Assembly: GCA_030038395.1 (NCBI GenBank)
Contig: JASHOZ010000064.1
Coordinates: forward strand, 1 to 64,000
DNA from: Nitrososphaerales archaeon
Lineage (GTDB): Archaea > Thermoproteota > Nitrososphaeria > Nitrososphaerales > Gagatemarchaeaceae
Length of the DNA: 64,000 bases
Direction of reading: 5' to 3'
Positions within the stretch are counted from its first letter, which is position 1; each line of letters opens with the position of its first letter. Positions 1 to 64,000 of the stretch are shown piece by piece. The translations under genes were made by a program, and so were the position numbers. The notes below the pieces were generated by a model. It did not search any database, was not told the DNA's origin, and saw only the letters and a program-made list of their open reading frames with translations.

Positions 1-9
1 GTTTCCTGT

Positions 10-145
10 CCCGCAGTAGCTCAGCCTGGTAGAACCGCGAGGTGCCAAAAGCTTCCGGCTGTAGCGGTCGGCCAGCGGCTGACCCGTCCAGCCTACTCAG
101 GCCACAGTCACCGGAGTGTCGTCGGCTCAAATCCGACCTGCGGGA
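10..145 (+). tRNA. tRNA-Tyr(GUA) with two introns
   Basis: The exons 10-32, 50-64 and 110-145 join into a 74-nt cloverleaf. The acceptor stem CCCGCAG/CTGCGGG starts with C1-G72 and has discriminator A73, the archaeal Tyr identity pattern. The D stem is GCTC/GAGC, the anticodon stem TCCGG/CCGGA, the loop CTGTAGA (anticodon GTA), and the T arm GTCGG-CTCAAAT-CCGAC. Intron 2 (65-109, 45 nt) sits at the usual 37/38 site, and its bulge-helix-bulge is perfect: CTGT (59-62) pairs with ACAG (104-107). Intron 1 (33-49, 17 nt) interrupts the 3' D strand; TGGT (27-30) pairs with GCCA (44-47) and the intron folds as a 3-bp stem with a GCGA loop. CCA is not encoded. Intron limits are inferred from pairing only. 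Confidence 0.9.
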
Positions 146-324
146 CGTTCGCCACTTTCGAGGACGCCCTCCCGCCCTCTTGTCACGGCTGGGCTGCAGA
201 CCGCAATGCTTCCTAGAGGCGTCCGAACGCGCAGCGAGACCGTCGGCCGGAACTCCTTAAAGACGGAGTGGAGCCGCATAGGCCTCTTGAACCTGCCGAG
301 CGCCGAGACAGGATCGACCGGAAC

Positions 325-507
325 ATGAAGGCATGGGTCCCTCTGTTGATCGGACTCGGCATAGTGGGCGGGCTCGCCTTTTACCTTCTGTCCTCGACGG
401 CGACGGGTAACTCATTCGAACTGGTGAACATCGTGGGGCTGCTCTGCGTCGTAGTAGGAGTGGTGGCCGCAGGCGTCATTTTGCGGCGGACGGGCCCACC
501 GCGATAG
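325..507 (+). CDS. Small two-helix membrane protein
   Basis: A 60-residue protein of unknown function starting at ATG 325. It has two hydrophobic segments, about residues 4-22 (from VPLLIGLGIVGG) and 32-52 (from VNIVGLLCVVVGVV), with a basic C-terminal tail RRTGPPR suggesting the C-terminus is cytoplasmic. A longer reading from 268 is possible, but it adds only a charged, low-complexity head. CTTAAAG near 249-255 may be a distant TATA-like element. Its neighbour at 684 is also a small membrane protein, but the two are separated and probably transcribed independently. No family recognised. Confidence 0.6.
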   Translation: MKAWVPLLIGLGIVGGLAFYLLSSTATGNSFELVNIVGLLCVVVGVVAAGVILRRTGPPR

Positions 508-683
508 GGGCGCTCTTGTGCTGACACTGGCGGGCACCAAGGGGCGCCCTCTCTCTTCGTGGTGAGAAGCTACGCGGGTGACACCGAAGGAACCGCTCTC
601 GGAGCGATGGACGGACAGGCCCGCGAGGAGACTCACAGCCTAGAAATCCTTAAGAACAATTTGCCCGCGGAATTTGTTGATTC

Positions 684-1148
684 TTGGACTCTGAGTTCGT
701 CGTGCTGTCCTTCATCTTCATGCTGCTCGGCGCGGCCGGGATCATCCTCTTCAACGGAACCGTCCCACCTTCCGGGGCGCCATGCAACTGCATAATCCCG
801 ACGCCGGAGCCATCCGCCGCGCAGGGAACCTCGAGCATCTTTCTTGTCCTGGGCATAATATTCTTTCCGATGGGGCTCATGAAAGGTGGGCTCCCGTCCC
901 TTCGTCGACCCCCTGCTGCCGCGCCAGCCATGAAGCAACCGGGGGGCGTGGTCGTGCCCCCGGTCAAGATAGCGAGCGGGGCCTTGGTCGCAGTCGGGAT
1001 TGTCCTCCTGATGATAGGCATCGACGTGCTGTTCGTCCCTGCCCTGGTCCTCCTCAAGAACCCATGGTACCAGCTGTCCGGAGTGCTCCTGATGGCCTCT
1101 GGCGCGCTTAGCGTAGCGTGGGGGTTCCGGAAACCGAAAGAGCTCTGA
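684..1148 (+). CDS. Four-helix membrane protein, unknown function
   Basis: A 154-residue protein starting at TTG 684. An in-frame stop at 678 rules out any earlier start. Four hydrophobic segments are visible, at about residues 5-25, 50-66, 93-121 and 130-145. A short loop with CNCIIPTPEPSAA follows the first helix. A TATA-like CCTTAAGA at 647-654 lies about 33 nt before the TTG, so the message would be leaderless or nearly so. No conserved family was recognised, and no catalytic motif is visible. Confidence 0.6.
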   Translation: MDSEFVVLSFIFMLLGAAGIILFNGTVPPSGAPCNCIIPTPEPSAAQGTSSIFLVLGIIFFPMGLMKGGLPSLRRPPAAAPAMKQPGGVVVPPVKIASGALVAVGIVLLMIGIDVLFVPALVLLKNPWYQLSGVLLMASGALSVAWGFRKPKEL

Positions 1149-1191
1149 GGGCAGCGGTCCCGAACGAACGCAGCGAGTGTCCGGTCTGGAG

Positions 1192-2148
1192 TCAGCGACC
1201 TCGACTCGTCGGCGTACGCTTTGGCGCTCCTCCCTGCGGGGTGCCCTCCGACCTCGCGGCCATGAAGAGATACTGCTGCGCGTAGCCGGCGAAAGGCCCA
1301 AAGTAGCTCCGCAGTCTCGCCGAGAGGCGCTCGTAGTCGCGCGCGCTCAGCTTCGAGTGCGGGGAGGCGAAGGTCTTCGCCACTGCCGCACGCGCCAAGT
1401 CGGGATACAACTTGGAGACCGCCCTGGCCACCCATACGTCGATGGGGAAGGCCTCATCCATGTCAAACGAGTACAGGAGAGCGCAGTCCGCGACCTTGAG
1501 ACCGACACCGGGGAGGACCTTCCCGGCGGGGAGCTTGCGCAGAAGGGCTGCCCGGGCGTCCTCGTAGCCCATCATCGAGAGCTCCGAGAAGTCCACCCTC
1601 CCCTCGTCGACAGACCTGGCCACTTGCCTGAGGAACTCCGCCCTGTATCCAAGGCCGCACTCCCTCAGCTCGGGGATCGGCGCCATGGACAGAGCCTCTG
1701 GCCCCGGGAACTCGTGATACTCGATACCCTCGAACTGCAGCGGCTTGCCGTATCTCGCGCAGAGCGCCTGGATCATCCCTCTTATCCTGGGGATGTTCGC
1801 GTTCGTCGCGAGGACGAACGAGGCGAGGCACTCCCACTTCTCTTGCCTGAGCAGCCGGAGGCCATAGAAGGTCTGGACAGCTTTCGTGACGTTCTCGTCG
1901 CGCATGATCGAGGCCATCACGTCTTCGAGTCTCACATCCAACTTGAAGTAGTCCCTGACGAACGACGCATCGACGTCGTCCGACCCCGAAGCGCAGCGGA
2001 GCAGGTCGCCCTCTTGGCGCATCTTCAGCACGCGGCCGGCCACCACGCCTACCCACCAGCTCCCGGTGTTCTGCCAGCGGAACGCCTGGCCGCTCTCAAG
2101 GCTGTACTCGAGGCTGAATGGATAGTCGACCGAAATCGTGAACTCCAT
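1192..2148 (-). CDS. ogg: 8-oxoguanine DNA glycosylase, OGG1 type
   Basis: A 318-residue bifunctional base-excision repair glycosylase/AP lyase of the HhH-GPD superfamily, expected to remove 8-oxoguanine from DNA. The N-terminal OGG-type beta domain contains the SGQAFRW motif near residue 20. The sequence WECLASFVLATNANIPRI resembles the WECL-SF-SSN-NI-RI block of eukaryotic OGG1. The helix-hairpin-helix LPGVGLKVADC carries the catalytic Lys, and FPIDVWVAR carries the catalytic Asp. It is transcribed divergently from the aminotransferase at 2235. The length fits the OGG1 family rather than the shorter archaeal AGOG or Ogg2 types. Confidence 0.9.
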   Translation of the reverse strand: MEFTISVDYPFSLEYSLESGQAFRWQNTGSWWVGVVAGRVLKMRQEGDLLRCASGSDDVDASFVRDYFKLDVRLEDVMASIMRDENVTKAVQTFYGLRLLRQEKWECLASFVLATNANIPRIRGMIQALCARYGKPLQFEGIEYHEFPGPEALSMAPIPELRECGLGYRAEFLRQVARSVDEGRVDFSELSMMGYEDARAALLRKLPAGKVLPGVGLKVADCALLYSFDMDEAFPIDVWVARAVSKLYPDLARAAVAKTFASPHSKLSARDYERLSARLRSYFGPFAGYAQQYLFMAARSEGTPQGGAPKRTPTSRGR

Positions 2149-2202
2149 CGCCGAGATGCCGGTGGCTCCCGCTTGCTAATTGACCCTTCGCCTGCAGCAG
2201 GT

Positions 2203-2210
2203 TTGAAATA
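2203..2210 (+). promoter_or_regulatory. TATA box of aminotransferase gene
   Basis: TTGAAATA is centred about 29 nt before ATG 2235. This spacing implies a leaderless transcript beginning at or next to that ATG and supports ATG 2235 over the in-frame GTG at 2211, which lies immediately after the box. Confidence 0.5.
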
Positions 2211-2234
2211 GTGAGTCAGGGAGCGACCGGAACG

Positions 2235-3545
2235 ATGGCGTCGAGCTACGAGACGCTCACAAGACGCTCTAGGGACCTGTTCAGGCGGGCGAGAGGTGTC
2301 TTCGCAGGCGGCGTGAACCACAACGCGCGCTGGTACGAGCCGTATCCCATCTTCGTCGAGAGAGCGGAGGGCAATCACATCTGGGATGCCGACGGCAACA
2401 GGCTCACCGACTATTGGATGGGGCACATGGCGCTCATCTTGGGACACTCGCCCCGGATCGTCGCCGAGAGTCTGCGTATGCAGATCGGGAAAGGTACTCT
2501 GTTTGGCGTGGGGAGCAGGCGCTCCGTCGAGCTGGGCGAGGAAGTCCAGCGGTCAGTCCCATGCGCCGAGAGGCTAAGGTTCTGCAACACAGGAGCGGAA
2601 GCCACGATGTATCTGGTGAGGCTCGCGAGGGGGTTCACATCGAAGAGGGTCGTCATCAAGATGTCTGGGGGGTGGCACGGGTATAACACCGAGCTCAACG
2701 CGGGCGTGCATCCGCCGTTCTACGGGCCGGAAGGCGCAGGGATACTTGGGGAGGAGCAGGCTCACGTCAGGGCGGTCAGGTTCAACGACCTGGATGCGGC
2801 CAGGAGGGCCGTCAGAGCATCGAAGGGGGACGTGGCCTGCATCTTTCTCGAGCCTGTGCTCGGTGCCGGGGGGTGCATTCCCGCCGACGGAGACTACCTT
2901 AGGGGCCTCCGCGAGCTCGCTGACGAGAGCGGGGCCCTCCTCGCATTCGACGAAGTGATCACAGGGTTCAGGCTATCCCTCGGCGGCGCGCAGTCATGGT
3001 ACAAGGTCACGCCCGACCTGGCAGCGCTCGGCAAGATTGTGGGAGGGGGGCTTCCCGTCGGGCTCGTGTGCGGGAGAAAGGAGATACTCTCTCGCGCGGA
3101 TCCTAGCAGGCGGGAGGGCTTCATCTCCATCGGCGGGGGGACCTTCTCCGAGAACCCCCTCACGATGGCCGCGGGGCTCGCCACCCTGCAGCACCTAAGG
3201 AGGAACGCCGCGACAATCTACCCGAAGCTCGACGCTCTGGGGAGGGAGCTAAGGTCGGGCGTGGACAGTGCGTTCGCCGAGTCCTCGGTCGAAGCCCACA
3301 CGACCGGGGCGGGGTCGCTCTTCTTGACGCATTTCGGCGTCCTTCCGGTGAACGCGGAGGAGGCGGCGTCTGGGATGAGGGGCAGTGCCACGCGATACGC
3401 GCTCGCGATGATGACCAGAGGGGTCTTTCTACTTCCGGGACATGCTGGCGGACTCTCGACGTGCCATACGCGCGGCGACGTCACCGAGTTCGTGGAGAAG
3501 AGCGGAGAGGTCGCCGGTCTGCTCAGCGCGCGTTCTTCAAAATGA
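2235..3545 (+). CDS. Class-III PLP aminotransferase, GSA aminomutase-like
   Basis: A 436-residue pyridoxal-phosphate enzyme of aminotransferase class III, closest in layout to glutamate-1-semialdehyde aminomutase (HemL). The N-terminus SRDLFRRARGVFAGGVN matches HemL, as do DEVITGFRL (PLP-ring Asp) and ALGKIVGGGLPVG (Schiff-base Lys). The region after GGVN differs: HNARWYEPYP replaces the usual SPVRAF of HemL, and the C-terminus is divergent. The substrate may therefore not be glutamate semialdehyde. No other tetrapyrrole gene is nearby, and it stands alone between oppositely oriented genes. An in-frame GTG at 2211 would add eight residues. Confidence 0.8.
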   Translation: MASSYETLTRRSRDLFRRARGVFAGGVNHNARWYEPYPIFVERAEGNHIWDADGNRLTDYWMGHMALILGHSPRIVAESLRMQIGKGTLFGVGSRRSVELGEEVQRSVPCAERLRFCNTGAEATMYLVRLARGFTSKRVVIKMSGGWHGYNTELNAGVHPPFYGPEGAGILGEEQAHVRAVRFNDLDAARRAVRASKGDVACIFLEPVLGAGGCIPADGDYLRGLRELADESGALLAFDEVITGFRLSLGGAQSWYKVTPDLAALGKIVGGGLPVGLVCGRKEILSRADPSRREGFISIGGGTFSENPLTMAAGLATLQHLRRNAATIYPKLDALGRELRSGVDSAFAESSVEAHTTGAGSLFLTHFGVLPVNAEEAASGMRGSATRYALAMMTRGVFLLPGHAGGLSTCHTRGDVTEFVEKSGEVAGLLSARSSK

Positions 3546-3556
3546 GGAAGCGAAGG

Positions 3557-4165
3557 TCACCGCGCGACCTTCGCGAGTCTCGAGTCGGCATCCGACCAGT
3601 TCACGACGTTCCACCACGCTTCGATGTACTTCGGCCTGTCGGTGAGGTAGTCGTGCACCCAGGCGTGCTCCCAGAGGTCGATCCCGAGGATGACCGGCAT
3701 CTGCGCGAGGTGCATGTTGTTCTGCTTTTCGACCTGGGTGAGGACAAGCTGGTCCGTCTCGCCGTCGTAGAGCATGAGCGCCCAGCCGGCCCCCTCGACT
3801 GTCTTTGCGGCGTCGGTGAACTGAGCCTTCAGCTTGTCGAAGCCGCCGAAGTCCCTGTCCATCCTGTCAGCCAGCTTCCCTCCCGGCTTACCTCCGCCCC
3901 TCCCGGATGGGGCCATGTTCGGCCAGAAGAAGGAGTGCAGGATGTGTCCGTCGACGTTGAAGCTGTAGTCGCGTAGGACTGCCCTGGTGTCGATCTGAAG
4001 CTCCCCCCTTCGGGACTTCTCGAGCTTTTCGAGGGCGGCGTTGGCACCGTTGACGTAGGCTTGGTGGTTCTTGGTGTGATGAAGCGTCATTGTTTTTTCA
4101 GAGATGTGTGGCTGGAGGTCGGAGTACTTGTATGGAAGTTGTGGTAGCACGTATGTTTTAGCCAT
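3557..4165 (-). CDS. sod: Superoxide dismutase, Fe/Mn family
   Basis: A 202-residue cytosolic enzyme that dismutates superoxide to oxygen and peroxide. All four metal ligands can be placed: His in LHHTKNHQAYVNG (N-terminal helix), the second His in NVDGHILHSFFWPN, and Asp and His in DLWEHAW near residue 165. DLWEHAW has Trp where most family members have Tyr (WEHAY). A TATA-like TTCTTTTACG at 4188-4198 precedes ATG 4165 by about 28 nt, so it has its own promoter although it follows the transaldolase gene on the same strand. Fe versus Mn preference cannot be read from the sequence. Confidence 0.95.
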   Translation of the reverse strand: MAKTYVLPQLPYKYSDLQPHISEKTMTLHHTKNHQAYVNGANAALEKLEKSRRGELQIDTRAVLRDYSFNVDGHILHSFFWPNMAPSGRGGGKPGGKLADRMDRDFGGFDKLKAQFTDAAKTVEGAGWALMLYDGETDQLVLTQVEKQNNMHLAQMPVILGIDLWEHAWVHDYLTDRPKYIEAWWNVVNWSDADSRLAKVAR

Positions 4166-4207
4166 CGTGCCCGCCGTCCCCCCCCTCCGTAAAAGAATTG
4201 CTCCGCG

Positions 4208-4873
4208 CTAGCGTAGAATCTGAGGCTTTGCCTTCTTCGCCTTCTCCCAGTCGTCCAAAAAGCGCTTCAGGCCCGAGTCTGTCAGCGGGTGCTCCATCAT
4301 CTTCATCATCACTTCGGGCGGCATCGTGCTGATGTCGGCCCCGATTCGCGCCGCGTCGAGGACGTGCTGAGGGTGCCGTATGCTTCCGACTAGGACCTCT
4401 GCCTTCAGGCCGTAGTTGTCCCTGATGCGCACGAGGTCCTCCACGACCTCCATCCCCCGGTGTCCGATGTCGTCGAGCCTTCCTATAAACGGGCTGACGA
4501 AAGAAGCTCCCGCCTTCGCCGCGAGCAGCCCCTGATTGGCGGAGAAGATGAGGGTGACGTTCACCCGGATGCCCTTCGAGCTGACGGTTCTCGTGGCACG
4601 GAGGCCTTCGGGGGTGATTGGCATCTTGACGACGACGTTGGGCGCCAGCGACGCTAAGCGCTTCGCCTCCGCGACCATGTCATCGTGGGTCGTGGCGACG
4701 ACTTCGGCGCTGACGTCGCCCGCCACTTCTCTGCATATCTCGGAGACTATGTCTTCGAACTCGCCTGGTTCCTTGGCCACCAATGTCGGATTCGTAGTGA
4801 CTCCGTCGACCACGCCCATTCGGTTCAGCCTCCTGATCCACTCTATGTTGGCCGTGTCGAGGAAGAGCTTCAA
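4208..4873 (-). CDS. tal: Transaldolase / fructose-6-phosphate aldolase-like
   Basis: A 221-residue protein of the small TalC/FSA transaldolase subfamily, which transfers dihydroxyacetone units or cleaves fructose 6-phosphate. The N-terminus MKLFLDTANIEWI, the GVTTNPTLVAKE motif and the Schiff-base Lys in NVVVKMP are all present. The start codon is TTG, 28 nt downstream of a TATA box at 4896-4906, so the message is probably leaderless. It follows the transketolase C gene but has this separate promoter. With transketolase and epimerase it completes a non-oxidative pentose-phosphate set. Whether it acts as transaldolase or as FSA cannot be decided here. Confidence 0.9.
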   Translation of the reverse strand: MKLFLDTANIEWIRRLNRMGVVDGVTTNPTLVAKEPGEFEDIVSEICREVAGDVSAEVVATTHDDMVAEAKRLASLAPNVVVKMPITPEGLRATRTVSSKGIRVNVTLIFSANQGLLAAKAGASFVSPFIGRLDDIGHRGMEVVEDLVRIRDNYGLKAEVLVGSIRHPQHVLDAARIGADISTMPPEVMMKMMEHPLTDSGLKRFLDDWEKAKKAKPQILR

Positions 4874-4895
4874 GTCGGCTCGAAAGAGCGAGATT

Positions 4896-4906
4896 CGTTA
4901 TTAAAG
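4896..4906 (-). promoter_or_regulatory. TATA box of transaldolase gene
   Basis: CTTTAATAACG on the minus strand is centred about 28 nt before the TTG start at 4873, consistent with a leaderless transcript. It overlaps the 5' edge of the spacer after the transketolase C stop at 4908. Confidence 0.55.
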
Positions 4907-4907
4907 G

Positions 4908-5855
4908 CTAACGCCGCGCGCTCGTGAGAGAGACCGCTGCCCCCTCGATGTCGGAGGAGGTCAGGCCGTACTTCTTCATCAACTCCCCTGCTTCCCCGCT
5001 CTCGCCAAACGTGTCCATCACCCCCACCCGCCGCATAGGCGTCGGCCTAGATTCCCCCAGCACTTCTGCGACCGCGGAGCCCATCCCGCCAATCACATTG
5101 TGCTCCTCCGCCGTCACGACTCCGCCGCATTTTTGCGCGAATTTGACTATCGTCTGGGAGTCGACGGGCTTCACCGTGTGGAGGTCGACCACGGCCGCTG
5201 ACATACCCCTCCTCTCGAGCGAGGCTGCGGCCCTGACCGCCTCCGGCACCATGATGCCACAAGCGATCAGGACGACGTCAGACCCATCCCTGATGACCTC
5301 GGCCTTTCCGTGCCTGTACTCGAACCCTGACTCGTACACCAAAGGGGTGGAGGGCCTCGCCAGACGGACGTAGAACGGGCCTGGTATGTCGGCGATTCCC
5401 TTCACCGTCGCCTTGGTGGAGACGGCGTCCGCGGGGACGACCACGTTCATCCTCGGGATCGACCGCATTATCGCGATGTCCTCGACCTGCTGGTGGGACG
5501 CGCCGTCGGGCCCCACTGATATGCCGCCGTGCGAGCACACGATCTTCACGCTGAGGTTCGGATAGGCGATGTTGTTTCGGATTTGATCTACGCACTTCCC
5601 TGGCACGAAGATCGCGTATGTCCCGGCGAAGGGAATCTTCCCAGCCAGCGCGAACCCTGCTGCCGTCCCGATCAGGTTCTGCTCGGCTATCCCGACGTTG
5701 AAGAAGCGCCCCGGGAATTTGTTGGCGAAGACGCCCGACTTCAGTGAGCCGGTGGTGTCGGCGCCGAGTACGACGACCTGGGGGTTGGACGCCCCTAGCT
5801 CTAGGAGGGCGTCCCCGTACGCGTCCCTCATCGCCGCCTGCCTACCCGAGCTCAT
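4908..5855 (-). CDS. Transketolase, C-terminal subunit
   Basis: A 315-residue subunit carrying the pyrimidine-binding and C-terminal domains of transketolase. It pairs with the N-terminal subunit at 6544-7362 to form the thiamine-diphosphate enzyme that moves two-carbon ketol units. RFFNVGIAEQNLIGTAAGFA contains the conserved Glu that activates thiamine, and SHGGISVGPDGASHQQVEDIA is the usual transketolase block. The ATG overlaps the epimerase stop (ATGA). Splitting transketolase into two genes is common in archaea. The epimerase gene is inserted between the two halves. Confidence 0.95.
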   Translation of the reverse strand: MSSGRQAAMRDAYGDALLELGASNPQVVVLGADTTGSLKSGVFANKFPGRFFNVGIAEQNLIGTAAGFALAGKIPFAGTYAIFVPGKCVDQIRNNIAYPNLSVKIVCSHGGISVGPDGASHQQVEDIAIMRSIPRMNVVVPADAVSTKATVKGIADIPGPFYVRLARPSTPLVYESGFEYRHGKAEVIRDGSDVVLIACGIMVPEAVRAAASLERRGMSAAVVDLHTVKPVDSQTIVKFAQKCGGVVTAEEHNVIGGMGSAVAEVLGESRPTPMRRVGVMDTFGESGEAGELMKKYGLTSSDIEGAAVSLTSARR

Positions 5856-6547
5856 GCCTCCCTCGCTGCGGCCTCAGCGCGTGCCCGGAGTGACGCGATG
5901 GCTCCGACGGGATCCTCCTTGGAATAGACGCCCGCACCTGCTACGAGGACGCTCCCCCCTCTCTTAACCACTTCGCGGACGTTCTCCGGCTCGACCCCCC
6001 CGTCAATCTCGAGGTCCACCCCTCCCCCCATGTCGCCGATGAGCGCGTTGACTCTCTCCAGTTTCGGCATGGTAGACATGTCCATCTGTTGACCGCTGAA
6101 GCCGGGGTTCACGGTCATCACGACCAGCGTGCTGAGCTTGTCGAGCCGGTCCCTCGCCCACTCGGGGAGCTCTGTCGACGGTTTCAGAGCGAGCCCTACC
6201 TCCTTCCCCCTTCGGGCGACCGCCCGGTGCAGCGCGTCGAACCGCTCTCCGTTCAGGACCTCCGCATGGAAGGAGAGGACGTCGGACCCGGCGTCAAGGA
6301 ACTTCTCCGCGAAGAGCTCGGGCGTCTCCACCATCAGGTGAGTGTCGAACTTCAGGTCGCACCTCCTCCTCAGCGCCTTCACGGTCCCAGGCCCGAAGGT
6401 GATGTTGGGCGCGAAGTGGCCGTCGATGACGTCGAGGTGCACTTGGTCTGCCCCCCCTCGCACCGAGATGTCGATCGCCTCGCCGAGGTTCCCCAGATCC
6501 CAGGCGAGGACGGAGGGGGCTATCCGTATTCGCCTCACCGGGATCAC
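5852..6547 (-). CDS. rpe: Ribulose-phosphate 3-epimerase
   Basis: A 231-residue TIM-barrel enzyme that interconverts ribulose 5-phosphate and xylulose 5-phosphate. Family motifs include IAPSVLAWDLGNL, VHLDVIDGHFAPNITFGP (catalytic Asp and metal-binding His), FDTHLMVE, VMTVNPGFSGQ and LEIDGGV. The start is GTG 6547, overlapping the preceding stop as GTGA. It lies between the two transketolase subunit genes with 4-nt overlaps on both sides, so the three are almost certainly cotranscribed and translationally coupled. It would supply xylulose 5-phosphate, the ketol donor of transketolase. Confidence 0.95.
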   Translation of the reverse strand: MIPVRRIRIAPSVLAWDLGNLGEAIDISVRGGADQVHLDVIDGHFAPNITFGPGTVKALRRRCDLKFDTHLMVETPELFAEKFLDAGSDVLSFHAEVLNGERFDALHRAVARRGKEVGLALKPSTELPEWARDRLDKLSTLVVMTVNPGFSGQQMDMSTMPKLERVNALIGDMGGGVDLEIDGGVEPENVREVVKRGGSVLVAGAGVYSKEDPVGAIASLRARAEAAAREA

Positions 6548-7362
6548 TTCAGTTCGCTGAGCACGTCAGATAGCTTGTCCTTCGCCGGGGCCGTCCCGTG
6601 ATAGTGGGGGGACCACTCCATGAATGAGATGCCTTTCCCCTTTACCGTGTGAGCTATTATGACGGTGGGGCGGTTGCGGGTGCTCGCCGCCAGGTCGAAG
6701 CCGTCGATTAGCTGCAGGAAGTCGTATCCGTCGACCTCGATGACGTTCCAGTTGAATGCCCTCCACTTCGAGGCGAGTGGCTCGAGAGGCATGATCTGCT
6801 CGGTCAGCCCGTCCTGCTGAATACCGTTCCGGTCGATTATCGCCGTCAGGTTGTCCAGCCTGTACTTCGACGCGGCCATCGCCGCCTCCCAGACCTCACC
6901 CTCCTGCTGCTCGCCATCTCCCATCAGGACGTACGTGCGGCTCGTCCGCCTGTCGAGTCTGGCAGCGAGCGACGCGCCTACCCCGAGCGACAGCCCTATC
7001 CCCTCCGAGCCCGCCGGTGCCTCGACTCCAGGTATGCCGAGCGACGGGTGCCCCTGGAGCCTTGCACCCATCTTCCTCAGGGTCATGAGCTCCTCCACCG
7101 GGAAGAACCCCGCCTGGGCCAGGATGGCGTAGAGGAGAGGGGCGGCATGCCCCTTGCTCAGGAAGAATCTGTCCCTGTCGGGCCATGCCGGGTTCTTTGC
7201 ATCGTACTTCATCGTGTGGAAGAAGAGTGTGACGAGCAGCTCCACCGCCGAAAGGGACCCTCCTGGGTGCCCGGACCCCGCCTCTGCGAGGCTCTCGAGG
7301 ATGAGTTTCCGTGTGTTCCTAGCGGTCCCCTTGAGACGCCCGACCTCTTGCGCCGCCTCCAT
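6544..7362 (-). CDS. Transketolase, N-terminal subunit
   Basis: A 272-residue subunit that binds thiamine diphosphate. The GDGEQQEGEVWEAAMAAS block with following IDRNGIQQDG is the GDG-N cofactor and Mg motif. AGSGHPGGSLSAVELLV and SKGHAAPLLYA contain the conserved substrate and cofactor His residues. It begins at ATG 7362, whose A overlaps the stop of the kinase gene (TGATG). It runs into rpe and the C subunit, forming the operon kinase-tktN-rpe-tktC. Confidence 0.95.
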   Translation of the reverse strand: MEAAQEVGRLKGTARNTRKLILESLAEAGSGHPGGSLSAVELLVTLFFHTMKYDAKNPAWPDRDRFFLSKGHAAPLLYAILAQAGFFPVEELMTLRKMGARLQGHPSLGIPGVEAPAGSEGIGLSLGVGASLAARLDRRTSRTYVLMGDGEQQEGEVWEAAMAASKYRLDNLTAIIDRNGIQQDGLTEQIMPLEPLASKWRAFNWNVIEVDGYDFLQLIDGFDLAASTRNRPTVIIAHTVKGKGISFMEWSPHYHGTAPAKDKLSDVLSELK

Positions 7363-8402
7363 CAGCGCCTCACCGGCGCCTGAACGATCCTATGCACGAA
7401 GTCGGAAGCGACGCTCGCCTTCGTCTGCAGGTCATGAAGCGAGAGTGAGATGTTCCTCTGGAGCTCGCTCCTGACCTCCCCCGCGACGTTGCTCAGCACT
7501 GCAGCCTGATAGGCGCTCCCCCCGGCCGCGACCGCCATCGCGAAGACCCCCGTCATGGCGTCCCTTACGCCCACCTTGCTGAAGAGGTTCTTCTTCCCCG
7601 TTATTGGCGGAAAGAGCGTCACGTTGTCGGCGTCGAAGAGCATGACCCCCTGCTCCCCTCTCGTGATTAGGATGGCCTTGCACTCTAGCCGGCTGAGGAG
7701 GTTGACACCCATGTTCCGCAGACTTGTCTCGTTGACTATCGACATCCCAGTGGCGTGTGACGCTTCCTCCATATTGGATTTCACGTAGGTGACGCCTGAG
7801 AAGTCGAGATAATGGTGCATCTTGGGCTGGGCCACGACTATCTTCCCCCGTGACTTCGCGGCGGCCACCACCCCGCCGATCAGGTGGCTCGTGACCGCCC
7901 CTCTGTCGTAGTCCGACAGGACGACGCAGTCTATGTCTCTTATCAGCGGCTCCGCCTCGGCGAGCAGTTTCTTCGACATCGCAGGGGGCGCGTCATGTCT
8001 GTCCTCCCTGTCTATCCTAAGAGAGTGGAACTTGTTCACCATTATCCAGGTCCGCAGCGACGTCGGGCGCGCCGCGTCGGTCACCACGTGCGCGTCCGAG
8101 ACGCCGCTCTTGGAGAATTCGTTGTTCAACCAGGTGCCGTACTCGTCCGAGCCGCTCAGCCCGACCAGACTCACGGAAGCGCCGAGTGATACGAGTTCTC
8201 GCGAAAGGTTCGCAGCCCCGCCCGGGAGGAACGTCTCGCCGACGTAGTCTCCGGCTGGGACAGGCGCCTCCCGCGCGAGCTTTCGGGCGGCCACCTCTAC
8301 GAACCTGATGACTATCAGGTCGCCCACGACAAGGATCCTCTTCCCTTGGAAGAGCCTGAGGAGTGTCGCGAGGTTTTCGGGGTCGACTCCTTCCTGCGAC
8401 AT
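7362..8402 (-). CDS. PfkB/HldE-like sugar kinase, divergent active site
   Basis: A 346-residue ribokinase-fold protein most like the kinase domain of HldE/RfaE (heptose 7-phosphate kinase). It aligns over VGD near residue 26, the REAPVP block, the PGGAANLSRELVSLGA block and the VLSDYDRGA block. Several key positions have changed. The VMLDRY segment, which supplies a substrate-binding Asp, reads LIVIRF. The usual DPK reads QPK. The anion-hole GAGD reads GVRD, keeping only the catalytic Asp. It may have altered or weak activity. It is the first gene of the kinase-tktN-rpe-tktC operon, behind a TATA-like ACTTAAGT near 8433-8441. Substrate unknown. Confidence 0.75.
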   Translation of the reverse strand: MSQEGVDPENLATLLRLFQGKRILVVGDLIVIRFVEVAARKLAREAPVPAGDYVGETFLPGGAANLSRELVSLGASVSLVGLSGSDEYGTWLNNEFSKSGVSDAHVVTDAARPTSLRTWIMVNKFHSLRIDREDRHDAPPAMSKKLLAEAEPLIRDIDCVVLSDYDRGAVTSHLIGGVVAAAKSRGKIVVAQPKMHHYLDFSGVTYVKSNMEEASHATGMSIVNETSLRNMGVNLLSRLECKAILITRGEQGVMLFDADNVTLFPPITGKKNLFSKVGVRDAMTGVFAMAVAAGGSAYQAAVLSNVAGEVRSELQRNISLSLHDLQTKASVASDFVHRIVQAPVRR

Positions 8403-8462
8403 CCTTTTTCAATCGCGCGGCGAACTTCGCACTACTTAAGTGTGGGCGGAGTCTCGCGCGTT

Positions 8463-8948
8463 TCAGCGGGCGGAGTTCTTCCACTTTGCCTCGAGGAGCT
8501 CGCCGATGACGCCGACGGACTTCCTGACCTCCCTGTCCATGGCTAGAGGGTCGTACCCTTTCGGGGGCGGGTAGTCCAAAAACCTCTGGTTCGGGTCGGA
8601 CCCGAGGAAGTCGCGGCTCGACTCGTACAGCGCCATGAGGGCGCGCCCGTCGAGGGCGCCAAGCTCGGACCTCCAGACGTGGTGGACTCCCTTGTCAGAC
8701 ACGACCGTCAGCTTGATGTCCCCCTCTGCCTCCCTCCTGACGTCGGCCCAGAACTGGCGGTCGAACTCATCGGCGGCGACCTCCCCCGAAGCGAGTTTCC
8801 CTGAGTACGCTCTGACGAGGCCGCGCACCTCGGCAGGGGTCCTCCCGAAGTGGCGTGCGATCTCATCGGTGGCTACGCCCATCTGCGATAGGTAGTAGCA
8901 TCCTTCCTCCAGCACGTCGTCGCTGATTTCGTCTGAGCCGTCGGCCAT
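8463..8948 (-). CDS. Conserved-looking HTH protein, unknown function
   Basis: A 161-residue soluble, acidic protein not recognised as a known family. Residues about 22-48 (GVATDEIARHFGRTPAEVRGLV) look like a helix-turn-helix, so DNA binding is possible. The middle part contains a Trp-rich stretch (QFWADVRREAEG) and KLTVVSDKGVHHVW, probably beta structure. The C-terminus is helical. It lies 5 nt after the Rieske ferredoxin gene, which itself follows the nucleotidyltransferase gene by 33 nt, so the three probably form one transcript. Any functional link among them is unproven. Confidence 0.7.
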   Translation of the reverse strand: MADGSDEISDDVLEEGCYYLSQMGVATDEIARHFGRTPAEVRGLVRAYSGKLASGEVAADEFDRQFWADVRREAEGDIKLTVVSDKGVHHVWRSELGALDGRALMALYESSRDFLGSDPNQRFLDYPPPKGYDPLAMDREVRKSVGVIGELLEAKWKNSAR

Positions 8949-8953
8949 CCGGG

Positions 8954-9265
8954 TCAGCGCCGCCGGACCCAGACGAAGCCGCCCTCCGATTTCGCATCGT
9001 ACAGCGGCTCCTTGTCAAGCGGCTCGTCGAACGTTGCTTCGCCCGTTCTGATGTCCCACACCGACCCGTGGCCCGCGCAAGTCACGACCGCTCCGTCAAG
9101 CGTCCCTTCGGAGAGGTCCCACTGCTCGTGAGTGCAGACCGCGCCCATCGCCAAATACTCCCCATCGACATTCGCGACCAGCACCTGCTCCCCTTCGACC
9201 TCCACGGAGAGCATCGTCCCCGGAGGGACGCTCTGCGCACTCGCCGCCTTGACGAACTCTGCCAT
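8954..9265 (-). CDS. Rieske [2Fe-2S] ferredoxin
   Basis: A 103-residue soluble Rieske protein. The cluster ligands are in CTH (VCTHEQWDLSEG) and CAGH (VVTCAGHGSVWD), the CxH-x15-17-CxxH pattern of dioxygenase-type Rieske ferredoxins. There is no signal peptide and no disulfide Cys pair, unlike the Rieske subunits of cytochrome bc1/b6f. It is therefore likely a cytosolic electron carrier. Its partner enzyme is not evident here. It is flanked on the same strand by a sugar nucleotidyltransferase and an HTH protein. Confidence 0.92.
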   Translation of the reverse strand: MAEFVKAASAQSVPPGTMLSVEVEGEQVLVANVDGEYLAMGAVCTHEQWDLSEGTLDGAVVTCAGHGSVWDIRTGEATFDEPLDKEPLYDAKSEGGFVWVRRR

Positions 9266-9298
9266 GCGCGGCCAACGCCTGTGGTCGGGTTAAAGGCT

Positions 9299-9994
9299 TC
9301 ACCTCTCTAGCTGCATCGCGCCTTCGACCTCTTTGAGGTCCTTGAGGGAGTCCACGAACCACCACCCTCCGTAGTGCGGGTAGGAGAGCAGCTCGCCGCG
9401 GTCGACGAGCTTGGGGAACGTCTCCCTCTCGATGTCCCCCTTGTCCGGCAGGTACTTCATCGCCTTCCGAGGGTTGAGGACGTACACGCCGCCGTTTATC
9501 CAGACATCCGGGAAGGCTGGCTTCTCCTCGAAACCCCTTACCATCCTCAGCGTGTCGATCTTCACCACGCCGAAGCGCGAGCGGTAAGGGACGACCAGCA
9601 TCGAAGCCGTGAGCTCGCCAGCCTGTCTGTGCGCATCCACCATCTTGCCGAGCGCCAGGTCCGTCATTATGTCGCCGTTCGCTACGACGAAGAGGTCGTC
9701 TGACGCCCGCTCCGTTAGCGCTCGCTTGACCGCCCCTCCCGTCCCGAGCGGCGCCTCCTCCGGCGAGTATTCGATCCTCGTCCCGTTGTAGCTCGAACCG
9801 AAGTGCTCCTGGAGCTTCTGCCACTTGTACCCGCAAGCGAATGTGACGGAATCGACGCCCCCCTCCCTCACGAGCCAGTCTATCTGATACTCAGAGATTG
9901 GTCTCCCCCTCACTTCAATCAACGCTTTCGGCTTGTCCTCTGTCAGTGGCCTAAGCCTGAGCGCCTGCCCGCCGCTAAGAATGACCGCCTTCAC
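9299..9994 (-). CDS. Sugar-phosphate nucleotidyltransferase, HddC-like
   Basis: A 231-residue protein of the NTP-transferase family that makes NDP-sugars from a sugar 1-phosphate and NTP. The signature is LSGGQALRLRPLTEDKPKAL, with LGTGGAVK, the metal-binding Asp in VVANGDIMTD, and the EEKP block. It is short, without the left-handed beta-helix of GlmU or Glc-1-P thymidylyltransferase fusions. Its size and motifs resemble D-glycero-D-manno-heptose 1-phosphate guanylyltransferase (HddC) and mannose-1-P guanylyltransferases. The start is GTG 9994. It may supply sugars for surface glycans, but the substrate is unproven. Confidence 0.85.
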   Translation of the reverse strand: MKAVILSGGQALRLRPLTEDKPKALIEVRGRPISEYQIDWLVREGGVDSVTFACGYKWQKLQEHFGSSYNGTRIEYSPEEAPLGTGGAVKRALTERASDDLFVVANGDIMTDLALGKMVDAHRQAGELTASMLVVPYRSRFGVVKIDTLRMVRGFEEKPAFPDVWINGGVYVLNPRKAMKYLPDKGDIERETFPKLVDRGELLSYPHYGGWWFVDSLKDLKEVEGAMQLER

Positions 9995-10092
9995 CCTTGC
10001 CGACCTCGCTGAGCGTACCCTCCGGCCAGTCCTAGATAATGTTGAAAGCGACGCCCGTAGTCGACTCGTCCGGACTAAGCAGTAGGAGCTTA

Positions 10093-10111
10093 GAAAACAA
10101 AGAGGAGAAAG
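10093..10111 (-). terminator. Pyrimidine-rich terminator after surface-protein gene
   Basis: Read on the minus strand just after the stop of the surface-protein gene, this 19-nt stretch is almost entirely C and T, with TTT and TTTT runs. It fits an archaeal oligo-T terminator. No clear stem-loop is needed or seen. Confidence 0.5.
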
Positions 10112-10120
10112 CTGGCCTGT

Positions 10121-12811
10121 TTAGGACAGCTTTCTGATCAGTACCGCTAGCACTAGGACTAGGATGATTGCAGCGAGCACGGCAACAACGAGGACGTAAG
10201 TCTGCTCGGTGTTGACCGCGTTCATGATGTTGGTCGCTTGTGTTGAGACGCCTGAGAGGCCACCGACCGTAGTCTGTATGCCGCCCACTGTGCCCATCAC
10301 GCTCGACACGTCTGTCTGGATTGTAGTGACGTTCGACATTATCGTCGAGACGTCCGACTGGATGTTGCTGACGTCAGACATTATCGTCGAGACGTCAGAC
10401 TGGATTGTGCTGACTGAGTTCGAAAGCGACGAGATATCGCTCTCGACTGTGGACAGGTCTGAGCTCACCATGCTTGAGAGCGAGCTGATCTGGCCGTTGG
10501 TGTTGGAGTTGATGTTGCTGACAGCCGAGTTGATCCAGCTCTGGACGTTACTCGACAGAGTGTTGATGCTGCCTGTGAAGCCTGAGATGCTGTTGTTGAT
10601 GCTGTTCAGCCACACGTACTCCCAGCTTCCCTGGGGAGTAACGGTGAAGAGCGCGTAGATGTATGGCGAGTAGTTGCCCTGAGAGGCTGCTTCTTCGTCG
10701 CTCGTGAGCGACACCACGTGGACGCCGGGGTTGAATCCTGCGCCCACGAAGGTCAGATTCAGGACGCCGTTGGCTCCTGACTCCGCCGCGCCCTCAGTCC
10801 AAGTGAGAGTGTACTTCGCTTCAGTGGTGCACGTTTCGCCGAAGAAGTAGAAGTGATGCGGTGTGCAGACGACGACCCCTGCGCTGGAGGAGTTCTGGCC
10901 CACTAGCGCAAAGTCGGCCATCAGGTTGTCGATGTTGACCGAGTAGTATGTGTTAGGAAGCAGGCCCTCCGCGTAGACCTGGACTAGGCCCGTGGTGGAG
11001 TTACCTGGCTCCGCGTAAGTGCTGTTGAAGCTGCTCGGGCTCACCACTAGGGTCGGCGTGATGCCGAACTCTGCGGTGCCATACGCCGTGCAGCTTGCCT
11101 TGCCACTGAAGGTGACCCCTTCGAAAGCCTCGCATGCGGAGACCTCGTGGAGACCGCCGTATGCCTGAGGAACTGCGAACGAGTCTGGGATGGAGGTGTT
11201 CGTCTCTCCGCTCGCCGTGGTGGTCATGTTGAGTTCGTAGTACCAAGTCGCGGTGCTGATTGATGTCGCGTTCCAGTATATCCATGTGTGCGTCGAGGCT
11301 GGGAAACCATACAGGTAGACCGTCACCGTCGACGATGGGTTGCTGGCGGGGCCTTCGTTCGTGTAGGTCAAGCTGTCGTTCAGGACGACCGTCGGGTTGA
11401 CGTCGACCGTGAACGTGTAGTTGACGTTGTCATTGTGGACGACGAGGTTGTACGTGCCCATGTGGATCACCGGTATCTCGACCGTAGCGTTGAAACTGCC
11501 GTCTGCGGTAGTGGTCCCCGAACCAGCTATGACGCTGAGTTCGTTCGTTCCAATCCAGAAGGTCACCGGCGATGAGACTGAGAAGTCTTCACCAGCGATG
11601 ATCACCGGGCTGAACACATAGGTCACGACATCGGCGAGGTCGCACCCGACGTCATCGGGCGCAGCGCCGGTGTCATTGCCGTAGTATGGGCATGAGGCCG
11701 ACGTGACCTGGTTGGGTGCAATGGCCGAGAAGTAGGACTGCGTGAAGCTCTCCACGTGAATGAAGGCTCTGTTGAACTCCGTGAATGATGCGGAGTTAGG
11801 CCCTGAGATCGGGCTCAAAGCGGGCTTCGTTCCCGCTATCGATGCATTGACCGCGAAGAGAGTTATCGAGGTCGTGGGATTGTTGGTCAAGCTGCCGACT
11901 GGGTTTATCGCCTGAGCGGTATCCACCATCGGCGTCGAAGAGGTTGTGAACCAGCCTGGGCCCGTGCTTATGCCCGAGAGAAGTGTGCCCGCGTGGCCGA
12001 CTTCTGTGTCGTTGTTGAAGAACCAGTAGTCGTAGGTGTAGTTGATGTTGACTGTACCGCTGGAGGCGAAGCCACCGCCCTTTATGATGACCGGCGTCAG
12101 AGCTGGCCCTGATGCCGATGGGATGGACGGCGTTGTCGCGTTGATCACCTCGATGCCTGGAGTGATGACGACCTGTTGGGTTGACACCGCCTCGGTTGCG
12201 GTCGGGGTCAAGTCAGTGTCGTTCATCTTGATGAAGGTGTATGCGGAGGAGACGAGGATCGGGACCGGCCCTATGAGTAGCGGAGTGACGCCTGTGTTGA
12301 ACGGATTGTCATAGCAGTGCGCCGCGCTCCCAATCCATCCGATATAGAAGGTTCCATTCGGAGTGGGTATCGCGGTGAACACGCCCTCGTTGTTGGCACA
12401 GAAGTCACTCACCAGGATGTTGGGCGTATACAGCATGTCACCAGCCTGTGGGGAGCCTGACCCTCCCTTGCTCAAGCTCAGCTGGAACGCCGCCCCCTGC
12501 CAGTTAACGTCGCTGAAGTCTATTGCCAGGTAGTTACTCGAAGTGGTGTCGCATTGATTGACGACTGTGCACGAGGTCCCGTTGACGTCGGTGACCAAGG
12601 CGTGCCCAGCCGGGACGGTCACGTTGACCGATGCAGGAGTGAAGGTCGTTGGGTCTGTCTCAGAGTTGACCGTGCCGAGAATGGTGTGCCCCGTAGATCC
12701 TATCACGGGCGCAACCGGGATAATCGCCACGATCGCCGAAAGCGACAGAATTGCAAGTAGTGTACTAGTGCTAAGTTTTCTTACATACGATCTTGTCGTA
12801 TGCGTATTCAT
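10121..12811 (-). CDS. Surface (S-layer-like) protein with coiled-coil stalk and membrane anchor
   Basis: An 896-residue secreted, membrane-anchored protein. The N-terminal signal has a basic TRSYVRKLS head followed by TLLAILSLSAIVAIIPVAPVIG. The ectodomain is rich in Ser, Thr, Asn and Gly, with many N-glycosylation sequons (NxS/T) and beta-sandwich-like repeats such as TPVIIKGGGFASSGTVNI. From about residue 730 it becomes a heptad-repeat coiled coil (SDVSTIM, SDVSNIQ, SNVTTIQ). It ends in one transmembrane helix, about 876-893, with RKLS inside. This resembles the stalk-anchor design of crenarchaeal SlaB. Start ATG 12811 is chosen over 12856 because the TATA box lies 29 nt upstream. Codon usage is relaxed and Thr/Ser-rich. 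Confidence 0.85.
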   Translation of the reverse strand: MNTHTTRSYVRKLSTSTLLAILSLSAIVAIIPVAPVIGSTGHTILGTVNSETDPTTFTPASVNVTVPAGHALVTDVNGTSCTVVNQCDTTSSNYLAIDFSDVNWQGAAFQLSLSKGGSGSPQAGDMLYTPNILVSDFCANNEGVFTAIPTPNGTFYIGWIGSAAHCYDNPFNTGVTPLLIGPVPILVSSAYTFIKMNDTDLTPTATEAVSTQQVVITPGIEVINATTPSIPSASGPALTPVIIKGGGFASSGTVNINYTYDYWFFNNDTEVGHAGTLLSGISTGPGWFTTSSTPMVDTAQAINPVGSLTNNPTTSITLFAVNASIAGTKPALSPISGPNSASFTEFNRAFIHVESFTQSYFSAIAPNQVTSASCPYYGNDTGAAPDDVGCDLADVVTYVFSPVIIAGEDFSVSSPVTFWIGTNELSVIAGSGTTTADGSFNATVEIPVIHMGTYNLVVHNDNVNYTFTVDVNPTVVLNDSLTYTNEGPASNPSSTVTVYLYGFPASTHTWIYWNATSISTATWYYELNMTTTASGETNTSIPDSFAVPQAYGGLHEVSACEAFEGVTFSGKASCTAYGTAEFGITPTLVVSPSSFNSTYAEPGNSTTGLVQVYAEGLLPNTYYSVNIDNLMADFALVGQNSSSAGVVVCTPHHFYFFGETCTTEAKYTLTWTEGAAESGANGVLNLTFVGAGFNPGVHVVSLTSDEEAASQGNYSPYIYALFTVTPQGSWEYVWLNSINNSISGFTGSINTLSSNVQSWINSAVSNINSNTNGQISSLSSMVSSDLSTVESDISSLSNSVSTIQSDVSTIMSDVSNIQSDVSTIMSNVTTIQTDVSSVMGTVGGIQTTVGGLSGVSTQATNIMNAVNTEQTYVLVVAVLAAIILVLVLAVLIRKLS
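10255..10425 (-). repeat. Heptad (21-nt) tandem repeats in surface-protein stalk
   Basis: Within the surface-protein gene, at least seven consecutive seven-residue units follow the pattern (S/T)(D/N/T)V(S/T/G)xI(Q/M). At the DNA level they appear as imperfect 21-nt units containing GACGTC(A/C)GAC and ATTATCGTC, alternating every 42 nt. They encode the membrane-proximal part of a coiled coil and could change in copy number by slippage. Confidence 0.75.
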
Positions 12812-12834
12812 TTTCGGGGCGAGTTGGCCGACCG

Positions 12835-12844
12835 CATATATAAG
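12835..12844 (-). promoter_or_regulatory. Strong TATA box of surface-protein gene
   Basis: CTTATATATG on the minus strand, preceded by an A/T-rich element, is the best TATA box in the window. It is centred 29 nt before ATG 12811, implying a leaderless or nearly leaderless abundant transcript, as expected for a surface-layer component. Confidence 0.75.
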
Positions 12845-13030
12845 AAAAATGAACAAAACGTCTAGTTTCTAGCTCCACGTTCAGAACGAGAGAGACTTTC
12901 AAGCCCCTTCTGCCGTCGCGGAGTGGATTTGGGACTATTCTCGTAAGAGTGACAAAATGACAGCCGCATTGGCGGTTCCTGAGCCTTCTCGACCCTCGTA
13001 GCGCCGCGGCTGTCCGCCGCTGGCGCCAGG

Positions 13031-13528
13031 CTACCGTTTCAGATATATCTTGGTCGATGCCTTCCTCATGTAGTATATGTTGCCCAGGCCGAACGCTAGG
13101 CTGGCGACGCCGAAGATGGCCAGGACGCCTAAGGACGAGACTAGGAGTAGCCCGAAGATGAGGTATGCGGCGCCGATGGCAGTTCCAGCCGTGCGCCCCC
13201 AAGACTTCGCGTTCGAGTACCCGTAGCGCGGCACGAGAGTTGCTACTCCCAGGACCACGAGGAGCCAGCCGAAGTCGGCAACGGCGCCCGTGCCTATCAC
13301 GACCAAGAAGCCGCCAAGGGCCATCAGCGCCGCTGCTGCGACGAGACAGAGCGTCACCAACAGCCTGATCCCTTCCGGTCGCTCGTTCGCGCGAAGGGCC
13401 TGGGTTTGAACAGGTTGGGCCGGTGCGGTCGGGGCTGCAGCGGGGACCTCCCCGACAGGTGCCCCACAGTTCCCGCAGAACTTCGCCCCAAGCGGGACCT
13501 CCCTCCCGCAATTCAGACAGTAGGGCAA
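13031..13528 (-). CDS. Zinc-ribbon membrane protein
   Basis: A 165-residue protein with an N-terminal zinc ribbon, YCLNCGREVPLGAKFCGNCG (two CxxC pairs), then a Pro/Ala-rich linker to about residue 45, then four closely packed hydrophobic segments to the end. The zinc ribbon presumably faces the cytosol. Zinc-ribbon plus membrane-helix proteins are common in archaea and mostly uncharacterised. The start codon is TTG. A TATA-like CTTAACTAAT near 13549-13558 is about 26 nt upstream, consistent with a leaderless transcript. It lies between two envelope genes on the same strand, but its spacing suggests its own promoter. Confidence 0.75.
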   Translation of the reverse strand: MPYCLNCGREVPLGAKFCGNCGAPVGEVPAAAPTAPAQPVQTQALRANERPEGIRLLVTLCLVAAAALMALGGFLVVIGTGAVADFGWLLVVLGVATLVPRYGYSNAKSWGRTAGTAIGAAYLIFGLLLVSSLGVLAIFGVASLAFGLGNIYYMRKASTKIYLKR

Positions 13529-13593
13529 CTCGTTGAAGTCACGCCCCAGAATTAGTTAAGCGTTCCCCGACGTACGATCGGCTGGCGAGTCCG

Positions 13594-14133
13594 TCAGGGT
13601 TGCGAGCCCAGGACGAAAGCGGTCGTGATGTTCACGGTCGTTAGCCACTCTAGCGGAGCAACTACGCCTCCGCCGCACCCTTGGTCAGAGCCTTCGAACC
13701 ATACGACATACGTTCCCGGTGACAGCGGAACGGAGAACCCGGTCGAGTTGGTCTGCCCAGTCGAGTACACCCAGGCGGACGGATGGCCCTCGCTCGTCAG
13801 GGCTGCTTCCTGTGCAGTCGCGACGTACATGGTCACGCCGGCCGTGGAGTTGAAGGCGCCCGAGAGGCTCCGCGCGTAGTCCACGGTGAAGTTTGCGGAG
13901 TAGTGCCCTGCCAGACAGTCTAGACTCGACGTGATAACGAAGGAGCTGTTTCCCGCCAGGATGACCTGCTCATTGGGCAACCCCCCGGCACTGCCGCCTG
14001 GGAGTGCGGGCGTCGTGCTCGTGGCTCCGGACGAGCCCTCGACCGCCGAGAGCACTGCCAGCCCGGACGATGTCGCGACGACGAGCAGCAAGAAGACGAC
14101 CCCGATGCGGACTGCGCCCACCCGACGTCGCAT
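13594..14133 (-). CDS. Secreted or membrane-tethered protein, unknown function
   Basis: A 179-residue protein with a basic N-terminus (MRRRVGAVR) followed by one hydrophobic segment, GVVFLLLVVATSSGLAVLSA, a signal peptide or membrane anchor. The rest is extracellular in composition, with many NxS/T sequons and two Cys residues (LDCLAGHY and QGCGGG) that might form a disulfide. PLSPGTYVVWFEGS is typical of a beta-sandwich strand. No family was recognised. GACTTAATGC at 14156-14165 is about 26 nt upstream of ATG 14133 and would serve as the TATA box. Confidence 0.65.
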   Translation of the reverse strand: MRRRVGAVRIGVVFLLLVVATSSGLAVLSAVEGSSGATSTTPALPGGSAGGLPNEQVILAGNSSFVITSSLDCLAGHYSANFTVDYARSLSGAFNSTAGVTMYVATAQEAALTSEGHPSAWVYSTGQTNSTGFSVPLSPGTYVVWFEGSDQGCGGGVVAPLEWLTTVNITTAFVLGSQP

Positions 14134-14193
14134 GAGGGTACCTTTGGACCGAGGGGCATTAAGTCTAGTCTTGCGAACACGCGAGTCAGGCTT

Positions 14194-14213
14194 CAGAACG
14201 GCCTTCGGTTCTG
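14194..14213. other. Short hairpin upstream of aIF2-gamma
   Basis: CAGAAC (14194-14199) and GTTCTG (14208-14213) form a perfect 6-bp stem around GGCCTTCG. It lies in the 230-nt spacer between the divergent secreted-protein and aIF2-gamma genes. Role unknown; it could be chance. Confidence 0.3.
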
Positions 14214-14332
14214 TCCCTCACTGCTCCTGGGGCGGCCTCGCCGACGCGTCACGCTCATGCGCCTGCTTCTCGGCGGGGCACGCGAGGGGACTTCCGCTCC
14301 TGCTGACGACGCAAGCACTTACCCCGTCTAAT

Positions 14333-14340
14333 CTTAAAAG
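14333..14340 (+). promoter_or_regulatory. TATA box of aIF2-gamma gene
   Basis: CTTAAAAG is centred about 27 nt before the TTG start at 14364, so the message is probably leaderless with a TTG initiator. No other plausible in-frame start is seen upstream. Confidence 0.55.
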
Positions 14341-14363
14341 GAGGACATCTGGCGTGAGTCCCG

Positions 14364-17300
14364 TTGTCCAAACAGGTAGCCCAGCAGGCGGTGGCACCTC
14401 GCCTGCTTCCCAAGCAACCGGAAGTCAACATAGGCACAAGCGGCCACGTCGACCATGGGAAGTGCTTGAGGTTCGACCAGTATGCGTTGGTGAATGGAGT
14501 CCCCATGACCGGCCAGGAAATCATGGATATCGTCTCCGCCAAGGGAAGACTCGTCTCCAGACTAGATGGAGAGCAGGTATACGAGTTTGAAGGGAGCGAC
14601 GTTGTAAGCGTGAGTCCCTCACTCAAAGCTACATCGGCAAGGTCACTATTCTTCGTACAAGAGTACGAAGGAACGATTCAAACGGTAAGGACGAGTACAG
14701 GCAGGTCGATCTCAGTTACTCCACGGCACCCTCTCTTGGTAAACAGGAAGGGAAGGCTTCTCTGGGTCAGAACCGAGGAGCTAGTGGCTGGAGACCATGT
14801 TGCCTTCCTTTCCCAAATCCCCCTTCCCCGAGTCGTCGAGTTCAACGACCCTTTCCCGGGCCTGCGGGCAGAGTACAAGCTTGTTGACTGGCTAGACTAC
14901 CAGAGACTATTCGTCCTCACAGATGGATTCCAAGTCTTCGGTTCCCTGAACCCAGAGGATCTCGACCAGCTTCGAATCCTGGCAGGATTCGCAGAGTCCA
15001 CCTTCAGCAGGATGATAGGAGCAGACTGGGAGAGATGGAAGAAAGTCGTCAGTAAAGGAACCAGGCTGACCGAGGAGATTCGAAAGAGGGTCGGCGATGT
15101 CCTGACTGGCGCGACCTTCACAGAGTTAGAACCTGGCGAATTTCTCGCCGTCCAAAGGAGTCGGTATGCTCGTCACATTAGGAAGCTGAAGGACTTCGAC
15201 TTCGACGACGACCTCGCGAAGTGGTTCGCGTTCGTGTGGTCGGAAGGAAACAGTCTGCCAGGCAAGATAGTGGTCACCCAGACAGAAGAGAAGCGCATGC
15301 TCAAAGAGTTCCTGCGCATAACCAAGACAAAACTAGGACAAGACGTCGCGCAGTATGAGGGGGGTCAATACGCTATACACCGAAAGGTGTTCGTCGACTA
15401 TCTTCGATTGAAGTTCGGATTCACACCAGGAGACAGGTTCGAGTCTCCCATCGCTTCCTGGGTCTGCAGGTTGCCCTTGGAGTGGAAGGCCACCTTTCTG
15501 AGGTGGTTCCTCTCTCTGGACGGTGGATTCTATAGAGGCAGCGGTCAGATCTCGATAGCTCAGGCGAACCCAAGAAATGTCGTCATGATGTCGTACATGC
15601 TGGCGTCGTTTGGCATAGTAAGCAGATTCGACGCAATCACACGGAGAGTCAAGGCAGGCCCGAGACAATACGCCAGACTCAACATCTCTGGCAGGAGAAA
15701 CCTTCAGCTCTTCGCGCAGAACATAGGATTCGAGTCTGCCCGCAAGCAACGGGCGCTCCTTAGATATCTTGGCGAAATCAAACAAGACAGCAAGGAGAGC
15801 GACCTGAGCATCCCGGTCGACTCCGAGTCGCTCAGACAGGGAATGAAGAGAATCGGCCTTCTAAGGGAAGGGTTCGAACCCAGCGAGGCGATTCAGAGCG
15901 CCAAGAGGATGAGCTGGTACGAAGCTTACGAAGGACTGAGGCTGACCGGGAGAGTCTCCAGGCGCAAACTGACAGACATGGTCGAGTCGATGCAGAACCA
16001 CCTCGATGCCGTAAGAGAGTCGATGCTCAGAGTCTCGAAGAGGAAGGAACCCATCAGGAGACACATTGAGCTGATCGGGGTTTCACTCGGTGCGGTAGCC
16101 GACCATCTTGGCATGAGCAGAAAGAAGCTCGTTCGCATACTCGAGAGGGGCGGTGAAGAGGAGACTAGAGCAGTAGCCGACCATGTGCTGGGTCTGACCC
16201 AAGAGCTGTTGAGGGAAGGTGCCGCTTTCATAGGCCAACTCCGGACCCTCGCTTCAACCCCGCTCGAGTTTGACTGCATCAAGGCAATCACGAGCGAACG
16301 CTATTCCGGCAGGGTCTTCGACCTCTCGGTGCCGGAGCATGCGAACTTCGTGGGAGGCGTAGGGGGTATAGTCTCGCACAACACCTCCCTGACCCAAGCT
16401 GTGACCGGAGTCTGGGCGAGCGCCCATAGCGAGGAGCTGAAGAGAGGCATCACGATCAAGGTCGGGTACGCCGATACGGCATTCTACAGGTGCCCCAAGA
16501 CGCCAGAACCGGCGGCGTACTCGACGAGCGCGAAGTGCCCTGTCTGCGGCGAACAGGGGAGGCTCCTCAGGGCCGTGAGCTTCGTCGACTGCCCCGGGCA
16601 CGAGAGCCTGATGACGAACATGCTGGCTGGAGCCTTCCTGATGGACGGTGCGCTTCTCGTGATTGCAGCCAACGAGCCCGTCCCCAAGCCGCAGACAAGG
16701 GAACACCTGCAGGCGCTCCAGATGCTCGGGATGAAGAGGATAGTCATCGCGCAGAACAAGGTCGACCTCGTGACGGATCAGGAGGCGAAGAAGAACTATC
16801 AGGGAATCAGGAAATTTGTGGAGAAGACGGTCGCTGCGGACGCCCCGATAGTCCCCATCTCTGCGCAGCAGAGGACGAACATCGACGCCCTCATCGAAGC
16901 CATCGAGGAGGTCATCCCGACGCCTGCCAGGGACGCGGGGGCAGACCCGCTGATGTACGTGGTCCGAAGTTTCGACGTCAACAGGCCGGGGGCCACAATC
17001 CCGACCCTTTCGGGGGGCGTGCTGGGCGGCAGCCTCACGAGAGGCGAATTGAAGGTGGGGGAAGAGATAGAACTCCGCCCTGGGATGGTGGACGAAAGGA
17101 GCGGGAAGTACGTGCCGATCGTCACGAAGGTCGCGAGCCTCCAGACAGGGGCAGGAGAGACAGAGAAGGTGGGGCCCGGGGGACTGGTCGCTCTGGGCAC
17201 GGAGCTCGACCCGACATTCATCAAGGGCGACCAGATGGTGGGGAGCGTCATCGGGAAGCCTGGAACGCTTCCGCCCAACCTCGAACACATGACGATGGAG

Positions 17301-17546
17301 GTCAGTCTGCTTGAAACTGCAGTGGGTTCAGCAGAGCTCGTGACGGTCGAGAAGGCGAAGCCGGGAGAAACGCTGAGGCTGAACATCGGGACTGCATCCA
17401 CTCAGGCGGTCGTCACGTCGGCGAGGGGGGGGACAATCGAGGTGGACCTCAAGAGGCCGGTGACGGTCGAGGCAGGGATGAGGGCGGCTCTCAGTCGCAG
17501 AATAGCCGAGAGGTGGCGCCTCATAGGGTCTGGCGTCCTCAGGTAG
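14364..17546 (+). CDS. eif2g: Translation initiation factor aIF2 gamma with intein
   Basis: The precursor has 1060 residues. After protein splicing a 420-residue aIF2-gamma remains, the GTPase subunit that delivers initiator Met-tRNA to the small ribosomal subunit. Extein motifs are the P-loop GHVDHGK/T (split by the intein after Lys33), the GITIKVGYAD switch 1 region, four Cys of the zinc knuckle (CP and CPVCGE), DCPGHE and NKVD, followed by the two beta-barrel domains. The start is TTG 14364. The PIN-domain gene follows after 2 nt. Without splicing the P-loop is broken, so intein activity should be essential for the cell. Confidence 0.95.
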   Translation: MSKQVAQQAVAPRLLPKQPEVNIGTSGHVDHGKCLRFDQYALVNGVPMTGQEIMDIVSAKGRLVSRLDGEQVYEFEGSDVVSVSPSLKATSARSLFFVQEYEGTIQTVRTSTGRSISVTPRHPLLVNRKGRLLWVRTEELVAGDHVAFLSQIPLPRVVEFNDPFPGLRAEYKLVDWLDYQRLFVLTDGFQVFGSLNPEDLDQLRILAGFAESTFSRMIGADWERWKKVVSKGTRLTEEIRKRVGDVLTGATFTELEPGEFLAVQRSRYARHIRKLKDFDFDDDLAKWFAFVWSEGNSLPGKIVVTQTEEKRMLKEFLRITKTKLGQDVAQYEGGQYAIHRKVFVDYLRLKFGFTPGDRFESPIASWVCRLPLEWKATFLRWFLSLDGGFYRGSGQISIAQANPRNVVMMSYMLASFGIVSRFDAITRRVKAGPRQYARLNISGRRNLQLFAQNIGFESARKQRALLRYLGEIKQDSKESDLSIPVDSESLRQGMKRIGLLREGFEPSEAIQSAKRMSWYEAYEGLRLTGRVSRRKLTDMVESMQNHLDAVRESMLRVSKRKEPIRRHIELIGVSLGAVADHLGMSRKKLVRILERGGEEETRAVADHVLGLTQELLREGAAFIGQLRTLASTPLEFDCIKAITSERYSGRVFDLSVPEHANFVGGVGGIVSHNTSLTQAVTGVWASAHSEELKRGITIKVGYADTAFYRCPKTPEPAAYSTSAKCPVCGEQGRLLRAVSFVDCPGHESLMTNMLAGAFLMDGALLVIAANEPVPKPQTREHLQALQMLGMKRIVIAQNKVDLVTDQEAKKNYQGIRKFVEKTVAADAPIVPISAQQRTNIDALIEAIEEVIPTPARDAGADPLMYVVRSFDVNRPGATIPTLSGGVLGGSLTRGELKVGEEIELRPGMVDERSGKYVPIVTKVASLQTGAGETEKVGPGGLVALGTELDPTFIKGDQMVGSVIGKPGTLPPNLEHMTMEVSLLETAVGSAELVTVEKAKPGETLRLNIGTASTQAVVTSARGGTIEVDLKRPVTVEAGMRAALSRRIAERWRLIGSGVLR
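14463..16382 (+). mobile_element. Intein with LAGLIDADG homing endonuclease, in aIF2-gamma P-loop
   Basis: A 640-residue in-frame intein (precursor residues 34-673) between Lys33 and Thr674. Splicing motifs are Cys34 (CLRFDQYALVNG), the TPRHPLLV block B with the TxxH pair, and the C-terminal SHN with penultimate His and terminal Asn, followed by extein Thr. Two diverged LAGLIDADG motifs are visible, WFAFVWSEGN near 285-295 and FLRWFLSLDGGF near 378-390; one keeps Glu and the other Asp as likely catalytic acids. A helix-turn-helix-like SLGAVADHLGMSRKKLVRIL near residue 573 precedes the splicing C block. By eye the element is less GC-rich than its host gene, which suggests acquisition. Confidence 0.92.
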
Positions 17547-17548
17547 AG

Positions 17549-17917
17549 TTGACGAAGGTCATCTTCGACAGCAGCTTTCTGATGGCGATTGCCGAGCGAC
17601 CGACTACGTGGTCTGACGACATCTCGAGGGAGGTCGGGAGGGTCGAGCCAGTCGCACTGGACTGCGTCGTGACAGAACTCGAGCGGATCGCGTCAGGGCA
17701 TGGACGGAGGAGAAGGACGGCGCGGGTGGCAATGGAAATCGCCGCCGGCTTCGAAAGGGCGCGGTGCGGCTGGGCGGGGACGGACGAAGAGATCATGTCG
17801 GCCGCCTCTACGATGAACGCCGCCGTTGCCACTCTGGACGGGGAGCTCGCGGAGTCGCTCCTGGCGAGGCACGTGAAGGTAATCAGCATGCGCTCAGGGA
17901 GAGCCGCGAGCCGCTAG
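17549..17917 (+). CDS. PIN-domain protein (Fcf1/Nob1-like nuclease fold)
   Basis: A 122-residue PIN-domain protein starting at TTG 17549, two nucleotides after the aIF2-gamma stop. Acidic positions of the fold are visible: Asp in VIFDSSFLMAI, Glu in VVTELERIASG, Asp in AGTDEEIMSAA and Asp in VATLDGEL. A PIN gene after aIF2-gamma is a common archaeal arrangement, and such proteins are annotated as rRNA-processing nucleases of the Fcf1/Utp24 type. It lacks a neighbouring antitoxin, so a VapC toxin role is unlikely. It is probably cotranscribed with aIF2-gamma. Confidence 0.85.
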   Translation: MTKVIFDSSFLMAIAERPTTWSDDISREVGRVEPVALDCVVTELERIASGHGRRRRTARVAMEIAAGFERARCGWAGTDEEIMSAASTMNAAVATLDGELAESLLARHVKVISMRSGRAASR

Positions 17918-17982
17918 GTGACAGGAGTAGTCAGCCGGTTGGTGCCTGGTTCGGCCGCGGCCAGAGGGGTGAGGGGCTGACT

Positions 17983-18750
17983 GTGAATCCGGAGGGCGAG
18001 ACCAAGAGGATAGTGGCGTTCGTCAGTCGCGCCGTCAGGAAGACGAGAAGCCGAGGCGTCGTCGTCGGGTTGAGCGGAGGGGTGGACAGTGCGGTCGTCG
18101 GCGCGCTCTGCGTCGAAGCCCTCGGACCGCAAAGGGTCCTCGCCGTCCTTCTCCCCTCCAGACACACTCCGAGGGCCGACCTGGAGGATGCGGTTGCCTT
18201 GGCGAAGGGGTGGGGCGTCGCGACGGTACAGGTGGAGATAACGCCCATCGTCGGGGCGCTGCTAGCTGCGGTCGGCCGCGACGGCGGCCGACTGGCCGAA
18301 GCGAACCTGCAGGCGAGGGTCAGGATGACCATCCTCTACTTCCTGGCGAACTCGAGGAGCCTGCTCGTCGCGGGGACGGGAGACAGGTCGGAGATACTGG
18401 TGGGGTTCTTCACGAAGTTCGGAGATGGGGCGGCCGACATCCTGCCTATCGCCCACCTATACAAGACGCAGGTGAGGGCGTTGGCGACGCAGCTCGGGGT
18501 CCCTCCAAGAATCGCCCAGAAGCCCGCGTCTCCGCGTCTGTGGAGGGGCCACATGGCAGAGCAGGAACTCCCCGTTGGCTATGAGAGACTGGACATCATA
18601 CTCCGCGAGGTAATTGATGAAGGCGCCTCGCCGCCTTCAGCTTCAGTCACGGCGGGGGTCAGCGATGAAGTCGTCAGACGCGTGATGGAAATGGTCAGGG
18701 CCTCTGCCCACAAGCGGTCGCTCCCCCCTTGCCTCCGCCCGAGGAGGTAG
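17983..18750 (+). CDS. nadE: NAD synthetase, ammonia-dependent
   Basis: A 255-residue enzyme that amidates nicotinic acid adenine dinucleotide to NAD, the last step of NAD biosynthesis. The ATP-pyrophosphatase P-loop is GLSGGVDSAVVGAL. The NLQARVRMTILYFLAN block, GTGDRSEILVGFFTKFGDG and DILPIAHLYKTQVRALA are standard NadE motifs. There is no N-terminal glutaminase domain, so free ammonia is the likely nitrogen donor. The start is GTG 17983. Upstream, the same frame runs back into the PIN gene but lacks NadE similarity. It is slightly shorter than typical homologues at the C-terminus. Confidence 0.95.
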   Translation: MNPEGETKRIVAFVSRAVRKTRSRGVVVGLSGGVDSAVVGALCVEALGPQRVLAVLLPSRHTPRADLEDAVALAKGWGVATVQVEITPIVGALLAAVGRDGGRLAEANLQARVRMTILYFLANSRSLLVAGTGDRSEILVGFFTKFGDGAADILPIAHLYKTQVRALATQLGVPPRIAQKPASPRLWRGHMAEQELPVGYERLDIILREVIDEGASPPSASVTAGVSDEVVRRVMEMVRASAHKRSLPPCLRPRR

Positions 18751-18867
18751 GCGGCGCTTCACCTGCGTCCCCGCCGGCGAGGGACGGAGAGTGGCCCTGT
18801 CTCACGCGCCCGCGGCCAAAGATTAATATCGGATACCTGAAGCGAGGGTCGAGCCCCCTGAGCATGC

Positions 18868-19452
18868 ATGTTCGAGCTAGTTAACCTAGAGGACGTCGTC
18901 CGCGTCCCTCCTGACAAGTTCGGGTCCCCACTGGAGAAGGTCGCCCTTGAGCTGCTGAAGCTGAAGTACGAAAGCACAATCAACCCTGAACACGGGTATC
19001 TGATCCTTGTCACGAAGGTCGAGGTGGACAAGGTTGGGAAGATCATCGCGGGCGATGGAGCGACATACCACAGGGTCAACTTCGAGGTTCTCTCCTTCTT
19101 CCCGCTGAAGCAGGAACTCGTGGAGGGCGAGGTGGTCGAGGTCACGGACTTCGGCGCGTTCGTGAGGATAGGCCCGGCAGACGCCCTCCTGCATCTCAGC
19201 CAGATTATGGACGACTACCTCACCAGCGACGTGAAGTCCGGCATCATCACGGCATCCCAGAGCAAGAGGTCGTTGAAGGTCGGGAGCAAGGTGAGAGTCC
19301 GGATAACAGCGGTCAGCCTAGGGCACGGGATCTCGATGGGCAAGATCGGAGTGACATGCAGGCAGCCGTTTCTCGGCGCCCTCGAGTGGATCGACGACGA
19401 GGTTGCGAAGGCGCAAAAGCAGCGCAAGGTCGAAGAGCGGGCGGAGAAGTAG
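18868..19452 (+). CDS. rpoE1: RNA polymerase subunit E' (Rpb7 homologue)
   Basis: A 194-residue stalk subunit of archaeal RNA polymerase that pairs with RpoF. The N-terminal RNP-like domain (MFELVNLEDVVRVPPDKFG) is followed by an S1/OB domain, with EGEVVEVTDFGAFVRIGPADALLHLSQI split by a typical S1 turn. A TATA-like GATTAATATC at 18821-18830 precedes ATG 18868 by about 42 nt. It is followed after 8 nt by the Spt4 gene, the usual archaeal rpoE1-spt4 pair. Its C-terminus is lysine- and glutamate-rich. Confidence 0.95.
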   Translation: MFELVNLEDVVRVPPDKFGSPLEKVALELLKLKYESTINPEHGYLILVTKVEVDKVGKIIAGDGATYHRVNFEVLSFFPLKQELVEGEVVEVTDFGAFVRIGPADALLHLSQIMDDYLTSDVKSGIITASQSKRSLKVGSKVRVRITAVSLGHGISMGKIGVTCRQPFLGALEWIDDEVAKAQKQRKVEERAEK

Positions 19453-19460
19453 GTCGGGTC

Positions 19461-19646
19461 TTGAAGGAACTCGCCTGCAGGAAGTGCAAGATGCTTACGA
19501 CCGAGAAGGTGTGCCCGAACGATGGCTCGACCGAGCTGAGCAACGAATGGTCCGGGCTCATAATAATACTCAACGCCGAGAGGTCGCAGGTCGCGAAGAC
19601 CCTCGGAATCGAGAAGCCTGGGAGATACGCGCTCAAGGTAAGCTAG
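19461..19646 (+). CDS. spt4: Transcription elongation factor Spt4 (RpoE'')
   Basis: A 61-residue zinc-ribbon protein, partner of Spt5 on RNA polymerase. ACRKCKMLTTEKVCPNDGS and LSNEWSGLIIILN match the Spt4 family. The fourth zinc ligand, normally Cys in CPxCGS, is replaced so that the motif reads CPNDGS; the other three Cys remain. The start is TTG 19461, 8 nt after the RpoE' stop. DUF359 dephospho-CoA kinase follows after 3 nt. Earlier in-frame starts would lie inside rpoE1 and are rejected. Confidence 0.9.
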   Translation: MKELACRKCKMLTTEKVCPNDGSTELSNEWSGLIIILNAERSQVAKTLGIEKPGRYALKVS

Positions 19647-19649
19647 GAA

Positions 19650-20171
19650 ATGGCGAAGGTCTACCGGCTCCCGGAGGCGCTCAGGGAGAAGCTCGCCAGA
19701 CCGATAGGCAGGCTGTACACCGCTCCGGAGATCGCGGGTGGAGGCTTTGTGCGGGCGCTGGCCTCTGCGGGTCTTCTGGCCACGGTGGGCGACAGGGTGA
19801 CGGACACGCTGGGTGCGAAGGGGAAGATCCCTGACATCCAGGTCGTGGATTCGCGCGAGAACAGAAGGGAGCGGAGCCCCCCCAACGTGGCGTATTCGAG
19901 GCTGATAGAGGTCGATAACCCGCCTGGGACGATCACCGCGGATGCCATAGAGGGGATCCGAGAGGCCTTCGAAGGCCCGAAGCCCGCCAGGGTGGCGGTC
20001 AGGGGGGAGGAGGACCTCCTGGCAATACCCGTGATAGCGCTCGCACCCGTGTCCGCACTCGTCCTCTACGGCCAGCCTGGGGAGGGGATCGTCGCAGTGA
20101 GGGCTGATGCCGACGCGAAGTCGAGGACGAGAGTCATCCTCGCCGAGCTGGGCATCACCGAAATTGCATGA
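19650..20171 (+). CDS. GTP-dependent dephospho-CoA kinase (DUF359)
   Basis: A 173-residue protein of the DUF359 family, shown in other archaea to phosphorylate dephospho-CoA with GTP, the last step of CoA synthesis. Recognisable blocks are the N-terminal PEALREKLARPIGRLY, a VGDRVTDTL stretch, a Glu-Asp-rich VDNPPGTIT segment and RVAVRGEEDLLAIPVI followed by LYGQPGEGIVAV. It is embedded in the spt4-S24e-S27ae group, as in many archaeal genomes, where it is often adjacent to spt4 and S24e. Confidence 0.9.
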   Translation: MAKVYRLPEALREKLARPIGRLYTAPEIAGGGFVRALASAGLLATVGDRVTDTLGAKGKIPDIQVVDSRENRRERSPPNVAYSRLIEVDNPPGTITADAIEGIREAFEGPKPARVAVRGEEDLLAIPVIALAPVSALVLYGQPGEGIVAVRADADAKSRTRVILAELGITEIA

Positions 20172-20181
20172 AACGCCGGAG

Positions 20182-20189
20182 TGATTTAT
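20182..20189 (+). promoter_or_regulatory. TATA box of S24e-S27ae
   Basis: An A/T-rich TTTATAAC-type element directly after the DUF359 stop, about 37 nt before ATG 20223. It would give a short leader and suggests that S24e and S27ae have their own promoter. Confidence 0.45.
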
Positions 20190-20222
20190 AACACCCCGGC
20201 CACGGGGTGGCTAAGGTTGCAG

Positions 20223-20558
20223 ATGGAGAAGTCGCAGTCAAAGGTCCTGGATAGGACGACTGTGGTAGTGACATTGGAGGGGAAGGCGGGGAAGGTCACG
20301 CGGAAGGAAGCCATCGCGGCCGTCGCACAGGAGCTCGGAGTTCCCCCGGAGACCGTGGGCGTGACCGCGCTGAGTGGCCGGGCAGGCACGACGGATGTGA
20401 TAGGGAGATTCGAGGTATACTCGTCCGAGGCGGCAAAGAAGAAGCTGCATCCGCGCCACCTTTCGGAGAGAGTCCTCACCAAGGAGGAGAGGGAGAAGCT
20501 CAAGCAAGAGAGGAAGAAGCCCGCAGCGTCGGCACCCGCCCCCGAGGCGAAGAAGTAG
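20223..20558 (+). CDS. rps24e: Ribosomal protein eS24
   Basis: A 111-residue small-subunit protein. [24 protein letters not shown] and the [17 protein letters not shown] core identify eS24. The C-terminus is an Ala/Pro/Lys-rich tail after the [11 protein letters not shown] helix. The start is ATG 20223; a TTG two codons upstream is also in frame. S27ae follows after 2 nt, the usual archaeal pairing. Confidence 0.95.
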
Positions 20559-20560
20559 GC

Positions 20561-20827
20561 ATGTCGAAGCAGGCACCAGCTTCACAGCCTCCCCCGGCAG
20601 CACCAGCCGAGGTCATACCGGAGGAGAAGAAGCCGGAGAAGAAGGCGAAGCCCAAGGCACCTAAGAGAAGGATACAGGTCTACAAACTGTACAAGGTCGA
20701 AGGGGAGACGCTCACAAGGCTGAGGAAGGAGTGCCAGCGGTGCGGCAGGGGGTACTTCATGGCACAGCACAAAGGGCGCCTGACCTGCGGGCACTGTGGG
20801 TACACGACGTTCGCGAGCAAGCCCTAG
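20561..20827 (+). CDS. rps27ae: Ribosomal protein eS31 (S27ae)
   Basis: An 88-residue protein with a C-terminal zinc ribbon, [20 protein letters not shown] followed by CGYTTF. The N-terminal 40 residues are a Pro/Ala/Glu/Lys-rich extension, longer than in many archaeal S27ae proteins of about 50-60 residues. The stop overlaps the 3' end of the convergent kinase-fusion gene by 4 nt. In many archaea this spot is followed by the Kae1/Bud32 genes; here a different kinase-containing gene points the other way. Confidence 0.93.
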
Positions 20828-22452
20828 CAGAACTCGCCCATCGCGTCCTGGAGCATGTGCGCCATCCCAGGCGTCACGAAGGGCTGGAATGGGCGGTAGT
20901 ATTTGGCCGTCCTCGCCCTCGATATCGTCCCCTTGTCGCCGCCGGCTGATGAGTACGCCGCCAGGAACGACGCCGCGACGCGCTTCATCGCCTCCTCGTG
21001 CGTCGAGAGCTTCGCCGTGTAGTACAAGAACTCCGCCAGGTCCCACGGCTGGTCGCCCCCCTCCACGGACTGCTCGAGGTCGGTGAGATAGAGTCCGCGC
21101 TGAGAGACGACGACGTTGCTCGCCTTCGCATCGCCGAGCGCGACCCCCGCGCCGTGGACCCTTGCCATCAGAGACGCGTACGCCGAGACCTCCCCGATGC
21201 CGTCTGTGGTCCCCTTCAGCACGCTGTCGATCATCGAGGCGAGCGTTGGGCCGTTGATGAACTCCTTCACCAGTATCCTCTCGGCGGGTGCCGCCGCCAG
21301 TATCGAAGGCACGAGGACGCCTACCCGCTTCAGAGTGCCGGTCATCGAGTACTCCCTGTCAAGCCTCGCCATGGGGGCCATGCTGAACTTGTTCGCGGCG
21401 GCCGCCCAGATGCTGAGGAGAGCCCACTTGAGCGAGCGGACGTCAGAGTAGCTCTTGACGACGACTGACGCCTCCCGTGGGCCATCGGAAAACGTCAGGA
21501 CGCGCGCGGTCGAGTACGGATCGCCAATCTCGTGCTCGCGCGTCGAGTAGCGGGTGAAGCCGAGTACATGCCCTAGCTCCTTCTCGAGGAGAGAGGCGTC
21601 GGGGATCATGACCCCCTCTTCGAGCTTGAGGAGGGAGCGCGGCCGTTCGATCTCCGGGAGCCTCCGCGGCGCATCTCTCACGCGTTTGAGCTTGGACTCC
21701 GCCTCCTTGCGGAAGACTGAGAAGCCCACTCTCCCCGCATAACCGTGGACCACGTATTGGGTCAGGCCCCTCGCCGTCAGGGAGAACATGGACTCGACCT
21801 TCGTAAAGGCGTCTCCCCTCATCCTCTCCGGGACCATCCTGACCCCCGAGGGCGCAGCGGCCAGGACGCCTCTCCTCGCCAGTCCTTCCGCGGCCGACGC
21901 GAACCCCGCCGTCGAGATCTGCCTGTTCTCCGCGCCGAGAGGGCACGAGTACGTCTGAACGTAGCTGTACAGTGCGGGAGGGTACATCGACGCCCGTTTC
22001 GAGAGCTTCTCGAAGAGGAAGTAGTCGTACGGGACTTCGATGTGTCTGCAGAACTCGCCATAGTCTGCCGACAGTTCGAGGAGCGCCTCGATGAGCACCC
22101 GTCTCTTGAACTCGAGTTCGACCTCGGTGAACAGAGCCGAGTTGGAGATGGCGTCGTACACGTTGAGCAGCCTCCCTATCACAAACTCTCCGAGATACGA
22201 CGACTGGGCGTCCTGCAGCAGGAGACCTTCGTCCACGATCAGAGCCGAGGCTGCCACGGGCTCGTCGACGTACCTGTACCTGATCCCCTCGCGGAACCGC
22301 TTGCAGGCTACTATCATGTCATAGTCCGACTCCGGCCGTGAGTAGCCGGCGACCTTGGAGCCATAGGCGACGAGGCCGGAGACAGAGTCGCGGGGGACGA
22401 GGGATGCGGCCACACTCTCCAGAGTGGCGCGCTCCTCCGGCGCCAGCCTCAA
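20824..22452 (-). CDS. Nucleotidyltransferase-protein kinase fusion
   Basis: A 542-residue two-domain protein. The N-terminal part is a MNT-like nucleotidyltransferase: the [16 protein letters not shown] block near 30-46 is the GS-x-SDxD catalytic signature. A middle section of about 200 residues contains a possible wHTH. The C-terminal part (about 290-530) is a small Bud32/RIO-like kinase: Lys in [21 protein letters not shown] near 433-446 (catalytic Asp and Asn), and the metal-binding Asp of TDLEQS. It overlaps S27ae convergently and the upstream metalloprotease gene by 4 nt, so it is operonic with the latter. Function unknown. Confidence 0.8.
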
Positions 22453-23135
22453 GCCTTCATCTTCTCTTCGATCTCCGACGCCTTCGCGAGCACCGCCGGG
22501 TCGAACCGAGTCCGGGCGACCGCATCCATCTCCAGCCCGATGCGGTTAGACTCCGGACCCACCCACCTGATGGGGAGGCCCTTCTCTATCCATGCCTCGT
22601 TCACCTTCTTCGCCAGAGCGGGGTCGGTCAGCTCCGGCTTGAACTTCCTCGTCAAGAGCGAGACGAGGGCGCGGTCCGAGTACAGCAGCTTCGCGGGAAC
22701 GGTCCTTTCGGCATCCGCGAACGATGCCTCGTAGAGGGAGGTCGCAACTTCGTCGCTCGTGATGTTTGTGCGAGAGAGCCTCCGCACGAGCTCGACGTAG
22801 TGGGTGAACTCGTGGGCCGCGACCGCCTGCACCGTCGCCTTCGTACCGTGGACTACGAGCGCCGCGGTGAACTGGACGAGGATCGTCAGCGTCCCGGCTG
22901 CTGTGGTCGGGACGACCCTTGCGAACATGACCCCCACCTGACCGTACTCCCCCCCGCCCTTGGAGACAGGGAGGGTCGGCTCAACGTAATACTGCGGATA
23001 TCTCAGCCCGCTCGCCATCTCCGTCCGCTCGACCGCTTCTTGTACCGCGTTCATGCGCACCCTCACCCTTCTTGCAAGAGCTCTCGGGACCTTCTCCTGT
23101 GCCACCGCTTGGTCGAGGAGGACGAGAGGGTCCAC
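22449..23135 (-). CDS. Predicted zinc metalloprotease (HExxH)
   Basis: A 228-residue soluble protein with AVAAHEFTHYVELV at about 103-116, a HExxH zinc motif placed in a helix. A candidate third ligand is Glu in SLYEASFADAE or in the preceding region. No signal peptide is present, so it should act in the cytosol. Its family was not recognised. The stop overlaps the start of the nucleotidyltransferase-kinase gene as a 4-nt junction, implying translational coupling and perhaps a joint function. Confidence 0.75.
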   Translation of the reverse strand: MDPLVLLDQAVAQEKVPRALARRVRVRMNAVQEAVERTEMASGLRYPQYYVEPTLPVSKGGGEYGQVGVMFARVVPTTAAGTLTILVQFTAALVVHGTKATVQAVAAHEFTHYVELVRRLSRTNITSDEVATSLYEASFADAERTVPAKLLYSDRALVSLLTRKFKPELTDPALAKKVNEAWIEKGLPIRWVGPESNRIGLEMDAVARTRFDPAVLAKASEIEEKMKA

Positions 23136-23176
23136 GATTGCGATGCCTTCGCCTCGCCCTTAAGAATCTTAGTCGG

Positions 23177-23635
23177 TCAGCTGGCCAGTCTGTAACGGAC
23201 TGGCGGCCTGTGCCGCGAGACCTCCATGAAGATCTCGGCGTCGACCACCCCTGGGATCTTTCCGATCACATCCTGCACGGCCTTGTGCAGGTCGTCGAGG
23301 GACTGCCCTCGCAGCGTCGCGAATATGTCGAAGCGCCCGGTCACCTCTCGGATCAGCCTCACCCCGTCCACCCTCTCGATCTCCCGGAGGACGTTCTCCC
23401 GCTGCTTCGGGTCTATCTTCAGACCCGCCAACGCACCTGCCTTCATCCCCAGGCTCTTCTCGTTCACCTGGATGGTGAACTTCTCTATTATCCCCCTCTT
23501 CTGGAGCCTCTTGATCCTACTGTACGCTACCGAGAGGTTGATGTCGAGTCTTCGGCTCAGCTCTGGCACAGACACCGACGCGTCCGTCCGGAGCGCTGAT
23601 AGTATCTTCATGTCGACTTCGTCGAGCTTGGACAC
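23177..23635 (-). CDS. Lrp/AsnC-family transcriptional regulator
   Basis: A 152-residue regulator. Residues 1-60 form the Lrp winged HTH (LDEVDMKILSALRTDASVSV, then ELSRRLDINLSVAYSRIKRL). The remainder is the RAM/AsnC ligand-binding and oligomerisation domain, with GRFDIFATLRGQSLDDLHKAV and VVDAEIFMEVS. Effector unknown; family members sense amino acids. A perfect 12-bp palindrome at 23693-23704 lies upstream of a TATA-like GAAATATC and could be its own operator. It is 41 nt upstream of the metalloprotease gene on the same strand and may be cotranscribed with it. Confidence 0.92.
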   Translation of the reverse strand: MSKLDEVDMKILSALRTDASVSVPELSRRLDINLSVAYSRIKRLQKRGIIEKFTIQVNEKSLGMKAGALAGLKIDPKQRENVLREIERVDGVRLIREVTGRFDIFATLRGQSLDDLHKAVQDVIGKIPGVVDAEIFMEVSRHRPPVRYRLAS

Positions 23636-23692
23636 TCAGGACGCCTTTTACCCACGAAATTGATGGAGATATTTCAACTTTCTGCCCATAGG

Positions 23693-23704
23693 TTCAATAT
23701 TGAA
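23693..23704. promoter_or_regulatory. Palindromic candidate operator TTCAATATTGAA
   Basis: A perfect 12-bp palindrome in the 102-nt spacer between S6e and the Lrp-family gene, about 60 nt before the Lrp start and upstream of the probable TATA (about 23668-23676). Lrp proteins commonly autoregulate by binding A/T-rich palindromes. No functional proof. Confidence 0.4.
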
Positions 23705-23737
23705 TGCAGGAAAGGATGAATTGCCACAATACTCGCG

Positions 23738-24124
23738 TTAGGCGCCAGTCGTCTCCTGCTTCGGCTTCGCCGCGTCGTCCGTTCCGTCCGCCTTCGCGGC
23801 GTTCACTTGGTATATCTCCTCGGTCACGGTGTTCCCCCTGACGAGCTTCCTCCGCTTCCCGCCCCGCGGCTCGGTCTTCAGGCCCACACCGTCGGTCAGA
23901 AGCACGTACTTCTTCCCGCTCCCCTGCACGTCGCCCCTCATGGGGAACCCGGCCCTGTCGCTCCCGCCTGTCACCACGAACCACCCGCTGAGCCCCACCT
24001 TTGCTCCGTCGACCTTCTCCCCAATCTTGACGCCGACGAGGGGCTGCGCCCCGGCGTCCTTCAGCTCGTGCACCTCGGACTTTCTCGTATTGGGGTCTGA
24101 CAGGACGAGCTTGAACTGGGCCAT
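23738..24124 (-). CDS. rps6e: Ribosomal protein eS6
   Basis: A 128-residue small-subunit protein. FKLVLSDPNTRKSEVHELKD, GVKIGEKVDGAKVGLSGW, TGGSDRAGFPMRGDVQG and GLKTEPRGGKRRKLVRGNTV are the conserved eS6 blocks. The tail is Lys/Asp/Thr-rich. It follows aIF5B on the minus strand after a 35-nt gap, the common archaeal infB-S6e order. Confidence 0.97.
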   Translation of the reverse strand: MAQFKLVLSDPNTRKSEVHELKDAGAQPLVGVKIGEKVDGAKVGLSGWFVVTGGSDRAGFPMRGDVQGSGKKYVLLTDGVGLKTEPRGGKRRKLVRGNTVTEEIYQVNAAKADGTDDAAKPKQETTGA

Positions 24125-24159
24125 TTGGGCTGCTCCCGCCTGGGCGTGGATATAAAGTG

Positions 24160-25953
24160 TCAGAACCCGAAGAGCGGATCCGACGGGCTCTTTATGGCGA
24201 TGATCTCTTCAAGAGCCTCGGCTTCGCCAGGTGTGAGCGACGAGATGTACTTCGTCCTCAGCACTCTCGCGTCGTGGCTCGTCGGCATGCTGTAGATGGT
24301 GTCTTCCTCTTTCACCTGCCTCCCCAGCGTCGGTCCGTCGACCGAGATTGCGACCTTGTCCCCCTGCCTCGCTTCCGTCACCGGCTTGCCGTTGTCCTGA
24401 ATCTGCTCGACTGTCCCGAGCTCTCGGCCGTCCTTTCCCATCACCCTGACCTTCGGTTTCAGCAGTCCCGCCTCGACTTCCACCCCGAAGACGGCCGGCC
24501 CGCTCCGGCGGAAGAAGGCATGCGGGAGAACGTGCAGGCGGCAAGGCCGTGTCAGGCTCGAAAGGGCGCCCTTCTGGTCGGACTCGCGCTTCGCCTCAGC
24601 CCAGGTAGCATAGTTGTCTATGACCTCGTAGATGACGCCGGAGATGAAGATTGGTGTGGACCCGACGAACTCCTTCGCCTCTGGGAGGATCTTGGAGTCG
24701 AAGCCCAGGATAGCTGCGAGGTATGGATCGTGGTCCCCCACGACGCCTGCGTCGACGATATCGTTCTTCGTGATGTCGCCGAGGTCAGCCTTCCTCACGG
24801 GGATTCCCCTTTCCTCCAGCATCCGCAGGAGGGCCTCCAGGCCCCCTACGCTGGCGGCCTTCACGATCACTCCCATGTTCTCCGTCTTCACTAGGACGTC
24901 GGTCAGTTCGCGCTCCATGTCGCGCTTGAGCGAATCGAAGTCGGCGTCCCCCCCGAAAGAGGCGACGGAGGTCCCCGCTACCACTCCCGCGAGGTCTGCC
25001 GACACGAGCTTCACCCCCGCGGCCGCGTATACCTCGTCGACCGGGGTGAACTTGTCCCGGGGGTCCCGCATCTCGTCGAGGGGTTTCGGCATGAAGAGCG
25101 CCTTCACCTTCGACTTGAAGGCGCCGTCCTTCCGGACGAGGGCGATCGAGTCGCCCACCCCGAGATGCCCCTCGGTGAGTATGATGTTCGCCGTACTTCC
25201 GATGCCAGTCTCCTCCTGCATCTCCAGAATGATCCCCTTCCCCCACCTTGCGCCTTCGCTCGCGCTCAGTCTGCCGCCGAGGAACTGCTGCGAGAGCCCG
25301 ATGAGTACGGCGAGGAGCTCGGGGATGCCCACGTGGGTGCGGGCTGAGACGGGCACGATGGTCACCTGCTCGCGGAATTCCTTGACCCTGTAGTAGGCGT
25401 CCGACTTGAAACCGAGCCTCGACAGTCCGCCCACTACGTTGTAGAGCCGCTCCTCGAGCTCGTCTCCCCACTCAGGAGATTGCTCCTTCATGACAGAGTG
25501 CAGTTGTCCCTTGCTCCCCTTCTTCCATCCCCTTATCATGTCGATCTTGTTCAGGGCGACCAGAAAGGGAACTTTCCGCTGGCGCAGTATGTCTATGCTC
25601 TCGAGCGTCTGGTTCTCCAAGCCCTTCAGCACGTCGACCACAACCACCGCGATGTCCGCGGCCGATCCCCCCCTCAACCTCAGGTTCGAGAAGACCGCGT
25701 GCCCGGGAGTGTCGATCATCAGCAGACCGGGTATCCGCACGCCCCCGCCGGCCCTGTCGAGGAGTGGACCGCAGATCCGCTCGAGAGTCTCGAGAGGGAA
25801 GAAGCTCGCCCCTATCTCTTGTGTTATCCCCCCGACCTCCCGTGCCTGGACGGCCGTCCCCCTTAGCGCATCTAGAAGCGAAGTCTTACCGCTGTCGACG
25901 TGCCCGAGCACGACGACGACGGGCTGTCTCAACCGCGCGTTCGAGTCCGGCAT
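24160..25953 (-). CDS. infB: Translation initiation factor aIF5B (IF2 homologue)
   Basis: A 597-residue ribosome-dependent GTPase that promotes subunit joining. The G motifs are VVLGHVDSGKTSLLDAL, IDTPGHAVF and ALNKIDMI, followed by the two beta-barrel domains and an alpha/beta domain III (MGVIVKAASVGGLEALLRML). No intein interrupts its P-loop, unlike aIF2-gamma in this window and the infB inteins of some euryarchaea. It follows ndk by 29 nt and precedes S6e, the standard archaeal order L7ae-S28e-L24e-ndk-infB-S6e. Confidence 0.97.
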   Translation of the reverse strand: MPDSNARLRQPVVVVLGHVDSGKTSLLDALRGTAVQAREVGGITQEIGASFFPLETLERICGPLLDRAGGGVRIPGLLMIDTPGHAVFSNLRLRGGSAADIAVVVVDVLKGLENQTLESIDILRQRKVPFLVALNKIDMIRGWKKGSKGQLHSVMKEQSPEWGDELEERLYNVVGGLSRLGFKSDAYYRVKEFREQVTIVPVSARTHVGIPELLAVLIGLSQQFLGGRLSASEGARWGKGIILEMQEETGIGSTANIILTEGHLGVGDSIALVRKDGAFKSKVKALFMPKPLDEMRDPRDKFTPVDEVYAAAGVKLVSADLAGVVAGTSVASFGGDADFDSLKRDMERELTDVLVKTENMGVIVKAASVGGLEALLRMLEERGIPVRKADLGDITKNDIVDAGVVGDHDPYLAAILGFDSKILPEAKEFVGSTPIFISGVIYEVIDNYATWAEAKRESDQKGALSSLTRPCRLHVLPHAFFRRSGPAVFGVEVEAGLLKPKVRVMGKDGRELGTVEQIQDNGKPVTEARQGDKVAISVDGPTLGRQVKEEDTIYSMPTSHDARVLRTKYISSLTPGEAEALEEIIAIKSPSDPLFGF

Positions 25954-25982
25954 TCTCGCCAGATCCCCCAGTTATTGCCTCT

Positions 25983-26402
25983 TCACCCTGCCGCGTTTCG
26001 GAAAAATGTCGACGACTCTTTCCTGAAGCTGTCAGGGGAGTCGGAAGCGTGGATGACGTTGTCTGTGAGCCCGAGCCCGAAGTCCCCTCTTATGGTTCCG
26101 GCCTCGGCTTCCCAGCTCTTCGTGGCGCCCACCATCCTCCGAACGCATGCCACGGCGTCCCCTCCAGAGAGCACAGCGCCCACCACTGGCCCCGAACTGA
26201 TGAACGCCACCAGGTCGCCGAAGAAAGGCTTGCCCCTGTGCACCTCGTAGAACTCCTCGGCCTGCGCCTTCGTCATCGTAGTCATCCGTAGCCTCACGAT
26301 CGAGAACCCTTTTGCTTCGAATCGCTTCAGTATGTCTCCGACCAGTCCCCGCCTGACCGCATCGGGCTTCACGACGACTAGCGTCTCTTCCGAAGTGCTC
26401 AT
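25983..26402 (-). CDS. ndk: Nucleoside diphosphate kinase
   Basis: A 139-residue enzyme that equilibrates nucleoside di- and triphosphates through a phospho-His intermediate. The active-site His is in DNVIHASDSPDSF. ETLVVVKPDAVRRGLVGDIL and the HRGKPFFGDLVAFISSGPVV block are typical. The ATG at 26402 overlaps the L24e stop by 4 nt (ATGA); longer readings from 26564 run through L24e in another frame and are not real. Confidence 0.97.
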   Translation of the reverse strand: MSTSEETLVVVKPDAVRRGLVGDILKRFEAKGFSIVRLRMTTMTKAQAEEFYEVHRGKPFFGDLVAFISSGPVVGAVLSGGDAVACVRRMVGATKSWEAEAGTIRGDFGLGLTDNVIHASDSPDSFRKESSTFFRNAAG

Positions 26403-26581
26403 CTCTCCTTCCCCTGGCGCGCCCACTTGAGCTTGCGGGGGTCGCGGCCGAGCTTCAGCTCGTTGACCTTGCACTTCATGGAGCAGTATGACTTCGTCGA
26501 GCCGTCGTTCTTTGCGACCATCACGCCTGAGCCGAGGTGTACTTCTCTGCCGCAGAACGCGCATCGTTTTGGAACATACAT
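26399..26581 (-). CDS. rpl24e: Ribosomal protein eL24
   Basis: A 60-residue zinc-binding large-subunit protein. CAFCGREVHLGSGVMVAKND followed by CSMKCKVNELKLGRDPRKLKW gives the CxxC and CxxxC ligands. It overlaps ndk. A TATA-like CTTTATATCG on the minus strand (26628-26637) about 50 nt upstream suggests an additional internal promoter in the 122-nt spacer after S28e. Confidence 0.95.
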   Translation of the reverse strand: MYVPKRCAFCGREVHLGSGVMVAKNDGSTKSYCSMKCKVNELKLGRDPRKLKWARQGKER

Positions 26582-26703
26582 CTCAAACTACCACTCCCGG
26601 ATGCTTTCGCAGGCCTCAGTCACTCGCGATATAAAGAAGACTGCCGGTGTGATGAGGTGTGCGACGACGTCGCCACTTAGGGCAGGCTCCGGACGGAGCT
26701 GAG

Positions 26704-26919
26704 TTACTTGAGCTTCCGCGCTTCTCGCTCTGTCTCTCGGAGGACGAGGACGTCGGCGAGCTTGATTGGCCCCTTTACGTTCCGTGTCAGAATCCTCCCT
26801 TTCTCCTTCCCTTCGAGGATTTTGACCCTGACCTGAGTGATTTCCCCCGCGACGCCCGTCCTCCCCACGACTTGAACGACCTCGGCAGGCGTCAGGGTCT
26901 CGACTTCGCGCTTGCTCAT
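26704..26919 (-). CDS. rps28e: Ribosomal protein eS28
   Basis: A 71-residue small-subunit OB-fold protein. [20 protein letters not shown] and [20 protein letters not shown] are the conserved eS28 blocks. Its ATG overlaps the L7ae stop by 4 nt, so the pair is translationally coupled. Confidence 0.96.
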
Positions 26920-27296
26920 GCGGGCTTCTTCAGCCTCGCCAGCTCTTGAGTGACTTGCTCGAGTATCTGGCCGCCTTCGCCAGCGTCAAGGACTGCCGCG
27001 GAGGCCGTGGGTACTTCGATTCCGATCGCGGGACCGATCTGGTCCTTCGAGGGGACGAAGACGTAAGGAATCTTCCGTTCCTCGCAGAGTATCGGAAGGT
27101 GGGCAACGACCTCAGGCGGTGTCACATCCTCCGCGATGACGACGAGCTTGGCCGTCCCCCGCTCAATCGCCTTCGTTGACTCGTTGGTCCCCCTGCGGAC
27201 CTTCCCGCTTCGGGACGCTTGCCTGAGAACCTCGTACGCAGCCTCCGACACCTCCTTCGGAGTTTCTACCTTCACGTAGTACGCCTTCGGGGTCAT
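26916..27296 (-). CDS. rpl7ae: Ribosomal protein eL8 (L7Ae)
   Basis: A 126-residue K-turn-binding protein, part of the large subunit and of C/D and H/ACA guide RNPs and RNase P in archaea. [40 protein letters not shown] and [17 protein letters not shown] are the RNA-binding signature. The start is ATG 27296, downstream of a TATA box at 27333-27340; the longer frame to 27398 crosses that TATA box and is rejected. It leads the L7ae-S28e-L24e-ndk-infB-S6e set. Confidence 0.96.
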
Positions 27297-27332
27297 CTGC
27301 CCGTATCTCCCAGTCGCGCCTTTCGCAACCCG

Positions 27333-27340
27333 GTTATAAA
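27333..27340 (-). promoter_or_regulatory. TATA box of L7ae operon
   Basis: TTTATAAC on the minus strand, centred about 40 nt before the L7ae ATG, in the 135-nt spacer after the GluRS stop. It would give a leader of about 12-15 nt. Confidence 0.6.
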
Positions 27341-27431
27341 TGGTTAGATTCGAGTGAGACGCTGCCGCAGGAGACTGGCGCAGATGAGGGAGGCGCATCG
27401 GCCTTCCAGCGCGCTCGTTCGACTCGGGCTT

Positions 27432-29156
27432 TCAGCGGGAGGTCAGGACACAGGTGCGCTCCTGGTCGACCCTGCAGAAGCCGAAGCGGGGGAACTGAAC
27501 GGACTCCCCCACCTCCAGCGTCCGGAAGGCCTCCTCTGCCAGACCTTCGGCACGGCTGAGGCTCTGCGTGTTGAACTTCCCGTCGTCGTTAAAGAGAAGG
27601 CCGGGCTCGAGGACTGTCACGCCCACGCCAGGTGGGACCACCCACTGCACCTTCCTGATGTCTCGAACGAGTTCGTCACCCGCGTACGCGGCCACCGGGT
27701 TGGGCCCTGGGGACCTTATCTCGACATTGTACAGGTCCATCAGCCTCAGCGAGCCTCCCTTCCCGACGGCCTCCACGTCTGCTTTGGGGACGAGAAAGCT
27801 GGAGCCCGTCGCCACCTCCCGCCTACCGAGGTCCAGCTCAGGGTGGAAGGGGAGGGACACCCTCCTCGAAGGCGCCCCCTCGACGCGAATCTCGACAGGG
27901 TCAGGAACGAAGAACACGCGCCTGCACCTCGGGTCGAGCAGCTTCCGGTTTATCGACAGGAGCATGCTCCAGTCGTACTCGTGTTCCGCCTTCGTATAGC
28001 CGACGTGAATCGTGAAGGCGCGTATGGCTTCTGGGAGCACTCCCCTCCTCCGGAGGCCGTCGACAGTGGGCATCCTCGGGTCGTCCCATCCTGTCACGAG
28101 CCCCTCTTCCACGAGAGGTCGGAGGAGCCTCTTGCCGACCGGAGTCCCCCTGAAGTTGAACCTCGAGAACTGGATCACTTCGGGCTGACGGAAGCCCAGG
28201 GCGTCTCTGATCCTGCTTTGGACCTCGACGTTGAATTCCGAACTCCGCAGGATGTGCGTAATCCCGCAGAGCTCGTCCTCTACAGTGTTCGCCAGGTGGT
28301 AGGTGGGCCAGACTGTGTACTTCTCGCCGGTCAGCGGGTGCGCCTTTCGAATCGTCCTGAACAGATTCGGGTCGCGAAGGGAGTAGTTGACGCTCCCCAT
28401 GTCCCCCTTGAACCTTATCACAACCTCGCCCTCCGCGACCCTGTTGGCCAGCATCTCGCCCCAGGCGGCCAGCCCCGACTCCGCGGTGGACCCCCTGTGC
28501 TCGCAGGCCCTCCCCTCTTGCCTTAGGGCCTTGACCACATCCGGAGTGCACGTGCAAGCGTACGCCTTCCCTTCGTCGATTAGCCTCCTCCCGTAGTCGT
28601 AGATCAGGTCCATGTCGTCGGAGACGTTCTTCTCGTGGTCCCACCTTATTCCCAGCCACTGGATCCCGCGCCTGAAGCTCTCGTAGTAACGCTTGGCGAC
28701 CTTTTTCGGATTGGTGTCTTCGAACCGCAGCCAGAGCTCGCCCTGATATTCCTCCGCGTACACCGAGTTGATCGTGCACGCCATGGCGTTTCCCACTGTC
28801 ATGTACCCGGAGGGCTCGGGCGGAAACCTGAAGGCCGTCTTTCCCTTGACGGCGTTTCGAAGAGGCGGGAGCCCCTCCCTCTCCTCCTTCACGGACGCCA
28901 CGACCCCCCCGGGCATCCTCTCCTTCACAAGGCCCTCCTGCGCCTCGCGGGTCATCGCGTTAACGCGCTCCACGGCCGATCTGGCAGCCTTGGCGACAGA
29001 AGACGGGTAGCGCCTCAGGTCAGGGCGCTCGGCGAGAACTCTGCTCACGACCGCTCCCGCATCCGCCCTGCCGCCGTGTCGGACGGCGTTCAGGAGCGCT
29101 GCGAGGTCGACCGACGCTAGCGCTTCCGGAGAGAGCGGAGCCTGTTCCTCTACCAT
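27432..29156 (-). CDS. gltX: Glutamyl-tRNA synthetase (archaeal/eukaryal type)
   Basis: A 574-residue class-I synthetase that charges tRNA-Glu (and, in archaea, tRNA-Gln for later amidation). PEPSGYMTVGNAMA is the HIGH-motif region, with Thr in place of the first His, as in other archaeal GluRS. LWLRFEDTNP, YHLANTVEDELCGITHILR and the KMSKS-equivalent GTPVGKRLL follow. The C-terminal half is a beta-barrel anticodon domain, as in GlnRS. The start overlaps the prenyl-synthase stop by 7 nt. It closes the rpoD-to-gltX gene series. Confidence 0.95.
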   Translation of the reverse strand: MVEEQAPLSPEALASVDLAALLNAVRHGGRADAGAVVSRVLAERPDLRRYPSSVAKAARSAVERVNAMTREAQEGLVKERMPGGVVASVKEEREGLPPLRNAVKGKTAFRFPPEPSGYMTVGNAMACTINSVYAEEYQGELWLRFEDTNPKKVAKRYYESFRRGIQWLGIRWDHEKNVSDDMDLIYDYGRRLIDEGKAYACTCTPDVVKALRQEGRACEHRGSTAESGLAAWGEMLANRVAEGEVVIRFKGDMGSVNYSLRDPNLFRTIRKAHPLTGEKYTVWPTYHLANTVEDELCGITHILRSSEFNVEVQSRIRDALGFRQPEVIQFSRFNFRGTPVGKRLLRPLVEEGLVTGWDDPRMPTVDGLRRRGVLPEAIRAFTIHVGYTKAEHEYDWSMLLSINRKLLDPRCRRVFFVPDPVEIRVEGAPSRRVSLPFHPELDLGRREVATGSSFLVPKADVEAVGKGGSLRLMDLYNVEIRSPGPNPVAAYAGDELVRDIRKVQWVVPPGVGVTVLEPGLLFNDDGKFNTQSLSRAEGLAEEAFRTLEVGESVQFPRFGFCRVDQERTCVLTSR

Positions 29157-30181
29157 TCTCGCTCTACTGTGAACCTTGCGAAGAGCTTCAGGAGCGCGGC
29201 GGACCCAGGGTCACCGCCCCACTCGATTTCGTCGAGCGCGCCGACGGCCTCCTTCATCATGCCCACTGCCACCCTCCTAGCGTATCCCACCGCGTCGCTT
29301 CTTTCGATCAGCGATAGGACGTAGGCGACGTCCTGCCGCGTCTTCAAACCCCTGTCCTTCCCCATTATCGACAGAACGCGCTCCCGCTCCCGCCGCGAGA
29401 CGGACCCAAGGAGGTGGAGCATGATGAGGGTCCTCTTCCCCTCCAGGATGTCGTCCGAGGTCGCCTTGCCGTACTTCTTCTGGTCGCCGACGAGGTTGAG
29501 CGCGTCGTCCTGAATCTGGAAAGCCACGCCGAGACGGAGGCCGAACTTCATCAGCTTCTCGAGGACCTCGCCGTCTGCCCCGGCTGCGATTGCCCCAAGC
29601 CTACACGGGCCCGCGACGGTGTACCAAGACGTCTTCTCCCGGCACATGTCAAAGTAGTCTGACTCTTCGAGGTCCCACCTGCGGTTCGCTATCCATCCGA
29701 GCTCCATGTGCTGCCCCGCCGTCGTGTGGTCAACCATCCGGGAGAACTCTTCCATGATGTCGAGCGCCCTGTCGGCGCCCATCCTGGATCGGTTCCGGGA
29801 CAGCGCCCCCCACATCCGAGCGTGCAACGCGTCCCCTGCGTTGAGCGCGAGAGGCACGCCGTACTTCACGTGGAGGGCCGCTTCCCCGCGGCGCAACTCG
29901 GAGCCGTCCTCGATGTCGTCATGTATGAGTATCCAGTGCTGGAACATCTCGATGCAGGCCGCCGTCAGGAGGGCGTCCCGCCTCTTCCCGCCCGCCGCCA
30001 CGCAGGAGGTCACGCACAGGAAAGGGCGCATCCCCTTCGCCGGCCTCGAAGGGTAGTCGCGCATCATCCTGTAGAGGAGGTCCACTTCGGAGGCGGAGGC
30101 CGACTTCGGGAGGATGTCGTTCAGTATCAGCCTGTCTACGGCCGTCTTCACCGCCTTCATCTCGGCCTGGAGGGTCTGCAT
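29150..30181 (-). CDS. idsA: Polyprenyl (geranylgeranyl) diphosphate synthase
   Basis: A 343-residue all-helical prenyltransferase that builds the isoprenoid chains of archaeal membrane lipids. The first Asp-rich motif is HDDIEDGSELRRGEAALH, and the second is FQIQDDALNLVGD (DDxxN variant). KTSWYTVAGP and GKRTLIMLHLLG are typical. Product length cannot be read safely. It lies downstream of MVK and IPK and upstream of GluRS, so substrate supply and use sit in one transcription unit. Confidence 0.95.
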   Translation of the reverse strand: MQTLQAEMKAVKTAVDRLILNDILPKSASASEVDLLYRMMRDYPSRPAKGMRPFLCVTSCVAAGGKRRDALLTAACIEMFQHWILIHDDIEDGSELRRGEAALHVKYGVPLALNAGDALHARMWGALSRNRSRMGADRALDIMEEFSRMVDHTTAGQHMELGWIANRRWDLEESDYFDMCREKTSWYTVAGPCRLGAIAAGADGEVLEKLMKFGLRLGVAFQIQDDALNLVGDQKKYGKATSDDILEGKRTLIMLHLLGSVSRRERERVLSIMGKDRGLKTRQDVAYVLSLIERSDAVGYARRVAVGMMKEAVGALDEIEWGGDPGSAALLKLFARFTVEREW

Positions 30182-30203
30182 GGCTTCCAGCTTCTCCCCC
30201 CGC

Positions 30204-30938
30204 CTACGCCCTCACTAGCGTGCCGTAGAATTCCTGTCCCTTCAGAGCCTTCGCGAACTCGTTGCGCCTGTACCCGGAGACGAAACAGACCTTCGGGCCT
30301 AACGAAGCGATCTTTGCGGCGACCTCGAGTTTCAGTTTCATCCCCCCGGTGGCGTCCGGCCCCGAGGGGAGGCGCATTTTTCGCGCGCGAGACGGTGAGA
30401 GCTCCGGGATTATGACCCGCGTCCCTGTCTGATACACACCGTCGACGTCGACCGCGAACACGCACCTCTCCGGCGCGAGAATCCTCGCAAGCTCTAGCAT
30501 GATGACATCCCCCGAGAGTATTCTCGGACCAGGCTGGGCGAGCGTCACGTCCCCGAACGTGACTGGCGTGAGGCCGTTCTTCACGAGACCGCGGAGCCAG
30601 GATGCGACCGCTCCACGCTCCGCCCTTGCGACCGCATCGAACGGCGAGAACGGATAGGGGAACAGCCTGTTGTCCATCATCGTCTTGCACAGCATGGAGT
30701 TGAGCTCGTACATTGCCGCCCGCGTGCGCGAGACGGCGCCGGCCTCGCTGACAGCCGGCTCGGAGGACAGGCCGTGCTGCTTGGCCAGCGTGTGGCCAAA
30801 GGAGCCGCCGCCATGGACGAGGACGGCCCTCTGGTCGGAGGATGCGATCTCTTCCGAGAGCGCCGAGACCACGTCAGACCTGTAGGAGAATGGCTGAGAC
30901 TTGTCGGTGATCACCGACCCTCCCAGCTTCACGATCAC
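30204..30938 (-). CDS. ipk: Isopentenyl phosphate kinase
   Basis: A 244-residue amino-acid-kinase-fold enzyme that phosphorylates isopentenyl phosphate to isopentenyl diphosphate, the last step of the archaeal mevalonate pathway. VKLGGSVITDK, VHGGGSFGHTLAKQHG (with the catalytic His), and SGDVIMLELARIL followed by FAVDVDGVY are diagnostic. GTG 30938 overlaps the mevalonate-kinase stop as GTGA, which fixes the start. Much longer readings through the mevalonate kinase gene in another frame are spurious. Confidence 0.95.
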   Translation of the reverse strand: MIVKLGGSVITDKSQPFSYRSDVVSALSEEIASSDQRAVLVHGGGSFGHTLAKQHGLSSEPAVSEAGAVSRTRAAMYELNSMLCKTMMDNRLFPYPFSPFDAVARAERGAVASWLRGLVKNGLTPVTFGDVTLAQPGPRILSGDVIMLELARILAPERCVFAVDVDGVYQTGTRVIIPELSPSRARKMRLPSGPDATGGMKLKLEVAAKIASLGPKVCFVSGYRRNEFAKALKGQEFYGTLVRA

Positions 30939-31861
30939 CTCTCTAGCCAACTTCTTGCTCCCTTTACGGGGACTTCGGCAACGAACGCCTCGTACCCGCG
31001 CCCCCTGAGCCCCGAGACGATGCTTTTCTCCTTTCCCCTGGCGGCCACGGCGATTATGCTCCCTCCGCCCCCGCCCCCCGTCAGCTTCGCGCCGTAGGCG
31101 CCGAGGGACAGCGCTGCGGCTATGAGCCCTTCGAGCGACCGCGTCGAGACCCCGATGCGCGACAACGCGAGCTGGCTGGCACTCAGGAGTCTCCCTAGGC
31201 CCCTTAGGTCGCCCTTTGACAGCGTGTCGGCGGCCTCGAGGCTCCGTTCGCTCGCCTCTGCGACGAGGAGGTCGAAGGCGCCCATAGACTTCTTCCTCAC
31301 CTTCGCGACGTTCTCGACCTGCACCCTCGTGCTCCGCCTGCTCCCCGAGAACGCGACCATCAGCGACCTCGTTCCGTCCAGCGGGACCTCCCGAGGGGGA
31401 CTCCCTGGGCGGAACAGCAGCACCCCGCCCCTGGCGCATATCTCGGCGTCCACGCCTGACGGCCTCCCGTGGACCTCCCTCTCCCCGACCATCGCGAAGC
31501 GCGATACTTCTTGAGGGGTGAGCTTGAACCCTCTGAGCCTCGAGACGGCGGAGACGACAGCGACTAGAGTCGCCGCCGACGACCCTAGCCCCGCCCCCTC
31601 CGGAACCTCGGAACTCACCTTCACGCGGACTCCGGGGTCGAAGGAGAGCTCGTGCGCCATCGCTTCCACTGTCTTGAGTATGGGGAGGATGCCGCGCGAG
31701 CCTCCCGCCACCCTGTCCGAGACCACGCTCGGCGTTGGCGCGGACTCGGCTTCGACCCTCACCAGCATCGGGAGTGCGGCGGCGAGCGCCCACGCCCCAT
31801 GAACCACGAAGTGTTCCCCCGTCACGATTGCCTTCGAAGGCGCCTCCGCGATCGCTCTCAA
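30935..31861 (-). CDS. mvk: Mevalonate kinase
   Basis: A 308-residue GHMP kinase that phosphorylates mevalonate. SKAIVTGEHFVVHGAWALA, the ATP loop PEGAGLGSSAATLVAVV and the C-terminal GAKLTGGGGGGSIIAVA are the three GHMP motifs. It is preceded after 3 nt by the Memo-like gene and coupled by GTGA to IPK. The usual archaeal neighbour, type-2 IPP isomerase, is missing from this group. Confidence 0.96.
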   Translation of the reverse strand: MRAIAEAPSKAIVTGEHFVVHGAWALAAALPMLVRVEAESAPTPSVVSDRVAGGSRGILPILKTVEAMAHELSFDPGVRVKVSSEVPEGAGLGSSAATLVAVVSAVSRLRGFKLTPQEVSRFAMVGEREVHGRPSGVDAEICARGGVLLFRPGSPPREVPLDGTRSLMVAFSGSRRSTRVQVENVAKVRKKSMGAFDLLVAEASERSLEAADTLSKGDLRGLGRLLSASQLALSRIGVSTRSLEGLIAAALSLGAYGAKLTGGGGGGSIIAVAARGKEKSIVSGLRGRGYEAFVAEVPVKGARSWLER

Positions 31862-31864
31862 CTG

Positions 31865-32707
31865 TTACACGAATCTGAGAGCCGCATACCCGACCACTTG
31901 GTTATTATCCCCTGTGGTGTCCCCACTCGACGCGTACCGAAGGAGTTCGCCACGATGGAACCCCAGCCTCCTGCACGCCTCCATCACGGCGGCGATGGCC
32001 CCGTAGCCACACGCGGTGACGTCAAGCCTTGCGATAGTCGAATAGAGCCTGCCGGTGGCGAGCCCTTTCACATCCTCGATGACGGCCGCGTCCTTCCTCG
32101 ACGCGACGGCCGCGGGCTCGTAGTGTGTCATGTCCGAGGACGCCACGATCACCGCCCTGCGTCCCCTCACCAGCTTCGCGATCGACGAACCGACGCGTGT
32201 GGCGGTCTCCTCGTCCTGGAAGAGCAGCGAGATGGGGAGGAGCGGGACAGAGTCGCCGTATAGCGCTTGAAGGAAGGGGAGCTGGACCTCGAGCGAGTGC
32301 TCTAGCCTTTGCGCATCCGGGTCGAACGCGGCGACCCCGGAGTCGGCTACCAGCTCTGACGAAGCGGCCGAGTCGACCTTCATCCGGCCCAGCGGCGTCT
32401 CCCACTCGCCCTCCTGGAAGGTCGAGACACCGCTCCCTATCCCGTAGTGGTTCGGCGCGACCACGACTATGAGATCCGGGTCGCGCAAGGAGGAGACGTG
32501 CAGATAGCTGTGGGCCGCCACCGGGCCGGAGTACTCGTACCCCGCGTGCGGAGCTACCACGGCGACAACCCTAGCGTCTGTCGAAGGGGCCGGGGGGACT
32601 CGACCGGGCCCGAGAGGGCGCGTGTAGCACGAGGCAATCGCAGCCGAGAGTTCGCCTCGGGTTCCAGGATAGAACGAACCCGCCACGGCGGGCGTCCGAA
32701 GTCGCAT
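31865..32707 (-). CDS. Memo1-family protein
   Basis: A 280-residue protein of the Memo family (AmmeMemoRadiSam system protein B in other genomes), with a fold like non-haem iron dioxygenases. RTPAVAGSFYPG, VVAPHAGYEYSGPVAAHSY, VVAPNHYG, HSLEVQLPFLQ and SSDMTHY contain the conserved His, Asp and Glu that could bind metal. Its function in archaea is unsettled. Location between S2 and mevalonate kinase is a widely conserved archaeal arrangement. Confidence 0.93.
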   Translation of the reverse strand: MRLRTPAVAGSFYPGTRGELSAAIASCYTRPLGPGRVPPAPSTDARVVAVVAPHAGYEYSGPVAAHSYLHVSSLRDPDLIVVVAPNHYGIGSGVSTFQEGEWETPLGRMKVDSAASSELVADSGVAAFDPDAQRLEHSLEVQLPFLQALYGDSVPLLPISLLFQDEETATRVGSSIAKLVRGRRAVIVASSDMTHYEPAAVASRKDAAVIEDVKGLATGRLYSTIARLDVTACGYGAIAAVMEACRRLGFHRGELLRYASSGDTTGDNNQVVGYAALRFV

Positions 32708-32738
32708 TGGCGGGGGCTGGGGCGTAGCGCGATTTAGG

Positions 32739-33407
32739 CTATTCCAGCTCTTCAGGCTTCAGCTCTTCCTCGAGCTTCGTCTCGAAGTCCTCGATGGAAT
32801 ACTTCATCGGCTGATCCGCTTCCAAGGCTCCGGCGTGCGTCAGAGTCGACCGGGCTAGGAGCCAGAAGATCGCCGCTATCGCCTTCCGTCCTCTGTTGTT
32901 CCCTGGGATGACCAGGTCGATGTCGTCCGTGACGTTGTCCGTGTCGCACACCGCTATGACCGGGACGCCGAGGCTCCCGGCCTCGACCATCGCCTGGGTG
33001 TCGGAGAGCGGGTCCGCCACCACGACGAGCTCGGCGTCGAGATGCCCCGGGTACAGGGGGTTCGTGAAGGTCCCTGGCATGAACCTCCCGACTAGTGGAA
33101 CGGCACCCGTGAGCTCGCAGAACTTCTCGACGGCCACGGTTCCGTGCTCTCTGCTGGTGTAGACGACCGTGTTCTGCGCACCCGTCTTCGCTATGAAGCT
33201 CCCCGCGACGTCTATCCTCTGGAGCGTCTTAGAGTAGTCGACCATGTGGAGGCCGTCGGGCCTCGGCCGGGTCGTGAACTGCTCCATCGTCTTCGTCCTT
33301 ACGGACGTGCCAATCCTGATGCCGGTGGCGAGAAGGGCCTTCTCGCTGAGCTGGTGAACCACCATCTTGTCTTCGGAACCGGCGTCGTCGTCCTCTGGAA
33401 GGGACAT
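32739..33407 (-). CDS. rps2: Ribosomal protein uS2
   Basis: A 222-residue small-subunit protein. LLATGIRIGTSVRTKTMEQF, DVAGSFIAKTGAQNTVVYTS, GRFMPGTFTNPLYPG and LVVVADPLSDTQAMVEA are archaeal/eukaryal uS2 motifs; the C-terminus is Glu-rich. Part of the L13-S9-RpoN-S2 set. Confidence 0.97.
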   Translation of the reverse strand: MSLPEDDDAGSEDKMVVHQLSEKALLATGIRIGTSVRTKTMEQFTTRPRPDGLHMVDYSKTLQRIDVAGSFIAKTGAQNTVVYTSREHGTVAVEKFCELTGAVPLVGRFMPGTFTNPLYPGHLDAELVVVADPLSDTQAMVEAGSLGVPVIAVCDTDNVTDDIDLVIPGNNRGRKAIAAIFWLLARSTLTHAGALEADQPMKYSIEDFETKLEEELKPEELE

Positions 33408-33424
33408 GCAAAGGAACCTCGCGG

Positions 33425-33637
33425 CTACTGGAAGTCGGCCTTCTTGCTGTAGAATGGGAGGACCTGGTCGATGACGTCCACCGAGGAGATCAGCATGCTC
33501 CTGCAGCAGTATCGCTTCAGCCCGAGGTCGTCAAGCACCTTGGCAGGGTCCTCGCCGTCCCTTACCTTCGCCTGGAAGGTGTTGAACTTGTCCCCGATCA
33601 AGTTTCCGCAGGTAAAGCACCGAATGGGTATCATCAT
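33425..33637 (-). CDS. rpoN: RNA polymerase subunit N (Rpb10 homologue)
   Basis: A 70-residue zinc-bundle subunit. [20 protein letters not shown] and [14 protein letters not shown] provide CxxC and CC ligands of the atypical Rpb10 zinc site. It sits between S9 and S2, as in most archaea. Confidence 0.97.
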
Positions 33638-33643
33638 GGGACT

Positions 33644-34075
33644 CTACCTGTAAGACTTCTGCCTCTTCCGTCGAGCCCCGGGGCCTCCAAACTTCTTCGG
33701 TTCCGCCTGTCTCGGGTCACCCGAAAGCAGGTATTTATTGTATGCATTCATCCTTTCCCTGACTTCGTTCCCTCGGACCTGGTCGACGAATGCCCTTGCG
33801 ATTGCCATCGCCGCGGCGTCAGCTTGCCCCATGAAGCCCCCCCCAGAAACGCTCACGTCGACGTCGAATCTCTCCCTAACATCCTTCGCCACGAGCGCCG
33901 GTCCGAGCATGTGCAGCCTTGCTGGCTCCGGCTCCCAGAGCTCTACCGGAATTCCGTTGACGCGGATGCGCCCCGCGCCGGGCTGTATGGCGGCTGTCGC
34001 CCTGGCTGTCTTCCGCGCTCCGGAATAGAGCTTCGGTGGCTTCCTTGCGGCCACCTTTGGTGACTGTGCTGCCAA
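33644..34075 (-). CDS. rps9: Ribosomal protein uS9
   Basis: A 143-residue small-subunit protein. YSGARKTARATAAIQPGAGR, VDVSVSGGGFMGQADAAAMA and the basic tail FGGPGARRKRQKSYR are diagnostic. The terminal Arg reaches the P-site tRNA in homologues. It follows L13 without any spacer. Confidence 0.97.
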   Translation of the reverse strand: MAAQSPKVAARKPPKLYSGARKTARATAAIQPGAGRIRVNGIPVELWEPEPARLHMLGPALVAKDVRERFDVDVSVSGGGFMGQADAAAMAIARAFVDQVRGNEVRERMNAYNKYLLSGDPRQAEPKKFGGPGARRKRQKSYR

Positions 34076-34528
34076 CTACCGATTCCACCCTAGCGTCTTG
34101 GCCAGCTCTTCCATGGTGACGTATACCGGGACGGGTCGTGTCGCCGCGGCGTCCTTGAACTGGGTTAGCTTCGCCGCGTCCAACCCCCCCGGAGTCCCCA
34201 CGTAGACCCTGAGTCTCTTCATCGCAGACGCGCCCTTGGCCTTCTTCCGAGGCACCATCCCCCTGACCATCCGCTTCAGAATGTTGTCCGGCCTGCGCGG
34301 GTGGATTGGTCCGTAGATGGGGTTAACGTGACTGGCTATCTCCAGCTTGGCCTGCCACTCCCGGACGACGGAGGCGCGAGAACCGGAGAGCAGCGCTTTC
34401 TCTGCGTTGACGACCACCACCTTCCTGCCAGAGAGCAGCAGCTTCGCCACCTTCGAGGACAGCCTCCCCGCAATCTGGTTGGTGGCGTCCACATACACCG
34501 CGCTCTCACTGGACAATCCTGACACCAC
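34076..34528 (-). CDS. rpl13: Ribosomal protein uL13
   Basis: About 145-150 residues. YVDATNQIAGRLSSKVAKLL, GRKVVVVNAEKALLSG and MVRGMVPRKKAKG are uL13 motifs. GTG 34528 overlaps the L18e 3' end by 23 nt; an in-frame TTG at 34516 is a good alternative that would give a smaller overlap. S9 starts directly after the stop. Confidence 0.95.
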   Translation of the reverse strand: MVSGLSSESAVYVDATNQIAGRLSSKVAKLLLSGRKVVVVNAEKALLSGSRASVVREWQAKLEIASHVNPIYGPIHPRRPDNILKRMVRGMVPRKKAKGASAMKRLRVYVGTPGGLDAAKLTQFKDAAATRPVPVYVTMEELAKTLGWNR

Positions 34529-34823
34529 TCCCCTTTGGATACCTTGCGAGGAACTGCTCCACCGAGAGCGGCGACCCTCCCGCCGCCTTCAGCTTCGACC
34601 TGGCGCTCTCAGAGAATGAGAACGCTCCGACCACCAGCTTCCTGTCGACAGAGCCCCCACCGAGGACCTTTCCGGGCACGAAGACCGCTTCCGCGTCCCC
34701 AGCCGCGTGCCTCACTCGGCTGAGGTTGACCTGGACAGCCGAGCTCCTCGGCCTAGATAGCATCTCTGCCGCCGCGCTCCAGATAGGCGCGTGGTGCTCC
34801 TTCCCCGCCCTCTCAAGCATCAC
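34506..34823 (-). CDS. rpl18e: Ribosomal protein eL18
   Basis: A 105-residue large-subunit protein of the L15/L18e fold. APIWSAAAEMLSRPRSSAVQ, FVPGKVLGGGSVDRKLVVGA and SESARSKLKAAGG are the family blocks. It lies between RpoD and L13, the canonical archaeal order. Confidence 0.96.
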   Translation of the reverse strand: MMLERAGKEHHAPIWSAAAEMLSRPRSSAVQVNLSRVRHAAGDAEAVFVPGKVLGGGSVDRKLVVGAFSFSESARSKLKAAGGSPLSVEQFLARYPKGSGVRIVQ

Positions 34824-34855
34824 GGTCGCCTGCCGATGCAGGGGGTTGTCCGCCG

Positions 34856-35494
34856 TCAGCTCGCAGAGGCCCCCAGTGACACCTGAATCTCCTTGAGTTT
34901 CTTTTCGAGAAGCTCAATCGCCTTCGTGACTATCGCTCTAGCCGGGAGCGCGCCCCCAGACTCCACCATGAGGGTGTATACCCCTTCACCCTTCCCTTCA
35001 GTGAGCACCGCGACCGTGCACGGCTGCCACTTCGCGTGCTCCTTCCCCTTCCCCAGTCGCGCGTAAGCCTCCAACTTGACTGACTGCCCCTGGGCGAGCT
35101 TGACTATGGGAATCGACTCGCTCACCGGGCGGACGTCCCTGTCCTCGGAGACCAGGTCGCCGGAGTATACGGTCGACACCCTCTCCTTCCCCTTCGAATC
35201 GAGGACGAACAGCACTCTGCACTTGTGGCACCCGAGCGGGTTCCCGCAGTCACACTCCTCAGGGAGGTTGTACCGGTTCAAGTCCGTTCGTATCGGGACC
35301 ATTCCGAGCCTGTGGGCGAGGATTTCGTCATACAGAACGGAGGAGTTCTCGAGGATGACGACGTCGTCTATTGCCATCGACGGGACCTCAGCGATGCAGA
35401 AGCGCCTGACGGCGTTCGCATATGACCTGTCGATCCCTTCCAGCTGGAGCGTGACAGAGTTCGGAGACTCCTCTACGACCTTGACCTTAACCAA
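34856..35494 (-). CDS. rpoD: RNA polymerase subunit D (Rpb3 homologue)
   Basis: A 212-residue assembly-platform subunit. SYANAVRRFCIAEVPSMAID, LAHRLGMVPIRTDLNRYNLP and the insertion CDCGNPLGCHKC (a CxC and CxxC pair like the zinc loop of yeast Rpb3) are visible. It lacks a ferredoxin-type cluster domain. In most archaea rpoD follows S11 in one operon; here S13-S4-S11 are divergent on the plus strand, so rpoD begins its own unit. TTTTTAACC on the minus strand near 35565-35573 is a distant TATA candidate. Confidence 0.96.
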   Translation of the reverse strand: MVKVKVVEESPNSVTLQLEGIDRSYANAVRRFCIAEVPSMAIDDVVILENSSVLYDEILAHRLGMVPIRTDLNRYNLPEECDCGNPLGCHKCRVLFVLDSKGKERVSTVYSGDLVSEDRDVRPVSESIPIVKLAQGQSVKLEAYARLGKGKEHAKWQPCTVAVLTEGKGEGVYTLMVESGGALPARAIVTKAIELLEKKLKEIQVSLGASAS

Positions 35495-35646
35495 CGAACA
35501 CGCCCGCTAGGTTGGAATACATGCTCATGAAACGCCGCGTTTCGGACGCCGGAGACGAGTTCTGGTTAAAAACCTTTAGCGGCATGTCGCTGATTCTCCA
35601 GCCGTCCGGGAACCGACTCTCTCAACTGATCATCCACCCTTCAAGA

Positions 35647-35654
35647 CTTATAAC
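35647..35654 (+). promoter_or_regulatory. TATA box of S13 operon
   Basis: CTTATAAC is centred about 29 nt upstream of the TTG start of S13 at 35680. The message would be leaderless with a TTG initiation codon. Confidence 0.65.
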
Positions 35655-35679
35655 CTAAGTGCGTCCGGGACGCTAAGAT

Positions 35680-36177
35680 TTGTCGGCCGCCGTTGAGTTC
35701 AGGCACCTGGTCAGGGTGGCGGGGAGAGACCTCGACGGGAGCAAGAAACTCATTGTGGCGCTATCTGACCTGCGGGGCGTCGGCTATAACTTCTCAAGTG
35801 TGGTCACGTCAAGGCTCGGGCTCGACCCGAGGGCCAGGCTCGGCAGCCTCAGCGAGGATCAGGTGCACCAGGTGGAGGCGGCCTTAGCGACCGCGGCGAA
35901 GTCCGACCTGCCGAAGTGGTACTACAACAGGAGAAACGACCCTTACACCGGTGAGTCGAAGCAGCTGCTGGGTTCCGACCTCGACTTCGTAATGAAGGGG
36001 GACATTGACGGCGAGAAGAACGTGCAGAGCTGGAAAGGGGTCAGGCACAGCCTTGGCCTGAAGGTCCGTGGCCAGAGGACGAGGACAACGGGGAGGAAAG
36101 GGAGGACGGTAGGGGTGCGGAAGGCCGCCCTGATCGCGGCTGCCAAGGAAGCCGGGGAAAAGAAGGAAGAGAAGTAA
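35680..36177 (+). CDS. rps13: Ribosomal protein uS13
   Basis: A 165-residue small-subunit protein. FRHLVRVAGRDLDGSKKLIV, LSDLRGVGYNFSS, the lineage-typical KWYYNRRNDPYTGE block and the HSLGLKVRGQRTRTTGRKGR RNA-binding segment identify it. The start is TTG 35680. The C-terminus is a short Lys/Glu tail. S4 follows after 3 nt. Confidence 0.96.
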   Translation: MSAAVEFRHLVRVAGRDLDGSKKLIVALSDLRGVGYNFSSVVTSRLGLDPRARLGSLSEDQVHQVEAALATAAKSDLPKWYYNRRNDPYTGESKQLLGSDLDFVMKGDIDGEKNVQSWKGVRHSLGLKVRGQRTRTTGRKGRTVGVRKAALIAAAKEAGEKKEEK

Positions 36178-36180
36178 GTC

Positions 36181-36753
36181 TTGGGAGATCCGAGGAAAGC
36201 GAGGAAGCAATACAGCCGCCCGCGCAGCCCCTGGAGGGCGGACCAGCTGGCCCAAGAGCTCTACCTCCTCGGAACGTTCGGTCTCCGGAACAAGCGGGAA
36301 CTATGGAAGACACAGACGCACCTGAGCTCTGTCAGGAAGCAGGCTAGGACTCTCCTGGCCGCGACGGAGCAGGTCAGGCTGAGGGAGGAGAAGAAGCTCC
36401 TCGACAGCCTCAGAAGAGGGGGTCTAGTGCGAGAGGAAGCGACGCTTGACGACATACTAAGCCTCACTGTGGAGGACGTCCTTGGAAGACGACTGCAGAC
36501 CATGGTCTACAAGAAGGGGATGGCCGTCTCGCCTCTCCACGCGAGGCAGCTAATCATCCACGGCCACGTCAGGGTGGGGGGGCGCATAATCACGGTTCCG
36601 GGATACGCGGTGGGTCATGCCGAGGAGGGGGCGGTGGCGCTGGTCGGTGCGCCGGCTCAGGAGCCCCGGCCTGAGGGACAAGCACCGGAGAGCCCCGCGC
36701 AGACCGAGGCAGGCGTACAGGAGGTCGGCGCGCCGCCGGCCCAGGCAGAGTGA
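36181..36753 (+). CDS. rps4: Ribosomal protein uS4
   Basis: A 190-residue small-subunit protein. [35 protein letters not shown] and the S4 RNA-binding domain with [15 protein letters not shown] and TVPGY are archaeal S4. The C-terminal 30 residues are a Pro/Glu/Ala-rich low-complexity tail not usually present, so this copy is extended. The start is TTG 36181; the stop overlaps the S11 GTG (GTGA). Confidence 0.95.
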
Positions 36754-37166
36754 GATGGTTGGCCTCCGAGGAAGAGATCGCGAAGGACAGGTGGGGGGTC
36801 GTCCACATCTACTCGAGCTACAACAACACGATAGTCCACATCACCGACCTGACGGGCGCGGAGACGATATCGTTCTCCTCCGGAGGGAGACACGTGAAGG
36901 CTGACAGGTTCGAGTCGTCCCCGTACGCCGCGATGCGCAGCGCCTCCGCGGCATCCGACGTCGCAAAGGCGAAGGGGATCAACGCGGTGCACATCAAGGT
37001 GAGGGCGGTAGGTGGGACCGGGCCCCGCACGCCGGGCCCCGGAGCGCAGGCCGCCATCAGGGCCATAGCAAGAGCTGGCTTCAGGATAGGAAGAATCGAG
37101 GACGTCACGCCGATTCCGCACGACACGACGAGGAAGAAGGGCGGCCGCAGGGGAAGAAGGGCCTAG
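36750..37166 (+). CDS. rps11: Ribosomal protein uS11
   Basis: A 138-residue small-subunit protein. [57 protein letters not shown] and the basic tail [12 protein letters not shown] are diagnostic. The start is GTG 36750, coupled to S4. RpoD, its usual next gene, is absent downstream; instead a convergent regulator gene ends 3 nt later. Confidence 0.96.
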
Positions 37167-37169
37167 AGA

Positions 37170-38117
37170 TCAGGCGCGACTGAGGACCTCGACCGAGTCG
37201 ACTTTTCCGTCCCCGTCCCTGTCGACGCCGCGGAGCACCGACGCGTAGGCCCCGCCCCGGTAGTCCCCGAAGAGCTGGTCGGCCTGGTTGCAGAGCCCGA
37301 CAATCGCGGCCTTCGTCCCCGCCCCGGCGAGCCCTGCTGCCACTATACAGGTGCTCCCCTTCAGCCATGGATTCTCGACCTTTGCCAGCAAGCAGTCGAA
37401 CTCAGAGTTGTACGACCTGCCATGTCCGTCGACGATTGAACTCCAGAACCCTCCTTCCTTGAACCTGACTGGGAGACGCGGGTTCAGCTCCTCCGCAACG
37501 ACGTTGTTCCTCGGCCCTCCGACGACTATTAGGTTGGCCCCCCTGAGGCTCTCTGCCTTCACGTCGACGTCGAGCTTGACGGGGAACTTCCGAGGTACCC
37601 GGACGAACTGGCCGAGAGCGAACCCGAGCTGAACGGCGTAGTGTCCGTCCCGTGCCTGCGTCCCCGACGTCCCGTGCTGGACCGGCGAGCCCACGACGAT
37701 CCATCCGTCGAAGTCCCCTTCCCTGATGAACTCTCCGAAGAACTTGGCAAGCCCCTTCGGCCCGGGGACCTGTTGAGATGCAGGGAGCCGCTCTCCTTTC
37801 ACGGCGAACTCGACGGCGTAGCCGTCGGTCGAGAGCTCGAAGAGGTTGGCCTCCCCGCCCCTGACTGACTTCCTCCCCACCTGGGCCACCAGGCCCGCCT
37901 TCTCCAACCTCCCCATGTGATAGTAGACGGTCTGATGGTGCACCTTGAGCGCCCTCGCGATTTCGGCCGGGTAGAGCGGCCCCGTCGAGAGGAGAGCCAA
38001 GATCTTCTGCCCGACCTTTCCCGATGCGGCCCTGAAGGGGTCGGGGCTTTCAGCAACCATCACGCGCTTCGCGGTCTGGTCGGCGGAGTCCGCGCCTAGG
38101 AGTAGCCCTTCGCGCAT
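37170..38117 (-). CDS. ArsR-type winged-helix protein with C-terminal S-layer-like domain
   Basis: A 315-residue protein. Residues about 30-95 form a winged helix: LSTGPLYPAEIARALKVHHQ, then TVYYHMGRLEKAGLV. The rest belongs to an archaeal domain seen with S-layer-like proteins: RDGHYAVQLGFALGQF, IVVGGPRNNVVAEELN, GFWSSIVDGHGRSYNSE, AGLAGAGTKAAIVGL, ending in DRDGDGKVDSVEVL, which resembles a Ca-binding DxDxDG loop. No signal peptide. It is divergent from glmS across a region with three CGACCAT sites and a TATA-like element at 38138-38148. It probably regulates itself and perhaps glmS; this is inference. Confidence 0.8.
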   Translation of the reverse strand: MREGLLLGADSADQTAKRVMVAESPDPFRAASGKVGQKILALLSTGPLYPAEIARALKVHHQTVYYHMGRLEKAGLVAQVGRKSVRGGEANLFELSTDGYAVEFAVKGERLPASQQVPGPKGLAKFFGEFIREGDFDGWIVVGSPVQHGTSGTQARDGHYAVQLGFALGQFVRVPRKFPVKLDVDVKAESLRGANLIVVGGPRNNVVAEELNPRLPVRFKEGGFWSSIVDGHGRSYNSEFDCLLAKVENPWLKGSTCIVAAGLAGAGTKAAIVGLCNQADQLFGDYRGGAYASVLRGVDRDGDGKVDSVEVLSRA

Positions 38118-38132
38118 GGGAGCCGCGTCCTC

Positions 38133-38196
38133 CGACCATTAGAAAACGATTTTGCATGGTCGGGGCCGTCTTCGCCTCGCCAGGCTTCGACCATGC
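38133..38196. promoter_or_regulatory. Three CGACCAT sites between regulator gene and glmS
   Basis: CGACCAT at 38133-38139, GCATGGTCG at 38154-38162 and CGACCATGC at 38188-38196. The last two form a perfect 9-bp inverted repeat with a 25-nt spacer. The first site lies at the start or TATA region of the regulator gene. The layout looks like an operator region bound by a dimeric winged-helix protein. Confidence 0.5.
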
Positions 38197-38234
38197 ACGA
38201 CTGTGTCTGGGTGGTACATAAATTCTCTTGGCGG

Positions 38235-38243
38235 ATTTTATTA
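38235..38243 (+). promoter_or_regulatory. TATA box of glmS
   Basis: ATTTTATTA is centred about 28 nt before ATG 38267, implying a leaderless transcript. It supports the Met-Cys start over the longer reading from 38228. Confidence 0.6.
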
Positions 38244-38266
38244 CACCACACGTGCGTGGAGCTGAC

Positions 38267-40033
38267 ATGTGCGGGATAGTGGGCTGCGTCTCCGACGAGC
38301 CCGTGGCGGGCACGCTAGTCGACGGTCTGAGGCGGGTCGAATACCGCGGCTATGACTCCGCGGGCGTAGCGACCGTCAGCGGGGGGCGCATTCACGTCCG
38401 GAAGGGCGTGGGCCGGATAAGCGACATCGAGGCCAAGAAGAAGCTGACCGAGCTCAAGGGGACGACGGGCATCGCGCACACGAGGTGGGCTACGCACGGG
38501 GGGGTCTCGGAGCGCAACGCTCACCCGCAGACGTCGTGCGGCGACTCCGTGGCGGTCGTCCACAACGGGATAATCGAGAACTACGTCTCCCTCAAGAGGG
38601 GGCTCGTCGCGCGGGGGCACGAGTTCAGGAGCGAGACGGACACCGAAGTGATCGCGCACCTCATCGAGGAGGAGTACCTGAGGTCGAAGGAACCTCTGAG
38701 GGCGACCCTAGCAGCGACCAAGAAGCTTTCGGGGCAGTTCGCAATCGGTGTGGTCTTCAGCGACCGACCGGACGTAATCGTCGGGGCACGCAGAGACGCT
38801 CCGCTGATCGTCGGCGTGGGCGACGGAAAGACGTTCTTGGCTAGCGACGTGCTCGCGTTCATCGAGCACACGGACAGGTCGGTGTTCCTGGACAACCAGG
38901 AGGCGGTCGAGATCACGAAGGACTCCGTGAAGATGGTGACGGCGAACGGGAGGGAAGTCGTCAGGCGCCCCACACAGGTGGCATGGGAGCTCGCCGATAT
39001 CTCGAAGTCGGACTACGCGCACTACACGCTGAAGGAGATCAACGAGCAGGCGCGGACGGTGGCAGGGGCCGCGGTCCAAGAGCCTGGAAGGGTGGCGGCA
39101 TTCGCGAAGGCGCTCGTCGGCGCGAGCTCAATCTTCATCACGGGGTCGGGGACAAGCTACCACGCCGGCCTCTTGATGAAGTCGAGGCTGAACCAGGAGG
39201 CGGGGATCCGCTGCGACGCTATCGTCTCCGGGGAGCTCAGGGAGCATGACGGCCTCCTAGGGGACAAGTCCGTGGTGGTGGCGCTCTCGCAGAGCGGGGA
39301 GACCGCCGACGTCCTGGAGGCCGTCAGAGGCGCGAAACGTCGCGGCGCCAAGGTCCTCTCCGTGGTCAATGCAGCCGGTTCGACACTGGCGCGTGAAAGC
39401 GAGCTCGCCCTCCTCCTGAACTGTGGTCCCGAGGTGGGGGTGGCGGCGACCAAGAGTTTCACCGCCCAGGTGGTCGTAGCCAACATGGTCGTGGACGCCG
39501 TGCTCGGGAAGAGGCGCGCCGACGGCGTCGCGCAGCTCTCGAAGGCCGTTGCCGAGGTGCTCAAAACCGACCCGCTCGTGAAGAAGCTGGTGCAGAAGTA
39601 CAGGGACAGGTCGGACTTCTACTTCGTCGCCCGAGGCTATCAGAGCCCGGTCGCCCTTGAGGGGGCGCTGAAGCTCAAGGAGCTCTCGTACCTGCACGCC
39701 GAGGGGATGCCCGCGAGCGAGCTCAAACACGGCACACTCGCACTGATTGAGAAAGGGACGCCGGTCGTGATGATCAACCCAACGGGGCCCAACCACGCCG
39801 ACTCCTTGTCGAGTGCAGAAGAGCTGAGGGCGAGGGGAGCCGACCTCATCGGAGTCTCCGACGAGGAGGACGGCGTGTACAGGCACCTAATCCGAGTTCC
39901 GAAGGTCGAAGACAGGTTCATGCCGGTCGTGGAAGTGATCCCCTTGCAGCTCCTCGCGTACCACTTCGCAGTCGCGAGGAACAGGGACCCGGACTATCCG
40001 AGGAACCTGGCGAAGTCCGTGACAGTCAAGTAG
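38267..40033 (+). CDS. glmS: Glutamine-fructose-6-phosphate aminotransferase
   Basis: A 588-residue enzyme that makes glucosamine 6-phosphate from fructose 6-phosphate and glutamine, the entry to amino-sugar and surface-glycan synthesis. The N-terminal glutaminase starts MCGIVGC, with the nucleophile Cys directly after Met; RWATHG and HNGIIENY follow. Two SIS isomerase domains follow, with TGSGTSYHAGLL, ALSQSGETADVLEAV and ATKSFTAQ. The C-terminus NLAKSVTVK matches the family. The start fixed here gives Cys2 after Met removal, which is required for activity. It is divergent from a winged-helix regulator. Confidence 0.97.
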   Translation: MCGIVGCVSDEPVAGTLVDGLRRVEYRGYDSAGVATVSGGRIHVRKGVGRISDIEAKKKLTELKGTTGIAHTRWATHGGVSERNAHPQTSCGDSVAVVHNGIIENYVSLKRGLVARGHEFRSETDTEVIAHLIEEEYLRSKEPLRATLAATKKLSGQFAIGVVFSDRPDVIVGARRDAPLIVGVGDGKTFLASDVLAFIEHTDRSVFLDNQEAVEITKDSVKMVTANGREVVRRPTQVAWELADISKSDYAHYTLKEINEQARTVAGAAVQEPGRVAAFAKALVGASSIFITGSGTSYHAGLLMKSRLNQEAGIRCDAIVSGELREHDGLLGDKSVVVALSQSGETADVLEAVRGAKRRGAKVLSVVNAAGSTLARESELALLLNCGPEVGVAATKSFTAQVVVANMVVDAVLGKRRADGVAQLSKAVAEVLKTDPLVKKLVQKYRDRSDFYFVARGYQSPVALEGALKLKELSYLHAEGMPASELKHGTLALIEKGTPVVMINPTGPNHADSLSSAEELRARGADLIGVSDEEDGVYRHLIRVPKVEDRFMPVVEVIPLQLLAYHFAVARNRDPDYPRNLAKSVTVK

Positions 40034-40116
40034 CGGCGAATCCCTGGGGCCAGTCGCGTAAGGGAGACAGCCGCCCGTCGCGCAAAGCAATTAAGCAGTT
40101 GGTGCGACGCGACGCC

Positions 40117-41136
40117 GTGGTATCAAAGAAGGAAGTACTTTCGAAGCCTGTCGAGACCATCGAAGTCGGAAAGAAGAGCGTTTCGCGCCTTCTGGACGAG
40201 ATGGCCCAGACCGGCTTTCAGGGGAAGAAGCTAGGACAGGTGGCCGAGATATGGGCCGACATGGCGGTTCAGAGGGACTTGACCGTCTTCCTCGGTCTGA
40301 CAGGCTCCCTGAGCACGACAGGACAGTGGAAGATTGTCAAGTGGCTGGTCGAGAACAGGTACGTAGACGTCCTCGTCAGCACCGGAGCCAACATCTCCGA
40401 AGACATACTGGAGGCGCTGGGATACCACTACTACCAGGGGACGTGGCTAGCCGACGACGAGGAGCTTCTGCGGCTGAAGGTCGACAGGTTCTATGACGTC
40501 TACGCCGACGAAATGCAGTACAGGAAGCTCGAGAACACGATCTACAGGTACGCGAGCACACTCGACGACACGAAGGCCTACTCGACGAGGGAGTTCCTCC
40601 ATGGCTTCGGAGCGTTCCTCTCGAAGAAGGGGATTGACAGCATCGTAGCCGCCGCTTACAGGGCGGGGGTCCCAGTCTACTCCCCCGGATTGATAGACAG
40701 CGGGTATGGGGTCGCGCTGAGCCTCCTCAAGCGACAGAAGGGAAGGCTCGTCAGGCTGGACCAGACCAAGGACATGGAGGAGCTGGCGCAGATCGCGGAG
40801 AGGACAAAGAGGACGGGGGTCGTCTACCTAGGCGGCGGGGTCCCGAAGGACACCATCCAGCTCTCAACCATAATCAAGTCCCTGGCGAAGGGAGGGGAGG
40901 AGGAGACCCCTCACGAATACGCCATCCAGATAACGGCCGACAGCCCTCAGTGGGGGGGCCTTTCGGGGTGCACCCTGGAGGAGGCGGTGAGCTGGGGGAA
41001 GATCGCTCCCTCCGCCAAGAAAGCCACGCTGTACGCCGACATCACGCTGGCGCTCCCTATCGTGGCCCACGCCCTCAACGAGAAGGTCACGAAGCGCAGT
41101 CATCCCGCGGATCTCGGGTGGGTGTTCAGGCTCTAG
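40117..41136 (+). CDS. dys: Deoxyhypusine synthase
   Basis: A 339-residue NAD-dependent enzyme that transfers the aminobutyl group of spermidine to a Lys of aIF5A. DLTVFLGLTGSLSTTGQWKI, LVSTGANISEDILEALG and VVYLGGGVPKDTIQ are conserved, and SWGKIAPSAKKATLYADITL carries the active-site Lys. TATA-like CAATTAAG at 40088-40095 lies about 26 nt before GTG 40117, favouring that start over the TTG at 40099. The 3' end overlaps convergent purB by 11 nt. aIF5A itself is not in the window. Confidence 0.93.
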   Translation: MVSKKEVLSKPVETIEVGKKSVSRLLDEMAQTGFQGKKLGQVAEIWADMAVQRDLTVFLGLTGSLSTTGQWKIVKWLVENRYVDVLVSTGANISEDILEALGYHYYQGTWLADDEELLRLKVDRFYDVYADEMQYRKLENTIYRYASTLDDTKAYSTREFLHGFGAFLSKKGIDSIVAAAYRAGVPVYSPGLIDSGYGVALSLLKRQKGRLVRLDQTKDMEELAQIAERTKRTGVVYLGGGVPKDTIQLSTIIKSLAKGGEEETPHEYAIQITADSPQWGGLSGCTLEEAVSWGKIAPSAKKATLYADITLALPIVAHALNEKVTKRSHPADLGWVFRL

Positions 41137-42409
41137 AGCCGAGCAGCCGGCGTACGACCTTCGGGCACTCGCGCGCCATCAGCGGAGCGGCGCCGAGGTA
41201 CCCCCCGGCGGCCTTCACGGTCGGCGAGAACTCCCCCTTCTCGAAGAGCGACTTCACCTTCTCGTAGCCGCGGCCGTCCCCCTTTAGCCGCATGGCGATC
41301 TGCTCCGCTTCCGCATACACCTCAGGGTGTTTCGAGAGGTCGGACGACATGGCGTCGCGCTCGACCTGCATTGCGCGCATTGAGCCTGCCAAGCGAGAGG
41401 ACGCCACGAGCGAGTGGCCCAGGGCCGGCCCCAGCATCCGCCTGATCACCGAGTCCGACAGGTCACGTTGCATGCGCGTCACCTGAAGCCTGTATGCCAT
41501 CAGCTGAAGGATTGAGTTCGAAATCTCGGCTTGGCCCTCGGCGTTCTCCACGTCGACAGGGTTGACCTTCTGAGGCATCGTCGATGAGCTGACCTTTCCT
41601 GGGCGCGCGAAGTGGACGTAGTCCAGCGTCTGGTAGAGCCAGAGGTCCCTCGAAAGTGAGACCATGAGCTGGTTGATGTTCATCATGTAGTGGAGAGTGT
41701 CCGAGAGCCTCTCCCCCGGGACGATCTGGGTCGAGTAGGGCGCAGCGTCGACGCCCATCGACTCGACGAACTCCCTCAGTGTCCTACGCCAGTCGCGGCG
41801 GGCCATCAGCGTGAACGAGGCGTACGTCCCGACCGCACCGGAGAACTTGGCCATCGGCCTCAGGGACTGGAGGAGCGAGATGCGTTCGGCCATCCGCACG
41901 GCGAAGACGGCTATCTCCTTCCCGAAAGTGGTAGGTATCGCTGGGCGGCCGTGGGTTCGCGCGAGCATGACCGTGTCGGCCTCGCGGCTGGCTATCCTCG
42001 CCAGCATCGTCGCCAGCGCCGAGTAGGACGGGACCATGACCTTCTCCAGGGCGGACCGGAGCAGCACGGCCGAAGCGAGGCTGTTCGTGTCCTCGCTCGT
42101 CAGCCCAAGATGGACGTAGGGCCCAAGCACCTCGGCCCCCGCGGAATTCAACGACTCCCGCAGGTAGACTTCGACCGCCTTCACGTCGTGGCCGAGCTCC
42201 GCTTCGAGCGACTTCACCCTCTCCATCGAGAGCGGGACGTCGGGTACCTTCGCCTTCGGCGCTATGCCGAGCCTGACGAGGAGTTCGAGGTATGCGAGCT
42301 CGACCCTCACGCGCTCCTCGGCGAGCGCCTTTTCGGTCGTGTAGCGGGCGAGCGGCTCGGCTTCCTCCCTGTATCTTCCGTCTATCGGCGAGATGGAGTC
42401 ATAGTTCAA
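41126..42409 (-). CDS. purB: Adenylosuccinate lyase
   Basis: A 427-residue fumarase-superfamily enzyme acting twice in purine synthesis (SAICAR and adenylosuccinate cleavage). SPIDGRYREEAEPLARY, LTSEDTNSLASAV, MLARTHGRPAIPTTFGKE and the signature GKVSSSTMPQKVNPVDVENA (catalytic Ser loop) are present. It overlaps purA by 11 nt and is the last gene of guaB-purA-purB. Confidence 0.97.
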   Translation of the reverse strand: MNYDSISPIDGRYREEAEPLARYTTEKALAEERVRVELAYLELLVRLGIAPKAKVPDVPLSMERVKSLEAELGHDVKAVEVYLRESLNSAGAEVLGPYVHLGLTSEDTNSLASAVLLRSALEKVMVPSYSALATMLARIASREADTVMLARTHGRPAIPTTFGKEIAVFAVRMAERISLLQSLRPMAKFSGAVGTYASFTLMARRDWRRTLREFVESMGVDAAPYSTQIVPGERLSDTLHYMMNINQLMVSLSRDLWLYQTLDYVHFARPGKVSSSTMPQKVNPVDVENAEGQAEISNSILQLMAYRLQVTRMQRDLSDSVIRRMLGPALGHSLVASSRLAGSMRAMQVERDAMSSDLSKHPEVYAEAEQIAMRLKGDGRGYEKVKSLFEKGEFSPTVKAAGGYLGAAPLMARECPKVVRRLLGSRA

Positions 42410-43613
42410 CTGTCTTGGACCTCTCCTCCCCGTACGAGAGAATTCTTACCCGCACCCCGAGTGCGCTCTCGAGGTAGTCGACGAGCTTCTTCGCCTGTGG
42501 CGGGACACCGCCGCCGTACTCCGCCCCCAGCAACGAGACCGGCGACTCGTACACGGGCTCCACTTCGTTCAGGTTGCTGAGCGCGCCGAAGAAGTCTTGC
42601 GTCTCTGAGCCGAGATGCCTGTAAGCCACGCAGACGCGAAACTCTCTCATGGCGGACAGGACGTCGAGCTTTGAGACGGCAATGCTCCTCACTCCGTTGA
42701 GCCGGACGGCGTATCTGAGGGCCACGAGGTCAAGCCATCCGATCCTCCTCGCCCTTCCGGTCGTTGCGCCGTACTCGTGCCCGATTGCTCTGATCTGGTC
42801 CGAGACGGCGCCGTTGACCTCGGTGGGGAACGGCCCTCCCCCCACCCTTGTCGTGTAGCACTTCGTCACGCCGAGCGGTTCTCCCGCGTCGGCTGGGGGT
42901 ATGCCGATGCCGGCAGGTATGTAGCTGACGACCGTGTGCGCGCTGGTCGCGTACGGGTAAGTGCCATGTAGCAGGTCGAGGAGCGTCCCCTGTGACGCCT
43001 CGAAGAGGACGGATCCGCCCGCGGCCATGACGTCCCTGATGCGAGAGGCGACGTCCCCGACCAGCCCGGTGAGGGCCTCCCGGGACGTCTTGACCCATGC
43101 CGCAAGCCCTGAAGGGTCGACTCCGAGCCTCGAATAGACCTCCGCCAACGACGACGAGTCAGGGCTCCCCATCACGTCGGCTGCCCGGAGCGCCAGCCGG
43201 AGCGCCCTCATCGCGTACGCAGGGCCGATCCCCCTCCTGGTCGTCCCGATGGCCGCCGCCCCCCGCATCTCTTCGAGCGCCGAGTCGAGCTTCTTGTCGA
43301 AAGGCGACACGAGCGAGCACCTCCCGTCTACCATCAGTCGCCCCCGTACTGCCCCGGGGAGGCTCGCCAGCTCCTCGGCCAGCATGTCAGGGTCGAGCGC
43401 CACACCGGCGCCGATGAGCAGCTCCTTCCTCTTCAGTGCCCCCGAAGGCAGCAGGTGGAACGTGTGCTTGCTCCCCCCTGCCACCACGGTATGCCCTGCG
43501 TTGCTCCCGCCGTTGAACCTCGCGACGGCGTCGTAGTCATCGGCCAGGTAGTCGACGAGCTTCCCCTTCCCCTCGTCGCCCCACTGCATCCCGACCACGG
43601 ACAGGTTCCCCAA
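42399..43613 (-). CDS. purA: Adenylosuccinate synthetase
   Basis: A 404-residue GTP-dependent enzyme that converts IMP to adenylosuccinate. VVGMQWGDEGKGKLVDYLA (P-loop with catalytic Asp), FNGGSNAGHTVV (catalytic His), TTRRGIGPAYA, FEASQGTLLDLLHGTYP and VTKCYTTRVGGGPFPTE are all conserved. It is shorter than the bacterial enzyme (about 430). It starts 1 nt after the guaB stop, so IMP branches to both AMP and GMP within one operon. Confidence 0.97.
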   Translation of the reverse strand: MGNLSVVGMQWGDEGKGKLVDYLADDYDAVARFNGGSNAGHTVVAGGSKHTFHLLPSGALKRKELLIGAGVALDPDMLAEELASLPGAVRGRLMVDGRCSLVSPFDKKLDSALEEMRGAAAIGTTRRGIGPAYAMRALRLALRAADVMGSPDSSSLAEVYSRLGVDPSGLAAWVKTSREALTGLVGDVASRIRDVMAAGGSVLFEASQGTLLDLLHGTYPYATSAHTVVSYIPAGIGIPPADAGEPLGVTKCYTTRVGGGPFPTEVNGAVSDQIRAIGHEYGATTGRARRIGWLDLVALRYAVRLNGVRSIAVSKLDVLSAMREFRVCVAYRHLGSETQDFFGALSNLNEVEPVYESPVSLLGAEYGGGVPPQAKKLVDYLESALGVRVRILSYGEERSKTVEL

Positions 43614-43614
43614 G

Positions 43615-45090
43615 TCAGACGACCTTCTTTATGTCGTGGGGGAGGCTCTCCTTGTATCCGGCGGGGGTGATCCTGAGGAACTCCGCGTTCTCCCGCAGCT
43701 CCACGACCGTGTGGGACCCCGAGTAGCTCATCCCTGAGCGGAGGCCCCCGACGAGCTCCTTGACGACCTCCTCTACCCGCCCCTTGTACGGTATCAGCCC
43801 CTCCACCCCCTCGGGGACGCTCTCCTGGATGACCTCCTCGATCAGCTCAGACTCCTTGGTCGCCTTCGAGCCGTCCTCTCTAATCTTCCTGTCCACCGAT
43901 GCGGCGAGAGACGCCATCCCGCGAGTCAGCTTGTAGCGGACCCCGTCGCGGAGTATTGTCGGGCCTGGGCTCTCCTCCGTCCCCGCGAGCAGGCTCCCCA
44001 CCATGACGGTCGACGCCCCGGCGGCCAGGGCCTTCGTAACGTCCCCGGGGGTCCTGATCCCCCCGTCCCCTATTATCGGCACGCCGTAGTCGTCCGCGGC
44101 ATCGGCCGCGTCCATTATGGCGGTGAGCTGCGGTACGCCTGACCCCGTCACTACCCTTGTCACGCAGATGCTACCGGCGCCTACCCCCACCTTGACGGCG
44201 TCGGCCCCCGCCTTGATGAGGTCGACCGCCCCCTTCCCGGTTGCGACGTTCCCTGCGACCACCTCGACGGAGCCCAGCTCCCTCTTTATCCGCTTGACCG
44301 TGTCGACCGCGTAGCTGGAGTGCCCGTGGGCGATGTCGACGACGAGGCAGTCGGCCCCGGCTTCGTGCAGCTTCACGCCGCGCTCCATGTAGTCCCCTTT
44401 GACCCCCACGGCGGCCGCGACCATGAGCCTTCCCTTGCGGTCCTTCGTCGCCGACGGGAACTGTCTCCTCTTCATGATGTCCTTCGACGTAATCAGGCCC
44501 GCGAGCCTCCCCTTCGCGTCTACGAGCGGCAGCTTCTCGATCTTGTGGGCGTGCAGGACCCTCTCTGCCTCCTCGAGGGAGATCCCCTTCTTCGCAGTCA
44601 CCAGCTTCTTGAGCGGGGTCATCAGGTCGCGGAGGCTGCGGCCGAGGTCGTCCTCCAGCGCGATGTCCCTACGCGTTACGATCCCCAAGACTTTCCTGTC
44701 GGCGTCGACGATGACGATCCCGCCGATCAGGTGCTCCTCGATTGCGCGCCACGCGTCGCTCGTCTTGCTGTCTGGGCCTAGAGTGATCGGGTCTTCGATG
44801 ACGACGCTTTCAGAGCGCTTCACCTTCGCCACCTCTGAGACTTGCGCCTCGAGCGAAAGGAACCTGTGTATCACCCCGATTCCGCCCAGTCTCGCCATCG
44901 CGATAGCCATCGCGGACTCCGTCACTGTGTCCATGTTCGCGCTGACAACGGGGATGTTCAGAGGTATCCCGCGGGTGAGCTTGGACTTCGTGCTGACGTC
45001 CCTTCGCGACTTGATGTCTGAGAACTTCGGGACGAGGAGAACGTCGTCGAAAGTGAGGCCGACCCTCATGCCGGGCACGGGGACTTTCAC
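43615..45090 (-). CDS. guaB: IMP dehydrogenase
   Basis: A 491-residue NAD-dependent enzyme, the committed step to [19 protein letters not shown], two CBS domains (about 95-215), [36 protein letters not shown] with the catalytic Cys, and [19 protein letters not shown] are present. The start is GTG 45090, about 27 nt downstream of a TATA box, so probably leaderless; an in-frame ATG at 45069 is possible. First gene of guaB-purA-purB. Confidence 0.97.
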
Positions 45091-45111
45091 TTGACGCGGC
45101 GCCTGTCCGAC

Positions 45112-45121
45112 GGCTTATAGC
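45112..45121 (-). promoter_or_regulatory. TATA box of guaB-purA-purB
   Basis: GCTATAAGCC on the minus strand, centred 26-27 nt before the GTG start of guaB; consistent with a leaderless message. Confidence 0.6.
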
Positions 45122-45178
45122 GTTTTTGCATCCCTGCCAGGGGCGGCTGCACGGTCGCGCAGCGGACCGCAGGCCCTC

Positions 45179-45812
45179 TCAGGCGGCGCGAGAGATCGCC
45201 CCAAAGGCGGCACTACCTCTCGCCACTATCCAAGGGGACCCGTCAGGGGCCGTCGTCCTCGACTCGACCGTGAAGCCGTATGTCCCGAGGACGTCGACGG
45301 TCTCGATATCCGTCGACCTCCCGTCCGTCATCGTGTGAGTCTCCACTATGACCTCTCTGATCAGGCCCTTCCTGAACAGTCCCTCGGCCCCCTTCAGGGC
45401 GTCCACCTCGGACCCTTCGCAGTCGAGCACGATGACCGGGGGGGTCGGCGAACACGACTTCGTCCAGCCTTGCTGTGGCCACCCTGGTCTCGCCCACGTA
45501 CTCCCCTCCTGCTATCCTGTGCTTAGACCCGAAGGTTGTGTTCCCGGGATCCGGCAGGTGGAAGACGATGCTCTCGTTCCCGGCTCCGGCGCCCAGGTTG
45601 TGCAGTGAGACGTTCCTCCGCCCGCTGAGGTTCTCTTTCAGGCGGGTGAAGACCTGTGGGTTGGGTTCGAATGCGTATACGTGCCGGGCAAGGTCCGACA
45701 GGAGAGCCGTGGCGCCGCCAATGTTCGCTCCCACTTCGATCACGACGTCCTTGCGGCTGATGTGGCGCGGAAAGAGTATGTGCGCGACTTCCTCCGCCTT
45801 CAGTCTGTCCAT
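45179..45812 (-). pseudogene. FkbM-family methyltransferase, frameshifted
   Basis: The 5' part encodes a SAM-binding Rossmann fold: DVVIEVGANIGGATALLSDL, VYAFEPNPQVFTRLKENL and NVSLHNLGAGAGNESIVFHL. After ARLDEVVFADPP the frame is lost within a run of seven G (plus strand, 45438-45444). Removing one base restores PVIVLDCEGSEVDALKGAEG, the FkbM C-terminal motif, and an intact 210-residue ORF. So there is one extra base in a homopolymer: either a true frameshift mutation, phase-variable slippage, or a sequencing error. FkbM enzymes methylate sugars or other small molecules. It stands alone downstream of a gene-free region. Confidence 0.8.
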
Positions 45813-46180
45813 CGCCAGTCATCCATCCACCATGCGTAAGCGGTAGCCACGAGAGGGCGGACGGGCGCGGGTCCTGCTGTGCGCACCTTCTCCCAGCCAG
45901 CCTCTCCGTTCCTCGGTCAGCCGCTCCTTCAGCGTCTTACTGTGTTCCAGGGGTTGTGATGATAATCACATGTAATCAAGCGTGAGCATTCTGCCCAGAC
46001 GGCTTCGGCGCGAGCCCCGACTTGAGCGGGAAGCGGCCCGAGCCGCGGGTTCTCGCGCCCGAGTCCAACAGTGCAGTCGCTGACATGAACAGTTGCAGAT
46101 TACATCGACGAATGCTTTGATTGGCGGTCGTAGTCGCGCGATGCGACCACCGATGCCAACTGAGCGGCAACTGAGTGCAG
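45813..46180. other. Gene-free stretch with inverted repeats, possible structured RNA
   Basis: No convincing coding region. It contains a palindrome TGTGAT-GATA-ATCACA (45955-45970). Nested complementary segments follow: AATCAA (45974-45979) with TTGATT (46117-46122), GCATTC (45986-45991) with GAATGC (46110-46115), and GGCGCGAG (46007-46014) with CTCGCGCC (46052-46059). TGTAATC (45971-45977) with GATTACA (46098-46104) is an alternative pairing. Together these could fold a transcript of about 150 nt on either strand. It does not match RNase P, SRP or 5S RNA signatures that I know. The part before 45950 shows nothing notable. Confidence 0.35.
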
Positions 46181-46297
46181 CGCCGGGGGTGGGATTTGAA
46201 CCCACAACCCGCTTTCGCGAGACAGGCTCGCCGGCCGAGTGGTTCCAGGCTTACGCGAGTTTACGGTCTGCGCCCTACCAGGTTAGGCGACCCCGGC
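46181..46297 (-). tRNA. tRNA-Ser(GGA) with two introns
   Basis: On the minus strand, exons 46297-46268, 46250-46243 and 46228-46181 join into an 86-nt class-II tRNA. The acceptor is GCCGGGG/CCCCGGC with discriminator G73, the D stem GCCT/GGGC, the anticodon stem CAGGC/GCCTG and the loop CTGGAAA (anticodon GGA). The long variable arm CTCGC-GAAA-GCGGG and T arm GTGGG-TTCAAAT-CCCAC identify Ser. Intron 1 (46251-46267, 17 nt) lies at the unusual 29/30 position with central helix GCGC/GCGT and outer pairs GGA/CCT. Intron 2 (46229-46242, 14 nt) is at 37/38 with CTGG/CCGG. CCA is not encoded. Confidence 0.9.
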
Positions 46298-46320
46298 GAG
46301 AGGGCGCGTACACCTCCCCG

Positions 46321-46326
46321 CTTAAG
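46321..46326 (-). promoter_or_regulatory. TATA box of tRNA-Ser
   Basis: CTTAAG within an ACACTTAAGCG context on the minus strand, centred about 26 nt before the mature 5' end of tRNA-Ser. Confidence 0.5.
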
Positions 46327-46328
46327 TG

Positions 46329-47186
46329 TTAGCGAGCCACCTGCCAGCTTGGCCCTGTCTGGCGGGGCGACCCTACTCCGGCGGCTATCTTGGCAACAGA
46401 AACCAGGTTCACGTAGAGAAGAGCCATGGCGACTACGGGGAGGAGGAAATATGTCCCGTAGTAGAGCCAGAGGTTGGAAAAGACCACGCTCGCCGTCGGA
46501 GAGAGGAGGCTCAATACCCCTGCGACCGACAGGCAGCAGGACGCACCGAAGACCACTCCGGCGGCAGGTAGGAGTACAAACGCCCGCGCCCTTCCACCCG
46601 CAGTAGAGAGCCGGCCGAGTTCCTTCACCTTCCCAACGTTAGCAACCACGAGCACGCCTATTAGGAGTGCAGCCGACATGCTGTAGAAACTCAGGGCGGC
46701 GGAGAAAAGCGGAGGGATGGTCATCACGATCGAAGGGTTGAACGCCACGTCGAACAGGACGTTCGCCAAAGAGACGGGCAGAAACAGGTTCGTGCTCACG
46801 AAGAAACCCGCGGGGACGGCGAACACGTTGGTCCCGTATATGCCGGCGAGGATCCCTTCGAGCAGGAATCCGTACAGCAGGAGATGTACCGTAATGTAGG
46901 CGACGAAGATCGCCCCCCCTGCTGGGGTGGTGACGTAGCGGATGAATGTGCGAACGGCGGCGCGGAGGGGAAAGGCAAGCGCCAGAAACGTGACCGCCGC
47001 CCAAAAGAGCCCGGCCCCCACCAGCTCGTCAGGGTTGAGGGCGGAGATGCCGACAGAGTAGCCAGCATATGCGAACGCCACGCCTGTGCAGGCCAGCGAG
47101 ACCACGGCGGCGGCAAGCAATCCTTCTTCTGGGTTCCAGCCACGACGCGAGCGGAGCACTCTTTGGCGATGCTCGCCACCCGCCAT
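46329..47186 (-). CDS. Polytopic membrane protein, unknown function
   Basis: A 285-residue protein with a basic N-terminal head (residues 1-20) and about seven hydrophobic segments, starting with GLLAAAVVSLACTGVAFAYA and including FVAYITVHLLLYGFLLEGIL and VVFSNLWLYYGTYFLLPVVA. A Cys-Cys pair occurs in GASCCLSVAGVLS. No transporter signature was recognised. It lies 39 nt after Cbf5 on the same strand, so it may be a tail gene of the ribosomal/secretion series, and 31 nt upstream of tRNA-Ser. Confidence 0.8.
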   Translation of the reverse strand: MAGGEHRQRVLRSRRGWNPEEGLLAAAVVSLACTGVAFAYAGYSVGISALNPDELVGAGLFWAAVTFLALAFPLRAAVRTFIRYVTTPAGGAIFVAYITVHLLLYGFLLEGILAGIYGTNVFAVPAGFFVSTNLFLPVSLANVLFDVAFNPSIVMTIPPLFSAALSFYSMSAALLIGVLVVANVGKVKELGRLSTAGGRARAFVLLPAAGVVFGASCCLSVAGVLSLLSPTASVVFSNLWLYYGTYFLLPVVAMALLYVNLVSVAKIAAGVGSPRQTGPSWQVAR

Positions 47187-47225
47187 AAGGGTTTTAGGGC
47201 TCGACGCACCTGATCGCCAGTCAGG

Positions 47226-48215
47226 TCAGCCCGCGCGGTCCGACGAGTGGCTCTTCCAGAGCTTGGGGTACGTCCCCTGCTTCATTATCACCCGCTCAGT
47301 CGAGGAGGCAAGGCCCTTCTTCGCGGAGGTCATTTCTTCGGTCGACATCATCGCCTTCCCCGTGGCGACCAGCTCGCCCTTCGCGGACGTGATCACCAAC
47401 AGATCACCCTTCGCGATCGAAGCGGAGGCCGAGAGTAGCCCGGGCACCCCCAGCCGGGCCCCGTGGCAGATCGCATCGACGGCGGAGTCCCTGATGACGA
47501 CCCGCTTCGTCGAGCCGATGGAAGACTCGATGGGCTTGACGAGTGCGCGCACGGCGGCTTCGTCGCCCCCCCGGAGCCTGTAGACCGCGTCGCTCAGTTG
47601 GTGCATGGTGACCAGCCCGTCACCCTCTCGCAGCGGGCCCACCATCGTTCGGCGCAGCTCGACCATAGTGGCTCCGACCCCGAGGACTTCGCCCATGTCG
47701 TAGACCAGCTTCCTGACATACGTCCCGGACTCGCAGACGCACCGGAACAGCAGCAGGTTCCCTTTCGCCTCTTCCATGGCCAACTCGTAGACGGTCCTAC
47801 TCCTCACCTGTCGGGCGACGGAGGACCTCTGCGGCGGGCGCTGGAAGATCTCACCTGTGAACTCCTTCACTACGGCTTCCAGCACTCTAGGAGGGACGGC
47901 GGAATGGAGCCTCATCACGCCCCTGTACTCCTTGGGGAAGAGCAGCAGAAGGCCGAGCGCCTTCGTCCCCTGCCCCGTCCCTATGGGGAGGAGGCCCGAG
48001 ACTGGAGGGTCCAGGGTGCCGCTGTGCCCCGCCCGCTCGACGCCGAGCATCTTCCGCGTCCAAGCCACGACCTCGTGGCTCGTGGGACCACGGGGCTTGT
48101 CTAGCGCTATGAGCCCGTAGTCCAGCAGCACCTCCAAGGGGCGCGCGCTGGGGGTCCACCCGTGTTCAGGGTCGGAAGGCTCCTCGTCGACTACGACGAG
48201 TCTCTGCGGCTCCAA
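47226..48215 (-). CDS. cbf5: tRNA/rRNA pseudouridine synthase Cbf5 (TruB family)
   Basis: A 329-residue catalytic subunit of archaeal H/ACA RNPs, which converts guided uridines to pseudouridine. GLIALDKPRGPTSHEVVAWT, ERAGHSGTLDPPVSGLLPIG (catalytic Asp), RSRTVYELAMEEAKG and CESGTYVRKLVYDMG are the TruB motifs. A PUA domain follows at about 240-310. It starts after the CMP kinase gene with 1 nt between, the conserved archaeal cmk-cbf5 pair, but without L14e. Confidence 0.95.
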   Translation of the reverse strand: MEPQRLVVVDEEPSDPEHGWTPSARPLEVLLDYGLIALDKPRGPTSHEVVAWTRKMLGVERAGHSGTLDPPVSGLLPIGTGQGTKALGLLLLFPKEYRGVMRLHSAVPPRVLEAVVKEFTGEIFQRPPQRSSVARQVRSRTVYELAMEEAKGNLLLFRCVCESGTYVRKLVYDMGEVLGVGATMVELRRTMVGPLREGDGLVTMHQLSDAVYRLRGGDEAAVRALVKPIESSIGSTKRVVIRDSAVDAICHGARLGVPGLLSASASIAKGDLLVITSAKGELVATGKAMMSTEEMTSAKKGLASSTERVIMKQGTYPKLWKSHSSDRAG

Positions 48216-48216
48216 T

Positions 48217-48777
48217 TCAATCCGCCCTGTTCGTGATGTACTCGAGGACGATCTCTGCCACCCTCGACTCTCCGATCGAGTCGGTGTCCACGACCAAGTC
48301 GAACGGCTTCATGTCCTTGCCAAACTCAATCCCGTAGATCCTCTTGTAGAGGAGGTGGTTCTCCCTGTCCCTCACGACCAAGACTTGGAGGCACTCCGAA
48401 GCTGGCACGCCGTCGCGCTTCGCCATCCTCGCCGCTCGGCTCTCGGTGCTCCCGGAGAGCCAGACGCGGAACCCCGAGGCCGTGAGCCATGGCAGAGGGT
48501 AGCTCGTTATCACGACACCCCCGCGCCTAGCCTTTGCGAGGAGACGGGCGTCCACCTGCTTGTCGAAAGCAGAAGACTTCTTCCTCTCGGCGAGGAACCT
48601 CATTCCGTCTGCGCTGTCCCACCAGTCTCCCCCGCCCGGCGCGTAGCCCTCCTCGACCGCCATCTCCTTTAGCACGTCTCCGCCGCCCACTAGAGGGACG
48701 CGGAGGGAATCGGCGACAATCTTCGACACGGTGGTCTTCCCCACGGCGGGCATCCCGGATATTATGACGGACCGCAT
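48217..48777 (-). CDS. cmk: CMP (cytidylate) kinase
   Basis: A 186-residue P-loop kinase phosphorylating CMP/dCMP. The P-loop is ISGMPAVGKTTVSKIVADSL. The LVGGGDVLKEMA block is the NMP-binding helix, and VITSYPLPWLTASGFRVWL with ESRAARMAKRDG forms the lid region. The first in-frame codons are GTG 48786, GTG 48780 and ATG 48777; the ATG is preferred. It sits between DUF106 and cbf5, as in other archaea. The sequence is closer to archaeal Cmk than to adenylate kinase, but the substrate is assigned by context. Confidence 0.88.
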   Translation of the reverse strand: MRSVIISGMPAVGKTTVSKIVADSLRVPLVGGGDVLKEMAVEEGYAPGGGDWWDSADGMRFLAERKKSSAFDKQVDARLLAKARRGGVVITSYPLPWLTASGFRVWLSGSTESRAARMAKRDGVPASECLQVLVVRDRENHLLYKRIYGIEFGKDMKPFDLVVDTDSIGESRVAEIVLEYITNRAD

Positions 48778-48790
48778 CACTCGCACCCGC

Positions 48791-49690
48791 CTAGGTCGTA
48801 GTGTGCAGGAGCCTTGTCAGCAGCGCGGAGGAGGTGAAGGAGCTAAGCATGTACCACCAGAACAGGGCCATGGTCCCACCCGTCCCCACAAGGTACGGGA
48901 TCGGTATGGGGGAGTGCGCCACGACGACGCTGAACCCGCCGAGGAAGGAGGCCATCAGGTAGTAGACGGCGAGCAGCGGCACGAACGTGATTGCGGTCAC
49001 CTTGAGCCGCGCGGTCGAGACCTTCGCCTGCTCCTGTCTCATGGGAAGCTCGCGTTTCTTCAGCTTATCCAGCTTGGCCTTGTCCTTCGCGATCGTGGCT
49101 TCCCTCTTTTCCTTGTTGAAGGCAGAGACCTCGGCCTTCATCCTCCTCTCTGCGTCCAGGTTCACCACGCGCCGAGTGACCAGCTGTGTGACCAGGCTCA
49201 GGCATAGCGACGTGCTCGTGACAAGAAGGGTCGAGTCAGGTATCGACAGGACCGGAATGGTGAATGACGCCGTGACAACCGGGCTTGTCCCGTCAGAAAC
49301 GGAGACTGTGTAGGTCCCGTGCGGAAGGTTGGGGACCGAGAAAGAGCATCCGCTGAGCTTCCCTGCGGAGTTCGTAGTACATGTCCCGGTAAGAGAGAGT
49401 GTCAGATTCCCGAAGGTCGCGCTGACGGTCCGGTTTGCGGCGAGTCCTGAACCGGTGATCCCGATGGTGACGCCTGGACCGTCGGACGGGTTGGACAGCG
49501 AGATTTTGGGCGCGGCCGCCGCGCTCGTTGCGGTCTGCGTGGTGCTCGACGAGGTCGCATTTGAGGCGGCATTCGCGCTCCAGACCAGAGGAGCGAAGAG
49601 GGACGCCGCCAGGAGGAGCACCATGGCGAGGAGGAGCCACGGGCCTGCGCGTGCGACAGTCGAACCCCGTTCGGTGTTCTCGCACCTCAA
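48791..49690 (-). CDS. EMC3/DUF106-like membrane insertase with N-terminal Ig-like domain
   Basis: A 299-residue protein. The C-terminal part (about 150-299) is the archaeal DUF106 family, related to EMC3/Get1/YidC insertases: a TM helix LLVTSTSLCLSLVTQLVT, a charged coiled-coil hairpin (RMKAEVSAFNKEKREATIAK onward), then two TM helices. Ahead of it is an unusual extension: a signal-like helix WLLLAMVLLLAASLFAPLVW and an external domain of about 95 residues of IPT/Ig-like type (ISLSNPSDGPGVTIGITGSG). It lies between adk (4-nt overlap) and cmk in the SecY gene series, supporting a role in membrane-protein insertion. Confidence 0.85.
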   Translation of the reverse strand: MRCENTERGSTVARAGPWLLLAMVLLLAASLFAPLVWSANAASNATSSSTTQTATSAAAAPKISLSNPSDGPGVTIGITGSGLAANRTVSATFGNLTLSLTGTCTTNSAGKLSGCSFSVPNLPHGTYTVSVSDGTSPVVTASFTIPVLSIPDSTLLVTSTSLCLSLVTQLVTRRVVNLDAERRMKAEVSAFNKEKREATIAKDKAKLDKLKKRELPMRQEQAKVSTARLKVTAITFVPLLAVYYLMASFLGGFSVVVAHSPIPIPYLVGTGGTMALFWWYMLSSFTSSALLTRLLHTTT

Positions 49691-50259
49691 TGGGAGGTCT
49701 CCTCGATGATGTTTGCGAGCGAGCCTGCTGTCTCATCGGCTTTCCCGTGCGCGTTCCTTACGATCAGCATGGGAGCGCCCGTAAGCGTGGACGATGCCGA
49801 GAGGAAAGCCCTTCCGAGCTGGATCTCCATCTCAAGCTCCTCCCTGGACACCGCGTCCCTCACCCTCGCCGGGTCTGCGGCCCTCCGCGCGGTCACTTCG
49901 TCTGCGGCGGCCTCGACCAGTACTAGGTGGGTCGGCCGCAACGCGCGGACGACGTCGTAAGGGAGTCCGGGCCAGAACCCCTCCTTCGTCCGGATGAAGA
50001 GGTGTGTGTCGACCACCACCGTCCGGTCCGACATCCGCGCGATCCTGGCGGCCGCCAGCGCCTGAAGCTTCCGCTGTCTCTCCACTGAGAGTCCCCGCAT
50101 CTCGTCTCTCGTCCTGACCCATCCGCGCTTTGTCGCCTCCTCGAGCATCACGGTCCCGAACGTGACGAACCTTGCCCCTCTCAGCTTCGAGCTCAGCTTC
50201 CCGACCACTGTGGTCTTCCCGACGCCTGGGATCCCTACTACGACGACCCGCAGCTTCAA
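49687..50259 (-). CDS. adkA: Adenylate kinase, archaeal AdkA type
   Basis: A 190-residue enzyme interconverting AMP, ADP and ATP. The P-loop is VVVGIPGVGKTTVVGKL. VVVDTHLFIRTKEGFWPGLP and THLVLVEAAADEVTARRAAD match the archaeal adenylate kinase family, which differs from bacterial Adk in lacking the zinc/lid domain. It follows secY by 4 nt, the classic archaeal secY-adk pair. Confidence 0.95.
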   Translation of the reverse strand: MKLRVVVVGIPGVGKTTVVGKLSSKLRGARFVTFGTVMLEEATKRGWVRTRDEMRGLSVERQRKLQALAAARIARMSDRTVVVDTHLFIRTKEGFWPGLPYDVVRALRPTHLVLVEAAADEVTARRAADPARVRDAVSREELEMEIQLGRAFLSASSTLTGAPMLIVRNAHGKADETAGSLANIIEETSH

Positions 50260-50263
50260 GGCG

Positions 50264-51715
50264 TCAGCTGGCTCCTATCAGGCCAGCGAGGGCCGGGGAG
50301 ATCTCCTCCACCTGCTCCTTGAGCAGCATCTGGTAGTACTGCAGGATGATGTCACACATCAGCAGTATCCCTATCCCCGTCCCGAAGACGCCGAAGAGGT
50401 CGGCTACGCCTGCTATCAGACCGATTAAGATCCCTCCTATTATCGTCAGGGTGGGGATATAGCGGTTCAGGACCTGCTCTATTGAGAGTCCCGTGCGCCT
50501 GAAGCCAGGCACTTGGACGTTGGCGTCCATCAGGTTCTTCGCCACCTGCTTGGGGTTGAGCCCGCCTATCTCGACCCATAGCTTCGCGAACACGACCGCC
50601 ATGCCGATGAGATACAAGAGGTAGATGATTGAGTGGACGGGGTCCGCTATCGTCTCCTGCACGCTCTGCGGCGAGGTCATGTAGTAGACCAGCCCTCCGG
50701 TAGGGTACGACGAGTTCGCGGTTGCCCACTGCCCCAGATACGGGAGCCACGGATTGTTTGTCCCCGAGTAGTTGTATAGGATTCTGGTGAAGAAGGTCAC
50801 GTTGGCCCCCAGCGCCGAGACGAGGATGACCGGGATGTTGGACACGTAGAGGAGCTTGATGGGATAGACCCCCTGGAACCCGCGGTACTTTATCGATGTG
50901 ATCGGGAGTTCGATCCTGATCCCTTCGATGTACACGATCACGAGTATCATGACGAGGGTAAGCGTAGCCGTGAGGAGGCTCGGATACTGGTAGTCCCGGA
51001 CTACGATGCTAGGCAGCGTGTTGGTGAAGAAGGAGCTCACGAGAGCCGGGACGAACCCGAAGTAGGCCGTGGTCCCCGTACTGGGCGCGAATGTCTCCGG
51101 CGAGAAGCTGTACCACATGACGGTCTGGCACACTCCAGCAAGGATGAAGAGGCTCACACCACTCCCTAAGCCCCACCCCTTCTGTATCATCTCGTCGAGG
51201 AGCAGGACGAGGACGCCGGCGGCGAAGAGCTGTCCGAAGATGACGATGTCCCTCGTAGGGGTGAGGCAGTTCGTCGTGACCGACGCGGTGCACGCCCCAC
51301 CGAGCGCACCTCCGAGAATGTACGCGGCCGCCTCCCCTACTATCACTATGAACGTGAGCAGCTTGGTCGAAGTCCCGAAGATCGCCCTGTCGCCAGGGTC
51401 GCTCATCTTCAGCTTGATGATGTCGCTGCCGACCAACAGCTGCAGTATCAGCCCGGAGGTCACTATCGGGCCGATTCCGAGCTCCATCAGCGTCCCCTGA
51501 GCGGAGGCGAAGACGACCCTGAGGAACGCAAGTTGGTCCGACTGCTCCCCCGGGCCTCCGAACCCGAACAGTGGGGTCGTAGCCATGACGAGGTAAGCGA
51601 TGAGTGCGAACCCGGTCCAGATGAAACGCTCGTTCAGGCTCGGCTTCTTCTCGGGCTTCGGTATCTCCGGGAGTACCGTCCCTACGTTCTTTATGAAATC
51701 GCGCATAGAAGCCAA
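50264..51715 (-). CDS. secY: Protein translocase subunit SecY
   Basis: A 483-residue, ten-helix channel of the general secretion pathway. FIWTGFALIAYLVMATTPLF begins TM1; the plug region with FLRVVFASAQGTLMELGIGP and VTSGLILQLLVGSDII follow; IRIELPITSIKYRGFQGVYP contains the ribosome-contacting loop. It follows L15, as in nearly all archaea and bacteria. Confidence 0.97.
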   Translation of the reverse strand: MASMRDFIKNVGTVLPEIPKPEKKPSLNERFIWTGFALIAYLVMATTPLFGFGGPGEQSDQLAFLRVVFASAQGTLMELGIGPIVTSGLILQLLVGSDIIKLKMSDPGDRAIFGTSTKLLTFIVIVGEAAAYILGGALGGACTASVTTNCLTPTRDIVIFGQLFAAGVLVLLLDEMIQKGWGLGSGVSLFILAGVCQTVMWYSFSPETFAPSTGTTAYFGFVPALVSSFFTNTLPSIVVRDYQYPSLLTATLTLVMILVIVYIEGIRIELPITSIKYRGFQGVYPIKLLYVSNIPVILVSALGANVTFFTRILYNYSGTNNPWLPYLGQWATANSSYPTGGLVYYMTSPQSVQETIADPVHSIIYLLYLIGMAVVFAKLWVEIGGLNPKQVAKNLMDANVQVPGFRRTGLSIEQVLNRYIPTLTIIGGILIGLIAGVADLFGVFGTGIGILLMCDIILQYYQMLLKEQVEEISPALAGLIGAS

Positions 51716-51724
51716 TGCAGGGGC

Positions 51725-52126
51725 CTACTCCTCGACTGCTATTTTGCCGCCCGCAGCTTCTATTTTAGCCTGAGCCCTCTTCGTAAATGAGCCCACTGTC
51801 ACGTTGTACGCCTTGGTGACTGACCCCGACCCCAGCAGTTTCCCGATCCCCATTGATGTGAGGTCTACGGACTTCTCCTTCGAGAGCGACTCGAGGTCGC
51901 CGACGTTCACCCAGCGCTTCGGCTTCGAATAATAACGCGGCGGTCGGAACGGGTCCCTGCCGAAGTGGTCGGGTTCGTACTTCACCATCCAGCTCCACTT
52001 GTGCTTGTGCAGGCCTGCGTTCCCGTGCCCTCCTCTAGAGCCCGAGTGCCGGTGCTGGCCGATCTGGCCGTAGCCGTGCGTCCTGCTCCCGCGGTACCGC
52101 CTGCCCTTCCTCGCTCTTGTGGGCAG
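51725..52126 (-). CDS. rpl15: Ribosomal protein uL15, apparent CTG start
   Basis: A 133-residue large-subunit protein. The N-terminus LPTRARKGRRYRGSRTHGYG, then HRHSGSRGGHGNAG, and the C-terminal AAGGKIAVEE are uL15. Only CTG at 52126 can start the conserved N-terminus (archaeal MPTR consensus): two codons earlier the frame runs into a TGA, and the intervening codons TGT and GAC are not initiators. The next ATG, at 51988, would delete 46 conserved residues. L30 ends 1 nt before. Translation may depend on coupling to L30, or the first base may differ in the true sequence. Confidence 0.85.
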   Translation of the reverse strand: MPTRARKGRRYRGSRTHGYGQIGQHRHSGSRGGHGNAGLHKHKWSWMVKYEPDHFGRDPFRPPRYYSKPKRWVNVGDLESLSKEKSVDLTSMGIGKLLGSGSVTKAYNVTVGSFTKRAQAKIEAAGGKIAVEE

Positions 52127-52127
52127 G

Positions 52128-52592
52128 TCACATCATCCTCTTCACGAGTTCGCCCAGCCTAGGGTTCATCCCTAGGATCCCGCCTTCGGACGACGCCCTC
52201 CTCATCGAAAGCCTGAACCCTCCCTTCGGCGGGGCGAGGCGGAAGAACGGACGCAGGCCCTCCACCTCCGATAACCGTAGCTCTTCCTTGACCATCCTTG
52301 CTGCGAGCTCCTGATACCCTCCGTAGCCGATGCCCTTCAGGAACGGCTTGTCGAGAGCCTTCGTCGAGCTCACCATCCCTCTTTTCTCGAGGAGGGCTGC
52401 CAGGAGTTCCGCATCGAGCGGCGCCCAGACCAGGCGGTCCTTGCACAGTCGGAGGGCCCCGAGCGTCGCGGGATCGTCGGGGACGACGGAAGCCGAGAAC
52501 CTTCTCCCGACCTTGAGCTCCTCAAGCGCCTTCCTCACGGGCGCGGGGGAGTTTATCATGCCGTGCACGTTCACGACGAGGAGGAGTCCCAA
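52128..52592 (-). CDS. rpl30: Ribosomal protein uL30
   Basis: A 154-residue large-subunit protein. LLLVVNVHGMINSPAPVRKA, LGALRLCKDRLVWAPL, and the C-terminal FRLAPPKGGFRLSMRRASSE with GGILGMNPRLGELVKRM match archaeal uL30. Between S5 (10 nt upstream) and L15. Confidence 0.96.
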   Translation of the reverse strand: MGLLLVVNVHGMINSPAPVRKALEELKVGRRFSASVVPDDPATLGALRLCKDRLVWAPLDAELLAALLEKRGMVSSTKALDKPFLKGIGYGGYQELAARMVKEELRLSEVEGLRPFFRLAPPKGGFRLSMRRASSEGGILGMNPRLGELVKRMM

Positions 52593-52602
52593 CGTTCTCC
52601 AC

Positions 52603-53235
52603 CTATACGCTCAGTCCGTGCGACATCCTGAACGCGTCGTATACCGCGTTTGCAAGAGAGGACATGGTGTTGGTAGACCCGAACGTTCTGATCCATGCGT
52701 CCTGCACGCCGGCGAGCTGGAGTAGGTTCTTCAGGGCGGGGCCGGCGACGAGACCGAGGGCCCTCGGCCCAGGGATGACTTCGATCGTAACGCTCCCCGC
52801 CTTCCCCCTGATCTTGTACGGGACGGAATGAGTACGCCCGCACCTGCACTCCCAGCTCCCGCAGCCTAGCTTCACGGGGATTATGTTCAGCAGGGCCGCG
52901 CTCGTCGCCTTCTCGATCGCCTCTCTCGTCTGCATCGCCTTCCCTTTCCCTACTCCGAACCACCCTGCTCCGTTCCCGACGGCTACGACGGCGGAGAACC
53001 TCGTCAGTTCGCCCGCGTCTGTCTGTTTCTGTACGACGCTGACGCCCACCACCTCGTTGCGGAGGTCGGGGAGCAGCTTCTTGACTATCTCGGCCTCTCT
53101 GATCCGCTGCCCGGTCCTGAAGATCTCCTCCAGCGAGGTCATCTTTCCTTCGTTCACGAGGCTCCCGAGCTTCGTCCTCGGTACCCAGACCTCTTCCTCT
53201 TCCTCGCGCCTTTGCTGTCGTCCGTACGCCATCAT
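52603..53235 (-). CDS. rps5: Ribosomal protein uS5
   Basis: A 210-residue small-subunit protein. The dsRBD-like VVGVSVVQKQTDAGELTRFS, VAVGNGAGWFGVGKGKAMQT, WECRCGRTHSVPYKIRGKAG and ALKNLLQLAGVQDAWIRTFG are uS5. The ATG region overlaps the L18 stop by 4 nt. Confidence 0.97.
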   Translation of the reverse strand: MMAYGRQQRREEEEEVWVPRTKLGSLVNEGKMTSLEEIFRTGQRIREAEIVKKLLPDLRNEVVGVSVVQKQTDAGELTRFSAVVAVGNGAGWFGVGKGKAMQTREAIEKATSAALLNIIPVKLGCGSWECRCGRTHSVPYKIRGKAGSVTIEVIPGPRALGLVAGPALKNLLQLAGVQDAWIRTFGSTNTMSSLANAVYDAFRMSHGLSV

Positions 53236-53807
53236 TTCCTTTCTCCTGCCAGTGCGGCCTTCACCCTCTGGAACTCCTCTGGATACTGCTCGGGCTTGAA
53301 CCCCGCGACCCGAAGCCTGGAGAACTCGCGGGCTGAACCCCCTGAAGCCCCCTTTGAAGCGTAGCCCGCTATCGTCGCACCGGCGATTCTCTCTTCCGGA
53401 GGGAACGCTCCGTCACCCACGGGGACCCTTACGCCCATGTCCACGACCCCCTTGACGAGCGCACCGACGCGACCCCCCCTTACGAAGGGGGACAGGCCGT
53501 TGTAGAGCACAGCTTCCTCCACACCACCGGCGAGCGCCTTCTTTCCGGCGAGCATGCCGAGGAGGTAGCAGGCAGGCGTCGACTTCAGGGAACCCTTCCA
53601 GCCCAGCTTGAGAAGCTCACGTGAGTGTGCTGAAGCGACTACTGCGTCTCCCTTCACCTTGGGGACGACGAACTGCGACGTGACGTTGCGGTTGGAGATG
53701 CGGACAACGAGCAGCGGCTTGTGAGAGGTGATCGCCCTCCTCCTTGACTTGTAGTCCGTCACGCCCTCCCTTCTGCGACGGAGGAGGGGCACATGTCCTT
53801 GAGTCAC
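53232..53807 (-). CDS. rpl18: Ribosomal protein uL18
   Basis: A 191-residue 5S-rRNA-binding protein. LLRRRREGVTDYKSRRRAIT, LLVVRISNRNVTSQFV, STPACYLLGMLAGKKAL and VVDMGVRVPVGDGAFPPEER are archaeal L18. It overlaps L19e by 4 nt upstream and S5 by 4 nt downstream. Confidence 0.97.
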   Translation of the reverse strand: MTQGHVPLLRRRREGVTDYKSRRRAITSHKPLLVVRISNRNVTSQFVVPKVKGDAVVASAHSRELLKLGWKGSLKSTPACYLLGMLAGKKALAGGVEEAVLYNGLSPFVRGGRVGALVKGVVDMGVRVPVGDGAFPPEERIAGATIAGYASKGASGGSAREFSRLRVAGFKPEQYPEEFQRVKAALAGERK

Positions 53808-54238
53808 TTCTTGGCCTCCTTCATCAGGTCGAGAAGGTGCTTCACCCCGCGCACCTGGCCCCCCTTGACCTGCTGGTAGAGCGCCTTGTACGCGTCGGCG
53901 CTAATCTCTTCCCTCTCGCGGGCGACCCTCAGCCTCCACCGCAGCGCCCTGACCTTCGTCATCCACGCCTGCTTTCGGGGCATTCGAGCCTTCGACGGCC
54001 CTTCGGTGGACCCCGCCCCCCGCCCGCGCTTCAGCCGCGCCGACCTGTCGCGGAATCTCCCCCTGGAGGACCCCTTCTCAGGCGCAGCCCGTATCGCACC
54101 GAAACCGACCAGCCCTCTTATGGTGCTGCGGGTTATGGCATCCTGGATGAGGTCTGAGTACTCTTCGTCAAATATGACCCTGTCCTCTCCCACCCCGAGG
54201 ACTGAAGCGGCGAGCCTGCGTCTACTCCTTAGGTTCAA
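53804..54238 (-). CDS. rpl19e: Ribosomal protein eL19
   Basis: A 144-residue large-subunit protein. NLRSRRRLAASVLGVGEDRV, DAITRSTIRGLVGFGAIR, and the central basic stretch with SKARMPRKQAWMTKVRALRW are eL19. It overlaps L32e by 17 nt. Confidence 0.97.
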   Translation of the reverse strand: MNLRSRRRLAASVLGVGEDRVIFDEEYSDLIQDAITRSTIRGLVGFGAIRAAPEKGSSRGRFRDRSARLKRGRGAGSTEGPSKARMPRKQAWMTKVRALRWRLRVAREREEISADAYKALYQQVKGGQVRGVKHLLDLMKEAKK

Positions 54239-54650
54239 CTACCCTCAGCCCTGTCGGGTTCACAATTCTTAGGCCAAGCTCAGTCGCCCGAGCGATGATA
54301 AGCTCCCTCTTCTTCGCGCCGACCGACCCGCCGATCCGCGCGACGTCGTGCCCGGGCACGAGTGCCACCAGGTCATCCGGCCTGTGGACAAGGACCTCGA
54401 AGTGGCCGCTCGGGTGCAGACCCCTCGACTCCGCGGGGCCCCTGTAGCCGACCCTCACGAGGGCGGGCCACCCTTTGTCTTGGCGGCGCACCTTGTTGTC
54501 GACGCCCTTGGGCTTGCGCCACTCTGGGTGAATCCTCACGTACCTCCAGCTCTCCTGGCGGACGAACGCAGGCCTGTGCGCCGCGAGCTCCTCACGCTTG
54601 GCGACTAGAGCCTTCAGCCTGTTCTCCTCGGAGGCCTTCCCCTTCGGCAA
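54222..54650 (-). CDS. rpl32e: Ribosomal protein eL32
   Basis: A 142-residue large-subunit protein. PAFVRQESWRYVRIHPEWRK, PKGVDNKVRRQDKGWP, VRVGYRGPAESRGLHPSG and ARIGGSVGAKKRELIIARA are eL32. The start is TTG 54650, three nucleotides after the L6 stop; readings that extend to 54818 run through L6 in another frame and are spurious. Confidence 0.95.
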   Translation of the reverse strand: MPKGKASEENRLKALVAKREELAAHRPAFVRQESWRYVRIHPEWRKPKGVDNKVRRQDKGWPALVRVGYRGPAESRGLHPSGHFEVLVHRPDDLVALVPGHDVARIGGSVGAKKRELIIARATELGLRIVNPTGLRVVEPKE

Positions 54651-54652
54651 AG

Positions 54653-55198
54653 TTAGAAGCCCTCCCCCTTCTGGTAGATATACACGCCGTCCAGAAATAT
54701 CCTCTGGTCCTTCCGCTTTATCTTGGTCGCGAGCTCCACGTTGGCGGCCGTCTGACCAACGTCCTCGACAGACACCCCCTTCACTATGATGTCGTCCCCG
54801 TCGACCGAGACCTTGCATGCGCCGACTATCTTCGCCACTCGTGGGGATCTCTCGCCGACGAAGTTCTCCACCAGGATCTCGTCCCCCTTCGTCTTCACCG
54901 AGATCGGGAAGTGCGCATACACCACCTTGAGTCTGTAGGTGTAGCCGTGAGAGACTCCTGTGATCATGTTGCTAACCAGACTCGTCACGGTGCTCACGAT
55001 CACGTTGTCTCTCTTTCTGTGAGAGAACGGGGTCACGCTCACCCTGTTCGCGTCGACCGATAGGTTCACGTTGACCTTGTCGAAGTTCTTCCTGGCCTCT
55101 CCGAGCTTCCCCTTCACCGAGAGGACACGTCCGTCGAGTCTGGCAGTGGTCCCTTCGGGGAGCTCCACCACCTGCTGCTGGATCTCCTTAGTAGACAT
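54653..55198 (-). CDS. rpl6: Ribosomal protein uL6
   Basis: A 181-residue large-subunit protein. VELPEGTTARLDGRVLSVKG, SNMITGVSHGYTYRLKVVYA, VENFVGERSPRVAKI and TKIKRKDQRIFLDGVYIYQK are archaeal L6. It overlaps S8 by 11 nt. Confidence 0.97.
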   Translation of the reverse strand: MSTKEIQQQVVELPEGTTARLDGRVLSVKGKLGEARKNFDKVNVNLSVDANRVSVTPFSHRKRDNVIVSTVTSLVSNMITGVSHGYTYRLKVVYAHFPISVKTKGDEILVENFVGERSPRVAKIVGACKVSVDGDDIIVKGVSVEDVGQTAANVELATKIKRKDQRIFLDGVYIYQKGEGF

Positions 55199-55589
55199 AC
55201 CCGATCAGCCTCCCTCCTATCTTCCTCTCCTGCGCCTCGGCGTGCGCCATCACCCCCTCCGACGTGGAGACGATCAGGCTCCCCACCCCCACCGCGGGGA
55301 GGTACCTGTGCTCCCAGTCGACAAGCTTCGACGACCTGACCGGGAACCTCGGCGATATGACGCCGCACTTGTTGATGCGCCCTAGGAGCTGAACCCGCAG
55401 CTTCCCCCCCACGCCGTCGTCGATGAGCTCGAACTCACCGACATACCTCTTCTTCTGGAGCACCTTCAGGACTTCGCTAGCCAGCCTTGAGGCTGGGATG
55501 ACTGTGCACTCCCTCCTGTTCCGCATCTCCGCGTTCTGCAGGCTCGCGAAAAGGTTCGAAAGGACGTTGGTGGCCGCCAATTGACTCAC
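55188..55589 (-). CDS. rps8: Ribosomal protein uS8
   Basis: A 133-residue small-subunit protein. LSNLFASLQNAEMRNRRECT, ASRLASEVLKVLQKKRYVGE and the C-terminal SLIVSTSEGVMAHAEAQE (STSxG motif) are uS8. It begins next to the S14 stop. Confidence 0.97.
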   Translation of the reverse strand: MSQLAATNVLSNLFASLQNAEMRNRRECTVIPASRLASEVLKVLQKKRYVGEFELIDDGVGGKLRVQLLGRINKCGVISPRFPVRSSKLVDWEHRYLPAVGVGSLIVSTSEGVMAHAEAQERKIGGRLIGYVY

Positions 55590-55751
55590 CTAGTCGTACT
55601 TCCTGAAGCCGAGCTTCTCCGCCACCTCGCGGAAGCACTGTCTGCAGAGAACCAGGTCGTACGACCTGATCACCGCGCCGTACTGGCCGCAGCGTCTGCA
55701 GTAGTGCGTCGACTTCCCGTACCCCCGTTTCTTCGTGTGTCTCTCCTTCAC
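55590..55751 (-). CDS. rps14: Ribosomal protein uS14, zinc type
   Basis: A 53-residue small-subunit protein. The sequence begins [18 protein letters not shown]; two zinc pairs (CRRC and CRQC) and the terminal LGFRKYD are typical of the zinc form of uS14. The start is GTG 55751, which overlaps the L5 stop as GTGA. Conserved order L5-S14-S8. Confidence 0.95.
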
Positions 55752-56275
55752 AGTATGGTCACCCCGAACCTGTCCTTGAAGAAATTCATAGACTCTTCCC
55801 GCGAGACCGAGTGAGCCTTCCCCACCCTTCCGGCGCGCCTCGCCCTACGGGCGACGCTATAGCCCGGCCTCTCAAGGAGCACGGAGACGTTCATGCCCAG
55901 GATCCCGATGGCCGGATCGTACTTTATCCCGGGAATCTCGATGTGCTCCTTGATGCCGAACGAGACTGACCCCTTGGGGTCGAACGAGGACGCCGGGAGC
56001 TTCTTCTCTCGCGCGACGAGGAGCTTCTCGATGAGTCCGCCGGTCGCTTCCCCTCTCACGGTCACCGCCACGCCGATCGGCTCGCCCTTGTGGATCCCGA
56101 AGTCCCTTATCGACTTCTTCGCCCTGCGCTGGCTCGGCTTCTGTCCGGTAACCTGTTCGAGGACCTGCTTGCCCCGCTCGATGGCCTCCCCCGACTTTCC
56201 CAGCCCGATGTTCACCACTACCTTCCCGACCTTGACCACCCGCATGGGGTTCTCGTGGACGGCGGCTTGACTCAC
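55748..56275 (-). CDS. rpl5: Ribosomal protein uL5
   Basis: A 175-residue 5S-rRNA-contacting protein. [51 protein letters not shown] and [20 protein letters not shown] are archaeal L5. It overlaps S4e by 4 nt. Confidence 0.97.
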
Positions 56276-57000
56276 CTGTCTCCGCCTCCGATCGTTATCA
56301 TCGGCTCCTCGGTACCCACGGGGAACACGAGGCGAGACGGGATCTCCGCCTCTCCTCCTGGTAGCGACAGCCTGACCATACCCTCTCTTGAGATTGTCCC
56401 CTTCTTCACGTCCGATATCTTTCCTACCTGCCCCGCCCGCTCTCCGGAGAGGACGAGCCCGATCGACCCCTTGGCAAGCTTTACCTCCCCGATAACCTTC
56501 TGCGATGGGACCTGCATCAGGACGGCGTCTCCTGGGCCCAGCGAGAGTGCGTCCGAGAGCATTGACCTCCCGTCGTGGAAGCCGAACTGGATGTGCCCTC
56601 CCTTGACCTTCGTCTTGCTGGTAATCCTGCAGAGCTTCCTGTTCTCCTCGTCATGGTCGAGCTTCGCCAGCACGAGGCCCTTGCGGGAAGGGACCAGCCT
56701 GAAGCTCGAGCCCTCGGCGGGGACGCTGAGCACGTTGAAGAGCCCGACCGGGAAGCTCGGGACATGCCTCTCCGTCCCGTCGACTAGCACGCCCCCCGAC
56801 CTGGTGATGAACTTCACCTCTTTCGAGCGGGAAGCCAGCCTCGCGAGGTCCCTGACGACCGTCCCGAGGGGATATGATGAAGCGATCGGATAGGGGCCAG
56901 CGACGGGCTTGTAGACGAAGGTCCCCTTCTTCCTGGGGATGTCCCAGCTCCGTGGGGCTGCGATGCTCTTGAGTCTGTTCCTCCCGCCCTTCTTCCCCAT
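56272..57000 (-). CDS. rps4e: Ribosomal protein eS4
   Basis: A 242-residue small-subunit protein. RLKSIAAPRSWDIPRKKGTF, GPYPIASSYPLGTVVRDLAR, SKEVKFITRSGGVLVDG, and the C-terminal KOW-like GLVLSGERAGQVGKISDV are eS4. It abuts L24 with no spacer. Confidence 0.97.
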   Translation of the reverse strand: MGKKGGRNRLKSIAAPRSWDIPRKKGTFVYKPVAGPYPIASSYPLGTVVRDLARLASRSKEVKFITRSGGVLVDGTERHVPSFPVGLFNVLSVPAEGSSFRLVPSRKGLVLAKLDHDEENRKLCRITSKTKVKGGHIQFGFHDGRSMLSDALSLGPGDAVLMQVPSQKVIGEVKLAKGSIGLVLSGERAGQVGKISDVKKGTISREGMVRLSLPGGEAEIPSRLVFPVGTEEPMITIGGGDR

Positions 57001-57291
57001 CTACTGGTTCGCCTCCAGTTTGCTCTTTCGCGTCTTGTCGTCCACAACGACCGCCGTGACGACGACGTTTGATGCCCGGATCGGAACCAGCGCCGTGCCG
57101 CCCTTCTGCTTCTCGCGGGTGACCCCCTCGACGTTCAGCGTCCCCTGGTCCGGCGACACCTTGGTGACCTTCCCTTCTATCCCCTTGAACTCGCCGCGGA
57201 CGATCCTCACCGAGTCGCCCTCCCTCGGTCGGACGCTCTTCTTCCTGTACTTCTCGCGCAGGTCCTGCGACAACATCGAACCGAATTTCAT
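57001..57291 (-). CDS. rpl24: Ribosomal protein uL24
   Basis: A 96-residue large-subunit protein with a KOW motif: SVRPREGDSVRIVRGEFKGI, EGKVTKVSPDQGTLNVEGV. LREKYRKKSVRPR is the archaeal N-terminal pattern. Between L14 and S4e. Confidence 0.96.
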   Translation of the reverse strand: MKFGSMLSQDLREKYRKKSVRPREGDSVRIVRGEFKGIEGKVTKVSPDQGTLNVEGVTREKQKGGTALVPIRASNVVVTAVVVDDKTRKSKLEANQ

Positions 57292-57300
57292 TTGACCACT

Positions 57301-57735
57301 CTAGATTATTATTGACGCCAGGTTGGCGATTCTGGGCCACTTTTCTGCGGCCTCGCTCGCGACCGGCCCTTTGATGTCGGTCCCCTTGAGGTCCCCTTCG
57401 GGCGTCACGATGACCGCCGCGTTGTCTTCGAAAACGACGCGTTGCCCGCTGATGCGCCTGACGGGGTACTTCTGCCTAATTATCACCGCTCCGAACACCT
57501 GCTTTCTGAGGTCCGGCGGCCCCCTCTTCACGACGCACACCACGCTGTCGCCGACGGAGGCGGCGGGCGTCCTGCTCAGCCTCGCCTTCGCCTTCGTGAC
57601 CTGCACCACCCTGAGGGTCTTGGCTCCCGTGTTGTCGGCGCACGTTATGACGGCGTTGAGCGGGATCGCCCGTGTGATGTAGTTCTTGAACTCCTCTACC
57701 CCCTTCGCGGAGACCGCACGTGACTTCGTCGACAT
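57301..57735 (-). CDS. rpl14: Ribosomal protein uL14
   Basis: A 144-residue large-subunit protein. LNAVITCADNTGAKTLRVVQ, VGDSVVCVVKRGPPDLRKQV, FGAVIIRQKYPVRRISG and VFEDNAAVIVTPEGDLKGTD are uL14. It overlaps S17 by 1 nt. Confidence 0.97.
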   Translation of the reverse strand: MSTKSRAVSAKGVEEFKNYITRAIPLNAVITCADNTGAKTLRVVQVTKAKARLSRTPAASVGDSVVCVVKRGPPDLRKQVFGAVIIRQKYPVRRISGQRVVFEDNAAVIVTPEGDLKGTDIKGPVASEAAEKWPRIANLASIII

Positions 57736-58061
57736 CAGCTCCCCCTCCTAGACTCGACGACGACGAACGAGATGGTCTTTGAAAGCGGCCTGCACTCCCC
57801 TATGGTCACGCTGTCGCCGTCGCTGACATCCAGGCACTGAGGGACCCTCGCGGAGACCCTGCTCGTCCGCCTCTCGCTCCTGTTGTACTTCGGCACCCTG
57901 TGGAGGTACTCCATCTGCACGACGACGAACCCCTTCCCGGCCGTCGACACAGCCCTCCCCGTCAGCAGTCTCCCGCGCACCTTCAGGTTGCCGTGGAACG
58001 GGCAGCGCGCGTCGCCGCACTTCTTCTTCGGCGCACGTATGTCGAGGCCCGCGGTGCTCAT
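57735..58061 (-). CDS. rps17: Ribosomal protein uS17
   Basis: A 108-residue small-subunit protein. CPFHGNLKVRGRLLTGRAVS, YLHRVPKYNRSERRTSRV and SDGDSVTIGECRPLSKTISF are archaeal S17. Its ATG overlaps the stop of a 35-codon ORF (ATGA). Confidence 0.96.
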   Translation of the reverse strand: MSTAGLDIRAPKKKCGDARCPFHGNLKVRGRLLTGRAVSTAGKGFVVVQMEYLHRVPKYNRSERRTSRVSARVPQCLDVSDGDSVTIGECRPLSKTISFVVVESRRGS

Positions 58062-58165
58062 TGTAGAACGCTCTCCGCCTCAGCTCGCGTGGATGGCGAC
58101 GCGTGGGTGCCCCGATGCGGACCTGAGCCTAACGCCGTCTCCTGGCCCCGACCCCTCGGACTCAC
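58058..58165 (-). CDS. Possible 35-residue ORF coupled to L29 and S17
   Basis: GTG 58165 overlaps the L29 stop as GTGA, and the TGA at 58060-58058 overlaps the S17 start as ATGA. So the spacer between L29 and S17 is exactly one open frame of 35 codons. The peptide is basic and Ser/Gly-rich (MSPRGRGQETALGSGPHRGT onward), with no recognised domain. In many archaea this spot holds aIF1/SUI1 and the RNase P protein p29, both missing here. Third-position GC is lower than in neighbours, so it may be non-coding. A TTG-initiated 29-codon frame also exists. Confidence 0.35.
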   Translation of the reverse strand: MSPRGRGQETALGSGPHRGTHASPSTRAEAESVLQ

Positions 58166-58368
58166 TCAACTACCCCCTTCTCGTGCATCACCGTCAGGAG
58201 TATCGCTATGCTCCTGCGTATCCTCCTTATCTTGCCGACGTCCTTCTTGACGATCCCCCTCTCAGCGCCCCCCTTGACCTTGGAGAGTTCTGACCTCAGG
58301 TCGAAGAGCGTCTGCCGGAGCTTGTCAGCGTCCTGATTCCTGAGCTCGCTCGCCTTGAGTTGGGTCAT
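58162..58368 (-). CDS. rpl29: Ribosomal protein uL29
   Basis: A 68-residue large-subunit protein. KASELRNQDADKLRQTLFDL, RSELSKVKGGAERG and KIRRIRRSIAILLTVMHEK are uL29. It overlaps the S3 3' end by 44 nt, a long overlap for this operon. Confidence 0.96.
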   Translation of the reverse strand: MTQLKASELRNQDADKLRQTLFDLRSELSKVKGGAERGIVKKDVGKIRRIRRSIAILLTVMHEKGVVE

Positions 58369-59002
58369 TTTCTTTGTTCTCCTCTCCCTTCACGTCCTCC
58401 TTGAACTGGAAGTCTGACGGGAGTGCGTCCTTCAGTGCAATCTTTACCTTCACTCCGAACAGGCCGAGTTTGAGCAGCACGTCGGTCGTCGCCTCGCTTA
58501 CGACCCTATCCGCCGTCTCCCCACTCTTCGGTACCACGCCCGCGCGGTACTTCTCGCCGTGGGACCTGTCGCTGCGGAGTTTGCCCGCAATCGAGATCTC
58601 GACTCCGGCGGCGCCGGCGTTCATTATGTTGTTGACCGACCACATCGCGGCCCTCCTAAACGCGGTGCCTCGTGCCGCAATCTGGGCGACCCTTGCAGCC
58701 ATGATCCGCGCGTTCAGCTCTGGGCGCTCGACCTCGGTGACGGCTATCTGCGGGTTGGAGAGCTTGAACCTCGCGGCGACCTTGTCCGTCAGGTCCTTGA
58801 TCCCCGTCCCGCGCCTCCCGATGGCGAGGCCTGGGCGTGCCACGTACACCTTCAGCGTGACTCCCACCGGCGAGTTCTGGACTTCGAGCCCGCCGTACCC
58901 GGCGTCTCTCAGCTCGGTCTCAAAGAACTCGTCGAGCTCGGCGAAGGACCTGCTGGTTGACAGTATCGAACGGATGGACGTCTGTTGCTGCTGGACGGAC
59001 AT
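58325..59002 (-). CDS. rps3: Ribosomal protein uS3
   Basis: A 225-residue small-subunit protein. ELDEFFETELRDAGYGGLEV, the KH domain with VYVARPGLAIGRRGTGIKDL, and GVEISIAGKLRSDRSHGEKY are uS3. The C-terminus is an acidic, Gln-rich tail that overlaps L29. Confidence 0.97.
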   Translation of the reverse strand: MSVQQQQTSIRSILSTSRSFAELDEFFETELRDAGYGGLEVQNSPVGVTLKVYVARPGLAIGRRGTGIKDLTDKVAARFKLSNPQIAVTEVERPELNARIMAARVAQIAARGTAFRRAAMWSVNNIMNAGAAGVEISIAGKLRSDRSHGEKYRAGVVPKSGETADRVVSEATTDVLLKLGLFGVKVKIALKDALPSDFQFKEDVKGEENKENDPTQGERAQESGR

Positions 59003-59005
59003 CGC

Positions 59006-59467
59006 CTAGACTTCCTTGCCCACGAGTTCGATGTGGACGAGCTGATGGAAGTTGGGGGAGCTGCGCCCCATGGCCCTGGGGACGTAGTCCTTGATCGTCC
59101 TGCCTGCGTAACCTGCCGCGTGTATTATCTTCACCCTCTCGGGGTCTAGGCCCTTGAACTCGGCATTCCCCTGGAGATTCTGCAGTACCTGCAGATACGC
59201 CCGGGCGGCCCTGACCGGGTACGAACCGGTGGGAAAGCCCTGCAGCTCGCTCCTATGGCCGACCTTGAGTTTGTGCCTCCTGAAGGCAATCGGCATCTTC
59301 TTCTCCTCGACCTTCTCGAGGAGCTCGACGGCCTTCGGGACGGTAAGCCCCCTGATTGTGACCGCTATCTCGCGAGCCGCCTTCGGGGATACGTTCGCCT
59401 CCCTCCCGCTGGCCCTGACGTGAACCGCGGGGTCGAAACCCTCGAAACTGTAGCCGTAGTGAGGCAC
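59006..59467 (-). CDS. rpl22: Ribosomal protein uL22
   Basis: A 153-residue large-subunit protein. YSFEGFDPAVHVRASGREAN, VSPKAAREIAVTIRGLTVPK, AIVELLE-type helix and PRAMGRSSPNFHQLVHIELV are archaeal L22. It is the first gene of this operon: the usual upstream genes S19, L2, L23, L4 and L3 are absent and sdhA runs the other way. A TATA-like CTTTTAAC at 59506-59513 precedes ATG 59467 by about 42 nt. Confidence 0.96.
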   Translation of the reverse strand: MPHYGYSFEGFDPAVHVRASGREANVSPKAAREIAVTIRGLTVPKAVELLEKVEEKKMPIAFRRHKLKVGHRSELQGFPTGSYPVRAARAYLQVLQNLQGNAEFKGLDPERVKIIHAAGYAGRTIKDYVPRAMGRSSPNFHQLVHIELVGKEV

Positions 59468-59505
59468 TTTATCCCTCTCGTGGACTTTCGCGCTCCTTCA
59501 GTGCC

Positions 59506-59513
59506 GTTAAAAG
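59506..59513 (-). promoter_or_regulatory. TATA box of L22-led ribosomal operon
   Basis: CTTTTAAC on the minus strand, about 42 nt before ATG 59467. It supports transcription starting at L22 rather than from an upstream S10-type operon. Confidence 0.5.
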
Positions 59514-59596
59514 CTTTGTGAAGTGTTGGCGGCTTTTGCGCGTCCGAGGACGACATGCGACCGGCCCCGACTCGGCCTCCGGCGTTCGCATCAAAG

Positions 59597-59604
59597 TTAT
59601 AATG
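59597..59604 (+). promoter_or_regulatory. TATA box of sdhA
   Basis: TTATAATG, about 43 nt before the TTG at 59643. A transcript starting about 28 nt downstream would carry a leader of about 15 nt. Confidence 0.5.
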
Positions 59605-59642
59605 CCGAAATCGAGGGTTCGCCGCAGCGGTCGAGTCGCGCG

Positions 59643-61397
59643 TTGTGGCAACCCGGGGAACGTGGCCCCGAAACAGAAACTCTGGACAGGACGTACTCCG
59701 CGAAGCCTTGCGACGTGCTCATCGTGGGGGCCGGCGGAGCGGGCCTCCGCGCAGCCATCGAAGCCTACGACAAGGGGGCGGCGGCGCTGGTGGTGTGTAA
59801 GTCGCTCCTCGGGAAGGCGCATACGGTCATGGCGGAAGGGGGGATTGCGGCAGCGCTGGGCGACGTCGACCCTCAAGACTCCTGGGAGGTCCACTTCTCA
59901 GACACGATAGTCGAAGGGCAGCGCCTCAGCAACTGGCGGATGGCAGAGATCTTCGCGAAAGAGGCGATCGAAAGGGTATACGAGCTAGAGAGATACGGTG
60001 CCCTCTTCGACAGGACGAAGGAGGGGAAGATAAGCCAGCGGCCCTTCGGCGCGCACACCTACAGGCGACTGTGCCACATCGGAGACAGGACGGGCCTCGA
60101 GCTGATCAGGACGCTACAGGACCAGGTCATCAAGCGCGGGATTCCCTTCATGGACGAGGTCGCGCTCACGAGAATATTCAGGCACCCCGGCCACGGGCGC
60201 GCATCCGGTGCTCTGGGGATCGACATCAGAACGGGGAAGCTGGTCCTGTTTAGGGCCAAGGCGATAGTGCTCGCGACCGGAGGATGCGGAAGGGTCTATC
60301 AGGTGACATCGAATTCCTACGAGAGCACAGGGGACGGGATTGCGATGGCCTACAGGGCAGGAGCCGAGCTCATGGACATGGAGATGATACAGTTCCACCC
60401 CACTGGGATGATCTACCCGCCCGGTGTGAGGGGGATACTCGTCACAGAGGCTGTCCGCGGAGAGGGTGGGATACTGACGAACGCGCAGGGGGAGAGGTTC
60501 ATGACGAAGTACGACCCCAAGAGGATGGAACTGTCGGCGCGCGACGTCGTGGCCAGGTCAATCTACTCTGAGATTGTCGCAGGGAGGGGGACGAAGAACG
60601 GCGGCGTATACCTAGACGTCTCGCACAGGGGCGAAGAGTACATCAAGAACAAGCTCCCGAGCATGTACGACCAATTCATGGAGTTCGCAGGAATCGACAT
60701 CACCAGAGAGAAGATGGAGGTCGCACCGACCGTCCACTACCAGATGGGAGGCGTGCGCGTCGATCCAGAGACCTGTGAGAGCTCTGTCCAGGGGCTCTTC
60801 GCGGCGGGAGAAGTGGCGTGTGGGTTGCACGGCGGGAACAGGCTCGGAGGCAACTCTCTCTCAGACATAATGGTCTTCGGGAGGAGGGCAGGAGCGGCCG
60901 CTGCCGCCGCGGCCACGACAGCCCCACAGCCGAAGGTAGACGAGAAGGAGGTTGAGGCCGAGATAGACAGAGTATTGTCTCCATTCGCCCCCGGGTCTGG
61001 GGAGAACCCCCTCCAGCTGAAGGAGCAGATCGCCCGGAACATGTGGGAGCACGTCGGGATAGTGAGGGAAGAGGAATCGCTTCAGGCGGGCCTCGAAGAG
61101 GTCGGGCGCATGTCGGAGGCCGCCAGGGAGATGAGGGCGAGACCGGGGAGGACGTACAACCAGTCGTGGCTCGACGCGCTCCAAGTGTGGGACATGCTTC
61201 TCGGCTGCGAAGCGATCATCAGGTCGGCGCTAGAGAGGAAGGAGAGCAGGGGTGCGCACACTCGGTCAGACTACCCGGCCAAGGACCCGAAGTGGCTCGT
61301 AAACATAGTCACGGTGATGAAGGACGGTGCGATGGCTCATTTCCTCACCCCCGTGCCGAGACCCCCGCCCGAGCTCGAGGCGCTGATCAAGGAGTAG
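59643..61397 (+). CDS. sdhA: Succinate dehydrogenase/fumarate reductase flavoprotein
   Basis: A 584-residue FAD subunit. CDVLIVGAGGAGLRAAIEAY is the FAD-binding Rossmann motif; KAHTVMAEGGIAAALGD includes the covalent-flavin His region; QFHPTGMIYPPG, HYQMGGV and HGGNRLGGNSLSDIMVFGRR are active-site and FAD blocks. TTG 59643 is the first start after the TATA box; longer readings run through the promoter. It is followed by the iron-sulfur subunit after 6 nt. Confidence 0.93.
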   Translation: MWQPGERGPETETLDRTYSAKPCDVLIVGAGGAGLRAAIEAYDKGAAALVVCKSLLGKAHTVMAEGGIAAALGDVDPQDSWEVHFSDTIVEGQRLSNWRMAEIFAKEAIERVYELERYGALFDRTKEGKISQRPFGAHTYRRLCHIGDRTGLELIRTLQDQVIKRGIPFMDEVALTRIFRHPGHGRASGALGIDIRTGKLVLFRAKAIVLATGGCGRVYQVTSNSYESTGDGIAMAYRAGAELMDMEMIQFHPTGMIYPPGVRGILVTEAVRGEGGILTNAQGERFMTKYDPKRMELSARDVVARSIYSEIVAGRGTKNGGVYLDVSHRGEEYIKNKLPSMYDQFMEFAGIDITREKMEVAPTVHYQMGGVRVDPETCESSVQGLFAAGEVACGLHGGNRLGGNSLSDIMVFGRRAGAAAAAAATTAPQPKVDEKEVEAEIDRVLSPFAPGSGENPLQLKEQIARNMWEHVGIVREEESLQAGLEEVGRMSEAAREMRARPGRTYNQSWLDALQVWDMLLGCEAIIRSALERKESRGAHTRSDYPAKDPKWLVNIVTVMKDGAMAHFLTPVPRPPPELEALIKE

Positions 61398-61403
61398 CAT
61401 GGC

Positions 61404-62318
61404 ATGGCGCAGCAGACCGCGGCGGCGAGTGCGACGAAGGTGAGGCTGAAGATACTGCGCGGCGTGGGGTCCGACGCCGCGTCGGAGCGGTACGACACCT
61501 TCGAGGTCCCGCGGGAGGAAGGGATGGTGGTCCTCAACGCGATACACTACATCCAGACGAACATCGACCCTTCGCTCTCGGCCAGATGGAACTGCAAGGC
61601 CGCGAAGTGCGGCTCCTGCTCGGCCGAGATAAACGGGAGACCGAAGCTGATGTGCAAGACGCGGGTCGACAGCTTGGAGGGCGAGATCACCGTCGAGCCG
61701 ATGAAGGCGTTCCCGAGGATACGGGACCTAGTCACGGACGTGGAGGAGAACTGGAGGGTCGCCGCTATGATACCGCCCTTTACGCCGAGGGCTGACGCGT
61801 CGAAGGACTGGAGGTTCTTCCAGCGCGACGTCGAGAGGTCCAGGGAGTTCAGGCGCTGCATCGAGTGCTTTCTTTGCCAGGACGTGTGCCACGTAGTGAG
61901 GGAACACAAGGCGGACTACATAGGACCGAGATGGGTCGTCAAGGCGGCCTCGCTCGACATGCACCCGATGGACGGTCTCAACAGGGCGGACTTCATGAAG
62001 GACAAGGGCGGACTCGGCTACTGTAACATCACGAAGTGCTGTCAGGAGGTCTGCCCCGAGCACATCGTCATCACCGACGACGCGATAATCCCAGAGAAGG
62101 AGCGCGTAGTCGACCGAAGGTACGACCCTCTGCTGCTGCTCTACAGGAGGATGAGGAGAGCCAACCCGCTGCTGTGGCTCTACCAGAGGATGCCGAGGAG
62201 CCAGAAGCAGGTCGAGGCGGACACGAAGAGTGCGCTGAAGGTTGTCTTCTGGGGGCTCCTGCTCGCCCCATTCGTCATCGTGCCGCTGTATTACCTGTTC
62301 CTGTCGCTGTTAGGGTAG
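61404..62318 (+). CDS. sdhB: Succinate dehydrogenase/fumarate reductase iron-sulfur subunit, C-terminal membrane helix
   Basis: A 304-residue subunit. The 2Fe-2S ligands lie in CKAAKCGSCSAE plus the later MCKT Cys. CIECFLCQDVCHV and CNITKCCQEVCPE carry the ligands of the two other clusters. After the usual domain there is an extension of about 60 residues, a basic helix pair (LYRRMRRANPLLWLYQRMPR) and a hydrophobic helix VVFWGLLLAPFVIVPLYYLF. Most SdhB subunits lack such an anchor, so this may help to hold the complex at the membrane. The start is ATG 61404. Confidence 0.93.
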   Translation: MAQQTAAASATKVRLKILRGVGSDAASERYDTFEVPREEGMVVLNAIHYIQTNIDPSLSARWNCKAAKCGSCSAEINGRPKLMCKTRVDSLEGEITVEPMKAFPRIRDLVTDVEENWRVAAMIPPFTPRADASKDWRFFQRDVERSREFRRCIECFLCQDVCHVVREHKADYIGPRWVVKAASLDMHPMDGLNRADFMKDKGGLGYCNITKCCQEVCPEHIVITDDAIIPEKERVVDRRYDPLLLLYRRMRRANPLLWLYQRMPRSQKQVEADTKSALKVVFWGLLLAPFVIVPLYYLFLSLLG

Positions 62319-62336
62319 CGGAAGCGGCCTCGCGGA

Positions 62337-62516
62337 TTAGCGCACGGCCACCGACAGGACGAGAAGCGCGAACCCTACGATGACGATCGTCGCGATGGCA
62401 TCGGCGCCCGCGCCGGCCGCGCTGGCACCGATTGAGCCCAGCAGGATGACCGCAAGCCCCAGCAGGAAGACTGGGAACCTGGCCCTCTTCGGCATGCGCT
62501 CTTTGCTTCCGATCAC
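62337..62516 (-). CDS. Small two-helix membrane protein after the Sdh anchor
   Basis: A protein of 52 residues from ATG 62495, or 59 from the in-frame GTG 62516. It has two hydrophobic helices, RFPVFLLGLAVILLGSIG and IATIVIVGFALLVLSVAV, separated by an Ala/Gly-rich turn. The GTG lies 4 nt after the stop of the putative membrane-anchor gene, so it is probably cotranscribed with it. It could be a small subunit of the succinate dehydrogenase complex; that is inference from location only. Confidence 0.55.
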   Translation of the reverse strand: MIGSKERMPKRARFPVFLLGLAVILLGSIGASAAGAGADAIATIVIVGFALLVLSVAVR

Positions 62517-62520
62517 GGCT

Positions 62521-63222
62521 CTAGAACCTCAGTAGAGTCGTGTCAATCGGGAGGTGAGCCGAGAGTCCCCTGAGGTAGAGGTCCGTGAAGAATATCGTCA
62601 GCAGGCTGATCCACGCGAGAGCTTCATGGTGCTTGTTCAGCCAGCTCTGCCGGTCGTAGATATCCTTCCTTGCCCCGCCTCCAGCGACGCAGCTATAGCA
62701 GTCCACGTTCCCGCCGACGATGTGTCTGAAGGCATGGCACGACAGGGTCCAAGCGGTGAGCGCGAGGGCGTTGGCGAGGAGGAAGAGGCTCCCCAGCCTC
62801 AGGCTGTCAGCGAAAGCGAGGGAGTGGGCGAAGTCGTAGTAGAAGAACGGGAGGATGGCGAGCCCGGCGTAGAGGAAGTACCTGTGGAAGTTCTCCAACT
62901 GGAACACCCCGCTCCTCTCTCCCGTGTACTTCCGCGACACTGCGTCGCCTCTGTCCGGGTTCGCGCACCCGAGGGGGTGGTTGAACAGGTGCCTGTGGTA
63001 GTCCTTCCTGTACGCGTAGCATGTGAGTCTGAAGGCGCCTGGGAGCGGGACGATCAGGATCGTGGGGCTGTAGAAGGGGTCTATGTACCCCGAGAGCTGC
63101 GACACGGGGAACGTCATAAGCGCCCAGAAACCGACGACGAGTATCGCAATGAATGACCAGAGCCTCCAGTTGGGCTCGAGAAGCTCGTACGGCACGAGCC
63201 CCTTCCAGTCGAGCCTGGACAT
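62521..63222 (-). CDS. Probable succinate dehydrogenase membrane anchor
   Basis: A 233-residue protein with about five hydrophobic segments. FRLTCYAYRKDYHRHLFNHP, the following Asp/Arg-Lys-Tyr-Thr-Gly stretch and ENFHRYFLYAGLAILPFFYY resemble a family found beside SdhA/FrdA in Actinobacteria and archaea. Several His lie near membrane segments (FHRYF, LSCHAFRHIVGG) and could bind haem or quinone. CYSC near residue 172 is a CxxC pair. It is encoded convergently with sdhAB. A TATA-like CTTTTATCC at 63252-63260 gives it its own promoter after sufU. The assignment rests on context and weak resemblance. Confidence 0.65.
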   Translation of the reverse strand: MSRLDWKGLVPYELLEPNWRLWSFIAILVVGFWALMTFPVSQLSGYIDPFYSPTILIVPLPGAFRLTCYAYRKDYHRHLFNHPLGCANPDRGDAVSRKYTGERSGVFQLENFHRYFLYAGLAILPFFYYDFAHSLAFADSLRLGSLFLLANALALTAWTLSCHAFRHIVGGNVDCYSCVAGGGARKDIYDRQSWLNKHHEALAWISLLTIFFTDLYLRGLSAHLPIDTTLLRF

Positions 63223-63272
63223 CGCCGTCCTTCGCGCAGATCACCTCTGGATAAAAGCCCTTCCCGTACGAC

Positions 63273-63695
63273 TCAGCGAGTGGAGCCCAGAGCGTCAGGG
63301 TCGTCGTAGTGCGCCCCGAGGTACCCGTAGACGCCCGATTTCAGGACCTTCATCCCGAGGAGAGCGCACTTTATCCTAGAGGGCCCGAGCTCAGGGTTGC
63401 CCAGCATACGAAGAACGTCGTCCTTCGACAGTTCCTTGACCCACTCCAGCCGCTTTCCTTTGGCGAGCTCCGTCAGCATCGACGCCGATGCCACGCTTAT
63501 CGCGCACCCCTTCCCAACGAACTTGATCTCCTCGATCGTCGACCCGGGCCCGACGCGTACCTGCATCTCGACTTCGTCTCCGCAGAGCGGGTTGCTGTCC
63601 CTGGCGTCAACGTCGGGGTTGTCCATCTTGCCGAAGTTCCTAGGGTTCCTGTAGTAGTCAAGTATCGTCTCCCGATAGATGTCGGCGCTGCTCAT
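63273..63695 (-). CDS. sufU: SufU-type iron-sulfur scaffold/sulfur-transfer protein
   Basis: A 140-residue protein. YRETILDYYRNPRNFGKMDN, the three conserved Cys in NPLCGDEVEM, FVGKGCAISVASASMLTELA and IKCALLGMKVL, and the insertion between the second and third Cys match SufU. It accepts sulfur from SufS for Fe-S cluster assembly. ATG 63695 overlaps the sufS stop by 4 nt, so the pair is coupled. Clusters of SdhB and the Rieske ferredoxin are possible clients. Confidence 0.95.
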   Translation of the reverse strand: MSSADIYRETILDYYRNPRNFGKMDNPDVDARDSNPLCGDEVEMQVRVGPGSTIEEIKFVGKGCAISVASASMLTELAKGKRLEWVKELSKDDVLRMLGNPELGPSRIKCALLGMKVLKSGVYGYLGAHYDDPDALGSTR

Positions 63696-64000
63696 GCCCG
63701 AAAGATCCCCCTCGCCCTCTCGAGCGACGACTTCAGCGCGTCCACGTCATCGGTCGAGTTGTACACGTGGAAGCTCGCCCGGCACGTGGCGGCGACGCCC
63801 AGCCAGTTCATCAGCGGCTGTGCGCAGTGGTGCCCTGCGCGCACGGCGACTCCGTCGTCGTCCAAGATGGTCGCGAGGTCGTGAGGGTGGACGTCTGCGA
63901 GGTTGAATGAGATGACCCCGCCCTTACGAGATGGGTCCGTCGGCCCGAAGTGCGTCAAGCCTTTGACCCCGGCCAGAGTCTCGAGTGAGTACTTTACGAG
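63692..64000 (-). CDS. sufS: Cysteine desulfurase SufS, C-terminal part (cut by window edge)
   Basis: The frame is open to the end of the window, so only the last 102 residues are seen. GGVISFNLADVHPHDLATIL, VAVRAGHHCAQPLM (catalytic Cys loop) and RASFHVYNSTDDVDALKSSL match SufS. It removes sulfur from cysteine for SufU. The 5' end lies beyond position 64000. Confidence 0.93.
   Translation of the reverse strand, partial: LVKYSLETLAGVKGLTHFGPTDPSRKGGVISFNLADVHPHDLATILDDDGVAVRAGHHCAQPLMNWLGVAATCRASFHVYNSTDDVDALKSSLERARGIFRA

Follow-up and report, generated by a model that had tools for sequence, protein, structure and literature searches.

A candidate dedicated regulator of glmS with an S-layer-anchor-like domain in Thermoproteota and DPANN archaea

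Archaeal glycans and surface polymers draw on amino sugars. In the 64,000-nt stretch of Nitrososphaerales DNA analyzed here (the window), a ribosomal S11-type gene is followed by a minus-strand gene for a winged-helix protein and then by plus-strand glmS, the last two genes being divergent. The question raised by this locus is whether the winged-helix protein, referred to below as the regulator, controls glmS through sites in the intergene and, if so, in which direction and in response to what. The original prediction started from repeated CGACCAT heptamers and envisaged a circuit linking cell-surface state or calcium to amino-sugar supply. The locus comprises the following features.

36750–37166: ribosomal S11-type gene, named by eye
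37170–38117, minus strand: regulator, 315 aa, ArsR-like winged helix and S-layer-anchor-like C-terminal domain (family and structure matches)
37188–37223, minus strand: 12-residue EF-hand-type loop DRDGDGKVDSVE, regulator residues 299–310 (alignment, model)
37278–37745, minus strand: regulator C-terminal domain, residues ~125–280, homologue of the M. voltae S-layer anchor (9FSA, PF05124)
37818–38024, minus strand: regulator winged-helix DNA-binding domain, residues ~32–100 (HTH_20, PH1932)
38135–38160, minus strand: putative operator site A, ACCATGCAAAATCGTTTTCTAATGGT, over the regulator TATA-like element (motif match)
38139–38146, minus strand: regulator TATA-like element, within site A, 29 nt from the ATG (read from sequence)
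38154–38162, minus strand: left arm of a 9-bp inverted repeat, one half-site of A
38188–38196, plus strand: right arm CGACCATGC of the same repeat, one half-site of B
38190–38215, plus strand: putative operator site B, ACCATGCACGACTGTGTCTGGGTGGT (motif match)
38237–38243, plus strand: glmS TATA box TTTATTA, 30 nt before the ATG and 47 bp after the start of site B
38267–40033, plus strand: glmS, glutamine--fructose-6-phosphate transaminase, 588 aa (TIGR01135, E 1.8e-201)

The glmS start was placed at the Met preceding the Cys of MCGIVG. On the other side of the intergene, the regulator TATA-like element is of the TTTATT type in most genus-set relatives, and because site A with this element ends 17 bp from the regulator start codon in the window, the regulator transcript is probably leaderless. 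Directly before the glmS TATA box, a block resembling CTTTTGCGGGG is kept in the genus set (38225–38236 in the window, where it reads CTCTTGGCGGA) and is perhaps an extended BRE. An Rfam scan of 36800–40300 revealed no glmS ribozyme or riboswitch up to E 1, the sole match in that interval (40221–40261) lying far below its gathering score, and the 64-kb window contains no tRNA genes.

A 26-bp palindrome in two copies

Three copies of CGACCAT within 64 nt were confirmed, at 38133–38139 and 38188–38194 on the plus strand and 38156–38162 on the minus strand. The heptamer is found 18 times in the window versus 8.2 expected, and three copies within 64 nt occur once in the window and in none of 400 dinucleotide shuffles. 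As other 7-mers cluster likewise (8 places in the window hold some 7-mer three times in 64 nt; mean 3.8 and maximum 9 in 30 shuffles), the heptamer cluster alone is weak evidence, and it is the comparison with relatives that decides. That comparison did not bear out CGACCAT as the operator unit, which was rejected: conservation in relatives defines a 26-bp ACC...GGT site, the imperfect palindrome ACCATGCA-N15-GGT, of which the window holds two copies, both exact, whereas the leading CG of the heptamer is not conserved among relatives. The predicted perfect 9-bp inverted repeat stands to the extent that its arms, GCATGGTCG at 38154–38162 and CGACCATGC at 38188–38196, are exact reverse complements; with the 26-bp site in two copies as the unit, however, the repeat joins half of A to half of B, and the arms belong to two different operators.

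Conservation was followed in a genus set of 23 distinct intergenes (from 29), 22 of the genus and one of a sister genus (L011). In the alignment of these 23, a block that is ACCATGCAAAACCGTTTATTAGTGGT or near it, read in the regulator's direction, corresponds to site A. Site B is a weaker copy, the second-best match, and, in 22 of 23 intergenes, begins 77–79 nt ahead of the glmS start; in the exception, L027, it is present with a score too low to call, and scores for site B are also poor in L007, L028, and L030. The scanning matrix was trained on site A, so that the A score within the genus set is circular and those of B and of the distant sites are not. In the order and wide sets described below, the symmetric consensus ACCaTTAtAAAanntTTTaTAAtGGT is an AT-rich form of the same palindrome.

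In the genome of the window, ACCATGCA-N15-GGT has three exact matches, the two in the intergene and one in a coding frame (47584–47609); allowing up to one mismatch gives 18 matches, the three exact ones included, versus 15 for the reversed control, which is no excess beyond glmS. The 16 matches outside the intergene all lie within stop-to-stop frames of 123–538 aa (weak proof of coding in a GC-rich genome), two of them near a frame start (L059, L068). Across 31 genomes of the genus, the stricter ACCATGCAAA-N13-GGT has 20 exact matches, all 20 in the regulator–glmS intergene, and with one mismatch it has 20 matches elsewhere versus 17 for the control. The looser ACCATGCA-N15-GGT has 44 exact matches in these genomes, 24 in the regulator–glmS intergene and 20 elsewhere, with 13 for the control. 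Ten of the latter were inspected: nine are in open frames and one (G027, contig 13) may be intergenic, and the look-alikes in G016, G009, and G018 apparently lie in the same coding frame with the same neighbour. With motif counts away from glmS close to those of the control, a wider regulon was rejected; of the two outcomes named as refuting the original prediction, a genome-wide motif frequency at chance level is thus seen insofar as no wider regulon emerges, and the regulator looks dedicated to its own gene and glmS.

Gene pairing and promoter geometry

Among 61 near genomes, glmS is found in 59 and a relative of the regulator (E ≤ 0.001; a few matches are to the winged helix only) in 49, so that glmS exists without the regulator. 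By profile search, the regulator is present in 85 of the 151 order-level genomes (E ≤ 1e-30) and in 55 of the 300 from the phylum (E ≤ 1e-20); the 20 phylum genomes listed as match-less are all of family f10, in the same order, and 225 further genomes are match-less. By the titles of assembled-genome records, the matches listed include Nitrososphaerales, Nitrososphaeraceae (with Nitrosocosmicus), Bathyarchaeota, and Caldarchaeum and, on the DPANN side, Aenigmatarchaeota, Nanohaloarchaea, Diapherotrites, Woesearchaeota, and Nanoarchaeia. In a tree of 32 regulators, seven of eight DPANN rows fall on one supported side under midpoint rooting; branches are long, and some other placements are unsure.

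The pairing with glmS extends over this range. All 30 genus and near-family loci (L001, L003–L031) have glmS divergent and adjacent to the regulator, and 13 of 14 further family and order loci (L032–L045) have glmS in the stretch, L037 with a 2.9-kb gap and L035 with one of 796 bp. Among the matches listed, 27 of 32 named loci have glmS in the stretch, 23 divergent and adjacent and four at 1–2.5 kb, and five have none in the stretch fetched; five of the 32 repeat genus-set genomes. In G046 (L142), a short antisense frame, GSDLDDDGKMDSVEILSLR followed by a stop, lies between rpsK and glmS and resembles the C-terminal end of the regulator. No regulator was found in G046, where the glmS promoter lacks the sites, and judged by its sequence the short frame looks like a relic of the regulator at its ancestral place.

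GlmM and GlmU convert the GlmS product into UDP-GlcNAc. When 20 neighbouring proteins from 12 of the 32 named loci were compared with family libraries, L124 was found to carry a GlmM-like phosphomutase (TIGR03990, E 1.1e-78, under the cut-off) and a GlmU-type protein (TIGR03992, above the cut-off), and L133 a GlmU-type gene between regulator and glmS; these two loci, in which the regulator lies near glmU, are from DPANN. The regulator of L119, a locus lacking glmS in its vicinity, is divergent from a glycosyltransferase gene. The remaining neighbours are apparently unrelated or have no family match.

For the promoters, the genus set was compared with an order set of 14, which includes four of the same family (L032–L034 and L046, the last being the L031 locus), with a wide set, and with a control set of 17 glmS promoters lacking an adjacent regulator (14 from regulator-less genomes and three from second glmS copies). 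Left out were L035 (796-bp gap), L038, L115 (a near copy of L114), L151, and L152; L102–L105 and L120, from genomes already in the genus set, were not counted again; L106, L107, L112, L119, L121, and L122 contributed separate stretches, regulator-side or glmS-side, to the motif test; and L127, L132, and L133 stayed outside that test. Promoters are related by descent, and the counts below are not independent.

In the spacing test, the TATA box was picked by a simple rule and the best site was then taken over at most 66 upstream positions. The distance from the start of site B to the glmS TATA box is 47 bp in 23 of 23 genus-set promoters (1.12 expected with shuffled upstream sequence). Among promoters from the order's other genera, 10 of 13 have a distance of 47–49 bp (shuffles 0.71), as do 11 of 20 wide promoters, from Bathyarchaeota, Caldarchaeum, Nitrososphaeraceae, and DPANN (shuffles 0.91), leaving 3 of 13 and 9 of 20 outside this range; the matrix used for distant promoters was partly fitted on the same sequences, which affects the motif and not the spacing. 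One of the 17 control promoters has the 47–49-bp spacing (0.62 expected), and none of the 17 has a site at p ≤ 0.02. When each stretch is scored singly, p ≤ 0.02 is attained by no more than 6 of the 14 at order level and 11 of the 26 in the wide set. ACC and GGT exactly 26 bp apart occur in 20 of 23 genus, 6 of 14 order, 3 of 26 wide, and 0 of 17 control sequences (0.91, 0.26, 0.41, and 0.26 expected, respectively), a signal that is weak in the wide set. The second refuting outcome named with the original prediction, a lack of conservation in glmS promoters of relatives, is clearly not what is seen, and the earlier suggestion of operator-like sites common to the winged-helix regulator and glmS is supported.

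The distance between the two sites behaves differently. It is 54–57 bp in 22 of 23 genus-set promoters and 57–97 bp in the 12 distant promoters where two sites score well (L042, L109, L110, L111, L113, L114, L116, L118, L123, L125, L126, and L131). With the B-to-TATA distance kept and the A-to-B distance varying between lineages, site B is phased to the glmS promoter; it ends 21 bp before the glmS TATA box and leaves the expected BRE free. The short intergenes L039, L040, L044, and L045 have one good site only, 47–49 bp from the glmS TATA box, which seems to serve both roles.

Loci with a looser arrangement were also scored. In L037, regulator and glmS are separated by a long gene (4241–6679) that by eye resembles a PQQ-type dehydrogenase; a palindrome is retained in the promoter of the regulator (p 0.020), and that of glmS shows just a weak palindrome, at 49 bp (p 0.26). 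L151 and L152, glmS promoters from genomes with the regulator elsewhere, were scored afterwards and gave p 0.035 and 0.005, off the usual place. Second, more distant glmS copies occur in G015, G031, and G057, and their promoters (L150, L149, and L148, respectively) are without a significant operator.

The regulator: a winged helix and an S-layer-anchor-like domain

The N-terminal part of the regulator belongs to the ArsR-type winged helices, with matches above the cut-offs to HTH_20 (E 1.8e-11; 44.3 bits, cut-off 27) and HTH_5 (30.4 bits, cut-off 22), and the structural matches of the model include ArsR/SmtB proteins. The ArsR/SmtB metalloregulator model NF033788 scores 23.4 bits versus a cut-off of 55, which does not place the protein in that group. 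The top solved match to the winged helix is PH1932 of P. horikoshii (1ULY; Z 13.5 over model residues 16–102), a 192-residue protein whose remainder does not align to the model. The TrmB winged helix PF01978 reaches 25.9 bits (cut-off 25.6) and ranks behind HTH_20, HTH_5, and MarR_2; the TrmB-type effector-binding domain PF11495 is absent among the Pfam matches at E ≤ 1, which is no exclusion, and the C-terminal domain matches PF05124/9FSA instead.

The C-terminal domain is a homologue of the M. voltae S-layer anchor domain, as the original prediction had recognized in general terms. In the model it superimposes on 9FSA with Z 13.2 and rmsd 2.5 over 125 aligned residues (chain 135) at 29% identity, the profile match to 9FSA has E 8.5e-05, and PF05124 (S_layer_C) is found at E ≤ 0.01 in 28 of 32 family members (best 1.3e-9), the window protein itself scoring 18.4 bits, under the curated cut-off of 23.9. 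The M. voltae domain is part of a surface protein; fusion to a winged helix argues against such a role for the regulator. The fold is also matched by BcsB and alpha-glucuronidase domains (Z ~10–12), which hint at a sugar-related fold and show no function. Two conserved, polar motifs of the regulator, PHG and RDGHY, have no counterpart in the profile alignment with 9FSA, which is weak in that stretch, and we infer that they are the best candidate for a ligand site. The relative placement of the two domains was not used because the pTM of the whole model is only 0.63.

The loop DRDGDGKVDSVE fits the canonical 12-position calcium pattern, and this pattern is kept in 18 of 18 complete loops in an alignment of 20 members (A1) that were not selected by the loop motif; the named loci were found partly through that motif, and conservation is therefore given from A1 only. 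In the model the loop joins two strands, residues 291–298 and 308–314, rather than helices, and the EF-hand model PF00036 gives E 0.21, so that the arrangement is strand-loop-strand and not the helix-loop-helix of an EF hand. The predicted DxDxDG loop is thus retained as a conserved pattern, from which calcium binding is possible, and its proposed tie to signalling is not.

Proposed control of glmS and alternatives

Putting together what was computed, namely the conserved sites with their fixed spacing, the homology of the C-terminal domain, and the pairing of the two genes, we infer that the 37170–38117 product is probably, though by a modest measure, a dedicated, autorepressed regulator that activates glmS, acting as a dimer on A and B under amino-sugar feedback. 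A dimer would bind the 26-bp palindrome at two places. At A it would cover the regulator's own TATA element and repress its own gene; at B, held a constant distance ahead of the glmS BRE/TATA, it would most likely activate glmS by aiding TBP/TFB binding, and the position of A on the regulator's TATA element together with that of B, phased upstream of the glmS TATA box, fits these two actions. The C-terminal domain would probably sense an amino-sugar or nucleotide-sugar product, which would close a feedback loop on UDP-GlcNAc supply. The crystallised 9FSA domain is described in PMC11410804 as the part responsible for dimerisation of the S-layer anchor, a property that would suit a dimer on a palindrome. 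A more specific version can be offered tentatively, at somewhat less than even chances: that across Thermoproteota and DPANN an S-layer-anchor domain was turned into the sensor of a dedicated regulator of UDP-GlcNAc supply, switching glmS on from the site phased 47 bp to its TATA box and itself off from the second copy (in short intergenes, the same one), with calcium as a possible cofactor in a structural or signalling role.

The strongest competing reading, that the regulator represses both genes, with dimers on A and B cooperating by looping or spreading and glmS shut when amino sugars are plentiful, is unlikely without being far-fetched. Sites 54–57 bp apart throughout most of the genus set could allow cooperative binding, and according to PMC4158304 the majority of DNA-binding transcription factors in archaea act as repressors. 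Yet B leaves the expected BRE and TATA box free, its distance across lineages is constant relative to the glmS TATA box and not to A, and the four short intergenes have a single good site, 47–49 bp from that box. The circuit originally proposed, in which the regulator reads calcium or S-layer state and adjusts amino-sugar supply for surface glycans, draws on the S-layer-type domain and the conserved EF-hand-type loop. Against it, PF05124 at E ≤ 0.001 has only four matches in 21 genomes (that of the window and 20 relatives), all to this regulator and none in the genome of the window, so that this search found no S-layer gene linked to the regulator; in addition, the motif shows no excess elsewhere in that genome, and inspection of neighbours, made without family-library comparison, recognised no S-layer or glycan promoter among the 16 other matches. 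We regard this circuit as improbable.

It is less probable still that the sites serve another, unlinked DNA-binding protein while the adjoining winged-helix protein controls something else. Binding of the regulator to the sites is itself putative, which gives such a protein its opening, but none of the 17 control promoters, which have no regulator next to them, carries the sites, site A lies on the regulator's own promoter, and the regulator relic in G046 goes with a site-less glmS promoter. Chance repeats in a GC-rich intergenic region, for which the clustering of other 7-mers in the window might speak, can be set aside as having a negligible probability, being refuted by the conservation of the sites and their constant spacing, both within the order and outside it.

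Activation of glmS with autorepression, the reading we prefer, has parallels in characterized systems. NagC of E. coli differs in being a ROK-family protein that senses GlcNAc-6-P; the ROK family is absent among the regulator's Pfam matches at E ≤ 1, which is no proof of absence. NagC activates the amino-sugar synthesis operon glmUS and represses a divergent one (PMC3551598), a likeness of outcome and not of descent. CopR of P. furiosus is likewise an archaeal helix-turn-helix protein encoded divergently from its target: in vitro it activates copA and represses copR, and its semi-palindromic motif lies directly upstream of the BRE, as site B does relative to the glmS BRE/TATA (PMC7830388). The CopR-like layout, with sites over the own TATA element and upstream of the target BRE/TATA, is found here at the level of sequence. 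CopR differs in sensing copper through a TRASH domain and acting globally, whereas the present regulator has an S-layer-anchor-like effector domain, glmS as target, and no motif excess in its own genome. TrmBL1/Tgr of Thermococcales are also regulators of sugar metabolism, and the position of their sites relative to BRE/TATA goes with the outcome, activation for upstream and repression for downstream sites; autoregulation is listed for TrmBL1, as autorepression is proposed here (PMC4158304). They differ in their site, TATCAC-N5-GTGATA, their many targets, and their TrmB-type effector domain.

A literature search over titles and abstracts, with subscription journals mostly outside it, returned no transcriptional regulator of an archaeal glmS and no winged-helix protein with an S-layer domain. 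If the more specific version above is correct, no dedicated transcriptional regulator of hexosamine synthesis would, within the literature searched, have been described in archaea before this one. As pairing, operator, and spacing recur in distant archaea, binding would account for a control circuit shared by many uncultured lineages and would give the S-layer-anchor fold a role in gene control. The fixed 47-bp spacing also lends itself directly to testing the way in which activators of archaea reach TBP/TFB.

Two minor observations concern the genes themselves. In two loci from Bathyarchaeota (L110, 4949–5383; L121, 4988–5428), a DUF371 gene comes after that of the regulator. In L105 (585–3839, minus strand), the one locus compared with an intein model, glmS matches the intein C-terminal splicing model TIGR01443 (E 1.4e-8), and glmS of L120 has the same gap; in 9 of the 59 glmS-bearing genomes (G005, G007, G013, G016, G017, G022, G023, G024, and G028), the match begins at query residue 18–70 in frames of 876–1125 aa. 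An intein near residue 70 of glmS seems to be present in L105, L120, and these nine genomes.
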